Positions 1-26,591 of a stretch of DNA of 26,591 nt are shown piece by piece; position 1 is the stretch's first letter, and each line of letters begins with the position of its first letter. This stretch comes from Spongospora subterranea (lineage: Eukaryota; Endomyxa; Phytomyxea; Plasmodiophorida; Plasmodiophoridae). Under the pieces are notes generated by a model. That model saw nothing but the letters and a program-made list of their open reading frames with translations, ran no database searches and was not told the origin of the DNA. The DNA lies in NCBI GenBank assembly GCA_900404475.1, contig OUQQ01000186.1, positions 1-26,591 on the forward strand, read 5' to 3'. Position numbers and translations under genes: made by a program.

Positions 1-257
1 GAGTCGTGACATTAAGGAAGTTGACACTACGGGAGTTGCTAGAGTCATGACATTGAGTCGTGACATTAAGGAAGTTGACACTACGGGAGTTGCTAGAGTC
101 ATGACATTTTGAGGAAATTAATAGAGTCGTGACATTAAGGGAGTTGACAGAATCATGACACAAAGAGAGTTGATAGAGTCATGACACTAATGGGTTGATA
201 AAGTCACGACATTATGGATGTTAATCATGACATTAAGGGTGTTAATTGAGTCATGAC
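1..257. repeat. Minisatellite with perfect 54-bp tandem duplication
   Basis: Positions 1-54 and 55-108 are identical. From 109 to about 257 the same theme continues in degenerate form: a GAGTCRTGACATTA-like word alternates with GGAGTTGA-like words at roughly 25-29 bp. The 54-bp unit is itself a dimer of this shorter word. The array starts at the window edge, so its true length is unknown. No coding function is apparent. Confidence 0.9.
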
Positions 258-827
258 AGATTATGTCATTATAAGCAATCAAACTACTGCTATATTGGAG
301 TATAATTGTTATTAGTTCATGCAAACTCTTCTGTGGATTAAGTAACAACAACTCATGTAACTCTGTGCCAGGATTATCCCCTCTCATGTCTTTGACTGTG
401 CTGCCATTGCTTATTACCCACTGATTCCGATGCGGTTATGCCCGGGACGGACAGTGCCAAAACAAATCACGAGTAGGATAGGCAGTTGAAACATTAGAAT
501 CATAAGCGTGGCCGCCTCACATTCAGGTCGGTGGACTGTCGGTGGTGCTTTGTCCACGCGTCGACAATCCACTCAGTTATGTTCGCACCAGTGGTCAAAC
601 TTAGTCAATCATCAGTAACAGTACATACACACATCGGATCTACCAGTCAGCCCCAGTGGCCAGTGTTCAACAGGCGAAAGGGGCAGAGCACTTCGTGGTC
701 ACACACAGCTAATGTAACAGACATGCAGTGATTCTTAAACACTGATATTGGGCACTTCCTGCACGTCCCTAAAAAGAGGTGCGCAGACTAACCGAAAATA
801 TTCGAAGATTTAGTAAATTAGATCGAC
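258..827. other. No gene recognised; upstream region of kynureninase
   Basis: I see only short open frames here (for example a 66-codon frame at 531-731 on the plus strand) with no recognisable protein pattern and no convincing splice partners. The region between the minisatellite and the kynureninase ATG probably contains that gene's promoter and 5' UTR. I could not identify a specific promoter element. Confidence 0.4.
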
Positions 828-2658
828 ATGGCGGAGATCGTAGAAAAAACTGCTTCTGAATTGGGGTTATCCTACGCAACGGAGGAATTTTCAAATGTTA
901 TGGACACGCACGATCCTCTTAGGATTTATAGGTCTGAATTTGCATTTCCATCAGCGGCAACGGAGCAACCGTACATTTACTTATGTGGTATATCTCTAAG
1001 AAAAGGAGCATGGAATACTATTTATCTGCTTGCTCAGGAAACTCACTTGGGCTTATGCCGTTTTCGGCAAAATCGAAAGTCAACCAATCTTTGGACAAAT
1101 GGTTTGTTCACGAGCTAAGTGAGTATCACTAGATTAGAAAATAATTCCTGCAATAGGGCAACTTCAGGGGTTAATGGACATTTTGAGGGCCCAGATAAAT
1201 GGGTAGATGCTGAAGGAATCGCTTGTCGGCTCATGACTGAAATTGTCGGTGCAAATGAAAGTGAAATCGCCATCATGAACGGGTAAGCAAATCTCTCTTA
1301 ATACCCTGGTGTCTGACAGCTGAACTGCTTCAGATTGTCAGTTAATTTGCATCTCATGTTGACCTCTTTTTTCCGCCCAACAAAGGACCGTTTCAAGATC
1401 CTAGTTGAAGATGGCTTATTTTGTTCTGATTCTCACGTCATACTATCACAACTACGATTGCACGGGCTATGTCCAGAAGAAGCCCTTCTGAAAGCCAAAC
1501 CGGAATCCGGACGTGATTTTTTGGCAACCGAGGATATTATTCAACAAATTGAAGCTGCGGGCGATAGTCTCTGTCTGGTTTTCTTTAGCGGTGTCCAGTA
1601 TTATACAGGCCAAGTAAGTTATATGATCTCCCAGACACATACTGAGCGTTAATCTAAATGTGATCCAGTTCTTCGATATGGCAGCGATCACCGCGGCAGG
1701 GCATAAAGTTGGCGCTCGCGTTGGTTTCGATCTGGCTCATGCCGTTGGCAATGTTGTAAGTGGCGGTGTATGTTTCTAATTTTGGTTGAGTGGTTGAACA
1801 TGTATTTAGGAGCTTCACCTACACGATTGGAATGTGGACTTTGCTGTATGATGATATCAACCCCTACTGATTATGGATGACCAATGTGATCATAGTGCTG
1901 GTGTTCGTATAAATACCTAAACGCAGGGCCAGGAGGCATTGCTGGAGCATTTGTCCATGAGATGCACGACTCGAGCTCTTTTCAGAGATTGGACGGTTGG
2001 CAAGGTCAAGCACTGGAAGACGTGTTCTTGATGCGTCCTGTACATAATCCAGCAAAAGGAGCGGCTGCCTATCGAATATCGTAACACCGAATTTGAAACA
2101 TTCTGTCGATACTAATTTCCACCTGTGTTCAGAAACCCGTGCATTTTGTCGATATCATCTCTGATCGGCGCATTGGAAGTAAGTGTGGCTAAACATCTCA
2201 TTTTTTGTTTGGGAGATTCACCTTTCTTGGATTCAGATTTTTCAAAAGGCTACAATGTCTCGAATAACGGCGAAGCAGGTATAAATGCCTTCAATTTAGC
2301 CTAATTGGTGCTAATGACTGCCCAGATCTTGTTGACAGGATATCTGGAGCTGCTTCTGAAACAGACTCTGTTACCTGAAGATATGTTGCAGATAACGCCG
2401 GCTAATCCACGCGACCGTGGATCGCAACTGTCCATCAAGTTTACTAAACCTGTATGACTGATGATGTTTCGGAAACGGAAAGAACAGTGACAAGTTTTTC
2501 AGATACGAGATGTTCAAGGCTATCTGCAAAAGAACGGCGTCATTTGTGATGTTCGCAAACCAGGAGTTCTCCGAATAACCCCGGCTCCTCTCTATAACTC
2601 GTTCAACGACGTATATAAGTTCGTCATGCTACTAAGAGATGCCGTCGACAGTGTCTGA
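828..2658 (+). CDS. KYNU: Kynureninase (11 exons)
   Basis: PLP-dependent hydrolase of tryptophan catabolism that cleaves kynurenine or 3-hydroxykynurenine to anthranilate or 3-hydroxyanthranilate plus alanine. Ten introns inferred: 988-1037, 1123-1156, 1283-1333, 1614-1668, 1756-1809, 1846-1895, 2081-2132, 2179-2236, 2279-2325 and 2452-2502. The spliced product is 442 aa, close to the roughly 465 aa of the human enzyme. Family landmarks appear in order: [57 protein letters not shown], the PLP-lysine motif [19 protein letters not shown], and the C-terminal [16 protein letters not shown]. All key motifs are present, so the enzyme should be active. The ATG at 828 fits the short N-terminus of the family. 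An AATAAA lies at 2712-2717, 54 nt after the stop. It suggests an aerobic eukaryote able to degrade tryptophan and possibly make NAD de novo. Confidence 0.95.
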
Positions 2659-2988
2659 AAGATAGTTTCGCCTTGGCTCATCCAGATCCTCGGAAATATG
2701 CCAGCAACAATAATAAAACACGCATTGCCAAGTCAGATTACTCAAATTGTTTTCATATTGTTGTGTCGCCCATCTGGCTCAGTTAGCAGCATCGACGCTA
2801 AGTCCGGAACAGGGGGCCGGCCGACCCGGTTCGGACTCGGTTGCTTTGGGTGGGGTACAGTTGCAGCCGATTACAGGCAAGTGATCATCAACCGACGGGG
2901 AGATCGTCGACCTGGAGTGGAGTTACGGTAACAGTTGACGACGCCCCATCACTGACACATTGCCATCCCTTTCTCGCCCCAATCCGAC
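2659..2988. other. Intergenic region, kynureninase 3' end to SAP18 5' end
   Basis: Contains the AATAAA at 2712-2717 that probably ends the kynureninase transcript, then a GC-rich stretch near 2810-2850 that could be part of the SAP18 promoter. Open frames here, such as 2698-2931, show no recognisable protein. An in-frame stop at 2953-2955 separates them from the SAP18 start. Confidence 0.5.
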
Positions 2989-3594
2989 ATGTCATTCATC
3001 CATCCGGATCGCCAATCCCGACATGCCAACCCGTCATCGCGGAATCCAGCGCGGCATGCATCACCCCCACGACGTCAAAATGCCCAGCCAAATCGACGAC
3101 AGGACGATCGGCCGAATCGTCGCCAGAGTGATCCTCCCTCGCGTCCAATCGATGTCAAACCGCGTGCGACGCCTCCTGCTATCGTTGATAGGGAGAAGGT
3201 TCATAATGTGTTTATTAATCTGTCTGGCCGCTTATTGTTTCGCCAGGTTTGTCCCTTATTGCTGAGGGTTTTCATAAAAGAAAATGGTGCTTTCACAGCA
3301 GACGATTTTACATTCGACATAAGTCAGTTGACGCCAGGAGAAATGCAGATATACACTTGGCGGGACGCCACACTCCTCGAACTCGTGGAAGCAATTCGGA
3401 GTGCGACACCATCGGCGCGGCGTAATTCAGCGAAAATTGAGGTGTCACTTGCCTTTCCTAGTAGCCGCGATGGAATGACCGTTCGCCGTATTGGGTCATT
3501 GCACACCGGACGGGCTGGCTCTGAAGATCACCTCTCCCTCGCAGAGTCTCGCTTCGAAACCGGTGATTTCCTGGCAGTCTCTATTTTCACGTAA
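2989..3594 (+). CDS. SAP18: SAP18, Sin3/ASAP complex ubiquitin-fold subunit (2 exons)
   Basis: SAP18 is a small ubiquitin-fold protein of the Sin3 histone-deacetylase complex and the exon-junction-associated ASAP/PSAP complexes in the nucleus. One intron inferred at 3199-3246 gives 185 aa. The C-terminal 120 residues match the family: DREK joined to VCPLLLRVF, the acidic loop, QIYTWRDATLLELVEAIR, a basic stretch, RRIGSLHTGR and FETGDFLAVSIF. The first 65 or so residues form an arginine-, proline- and asparagine-rich extension absent from human SAP18 (153 aa). ATG 2989 is the first after an in-frame stop. The 48-nt intron is a multiple of three and contains no stop, so retention would insert 16 residues just before the first strand. 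The donor, GTTCAT, is weak. Confidence 0.93.
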   Translation: MSFIHPDRQSRHANPSSRNPARHASPPRRQNAQPNRRQDDRPNRRQSDPPSRPIDVKPRATPPAIVDREKVHNVFINLSGRLLFRQVCPLLLRVFIKENGAFTADDFTFDISQLTPGEMQIYTWRDATLLELVEAIRSATPSARRNSAKIEVSLAFPSSRDGMTVRRIGSLHTGRAGSEDHLSLAESRFETGDFLAVSIFT

Positions 3595-4372
3595 CTTCCT
3601 TCCTTATCATAATAATTGTCACCATAATGACTATAATACATTTGAGTTTAATCCAGCGATTTTGTGAGGTCTTTTACCGTCCAAAGGATTGCATGATTTG
3701 CGCTCATGCCGAAGCCTCAAACTTTTTGTAATTTAATTGCTGTAATGTACTTTTTCAAGTGGCTATTCCGCCAATTCGAAATTATAGGTCCACTTTAGTC
3801 GATGTTTTCGACAAACTCTTTTGGATTTTGATTACTACTTACTACATCACGTGATTCATCCATTTAAAAACGAATGTACGGAGCCTTATGAACAACAACC
3901 ATCGCAGAACGCTACAACTTAGACAAGTTGGAGTATGGATGCGCGAACAACCTAGGCAAGTTGGAGGATGGATGCGATTCGCGAGAAGAATTTGAAGTCG
4001 TTCACCAATAATGACTTGTCATCGGCACGAATCAATATTTACTGGGCACGAATCAAAATTTACAATATATTCCATTTAAGTCTATATGTATGGAAGCACT
4101 GTACGAATAGGAAAAGATCACGCGGGCAGAGAATACACAATTACTAGCAAGTGTAAATCAATTGACATCCATAAATATCAAACACAGAGGACATGTAGTT
4201 TCTATTTCAGTACAGATGATTAGGATTTGGGTTGGACAATAGGCAAACAATGAGCACTCGCTTATAAATGTTGAGACCGTTGGAATGTTCCCAGCTGCGA
4301 CTCTACATGCACCCGTTGCCCTTTGATGTTATTCGAACAGCGCATAGGTTATATATATGAATCGATCAACAT
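3595..4372. repeat. AT-rich intergenic region with short direct repeats
   Basis: No gene recognised. Two small direct repeats are visible. AGRCAAGTTGGAGKATGGATGCG occurs at about 3921 and again about 33 nt later. GCACGAATCAAWATTTAC occurs at about 4025 and about 4047. These look like local slippage duplications. The region separates SAP18 from the minus-strand block beginning at 4373. Confidence 0.5.
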
Positions 4373-4986
4373 TTAAACGAATAGGATGACACCAACCAGG
4401 AATACAGGAACATACACTCCTTTCTCGAACGATGTGATATTACAGGACGACGAGTAGAATCCACGTCCAATGGGCTTGGCAAGCCAAGCATGATCGTCAG
4501 TGGCGATATCGGCGACAATCGCGTTGCCAACCCTTTTGGCAGTGAAACTTAAAGGCTCAGGAATCACCACCGCAAACAACCAATCGAAGGAACTGGCGGA
4601 ATCAACCCACCGACAAGGTACACGCCAAAATTATGGAACCCAATAATCCCAATTAGAATATGTATCGCTTGATAATTCGCTTTGTCTGATGCCAAGGCCG
4701 CTCAACCTTTCAGATGAACGCGACAGACACAGTTTTTGACACAGTTTTCTGGATTGGAACACTTAAACACGTTGATCTCGATACCATACTCCGTCATCGT
4801 CAACTTAGCAAAGACTACAACATGAGGCGGACGAAGTGTACGATAACCACATTTGAATGAACTAACATATCTGCTATGTTCTTCTAGCAAAAACACGATT
4901 CGAAGCCTGTCTTGCATGGTCTTACAGCGAGTTTGATCATCATCCCTTATTGATGATGCGCATTCATTTATTACGATAATGGACAC
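4373..4986 (-). CDS. Unidentified minus-strand coding segments, Cys-rich then hydrophobic C-terminus
   Basis: I do not recognise this gene. An open segment read from 4986 to 4702 is cysteine-rich near its end (KCSNPENCVKNCVC). A second segment in another frame, ending at 4373-4375, finishes in a hydrophobic tail (GVYVPVFLVGVILFV) resembling a GPI-anchor signal or terminal membrane segment. Between them, in the frame of the first segment but after a TGA, lies another hydrophobic stretch (IHILIGIIGFHNFGVYLVGG). No canonical GT-AG intron I tried joins them cleanly. The first ATG in the upstream segment is at 4917, and a possible AATAAA for the neighbouring transporter overlaps it (4967-4972). 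It may be a small secreted or membrane protein, or a decayed gene. Confidence 0.35.
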
Positions 4987-5026
4987 TCCAGTGCTTGCCG
5001 AGACAAGCTGTGGGAACTCTGATTTT

Positions 5027-6761
5027 TCAAAAAATTAAGGGAGATAACTTTTCCTCTATTGACAGGCTTGATTCCCTTGAATGAACTGTCAAATCCTCAT
5101 AATCGGACTCTAGAGTGCGCTGATAGGGTAATGGATCACAACCGTCGGAAGGGAGGTTTTGGTTGGCCGTTTCCCTTGGTAGCGTAAGGGCTGCAATAGC
5201 AGCAAAGAAGCCAAACATTGAAAATACACCTGTAGCAAGAGTGATCGATCCGTCTTCTGAAACGAAACTTGTAAAAACCCCAGCAATTCTTGCAAAGCAG
5301 GATGCTAATCCGAATCCGCTGCTACGAAGTGAAGTGGGATAACTCTCAGCCGTTGTCACATACAGCGAGATAAATGCAGCAGAAACGCTGCCACGAACAA
5401 TAAACGTGCAAATCACACTTACTGCTTCGGAGAATCCCCAGCTGAGTAGCCCACAAAACACCGACGTGATCATGTAAAGGACTCCAAGTGTTCGCTTTCG
5501 CCCAAACCTGTCAATGAAAAACAATGGAACAAGAAATCCTGGAAATTCGGCAACGCTTGAAATCAGTATGTCTCTATACTTGTTCTTGGTGGAAAAAAAC
5601 CGCGGCGATGCAAGAATGATCCCATAATAGACTAAGCTGGAACTAAACCACAAAAGCCACAATCTCATTGTGGTTGCAGAGAAGTGAACAACCAGGGATT
5701 TGACGTTTTCTCGTACACTGTCGGCGACTTTTGCGCCGTTGTCAGAAATTTCCCAGTTTTCCAAGTGTAGAGTTCCGTTGTTGGTTCGGGATACTGAATT
5801 CAGAAGAGAATGTGCTTCTTTCAGTCGATATTTCATGATCAGAAATCTGGGAGATTCAGGAGAATCGAATGCCATAAACGCTATGATAAACACTGGCAGC
5901 GACGATAAAATGAGCAGGATCCTCCAGCCATAGCGCGGCAGAACATACCAAGCTATAAGAACTTGAAATATGGCGCCGCCACTGCAAAGGCTTCATCAAG
6001 TGATCTTCATTTATCAATGCCTGTATTACCTCCAGAATAACTGATTTACTAGTAGAATCTTCCCCCTATTTCTTGCAGGAAGAAACTCTAAACCGCCTGA
6101 TATGAGAATAACTCTTCGAGCGACTAACAATGCATCTTACCTGTAAATAAGGTAAACGCGACATGCCCACCTCCCAGTCCTACTCCTACGAAGAACCTCA
6201 AAATACAAAGCCAATATGCTGTTGGAGAAAACGCACTTAATAGGCCTAAAATGTTTCTTTTAATCTATGCAAATCCAGGGAAACAAACCCAGTACCAAAT
6301 ACAGCGATTAGAATCGTACTGGAGAAAAACCCTACCCACCGGCCAAGCGAGTCGCTGACTACTCCGCTTGCAAGATTACCCAACAAAACACCCACAAACA
6401 TTGCAGCACCAATAAAACCTTTTTCATTGTCAGATACCGCAAATCTGAAGTGCAGAATGATGAAGCAATCTACAGTACCATTATCGATTTCCATGTCTTG
6501 TCGAATTTCATCCACCAAAAACGACAGAAGTAATGCCTCCATTGCATCTCCAGCTGAGGCAAGACCGGTCAAAACCATTAACCGTCGCTAAGGGATGGAA
6601 ATTGGAAACTTCGACACAAAGCTCACTGCGCTAACCTGATATTTTCCGAAGGTCGCCTTTTCCAGGGCTTCGCTCAGCGAGACGGAAATTTTCGTTCGCT
6701 GCGAGGAGAGAACGGGGACATTGACAGGATGATTGAACGAGGGACTTCCCACAGAGCCCAT
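5027..6761 (-). CDS. SVOP/SV2-like major facilitator transporter (5 exons)
   Basis: Twelve-helix MFS carrier related to synaptic vesicle 2-related protein (SVOP) and plant or protist homologues; its substrate cannot be inferred. Exons, minus strand: 6761-6636, 6587-6296, 6245-6141, 6096-6030, 5981-5027, giving 514 aa. Recognisable features are LTGLASAGDAMEALLLSFL (TM1), the TM2-3 loop VVSDSLGR, VFGLLSAFSP, FFVGVGLGGG, GGLEFLPARNRGK, PESPRFL at the end of TM6, the TM8-9 loop IDRFGRKRT, and TTAESYPTSLRSSGFG. ATG 6761 follows an in-frame TAG. Residues around 6450-6500 form an insertion relative to human SVOP; I looked for an in-frame intron there and found none. The gene is divergent from DCTN2. 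Confidence 0.9.
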
Positions 6762-7364
6762 TGGTCCACGCCACAGCAACCAAAGAGCGATAATGAGGTA
6801 AAATATCGACTACAGTACACACAGCAATATCGGTACAGCTACAGAGTCGACACGTAACCTCGACAAACGTTACAGCGACCTATAGCCATTCACACTCCAT
6901 TCACTTAAGGGGGAACAATATCCGTCAACGTTTCACCCCTATTTTCTTTTCTTCCAGCCATTTTTCCCATGCAAGTGGGCGGGTTACGCCACAGTGTCCT
7001 ATGGGCGGGTTGCGCCACAGTGTAATGTGGACGGGTTGCGTCACAGTGTCATGTGGACGGGTTGCGCCACAGTGTCATGTGGACGGGTTGCGCCACAGTG
7101 TCATGTGGACGGGTTGCGCCACAGTGACATTTGGACGGGTTGCGCCACAGGGAATGATCTCTCCCTCCTGATACAGGGTGCGGCTGTGCGTACAGTGAAG
7201 TGTATGATGGGAACACGCGATACCCCCCAGTGCACCGTACCGTACCACGTTACCGGAATATCTACCGTTGTCCAATGACTGACGACATCAGTCACCAATG
7301 TCCAACCACCTATGATCATCTGCTCTATCGCCATTCGCATGCAATTACCCGATACAGGGGTCAG
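6762..7364. promoter_or_regulatory. Shared upstream region of divergent transporter and DCTN2 genes
   Basis: This gap of about 600 bp separates two divergently transcribed genes, so it should hold both promoters. It contains the 26-bp tandem array at 6980-7150. The DCTN2 start is uncertain, so its 3' part may be coding. No specific promoter element is identifiable. Confidence 0.45.
6980..7150. repeat. 26-bp tandem repeat, about 6.6 copies
   Basis: The unit CGGGTTGCGCCACAGTGTCA plus TGTGGA repeats almost perfectly. The first copies are slightly divergent and the central ones nearly identical. Because 26 is not a multiple of three, any frame through it cycles every 78 nt, giving an artificial repeated peptide. 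It sits between two divergent promoters. Confidence 0.92.
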
Positions 7365-8480
7365 ATGCAGCCAAACACCGATCAGGATACCGATCAGCAG
7401 AGTCTCGATCACAAATGGGTGGTGCATTCAACGCAGGAGGTTTTTCATGACTACCCTTCCTACGTAGAGAGATTGCGGACACTCCGCCAGCAATCTAATG
7501 ATGTTGAAATTACCGCTCAAGGAACGCTCGCTCCCGCATACACTCTGCCTCAACGAAAGCACGAACCTGTATGAGACATTGATAGGCCTTTTTGTTTATT
7601 CCTGACACGTTGTCGATTCTTAGGAATCCAGTGACCACGTTATCGAGACGACAGTGACTCCGGAAGATGCTCTACGAGTTTTTTCTGGGTATGAAATCGG
7701 GTTTGAGGGAAACAATCCTTTCAGGAAGATTCAAGAGTTGAAAAAAGAAGTGGATTTGGTGATGCGATACGTTCAAGAAACTGATCAGACGTTAATGCCA
7801 GATATTCAACAACTTCGAATTGACCTTTCAATCTGCACCAATATCTCTGGTTAGAACTTGAAATCAATCAAGTTTGCTGTGTGTTTTAACGCAATGCCAA
7901 TGCAGATTGCAATCGGAACTTGGTCAACAACGAACGTCAATTCAATGCTGTCGACGATGACGCCAAGTTTTCCAGTGATGTACATGAACGCCTTTCTCGC
8001 ATTGAGGAAAATCTCGCTGGTATTGACGGTGTTGAAGATAACTTCGAAAGCATTATCGACATTCTGGAAAGCAGGTTGTCATTGCTGACAGAAGACAGGC
8101 TAGACCATATTTCGCAGCGCTGCCAACGGGCGTTGAATCAAATGGACGCTGTGTCCAGAAGAATATCGGACGAGGGCAACCGGACTGATGATCGTGCACA
8201 GGAGTTGGCGTTAACGCTCGATCGATTGGAAGACATGTCGTCGTCGCTACCCCACGTCATTGATCGATTGCTAACCCTCAAGACAATGCACGAGCGCGGC
8301 GCTGACCTGAGGCGAGAAGTGACGCAGATGGAACACATCGGTAGCGCCATCGACGTTCGATTGCGAGAGAGCGAGATAGCGCTGGACATAATCCGGAAAA
8401 ATCTACAAGATAATTTACAGATCATGACGGACAACTGCTCGTTCCTCACTTCTCGCATTGAAAAGCTCGAATCTTCCTGA
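7365..8480 (+). CDS. DCTN2: Dynactin subunit 2, dynamitin/p50 (3 exons)
   Basis: p50 dynamitin forms the shoulder of dynactin, the cofactor that links cytoplasmic dynein to cargo. Introns inferred at 7569-7623 and 7850-7905 give about 334 aa (human 401). The N-terminal signature YTLPQRKHEP, then ESSDHVIET across the first junction, parallels YADLPGIARNEP.VYET of animals. GYEIGFEGN.PF.KIQELKKEVDLV matches the next block. The C-terminal 100 residues (LPHVIDRLLTLKTMHERG, then RKNLQDNLQIM and SRIEKLESS) match the conserved coiled coil. The start is the weak point: ATGs at 7275 and 7365 are both in frame, and I chose 7365 because known homologues have short N-termini. No other intron is needed. 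Confidence 0.85.
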
Positions 8481-8505
8481 ATGGCGTCCCGCACCATCTC
8501 CAAGC

Positions 8506-8520
8506 TATATATATATATAT
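8506..8520. repeat. (TA)n microsatellite
   Basis: About 7.5 TA units shortly after the DCTN2 stop, in its 3' UTR or the space between two convergent genes. A similar shorter TA run occurs near 19025-19040. Confidence 0.9.
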
Positions 8521-8613
8521 CTATTTGTGTCTGTGTATCTCCACGACCGAAATCATGTGTGATGTGGACTGGCTTCCCCAGACTCTTAGAACACAAACTT
8601 TTTAGATGATGTA

Positions 8614-9561
8614 TTACATACTGCCCATGTTCGGCGTGCACCGAATCCTAACCGACAACGTCTTGATGATATTGAAACAAGGATCCCCGAACATCTGATT
8701 GTTGGCCGCGAGAGTGCACGATTTCTTATTGAGGCACGCCTGCGACACAACTTGCAGCGATTTCGCGCTGTTGCAATTGTATTTCGGGTCGACCTTGTAC
8801 GTATCCTTGCCCACCTCCGTCTGTTTTCCATACCCGGCCCATTCAACCTGCGTGAATATCCCGTTTTTGCACGAGATCTCTCGTTGATGGTATTCGTCGA
8901 CGACGAAACCCATCGAGAACCCGCCAGCTTTGGTCGGCGGCGTCGACGACTGATTCAGTCGCGGTCTACTGTTCCCACATTGCAATCGAACGGAAAGCGT
9001 CTTGTACACGTTCTTGCACGGATCGCCAAACAGCTTGTTGGTCGCCTCCAGCTCGCACGACGACTTGCCGACGCACGCTCTGGACACCACGTCGACCGCC
9101 TTCGCGCTGGAACAGTTGAACGCCGGATCCGTTTGCGGTGCCGCTCCGGTTTGGATCTGACGGCCATAGAGCGCGATGGCGACACTTTCGAATGTTCCAC
9201 TGGGGCAAGTTACCACCCGTTTATCGTTTTCGAACACTATGGCGTCAACCATGGCTTGCTTGGGTTGTTTCTTTGAAGGATATTTGGATGTTGAATTTAG
9301 TGTTGGAGACGGAGGCGATGGTGTCTTTGTTTTTGGATACGGAGGCGATGGTGTCTTTGTTTTTGGAGATGGCGAAATGGGTGGATTTGTTGGTGAATAT
9401 GTTGCTGGTGACGGGGAGGAAGGTGGGCGGCGGGCCGAGGCGGGGGCCGGTTGAGTGCCGGGCACATGACCGCCCGATTGAGGGCATTGTTGGTCCCGAG
9501 CCCGAGCCACGCCCACGAGCAGCAGGCAGCATATAATGGCGGCGGAACGCGGCTGGAACAT
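8614..9561 (-). CDS. Secreted protein with two SUEL-type (rhamnose-binding) lectin domains
   Basis: Single-exon gene, 315 aa from the ATG at 9561. This start gives a signal peptide (MFQPRSAAIICCLLLVGVARA); an in-frame ATG at 9669 would place 36 residues before it. A proline-, serine- and threonine-rich linker follows (residues about 30-100), containing a ten-residue duplication PKTKTPSPP. Then come two Gal_Lectin/SUEL domains at about 108-195 and 222-308. Each has the family's spaced cysteines, a YGR/YGK motif and the GDPCxNxxKTLSV block. Such domains bind rhamnose or galactose. No transmembrane segment is seen, so it is probably secreted or cell-wall associated and could act in adhesion or prey recognition. 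It converges with DCTN2. Confidence 0.88.
   Translation of the reverse strand: MFQPRSAAIICCLLLVGVARARDQQCPQSGGHVPGTQPAPASARRPPSSPSPATYSPTNPPISPSPKTKTPSPPYPKTKTPSPPSPTLNSTSKYPSKKQPKQAMVDAIVFENDKRVVTCPSGTFESVAIALYGRQIQTGAAPQTDPAFNCSSAKAVDVVSRACVGKSSCELEATNKLFGDPCKNVYKTLSVRLQCGNSRPRLNQSSTPPTKAGGFSMGFVVDEYHQREISCKNGIFTQVEWAGYGKQTEVGKDTYKVDPKYNCNSAKSLQVVSQACLNKKSCTLAANNQMFGDPCFNIIKTLSVRIRCTPNMGSM
9311..9370. repeat. 30-bp tandem duplication inside the lectin linker
   Basis: Positions 9311-9340 and 9341-9370 are nearly identical and encode, on the minus strand, the duplicated Pro-Lys-Thr-Ser-rich unit of the lectin linker. The period is a multiple of three, so the frame is kept. Confidence 0.9.
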
Positions 9562-9796
9562 GGCGGATTTTGGATGATGATGACCACACACACACACGAA
9601 GATCGGGAAAACAATCCTCAACGTGCTCGAGAATTGGGGGAATTTGATGTGAGGCTTTCGCCGGATCATCTTTTGGAAAGTAAAGGCGATCGTGGTGACT
9701 CATCGGATCCGTCTTCCGGGACATAAATCAAGATCTCCGTTTTAGGGTTTTCCCCGATCGCTGACCCTGATACGGTTTATTGATTGATGTGTGTGC

Positions 9797-11497
9797 TCAG
9801 GCGAAGACCTCGTCGCCGGCATTGGCTGTGGCCAATCGATCGGCGACCTCGCTCTCATGCGCCTGGACAACGCTAAGGTGCTCGCTCAGTCTCCATATCG
9901 TGACGATTCCCGACACGTCGCCGGTCGCCAGGAAATGCCCATCCTCGCGGCTGTAGGCAACGGAGGTCAGCGACGACGCGCTCGTGCCGTTCGACACCGA
10001 TAACGTCGGCGAATGATGACTGGCCTGGATATCGATAATGTGCATGATGCCATGGTTATCGCCAACGGCGATGACGAGTTGCCTGGACGACGACCATCGC
10101 GCGTCGACGATCGGCGACCCTGTTGGCTCGAACGAGATGATGGGACGCTGGCGCATCACGTGGAATATTCGAATATACCCATCGGAGGAAGATGTGAGGA
10201 ACAGATGGCGATGAAATGGGGAGAATTGTATGGAAGAGACAGGGCCGATATGCGGATGATAAGCGAAATTAGAGGCGATCGGGTATAATTGAGCGGGCGA
10301 TGGACGCGATGAGAATATATCCCCGATATCGATCCGCTTGATCCCGCGCATCGTCGCGTCCCGTTCGACGTGACGACGCGCCTCGAACGACGACGAGACC
10401 ATGGCCAGGGCCGAGGCGGCCCATGTGAACCCGGTCTCGGTGATATCGGGCAGACGACGATACCGACCATGGGCGGGGAATTGGCAGCGAATGAGGCCAC
10501 CGCCTTCGGTACCGGCCACCGCCAGACCGTCGAGGAACGGGGAGAACCCAAAACAGGATCCGCCCAGGATGGCGTTCTTATTAGGGAGAAGGCCATGACC
10601 GTGATAATGGGTATTTGGAGCCAGGCGAACGCCAGATATCGGATGGCGTAAACACGTCTCCAGGGACCATAGCAGTAGGCGGCCGTCGCCGCTGATACTG
10701 GCGAGATTGTGGTCGCGACCGGCGTGGTCGTGGACCCATTCGAGATGAGAAACGGGCTCGCGATGGGTCAGGTTATCGACCGGCGATCGCATCAGGATCG
10801 GATCGGCGCCGTCCTCGCCGGCCATATCGCACACCATGATCTGCCCTGTGAATAATCCCACCGCCAACAGCCCCGGGCGGGTCGGGTGGAACGCCAGGCA
10901 CGTCGAGCAGCAATCCAGGTCCACGGCGCGGCTTGGGCGATCCGGGTCGAATGCGCGTTTCGCCAGATTCCATGCCGATATCGATGCGAGATGGCGACAC
11001 CATCCTTGATGATCCAGAGCCCCATATCCGGCGGCGATCACATGGCCACGACAGTTCCAGGAGATGGCCGAAATCGGCAGGTCGGTGCCAGGTCGGTCAA
11101 CGCGCCGCAACGAATGGAGCACGGACGCCTTGTCCTGGCCCTCATCACGACCTAGCGACGCTAACCCATCGTATATTCGAGCAGAGTTTCGCGACTGGTC
11201 CAGTTCCTGTTCCATCAACAACGCCGATCGAATCAGGTTCTGGGGAATGTCCAAGTCGCCTGTTCCACTATATCGTTCCAGAACCGGGTTCTGTGCGATA
11301 TCGCCGGTCTGCGCCTCGTGATCTAATCGCTGGGTGGATTGCTGATTCTGATCCCGTTTGTCGATTGGGATTGTCTGATTGGCCGCATCGATCTGGCGGG
11401 ACCGATACAGATCTCGCCAACCCGACCTGATCGATACGGGATCGGGTGGTGAATAGGACCCAAAATTATGTTGGCCATGTTGTCCCTCTGGCGCCAT
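9797..11497 (-). CDS. DYNC2I2: Cytoplasmic dynein-2 intermediate chain WDR34 (single exon)
   Basis: WD40 protein of the dynein-2 motor, which powers retrograde intraflagellar transport; its presence implies a cilium or flagellum. The 566-aa product (human 536) has a poorly conserved N-terminus of about 130 residues, then WD repeats with WDR34-specific landmarks: SAISWNCRGHVIAAGYGALDH, AFHPTRPGLLAVGLFTG, DPVS-like REPVSHLEWV, ISGDGRLLLWSLE, GLAVAGTEGGGLIRC, IGPVSSIQFSPFHRHLF, SSSDGYIRIFHV and LATGDVSGIVTIWRLS. WDR60 and the dynein-1 intermediate chain fit less well. It is the longest intronless frame in the window, unlike its intron-rich neighbours. The region is more GC-rich than average. Confidence 0.93.
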   Translation of the reverse strand: MAPEGQHGQHNFGSYSPPDPVSIRSGWRDLYRSRQIDAANQTIPIDKRDQNQQSTQRLDHEAQTGDIAQNPVLERYSGTGDLDIPQNLIRSALLMEQELDQSRNSARIYDGLASLGRDEGQDKASVLHSLRRVDRPGTDLPISAISWNCRGHVIAAGYGALDHQGWCRHLASISAWNLAKRAFDPDRPSRAVDLDCCSTCLAFHPTRPGLLAVGLFTGQIMVCDMAGEDGADPILMRSPVDNLTHREPVSHLEWVHDHAGRDHNLASISGDGRLLLWSLETCLRHPISGVRLAPNTHYHGHGLLPNKNAILGGSCFGFSPFLDGLAVAGTEGGGLIRCQFPAHGRYRRLPDITETGFTWAASALAMVSSSFEARRHVERDATMRGIKRIDIGDIFSSRPSPAQLYPIASNFAYHPHIGPVSSIQFSPFHRHLFLTSSSDGYIRIFHVMRQRPIISFEPTGSPIVDARWSSSRQLVIAVGDNHGIMHIIDIQASHHSPTLSVSNGTSASSLTSVAYSREDGHFLATGDVSGIVTIWRLSEHLSVVQAHESEVADRLATANAGDEVFA

Positions 11498-12379
11498 CGC
11501 CTTGGGCTGTTATCACTCCATTTATTGTGACTGTTATCTGTCGGCCGTTCTCGTCGACAACACAGAATTAGAGTTTTATTACGCCAAATTACCGTGGGGA
11601 AACGGGGCGATAGCGGGCGGTGGCGTTCACAGCGGTTATGTGATGGCGTCGAATGGAATATACCGAATTCGTGAGCGGTGATGTGACAGATATCATTGGG
11701 ATCGATATACACACACGACTCCCTATTATTGGTGTCGAGACGTTGAACTTGGGATCGGTCCCGGCTGTGGTTTCAACTTGAATACGATGCGGGACGAAGT
11801 TGTGGCACAGTTAATGTGCCCGATTATACGAGTGAACACCTGTAGACCTGGTTGTCAATCGGACGATTATACTCAGGAGAGCAAACATCGGTCGCCTCAT
11901 GGTCAAGGGCCTGCTTAAACCGGCCATCTCCCAACGACATTGGCGAGGTCGCCGCCGATCCAGGACCCAGGCGACGATCCCGTTGTAATGAGCTGTACGT
12001 GCACCTGATCAGATCGTCCCTGGTGCGGTCGATAATCGCTTCACCCGATATCAATGAACATGAGATCGCAAAGGACTGTGTGTGATATTGTGCGATCTCC
12101 CGTTATTTTACAGTGGTTCACCACTGTAAAATATATTACAGGGGCGATCGGATCTGCAGGGCCTGATCTTGTGTTAAATCCATACAATCTCACACGCCGG
12201 AAACCCCCTCGACCATTAATTCAGGTCGTGATTCATGGAAACCAATGGTGGGTTTATTGGACTTCCCATGTTGTCATAACAATGGGAGCGACTACCCGAT
12301 TACCGCCATGATCACGGAGTCGCCATCGCCATTATAGATCGGGTGCGGGATCCGAACGGGAGCCGCATTCGCGTCGGAA
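11498..12379. other. Intergenic region between DYNC2I2 and the 12380 gene
   Basis: Divergent genes flank this stretch of about 880 bp, which should contain both promoters. Several frames are open (for example 11852-12085 plus and 11323-11712 minus), but none shows a recognisable protein. A perfect 12-bp inverted repeat lies at 12105-12132. Confidence 0.5.
12105..12132. repeat. Perfect 12-bp inverted repeat with 4-nt loop
   Basis: ATTTTACAGTGG (12105-12116), loop TTCA, then CCACTGTAAAAT (12121-12132). All 12 pairs match. It could be a hairpin in RNA or a dimeric protein-binding site in the promoter region between two divergent genes. No poly-T run follows that would suggest a polymerase III terminator. 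Confidence 0.85.
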
Positions 12380-13347
12380 ATGGCGACGATGGAGACGGAT
12401 CCGTCGGCGGCGATGCCTCGCCTGCTATCTAAACTCCATACCGGGAGTGAATCAATCCTGGAGCAGTATTCCCTGGATAAACTGCCCGGGACCCTACCGG
12501 TCTGTCCCCGAGCCCGTTTCGACGCCCCATCCAAATCCCTCAATTCGTCGTGTGTTGTCTTGTTTGTCGTTTTTCAGATCATCGGACAGATCCTCAATCA
12601 GTTCGACCAAACTATGTTGTAATTTGTCACTTTAATCGCCAGCCTGTCGTTGGCCCTGACCATGACAATTTGGGTTTGGTTTAGCAATATACTGATGTTC
12701 TCGACGAATTTCTCGCTGTTGACGCGATTATACCAATCGGATAAAGGGCAGCGAGCGGCCGATTTCGTCATGTTCTATCCGCTGAACAACGTCAACGACG
12801 ACATTCCTTTGGCGGTTGACAACACGTCGTATGAAGTTCTAAGAACCGCATTCGGCGACGCCACCGATCTGAGCTTTGAAGAATTCGAGCAAATAATGCT
12901 GTTTGAGGGGAATCGAGTAAGGGATTGCGCTTTGAACTATTGTAAATAGTTCATCAATTACTGGTGCGTTTGTTTCCAGAACCAATTGCAGCTTTTGTGC
13001 CAGGCGTTCGCCGCTGTGTAAGTTGAGATCATGTTCATTGACGCGGCGCTGATTTGCTGAATCATCTGGGAATTTACAGCTGGCTCAGAGATTATGGGGA
13101 AACGGTCGAAGTGACTCCAAGTTTGCTGGTCAATCACCTGAAAAACATATTCCATTATGAGCACCTGAGCCAAGGTGATCGCCTCCAAATCGATGAATCT
13201 GATTTCAAAATCTCAGCGCGATTCGTCAAACACGTTCTGGTCACGTTCACACATGTTAGTCGCACGTTCAGCGTCATGATTTCAAATCTGATCTTGCGTT
13301 GTCAGATGGCCAGCAAAGACTATGAACGAATCACTCGTTCCGCATAG
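12380..13347 (+). CDS. Unidentified four-exon gene, 258 aa
   Basis: I do not recognise the family. Exons inferred: 12380-12618, 12685-12916, 12980-13017 and 13080-13347. All three junctions have GT-AG ends and compatible phases, giving a continuous 258-aa product. The start is the first ATG after an in-frame TAG. The middle and C-terminal parts look like a real helical globular domain: ILNQFDQTMFNILMFSTN, YEVLRTAFGDA, LSFEEFEQIMLFEGNRNQL, WLRDYGETVEV and ISARFVKHVLVTFTHVSR. There is no signal peptide or clear coiled coil. A hydrophobic run before QIIGQ (about residues 57-65) may really be a short 3n intron of about 30 nt. Confidence 0.65.
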
Positions 13348-13508
13348 GGATCCGACTCAATCACGACCTTTAACTTATAAAGCTAGGTTTTAATTTCAAA
13401 GCCAAGGTGTGTTGCTGGCATCATTATCGTTCGGAATCCCCACCGTGAACAGACCTTTCCAGAGGTTACCGGCTCCGTCTTCACAGAAACGCTTAGCTCG
13501 GTGCGGGT

Positions 13509-15491
13509 TCAGATTCCTCGTCTCCATTGTGGTACGGTCTTCGGTATCCATCGTTCTTGATGGAACATGTTCTTGACTTCCGGTTCGCATTGATCTGCCT
13601 GCCGTTTCAGTTTTCTGATGGCGAGCAGTTCGGTATCCCTGAGCAATCGGTCGGGATCTGGCTTCACTTTGATACCCGATTGAAGTTTAGCGATCATTGT
13701 GTTCAGATGCGCTTCGCGTAGCTTCTGGATCTTGAATTTCGCCTCCAACAGGTCTTGTTTCTTTTGAAGTAGTGCGTGATTTCTTAGTTGAATCTATAGC
13801 GAAACCGTTTTGAAATGTTTGCGAGCCATTTGATGGGCCAAGTACCTTTTCCAAAGTATTCTCGTCGGCTTGTTTCTTGAACTGTTTAGATTCGGTTCGA
13901 TTGCGCTTGTCATGCACCTTTGCTTTTTGATATTTCGATATCTGTTCACGCAGGCGCTTCATTCTTCGTTGTTCGCGATAGTGGGCTTCTTTCGCGGCTA
14001 ATGCTTCGGCGTCCGCTCTTTGGGCTGATTCCTCTTGTGCCTTCGCCTTTTTCTCCTCCTTATGGCGAATCATATCACACATCACAACACTACGCAGGCA
14101 ATTCCGGCACCAACCTTCCATTTCAATATTGCTTCGTCCTTTATCTGTGCCTCTATTCTCCGCTTTTCCCTTTCTTCGCTGGAAACATGGTCTTGCTGGC
14201 CGAGAACTCCAGATGCTTGAGCGACGGCTTTCTCCTTTTGGCCCTATCACATTGTCAAATTCACCTTTGTTCTCATGGCTCTCACTAGACTAACTTGTTT
14301 TCTAGCTCTCCATTCGGCGATCAATTCCTTCTTATGTGCAATGTATGCCAGATATCTGCTCCAAAATCACAACGTTTTAAGGTTTCTTTAGCACGCTGGG
14401 GGTGAGCAATTATCACCTTTTGAACCATTGATAATGTTCTTTGACAGATTCGTACGATTGACCGGGAATCTCACCTGACGCTTGTTTACAGAACTCTTCC
14501 ACATCCTGGCACGAATTCCACAACCTTTCCAGCCCAGTTAGAATGCACATTGTGCTCCGCTACTTCAGTGTATACCTCATCCAATATTGATGATCAACGG
14601 CGTCCCAACCTCCATAGGCACCGCCTTCCGCGTCAATTTTCTTCTGAACGTGGTCCACCTGAACTAGAATTGGATCCCGAACCGAGTTGGGCGGCTGAAG
14701 TCGAACAGGAACTCAACAGTAGATCGCATCGGTTCGTCAACAACAAACCGTTTCAGTCAGACTGTAATTCGCAGGTGCTGGAGGTTGATCAATGGGCTCG
14801 ATCACTGCCGACGACGAATCCAATCTGTGAAACTTCTCCAAAGCGGCGTCTATGGCCTCTTCCAGTTGAGCTCGTTCCGATCCTATCGCCTCGAACTCTT
14901 TGGTTCGATTGATCTTGAACGCCACCAGATCCTCGTCAACCGCATCGAGTAAATTCTTCAGTTGACGACACGCTGTCCACAACATCGTCAAGGAGGTCCA
15001 AAAAATGCTCAGCAGACCTAATACCCTTCTCATCGTCAGGTTTCACGGTGGGGATGAACGATTCCACATCAGCAATCTGTGCTTTGATTGAATCAATAAC
15101 GGAGAATATGGCTGCACCTGAACCGAACTTCAGAACAAGATAGCGGGCTCAAATTTGGCCCGAACTTTGTTCTACGCGATCTCTTGATAAAGCAGAATTT
15201 TCATCAATAAGGTATCGCATTTCATTGTTCAGATATTGATCCAATCTGGCCAGGTTATTTTGGACAGACAGCTCTAGGAGATTCACTCTGACAAGGTGAA
15301 ACTTGATGAATGAAACCACAATTGGAGATGGGCGGCAAAATCGTACTTCTGCTGAAAGTTCCTGGCGCAGGTTTTCCATTCTTCCGCCTCCAACTTCCTG
15401 GCTGAAGATGGCCTAGCGGATAGACCTCTAAAACAGGACACCCATAAGCCTGATCCGGTTGAATTTGGCGAACATACTTTCCAGTTGACAT
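13509..15491 (-). CDS. CCDC112: CCDC112 homologue, coiled-coil centriolar-satellite/ciliary protein (11 exons)
   Basis: Exons, minus strand: 15491-15442, 15397-15320, 15287-15176, 15127-15025, 14972-14749, 14694-14576, 14524-14417, 14355-14295, 14243-14115, 14058-13846, 13793-13509. The product is 493 aa. The pattern follows animal CCDC112: a helical N-terminus with ESFIPTVKPDDEK, then AVDEDLVAFK, the mini-motif GGAYGGWDAVDHQYW (human GAWDDYDHQNF), EIPGQSYESVKEHYQWFKRYL, HKKELIAEWRARKQ, a long Lys/Glu/Arg coiled coil, and the C-terminal IPKTVPQWRRGI (human IPHRA.P.WRQGI). In animals the protein is a centriolar-satellite component linked to cilia. The exon 2-3 intron, 32 nt, is the shortest proposed and least certain. 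Confidence 0.85.
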
Positions 15492-15636
15492 CGATTCAGT
15501 ATCGACGGCGCCCCAGTTTCTCGTCCTCGAAAATGGTGGTTTGTGCAGGGAGAGCCGGAGCGAGTCAGCTAACAGTCAAAGACAGTGTCGAAAAAATAGA
15601 TCCAATCCATCGTGTGAATGTACGCCAGAGTTTTAT

Positions 15637-16435
15637 TCAGTTAGAGTCACCTTCGACGACGGATTCCGGTTTACGCAGCTGGGATGTGATTGCGTCGAAC
15701 GCTGCTTCGCTGACCTTTTTGGCGACGTGTTGGCTAACTGGTTTCACGACTTCTCGCTGCATCTGATCCCCAAACGTCTTGGCCGCCTGCAGACCAATTG
15801 ACTGACGAAAACCTGGACCTGTTCAACGCACCAACCTTGATCGTCGAATCAATACTTCCCTGATGGGTTTGCACAAACGGGGCGACAAAGTGTTTAAAAA
15901 CCACTTGAGCACCGTTTGTCTGGGGAGCGAACAACCAAATCAAGCAACAGCATTTGACGAACTGATAAAATGGGACCCAGAATAGAAATAGATCTCCGAA
16001 CGCTTCTAAAACCTGGAAAAGCCTAAGGACGGAATGATCAGATATAATTTGAGTTAAAAAAAATGTGTCAAAATACCCGAAAACAATCCAGTATGTTAAC
16101 CAGTACGAATCGTCAGCTGTTCCTTTCGATTTGACGGCATTGAACGATTTCAATGTGGGATAGAAAAATCCAATGCAATTAGTAACTGCTTTACCACCAA
16201 AACCCTGTTTATAGACATTCGTCAGTTTACAATTTGACAAAAAAACGTGGTGACTCTTTACGGTCAGAATAAATGAAAAACAGAAAAACGCAGCGATTAA
16301 CACGGCGTGCGTCTGCTTCAAGCCGGTTTTCTGCGTGAAAAGACGAAGGATCTGAATCTCGCGCTTGATTAAATTCGACTCCATGTGGTCGATCCAGTTC
16401 ATGGCGTCCGATTTGAACTTATCCACCTGCTCCAT
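15637..16435 (-). CDS. REEP5/Yop1-type ER-membrane-shaping protein (4 exons)
   Basis: TB2/DP1/HVA22 family protein that forms hairpins in the ER membrane and stabilises tubules. Exons, minus strand: 16435-16262, 16204-16077, 16022-15836, 15801-15637, giving 217 aa, near the family's usual 180-210. Landmarks are KTGLKQTHAVLIAAFF (TM hairpin 1), CIGFFYPTLKSFNAV, DDSYWLTYWIVFG, then LFQVLEAFGDLFLFWVPFY and CLIWLFAPQTNGA. The C-terminal amphipathic region (FDAITSQL) follows the last intron, which is only 34 nt. The ATG at 16435 gives the family's short N-terminus. AATAAA overlaps the stop region (TGAATAAA), so the 3' UTR is extremely short. Confidence 0.93.
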
Positions 16436-17004
16436 TGTCGTTTGGGATCGACCTGACGCCAATTGAACGACAGCCCCAGACTATTACTATATGATCTTGA
16501 CCAATAACGAATAGGAGTAGAAGGTTCGAGAATTGTGCGCGAGTGCAATGGTCCCCGTCCCCATTAATGTGCGGTCTCAAGATACACACTCACCTGTGTG
16601 TACACGAATGCCAGTCGACGCAGCCCCCTTTGGTTGTACTGACGAACTGCTGAATTTCGCCCATGTTGAATTATTATTCGCCTGTGGAATTTGACCTGAC
16701 GACGGTTTGACCTTTCTACTGCTGAATTTTGACCGTTGTGCCTGAGTTCCTCATCCTGATGAGCGTCCAGAATAACGAGGAACCGCGGGTTATTGCCGTT
16801 TGCGACTTGATTTTTTCGGTAAATCATTGTTTTATGGAAATTGATCGAGGATGGGACCTGACGAAACCCAGTTGTTCAACCAGTATGGTTTATCAGAATA
16901 AACCAATCGGGATCCTGAAACGGATTTTGTGTGTGAGCAGTGAATTGACAATTTCGCCCGGCAACTTGATATCGAATCCCTCATTTTAGTGTGGCGTGGG
17001 AATT

Positions 17005-17028
17005 GGACCTGAAACCGGTTTCAGGTCC
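17005..17028. repeat. Perfect 24-bp palindrome
   Basis: GGACCTGAAACC followed immediately by its reverse complement GGTTTCAGGTCC, with no spacer. A perfect 24-bp palindrome is unlikely by chance in a window this size. It may be a protein-binding site or a remnant of an inverted-repeat element. Confidence 0.9.
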
Positions 17029-17201
17029 CGATAATCGGACGAGTGCGAATACCGCAAGTGGGGACGAGCCAGCCCGGCCTAGCCGGTGGCGAAACGTTCG
17101 AACGGGGCATTTCCGTAGCAGATGTTGCCCACCGCAGTAGGAACACAGCTCCCTCTCCCGACGGCCATCATTGTCGTCGGTGGCGCTGGGTCGTACCGGC
17201 T

Positions 17202-17231
17202 CCATGACCATCGCTGCGACGATGGTCATGG
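17202..17231. repeat. 12-bp inverted repeat with 6-nt loop
   Basis: CCATGACCATCG (17202-17213), loop CTGCGA, then CGATGGTCATGG (17220-17231), fully complementary. It lies in the unresolved region about 190 bp from the 24-bp palindrome. Confidence 0.88.
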
Positions 17232-17832
17232 TGGGGTTCGGCGGTTAACGTTGGAGTGCGAGAACGAATGGCTGGGGCGTGAGCGGAGTCCCCTGCCCAT
17301 TGATCGTCGTTGCCGGTCACGTTCTCAGAGTGGTATTGCCGATGGGAACGCATTGGGAAGCGATCGCGTCCCTTTCGCATCTTCCACGAGTAGTAATTTG
17401 TCCCTGATGGACCCGATAAAGCGGTTCAACGAGAACCACAAAGATGAACTTCAAAGTTTGGGCAACCAATGACGCTGTGAACGGTATTGGGCCAACAAAC
17501 ATCAAACCTGTTGGAAATAAACGTTGTGGTTGCATCGCTTGCCGGGGAAATGAGCAGGCTTGTTCTTAAAAAGGGTTCTGGGTTTGAGAGCAGGACATCT
17601 GTGGGTGTCTGTAGTTCGATCAACGCAAAGAAATGAGGTTTCGTTCGGGACGATGAACTAGACAACGCAAGTACCATTAAGAAATGTGATCAATGACGCT
17701 ATATCAGTGTCCTAACTGGTTTTGACTCCATTTATAAAGGATCAAGTCAAACAAGAAGCTGATGAAACTGCTCATTGATACCTTAAGGTTCGACCAACCT
17801 AGTGTCTGTTGACCTGTTTATTCTGTCGACAG

Positions 17833-18099
17833 TAAGGACCTCGCGGTGATAAAAGCTTCAAGACGATCCGGAAAGCTTGACATCGAGATTGCGGTACTGC
17901 TGCGGTGACCAAACGACATCCAATGCGATAATGGCTCAGATCCACTAAATAGTTCATCATCGGAGCAAACTTCACAATTGGATGTCGCTTGGTCCCAACA
18001 GCAACACAGTACCCTAGATGTCAAGCTTTCGTCGAATCGTCTTGAAGCTGACATCGCTGCCATAAGATCAAGTTGGAGAACTAGCACCGCGAAGTCCTT
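17833..18099. repeat. Large imperfect inverted repeat (about 75-90 bp arms)
   Basis: The left core arm at 17854-17925 begins AGCTTCAAGACGAT and contains GAAAGCTTGACATC, GGTACTG, GACCAA and CGACATCCAAT. The same words recur in the same order in the reverse complement of 17975-18049, with a few mismatches and small indels. Outside the core, AAGGACCTCGCGGTG (17833-17847) pairs with CACCGCGAAGTCCTT (18085-18099), the right arm carrying an extra stretch of about 30 nt. The spacer is about 50 bp. It could be a foldback or MITE-like element, or a locus giving hairpin RNA. Confidence 0.85.
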
Positions 18100-19116
18100 T
18101 TAGTTCGTGCCGGCAATCGGAACGACATAAAAATTTCGACGTGTATTTGCCCATGATCCAATACCAAACCGGTGCTTGGAACTCACGCATCTGAAATCGC
18201 TGCTCGTTATCGCTCAGGAGCTACACTCTTAAACCGTGCACCCAACGGCAAGAAAATATCGCATTTGAGACGCTCTATCGAGGCGGGAAATTATGTAAAC
18301 ACCCGCGAATCGCACGAGCAACAGGACTTGCGCTGCCTTCGCCGCTTCGCTGCAAAAAAAATCACGAGTTTTCGCATATGAACCAGCGATATTGAGTTTC
18401 AAGGTTGCCACAATTAAGGGACGTTGGTCTAATGTCGACACAGCAAAAAGGGTGTGGGTGTCTTTGTCCTCAACCGTGGTCAATCCAGGTCAATATTTAC
18501 ACAGTACGTCTTGTTGTGATTGCCCTTCAGTTCTGATGCATCAATCGTTTTCCCATCAGATACCCTATCCCGATATGGCGCAATCTGGAGCACATTCCGT
18601 CCAAATACGAACTCACATTTGGCTGGATGATTGACGCAAAGGTTAGTGTTTGTCGCTATTTGCAGGGAGTATCATATCCGGTACATGTTTTCGAACGAAA
18701 ATCTGCCCAGACTCGACAGAGATCAAACCTCAACGATCTACCCGTGGTTGCCCGTAGTTCGAACCAAACCTGAATTGTCGCGATGAGTTGCTGATGGACA
18801 TTGTTGTGTTGGGCGAGTACCCACAGCGCCAGGTCCCATGCGATCAGCACAAGTGCACGCGCGCCCCTGTGACGGGCCGCCGTAACGAATCGTATCGTGG
18901 CCCACTCTGGCACCGTAACACCCTATTTATCCGGTTTCTTCCGTCAATCACCGACTAGCGCCAATCACTACCGTAGACCCCTCGCCCAACTCGCCAACCA
19001 CAGATCGGGAACCGATATATCTACTCTATATATATATATCTCCAGCGCAATCGATATCGAATGCGCCTAAGAAAGTCATATGTCAATAGCCAGGAGAACT
19101 GATCACCCCAACTACT

Positions 19117-22100
19117 ATGAGCAATGTTCCACTGTTAGCGTCATCGATGCTATTGATAATATGGTAAGTCGTGCCCATGTTCCCTGTCGTGCTTCGCCAC
19201 GATAGTTCAGTTTGGCAAATTGCATTGTAGTGTCTCGACATATTCATTTCCGCTGCAAGCGACGATCATCGTCCAAACGTCAGTTGCTGTACATCTCTGT
19301 ATGAACAGGAAATTTGAAACGATGGATTGTGCAGAGACAGTTTTGGTAAGGCGACCGAAACGAACCCGACCGGCAGCGATTGCACTGATGTCAACAAGCA
19401 GAATAACGAATGTGAGTCAGCAGTTTGCTAGAACACCAGTTAAGTGTCTTATACAGCAAACCTGTTTTCGTATGTAGGCTTGGGAGGAATCAGCAGAAAA
19501 GCGACGCTGTTCCAACAGGTTCTGAACGAGACCGAAGGCGACGCGGTTTTCTTGGACATGGGCAACACCATGGCGATCGGCGAGCTATACCGATTTTATC
19601 GCGGCGATGTCGAGGCGTTCATGTTCCGGCGCTACAATTTCAGCGCCATCGTCCCGAAAAATCTGGACTGGACCTTGTCTGTTGACGAACCCGATCGATT
19701 GCAGATCAAATCCGGGGTCCCTGTCGTATCCGCCAATATTTTGCGACGATCGTCGAATCGTCGAGCGTATCATCCGTACGTTCTAGTGCGACTTCCCAAC
19801 GGCCTCGTCATCGGAATCATCGGGTCGAATTCCGAGACGGAGCTGACCGCCGGGCACGTGTTCTCGGACGACTTCATCATCGGGAACCCCATCGGGTACG
19901 TTAGCGAGGCGGTTGGGGAAGTGAAAGTCCTGGGCGCCAACGCCGTCATCGTCTTGGACAACTCTGGGAAACTCGACCCGGATGTTCAGGCGGAGTTCAT
20001 CAAGTCCCATCCGTTCGTCGACGTTCATATCGTCAACCACATCGATTCATTCTACGGAAATGCCAGCATTTTTACGTGCGGCGAACAATGCACCTATGGA
20101 AGGTCGATTCTCAGGATCGATCTGGCGTTCGCCGCCAATCTTTCCGTGGTAGGTGCCAGGTCGGAGATCATCCCGGTTTCGCCAACCATCCCTGACGAAC
20201 CCGACGTGCAATTATATCTTCAGCAGAAACTCGAAGAATTCCACAACGCGACTGATGCCATTGTTGTCGCCGAGTCGGATTTCACCAGTTCCTTCATGGA
20301 ATACCCAACGGATTTCAAGAATTTCAGCCACTCCACTGGCGATATCGTCGCGGATGCGTTCATGAACACGGCTCGTAATTACAATATCGTGGCCGATATA
20401 GGGCTGGTCAACAAAGGATCCATCAGGGCGACGTTCCCCAAGGGCCCGATCATTCGAAACCGGGTCGGCCAGGTTAGAGCGATTTCGTTGCCCGATTTGG
20501 TTCCGCATTGCTGAAAATCGCTTTAGATTCTCCCGTTCTTCGACACGGTATGCGCATTCTCCATCAAGGGCAGCTATCTTCTCAAGGCGTTGCAAGCATC
20601 GACAAAGCTGGCCCTGTTCGGGTCATTCCCGGAGGTGTCGGGCGCCAGATTTCAGTGGAATCCCGACCTGCAGGACCGTATCGACCTGGGCGGAATCACG
20701 TCGATCTCGGTTCAGGACCCGGTCACCAAAACGTGGTCGCAGTTCTCAATCGAAAAATCGTACGTGGTCGTGACCAGCAGCTTCGTTTGCAACGGAGGCG
20801 ACGAATTCCAATTACTCAAAGAAAACGGCTTCGATTTCCACGAAAACCTCGATTCGGTGCTTGACTCAGTCATTGGCTATCTCGAACAAGAAAAGATGCT
20901 CTACGCTAGTAATTACACCACACCCAGGTACGTAATTCCTGCCTTGATTTGACATCAGTTTCATTGATGTTGGATAACTAGAGGCGAGCTGACCACCGAC
21001 CCGTCGGCAATTCGCTTGACCGGCGATTGCGAGAAAGGGAAGTACTTGGACGAGAACGGATCGTGCAAACTGTGCCCGGTGGTCAACACGGTTGTCGATT
21101 TCAAGATCGTCCAGACGCAGGATCTGTGGGCGATCAGCGCCATCGTGGTTGATGCGCTGCTGGACTCGGAACTGTCGCAGCCGATCACGATGCAGGCCGT
21201 TCTCATGAACCAAGGGCCCTATGCAGTGTCGTGGCGAGCCGATCCCGCCGACAGCGAGTTCGTGACGCTGTCGCCAGAATACGGCCTGATCTCTGGCGCC
21301 CAGTCTCTGGTCATCAACGCGACCTGGGTGATCTCTGTCGCCAAACGGGCGCCCTTCATCACGATCAATGTGATCGGACGCGACCTGTCGTCCGTATTCC
21401 TGTGCTACACGCCGTTATCGGTCCGGTTCCCGATCCGGTACAAGCCCCTGTACGTTCGCTATTTCTACCCTTGGATCCTGTTCCCGATCATCATGATCAG
21501 CTACGTGTTCGTGATGGGGTTCCTGGTCATGTCGACCTGTCTGATCTGGCGCAACAGGAGGTCGGCCATGATCAGGGCATCATCCCCAACCCTGCTGTTG
21601 ATCAACATCGCTGGCGCCATGGTCTTGTCCAGCGGCTCGATCGTGTTCTCCATTCTGCCTAACGGTGCCAACGCTAACGCCATATGCGAGCTTCGCTGGT
21701 GGTTGCCTGGTCTAGGTTTCAGCATTATGCTCAGTCCATTGCTGATGAAAATTTACCGAATTGATAAGGTCATTTTGGCAAACGCCATTTGTTTGCACTG
21801 TGGTCTGAGAGATTTTCTCGGCAGATTTTTGTTTCCGACACAATTAGGATGATTTCCATACCAAACTCACTGCTGCTGAAGGGAGTAGCCGCAATGGTCT
21901 CGGCGATGGTCGCGCTCCTAACCATCCACTCGATCATGTTCCCATCGGTCAGCGTGGTCCTGCCCGCCACTGATATCCCTACCGACGCCCCTGATGATCA
22001 CACGATCACGCTGGATCAGTGCACAACATATGATGTATATGTAGCCGTCATCCTGACCACATGTGCCCTTTTTGTTGCCTGGGGCGCCAGATTAGCTGTG

Positions 22101-22448
22101 AGTTCATTTGATGTTGAGGGCCGGCATTGGTGTTTGATATTTGGTGGGTTTCAGTGGCATGCTAGGTCGGCGCCGGCGGATTTCAACGAATCTCCTTCCA
22201 TTTCTGTCGCGCTGATGTTCATCTCTATATACGCCGTCTTGATATTGCCATTGCTGTATCTTCTCGACGCGAACCCGGCCGTTCTGGTCATACTACGCGG
22301 CCTGGGAATCAACGTTGGAGTGGGGGTCTCGATGGCCGCCCTGTACCTGGGCAAACTCGACATGATCCTCAGGGGGAACGCACACACGATTCCGAACACC
22401 AGACTGCAGCTGCATCAAATGCCAACAGTACTGACTACTGATGGGTAG
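19117..22448 (+). CDS. 5'-nucleotidase-like ectodomain fused to a class C GPCR seven-helix domain (8 exons)
   Basis: Exons inferred: 19117-19163, 19231-19345, 19402-19411 (10-nt microexon; 13 nt if the acceptor is at 19398), 19478-20472, 20527-20927, 20982-21768, 21825-22097, 22155-22448; about 973 aa. A signal peptide (MSNVPLLASSMLLII) is followed by a 5'-nucleotidase fold: ECLGGISRKATL, PVVSANIL, IGIIGSNSETE, then a C-domain with GLVNKGSIRA, LPFFDTVCAFSIKGSYL, SGARFQWN and CNGGDEF. Metal and catalytic motifs are degraded: HTNDVH reads QTSVAVH, DAGD reads DMGN, GNHEFD reads PKNLDW, and GHSH reads NHID. A short Cys segment (CEKGKYLDENGSCKLC) and an Ig-like stretch precede the 7TM_3 domain (ASSPTLLLINIAGA, CELRWWLPGLGFSIML, WHARSAPADFNES). 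Probably a plasma-membrane receptor sensing a nucleotide or nucleoside. That role is inference. Confidence 0.85.
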
Positions 22449-22663
22449 ATTTTACGATATTCACCATTGTATCACAATATATACGAAATAATCATATTTA
22501 ACATCATTGGTCTGAGCCACTCTCCCCCAAAGTAAACGGGGTGCGCCCTTGTGAGGCAAATCGAGCTGGGTGTTTTTCCGCCTTCGACCAAAATCCGGCT
22601 GAGCGGACACGGATTTAGTGTTACACTCTACTGGGAAGCGTTAACACCCCAGTGCCCGACCAA

Positions 22664-23112
22664 ATGAGCGCCATGGTCGTGCTGCAGGACACGCTAGAGG
22701 AGGTGTTGGACCTCTCTCGGGCCAGTGTGATCTTGTTGAACGATAAGGATGGCGTACTGATTGGTGACTATGCTTTTGGCTGGCTGTCGATATGTTGACG
22801 TCGTTGATAATCGGGTATTTATATATATTAGCGCGCGCCGATTCCCCGAGTTCGTCGTTTGATATTGACCCGTGGCTGGCGACCACGTTCGTCAACGCGC
22901 TAGAGCAGTTCAACAAGCTTCAGTTAGGCGACACGCTTTCAGTGACGAGCGAGTTCGATAACGTCATCATCATTCAGTTCAATCTGCTGCCATTAATCGT
23001 CACATTCTGCATCAAACCCCAGGCGAACATCGGCCTCATATATGCCCTTTTTCCACAACTACTATCTCGACTCCAGCCCATCCGAAATAAATTATTGAGC
23101 GATTTCAACTGA
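22664..23112 (+). CDS. LAMTOR3: LAMTOR3/MP1, Ragulator roadblock-fold subunit (2 exons)
   Basis: Small roadblock-domain scaffold of the late-endosomal/lysosomal Ragulator complex, which anchors Rag GTPases for TORC1 and scaffolds MAPK signalling. The intron at 22764-22831 gives 126 aa (human 124). Conserved features are VILLNDKDGVLI before the junction, the helix after it, and the diagnostic IIIQFNLLPLIVTFCI...ANIGLIYAL, matching VVQFNRLPLVVSFIASSSANTGLIVSL of the human protein. The match to LAMTOR3 is clearly better than to dynein roadblock light chains, which lack the QFN.LPL motif. It lies 215 bp downstream of the receptor and on the same strand. Confidence 0.92.
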
Positions 23113-23349
23113 AACTCTCGCTCCTAACATGAGATTCGTCAACAGCAGCTTCCCGAAAAGAAAAAAACAAAACGCGAAATGGAACAGGCGTAGAGTTGTA
23201 CAAGTTTTTTAATCGCAATCGTGTATAGACGTGAAGACAGATTACCAGGAGGATCTTGGATTGACGAGCGATGAGGTGGGTCCCGCCGTGCCCTCTGATG
23301 AAGGTTTGGCCCAGCCCCGCCCTGCCCGGCTCATTCGGTAAAGTCCGTC

Positions 23350-25412
23350 ATGTTTGGTGGTGCACCGAATCCCGATTCGGGATCCGATTCGCGCCAGCTG
23401 CAAACACAATCGCTATGGGCCGACCTGAATCGGGCCATCCAGGAGGAGTCCCATGGGGATGCGGCCGACTGCTGCACGAAGATACTGAAAATTACCCCGG
23501 ATGACGAAACCGCCGCCCGCTGTTTGCTTGTGGCGCACCTCCAGCTTGATCGGCTTGCCGAAGCCCAAACAGTGCTTGAGTGTAATCCAGTTCTTCTTCC
23601 CGTCTGCGTATTTGAGCGTGCATATCTTCTGTATCGGCTCAAGAGAAACGCCGAAGCCCTGGAAACTTTGCAGACACTCTCAGTTGACGACGCGTCTGTT
23701 TTGCACCTCTCGGCACTCCTCTCGTCCCGTATGGGAAACTATTCCATTGCCGCTAAGACCTATCAGAATTTTTTAAAGGATCCCGAATTGATCCCTGAAT
23801 CGAAGCTCGAGATCCTGACTAATTACACAGCGGTTTGCCAGCCTGAGGAAGCCGTTAACATTCTCAATGAATTGTCGACCGATTGCCGAACGCATGCTAT
23901 AGTATATAATGTTGCTTGTCGTCAAATTTCAGCAGATAATATGCCAGCAGCGGAAGAGTATTTGCTGCAGGCTATTGATATCTGCAAGAAATCAGATCTG
24001 AGTGAAGAGGAAGTTCAAGAGGAGTTGATTCCGATGCAGGTGCAACTGGCGTATGTGCGTCAGGTAGGAAAATTGTGGTAGTTTTTCTCAACGCATTCCC
24101 TAATTGATTGTAAATCTATAGGCGCGAGGATTCGCTGCGGAAGCGAAAGACATATATCACCAAGCTCTTGATTCGATCCCCGCCAAACAACAGCCAGTTG
24201 CTGCTGCTGTCGCATCGTTGAATCTGATGTCGTTGAGGCATAAGGATGAGAAACATTTCGACTCTGCCAAAAGATTGGCACGAGCGATGAAAGTCGACCA
24301 ATCCAAGCTTACGGAACATCAAAAAGAAACGCTTGAAAAAAACCGGGCTCTTCTCATGTTCTACGAGAAGAAGACAAAGAATTGCATTGAGTTTTCCACA
24401 TCTTTTTTATCAAAAACCCCATCTGATGGATTCGCTCTGTCACTTTGGTGTGCCGCGTTTTTGAAGGAGCGAAAAGGTGACGAATTAATACAGCAATTGC
24501 GGGGCCAGACCAATCTGGTTTCGCGGTTGGCTCTACTTCAGATTTTCGTTGACAGAAACGAAAAAGCTAAGGGTTTAGAACTTTTAAGCAGCTTCGCCAC
24601 AAGTCATATTCGGTATCAGCCGGCATTTGTGGCTTTAATCGTATCAATGCAAGATTTATCTTCTCAAATATCTACTCTGCATGACGCTGTTGCCTATATG
24701 TTGAAAAATAACTCGACCTCTCCCGCGTTAAAGATTTTCATTTCCAAGTTAGGGGATGCTCTTATCAAAGACGGAAAGGTCATTATTTTCGTGATTAACA
24801 TTTTTGTGTCTTCGATTGATGCTGACTTTTACTGTGCAGTATGATGAAGCGAGATCTGTTCTTCTTAACGGGTTTGAGGTGTTTCCTCGAGATCCACACA
24901 TACTCAAAAGGCTTATTTCGGCCTATTTTGGTAATGGAGAGCTGCCCCCCGAATCAGTCATCGAGTTGTTGCCGCCGATTTCCGAGTTGTCGGCTGACGA
25001 TATTTCATCGTTAGAGGAAAAAATTTCGGCCGTTCCCAACTATGTTTCGAAAAAAAAGTTGTCGACTGTCGACGATTCAGTTCCTTCGGTTGCCGCTGTC
25101 GTTAAGAAAAGAAAAAAGAAGCGAGCGCCAAGGTATCCAAGGGGGTTCGACCCTGCGAATCCTGGACCGCCTCCTGATCCAGAAAGGTGGCTTCCACGAT
25201 ACGAAAGGACGAAAGGTCGTCGCCGTGGTCAAGGGCTCAGTAAAGGCCCACAGGGCGCGCTTCCGGCGGGAGCAGCCGGATCTGGGCGAACTCGAGCACA
25301 TCGTGGTACTGAAGACAAAAATTATCTTGATAACCAACGCCAAAAAGCACAATCGCAACCATTACCGTCCGCTACTGCGTCAACCTCGGGCAAGAAGCAA
25401 AAACGTCGCTAA
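23350..25412 (+). CDS. SRP72: Signal recognition particle subunit SRP72 (3 exons)
   Basis: TPR protein that binds SRP68 and 7SL RNA in the signal recognition particle for co-translational ER targeting. Introns at 24064-24121 and 24779-24839 give 647 aa (human 671). The N-terminal two-thirds is TPR superhelix (LWADLNRAIQEE, EAQTVLECNPV, NEL...VYNVACRQISADN, AEEYLLQAI, YHQALDSIPAKQQPVAAAVA, NLMSL). The C-terminus carries the lysine-rich RNA-binding region and the hallmark PDPERWLPRYER followed by GRRRGQGLSKGPQGA. AATAAA at 25416-25421 begins only 3 nt after the stop, giving a minimal 3' UTR and allowing tail-to-tail spacing of about 65 bp with the next gene. Confidence 0.95.
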
Positions 25413-25477
25413 GGGAATAAAATTGTTTTGAAAGCATTAACATTGAGATGTCATTTCGATTAAGTTATTCTACGACT

Positions 25478-26328
25478 TTAAATTAAATTATTGACCTCTT
25501 CCAATTGATCAGCTTCTGGATCACTTAGTCGGCGATTCCTTCTTCGAAGGTGGAAAAACACCATGCCAATTACCGCCACAGCGACAAAACACAGGGCAGT
25601 GATCACTATAAGCATTCGGAATTCGTCCATAAAAGACATGGCCTCCTAAAAAGACATGAGCCGATGAATATGACGCCAAAAAAAACCCTCAGCCATACTT
25701 GACCATATTGCCGGCCAATGAAGCCGATTAGGAAGTATCGCACGAATCGTCCCAGGAACATGAAAGGAACGAAAACTGCCAGCCTGACATGAGCACTTCC
25801 GGCGACAACAACCATAGCTTTTTTAGGAATGGGTGGAGGACCTGCTCCATTGCTTGATATTATAGGTTCAAAGGGGAAGTTGACAAAAGCGTACCGAGGG
25901 CAGCAATAAATACGAAAAGCCAAGCGCCTCGATGCAGTATTCCTTTCATATACGCGTATAGTGTGGTAGAAACGCCCAGCTTGGTTAAGGCCCATTCCCC
26001 TCTAAGCCTTCCAGCACTGAATAGGATTAACGAACCCAGCATTGAGCATAACGCGCATAGAGCCGCCGTCATCATAATGTTGATCTTCGTCTCATAGCCT
26101 AATAGCAGCACCGCTATATCAGATCCTCCCTGTCATTATATCAGAATTTTTGGGCATGGTAAGGTCGCTATATCTGCCATCATTGCTGACCATTGTGGGT
26201 AATCCGGCCGAATCGATACCAGTAATGGAAGCGGCGCTAAAAAGGCCCCATTGGTTGAGGGCAGCTGCCAGGGGCGCGACAAGGGACGCCTCTGGCAGCG
26301 GGGCATCAAAACCCTCCAGCGGGACCAA
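25478..26328 (-). CDS. YqaA/DedA-like VTT-domain membrane protein, 5' end unresolved
   Basis: Multi-pass membrane protein of the SNARE-associated/VTT superfamily, whose eukaryotic members include phospholipid scramblases of the ER; the YqaA-type branch is little studied. Exons, minus strand: about 26328-26191, 26129-25895, 25841-25699, 25645-25478. Spliced landmarks are WGLFSAASITGIDSAGLPTM, GGSDIAVLLLGYE, SMLGSLILFSAGRLRGEW, then GAWLFVFIAALGPPPIPKKA and MFLGRFVRYFLIGFIGRQYGQ. A last transmembrane helix (LIVITALCFVAVAVIGMVFF) and an acidic cytosolic tail follow. The first exon has no in-frame ATG after its upstream stop, so at least one more 5' exon exists upstream, possibly beyond the window. 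It is convergent with SRP72. Confidence 0.8.
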
Positions 26329-26591
26329 TTTAGAACAGCGCCTTCAATGGCTCGACACTCGATGATGTCCCCAACACTACCCAATTCGCCTACGACGTCC
26401 CTTAACCAGTGCTCTTAATTATGATCCGTTCCTTCCCAGGGACAATCTGATAGTGCTCATCCACATTAATAACTCCTAGGTAATGTATAATATACACAGA
26501 CAAAACACAACCAAGAAAAACTCCTTGATGTAAAACAGAGACCATTGGAATTAATGAAACTGAGGTTGACCTGTGTAACATACAGATCTAT
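26329..26591. other. Window end, likely upstream exon or promoter of the VTT gene
   Basis: The initiating exon of the VTT gene should lie here or beyond. A short minus-strand ATG frame near 26460 runs only about 13 codons before a stop and could not be spliced convincingly to the next exon. Nothing else is recognisable. Confidence 0.35.

Follow-up and report, generated by a model that had tools for sequence, protein, structure and literature searches.

A class C G protein-coupled receptor in which a catalytically inactive 5'-nucleotidase would serve as the ligand-binding ectodomain is suggested by a single locus of Spongospora subterranea, which raises the questions of whether the two halves belong to one gene, whether the ectodomain has lost hydrolysis and what such a receptor would sense. 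The gene was located at positions 19117-22448 (+) of the window, by which the whole analysed stretch of 26,591 nucleotides is meant (contig C256). That a nucleotidase-type ectodomain and a 7tm_3 domain are combined in one protein is, given the predicted splicing, almost certain; the reading as a whole, a dead-nucleotidase class C receptor sensing a nucleoside or nucleotide, is favoured with some reserve as the best explanation.

Gene model

The predicted gene model comprises eight exons encoding 973 residues and seven introns of 54-67 nt, every one of which is bounded by GT..AG (Table 1). Splice sites were picked by open frame and homology and, as a consequence, the open frame lends no independent support to the model. 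The start, the stop and both introns given in the initial annotation were recovered to within one base, the introns at 20927-20982 and 21768-21825 being adjusted to 20928-20981 and 21769-21824, respectively. The best protein match to the predicted product was P0001 from Plasmodiophora brassicae (1155 aa), aligned by BLASTP over residues 2-555 with 34% identity (E 4e-93) and spanning the exon 3/4, 4/5 and 5/6 junctions. The exon 6/7 and 7/8 junctions are spanned by the 7tm_3 profile match, which scored 94.2 bits on the spliced sequence; taken singly, the ORFs scored 47.6 (exon 6) and 28.4 bits. The leader was called from hydropathy alone. An alternative N-terminus in frame 1, carrying S-D-D-H in 19231-19300 and which would retain the DxH motif, was set aside; the frame-2 candidate was preferred because it has a leader and aligns with P0001 without a gap between QT and CT. 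Elsewhere in the window, an ORF at 8617-9699 (-) contains two SUEL (galactose/rhamnose-binding) lectin stretches.

Table 1. Exons of the predicted receptor gene and neighbouring genes, in window coordinates
Feature	Position	Strand	Content	Basis
Exon 1	19117-19163	+	Start codon, hydrophobic signal-peptide-like leader	Gene model, hydropathy peak at residues 12-30
Exon 2	19231-19278	+	End of leader, first nucleotidase beta strand ATIIVQT	Gene model; aligned to P0001 VSIAYQT
Exon 3	19335-19411	+	Former DxH region, now D-S-F, plus GSDCTDVNKQNNEC	Gene model, residue table
Exon 4	19478-20472	+	Metallophosphatase-like lobe without complete di-metal site, inter-lobe helix, start of 5_nucleotid_C	
Exon 5	20527-20927	+	Remaining 5_nucleotid_C, nucleoside pocket PFFDTV, SSFVCNGGDEF	Pfam, residue table
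Exon 6	20982-21768	+	Cys-rich piece DCEKGKYLDENGSCKLCP, beta-rich-looking linker, TM1-TM3	Pfam 7tm_3, P0001 homology
Exon 7	21825-22097	+	TM4-TM5	Pfam, mGlu2 alignment
Exon 8	22155-22448	+	PADFNE loop, TM6-TM7, short tail, stop codon	Pfam, mGlu2 alignment
SAP18	2956-3591	+	Neighbour gene, ordinary eukaryotic context	
Sugar transporter	5030-5992	-	Neighbour gene, ordinary eukaryotic context	
Dynamitin	7893-8480	+	Neighbour gene, ordinary eukaryotic context	
TB2/DP1/HVA22	15737-16480	-	Neighbour gene, ordinary eukaryotic context	

Domain composition of the ectodomain and linker

A Pfam search was run on residues 33-973 of the spliced protein and identified both 5_nucleotid_C (PF02872; E 1.1e-20, 74.7 bits against a cut-off of 23.6, profile positions 22-158 of 158) and 7tm_3 (PF00003; E 1.3e-26, 94.2 bits against a cut-off of 33.5, profile positions 7-231 of 251), matches far too strong to be due to chance, so that the two domains do occur in one predicted protein, as had been proposed. 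The 5'-nucleotidase fold proposed for the ectodomain is borne out by the PF02872 match together with PDB sequence matches to CD73 and other 5'-nucleotidases. In the predicted structure the N lobe has a metallophosphatase-type fold that looks intact; the model does not extend to exon 5, which encodes over half of the C lobe, and the match of the model to CD73 is partly expected since nucleotidases were present in its input alignment. Foldseek matches, among them SoxB, NadN and CpdB/YfkN-type proteins sharing this fold, do not distinguish function. No match to Metallophos (PF00149) was obtained with the exon 4 translation at E<=10, in a search whose program filters drop most matches above about 0.1 and in which the enzyme P0003 scored 57.7 bits.

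Of the Cys-rich and Ig-like linker described in the initial annotation, the short cysteine piece (C539, C551 and C554) stands; the Ig-like part is weak, its best Pfam match being BACON_2 at E 0.065, below the cut-off. Neither ANF_receptor nor another periplasmic-binding family matched the predicted protein at E<=1, and the same holds for NCD3G. NCD3G is absent from the non-animal class C members surveyed in PMC3251606 and PMC12716839, and GPR158 is described as a class C member without a Venus flytrap ectodomain (PMC8611064).

Loss of active-site residues and retention of most nucleoside-pocket residues

Residues were tabulated in CD73 numbering for the window protein and P0001 against ten nucleotidase matches (P0002-P0011). 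The zinc/phosphate residues of CD73 are D36, H38, D85, N117, H118, H220 and H243 (PMC7939394), the first six of which are identical in all ten comparison enzymes, while the H243 column is H in seven. At these positions the window protein has D, F, N, N, L, N and H, thereby keeping three of the seven ligands: D36 (in D-S-F), N117 (in K-N-L-D) and H243 (in V-N-H-I-D). The losses are H38 to F, D85 to N, H118 to L, D121 to T, H220 to N and position 245 to D. The earlier claim that DxH, GNHE and GHSH are lost is thus accurate for the motifs and overstated for the single residues. P0001 has R, S, N, A, L, N and Y and keeps none of the seven, H243 being poorly aligned; at H38, D85, H118 and H220 neither protein retains any of the four. 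Because the Plasmodiophora protein carries the same changes at D85, H118 and H220, the catalytic loss is probably old. Judged from these residues, hydrolysis by the ectodomain has very probably been lost; residual metal binding would be conceivable, since D36, N117 and H243 remain.

The C-lobe motifs SGARF, NGGDEF and PFFDTV were all found in the translation, as annotated. The nucleotide-binding residues of CD73 are R354, N390, R395, F417, F500 and D506 (PMC7939394), among which F417 and F500 form the base clamp, N390 and D506 contact the ribose and R395 contacts the phosphate (PMC8677862, PMC7508162). Five of these six are kept in the window protein, R354 not being placeable in the alignment, and P0001 keeps N390, R395, F417 and D506, with Y replacing F500 as in one of the ten enzymes. 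Over the columns conserved in at least eight of the ten enzymes, the window protein retains 19 of 62 in the N lobe and 23 of 33 in the C lobe (Fisher p 4e-4), and P0001 22 of 62 and 24 of 33 (p 6e-4); both tests come from one alignment and treat columns as independent, which they are not truly. The decay has therefore fallen mainly on the catalytic lobe, and this in two proteins that share 34% identity. The C-lobe conservation may be partly structural, and the pocket residues are conserved in the comparison enzymes as well.

Nucleotidase controls within the genome were sought by a profile search of its 679 contigs (20.6 Mb), in which introns and eukaryotic genes are present. Outside the window, PF02872 was found on C258 and C210. 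The C258 gene (about 2563-4401) encodes a nucleotidase in which every motif is intact, with HTNDIH, AGDQF, GNHEFD, SHNG, GGHSH, NSGGIRA, LPFGD and GGD. The C210 gene (about 4190-2470, -) keeps NGD, GNHE, TH, GGH, NGGFIR and SGGD; its first motif is N-D-I-Y, that is D-x-Y in place of D-x-H, which makes it the weaker control and indicates that H38 alone can vary. Just upstream of this nucleotidase-like gene, at about 4950-4490 (-) of L009, the translation contains several copies of a repeated unit, VAYKPLGVIPSLLINIGRHSI.

P0001 comes from Plasmodiophora, which we take to be a rhizarian. It has the same disabled nucleotidase ectodomain as the window protein and the start of the Cys-rich part in common with it, but this is followed by an Ephrin_rec_like domain and a different multi-TM region, 7tm_3 having no match in P0001 at E<=1, so that the dead nucleotidase head is not tied to class C signalling. 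No kinase domain was found in P0001 by domain search, which makes 'Tyrosine-protein kinase ephrin type A/B receptor-like' a misleading database name. A full-length model of P0001 had a mean pLDDT of 53.6, with most of the membrane part below 50, and was left unused.

The 7TM domain and a second 7tm_3 locus

A search of PDB sequences with the 7TM region returned 47 distinct sequences at E<=1, all of them class C, the best matches being mGlu2 (E 7e-10) and GABA-B2 (E 2e-9), followed by other mGlus, GABA-B1, GPR158 and GPR179. In the mGlu2 alignment LLMKIYRI is paired with LLTKTYRI and PADFNE with PENFNE, and both loop cysteines (ICELR, DQCTT) are present; we take these sites to be the class C landmarks of TM3, ICL3-TM6 and the TM3-ECL2 cysteine pair. 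Hydropathy gave six clear TM peaks and a weaker TM3. With the 7tm_3 match above its curated cut-off and the landmarks aligned to mGlu2, the assignment to class C made at the outset can be retained. A homologue search with the 7TM region (7997 best-word candidates scored) gave two proteins, both with ANF_receptor and neither nucleotidase-headed. The G-alpha profile had 28 matches in the genome and exceeded the family cut-off on seven contigs, the weak matches possibly being other GTPases; the presence of G-alpha is only permissive for coupling of the receptor. Signalling of the predicted receptor through a heterotrimeric G protein is likely.

The only other 7tm_3 locus found lies on C334 at 12889-9448 (-), and the total remained at two loci at E<=10, which is a lower bound because exon-by-exon searches can miss genes. 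Its model has five exons, introns of 50-64 nt and 1072 residues, with a provisional N-terminus and a hand-picked last junction. Pfam matches were a complete animal heme peroxidase domain (An_peroxidase, 347 bits, profile positions 5-530 of 530), DOMON (57.7 bits) and 7tm_3 (56.0 bits); the 7TM domain is followed by a long C-terminal tail. The 7TM region, searched against the PDB with a query whose first four letters were wrong, matched GABA-B2 (E 2.9e-5) and also GPR156. Aligned with 8s6c (a structure deposited as lactoperoxidase) and with peroxinectin A (6erc), the C334 product retains the distal AHD, GDPRANEN and QRGRD stretches and has the V of MEFVVS opposite the histidine of YRVGHT/FRFGHS, which is the proximal heme histidine. 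Because of this substitution, the product is probably a pseudo-peroxidase receptor.

An exon-by-exon profile search found An_peroxidase on C334 only, and ANF_receptor, the sole Venus-flytrap family searched genome-wide, gave no match at E<=1. Among the ten homologues of the C334 product (7993 best-word candidates scored) none contained 7tm_3, and no paper combining peroxidase, DOMON and 7tm_3 was found among the matches listed. Used as a single query, the window 7TM recovered no genomic locus but its own at E<=1 and missed C334, so that the two 7TM domains are linked by the Pfam profile and not by direct similarity.

Proposed mechanism and alternative explanations

The gene product would be a class C receptor of the plasma membrane in which a catalytically dead ecto-5'-nucleotidase acts as the ligand-binding module. 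In class C receptors, binding of the ligand makes the paired heads close and rearrange. CD73 is a dimer (PMC7939394) whose C lobe binds the substrate in the open state; on closure the metal lobe is carried over the phosphate by a rotation that can reach 114 degrees (PMC8677862). Since a dimer with hinged lobe closure is what a class C ectodomain needs, a nucleotidase fold could replace the Venus flytrap. An extracellular nucleoside or nucleotide would bind the C lobe, the N lobe would then swing in as in CD73 without hydrolysis, the movement would be relayed through the Cys/beta linker to the 7TM domain, probably within a dimer, and a heterotrimeric G protein would be activated by the 7TM domain. 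With the nucleoside pocket largely retained, a nucleoside or nucleotide is the best guess for the ligand, and more likely than not the right one. A triphosphate seems less likely than a nucleoside, or than a nucleotide held by R395, because the metal-dependent grip on the phosphate is incomplete.

Two alternatives concern the gene itself. A soluble nucleotidase-like protein and an adjacent 7TM receptor may have been misread as one gene, the splice sites of the predicted model having been hand-picked to preserve the frame. However, homology to P0001 extends beyond the exon 5/6 junction (RG..., C..G...CKxCP) as far as CKLCP, into the same uninterrupted exon that bears TM1-TM3, and the junction is a frame-preserving 54-nt GT..AG intron; on the strength of this homology two genes are rejected as extremely improbable. 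A decaying pseudogene, which the degenerate catalytic motifs might suggest, is hardly more credible, given that 973 codons are open under the predicted model, 7tm_3 scores well over its cut-off, 23 of the 33 conserved C-lobe columns are retained and P0001, a distant relative annotated in full length, shows the same main losses.

The remaining alternatives accept a single receptor gene and concern what its head does. An ectodomain that is still active, or weakly so through a single-metal or altered site, could make the protein an enzyme-receptor whose product drives the 7TM domain: D36, N117 and H243 are kept, the N-lobe fold appears intact in the predicted model, and the C210 nucleotidase, with D-x-Y for D-x-H, suggests that H38 alone may be dispensable. 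The changes D85 to N, H118 to L, D121 to T and H220 to N, and the loss in P0001 of all seven listed ligands (with the placement of H243 uncertain), nevertheless make this very unlikely. A weightier competitor, although still on the unlikely side, is the same receptor with a ligand other than a nucleoside or nucleotide, or with a role as an adhesion or dimerisation scaffold, the pocket being a relic or accommodating a flat aromatic molecule such as a flavin, a methylxanthine or another metabolite. The CD73 clamp also takes caffeine, 5-iodouracil and riboflavin (PMC8677862), the metal site is incomplete, R354, a phosphate contact in CD73, is possibly gone, and P0001 bears the same ectodomain on a different membrane domain. 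Against this, the window protein keeps the ribose contacts N390 and D506, R395 and the clamp, and P0001 likewise keeps N390, R395, D506 and an aromatic clamp (F417, with Y at 500). The nucleoside- or nucleotide-sensing receptor is accordingly the reading carried forward.

If correct, it would show a class C receptor working with a second hinged, dimer-forming fold in place of the Venus flytrap, and an enzyme converted into a receptor through loss of catalysis with its pocket preserved; the closing, dimeric head needed by the class C 7TM domain would then be separable from the type of head used by animals. For GPCR-based sensing of nucleotides or nucleosides beyond the animal P2Y and adenosine families, the protein is also a direct candidate. 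More tentatively, this lineage may have turned secreted enzymes into receptor heads, with pseudoenzyme receptors sensing the ancestral substrates (nucleotides; peroxide-, heme- or phenol-type molecules), a possibility based on the finding that both 7tm_3 genes found in the genome have heads derived from enzymes without key catalytic ligands, that ANF_receptor was not found genome-wide and that the pseudo-nucleotidase head occurs on two membrane modules (window protein and P0001).

Comparison with known systems

The architecture, which the initial annotation implied to be unprecedented, is not new as a pairing of domains. PF02872 is contained in the Capsaspora 'Glutamate family' receptor EFW44378.1 (PMC3251606, 2012), and 5_nucleotid_C occurs in 'Glutamate Receptors' of choanoflagellates and of further close animal relatives, though not of animals themselves (PMC12716839, 2025). 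These receptors resemble the window protein in having PF02872 and PF00003 in one protein; they are reported as domain labels, in sections of the two papers where catalytic residues are not discussed, and no mention of a pseudoenzyme was found in PMC12716839. The Capsaspora and choanoflagellate proteins were not among the homologue matches (7991 and 7997 best-word candidates scored), and the window gene appears to come from a lineage other than Holozoa, its closest relative found being that of Plasmodiophora. In a literature search that covered few subscription papers or preprints, no report was found of active-site loss with a kept nucleoside pocket in such receptors, nor of a dead head that also sits on a different membrane module in a Plasmodiophora protein.

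CD73 and UshA share with the window protein the fold of the modelled part and most of the nucleoside-binding residues, whereas the window protein is without most of the metal and catalytic residues and has a class C 7TM domain instead of a GPI anchor or a free form. The likeness to mGlu2 and GABA-B2 lies in the 7TM sequence with its class C landmarks, the window protein differing from them in its nucleotidase fold and in having no ANF_receptor or NCD3G match. Fusions of 7tm3 with SBP_bac_1 or PBP_like_2 in P. brassicae have been termed a transporter class unique to the species (PMC4815078), although SBP_bac_1 and PBP_like_2 had already been reported on fungal glutamate-family receptors in 2012 (PMC3251606), and these fusions look like class C receptors. 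They are similar to the window protein in placing 7tm_3 behind an unusual ligand-binding ectodomain, but their ectodomains are bacterial-type solute-binding domains, whereas that of the window protein is an enzyme fold.
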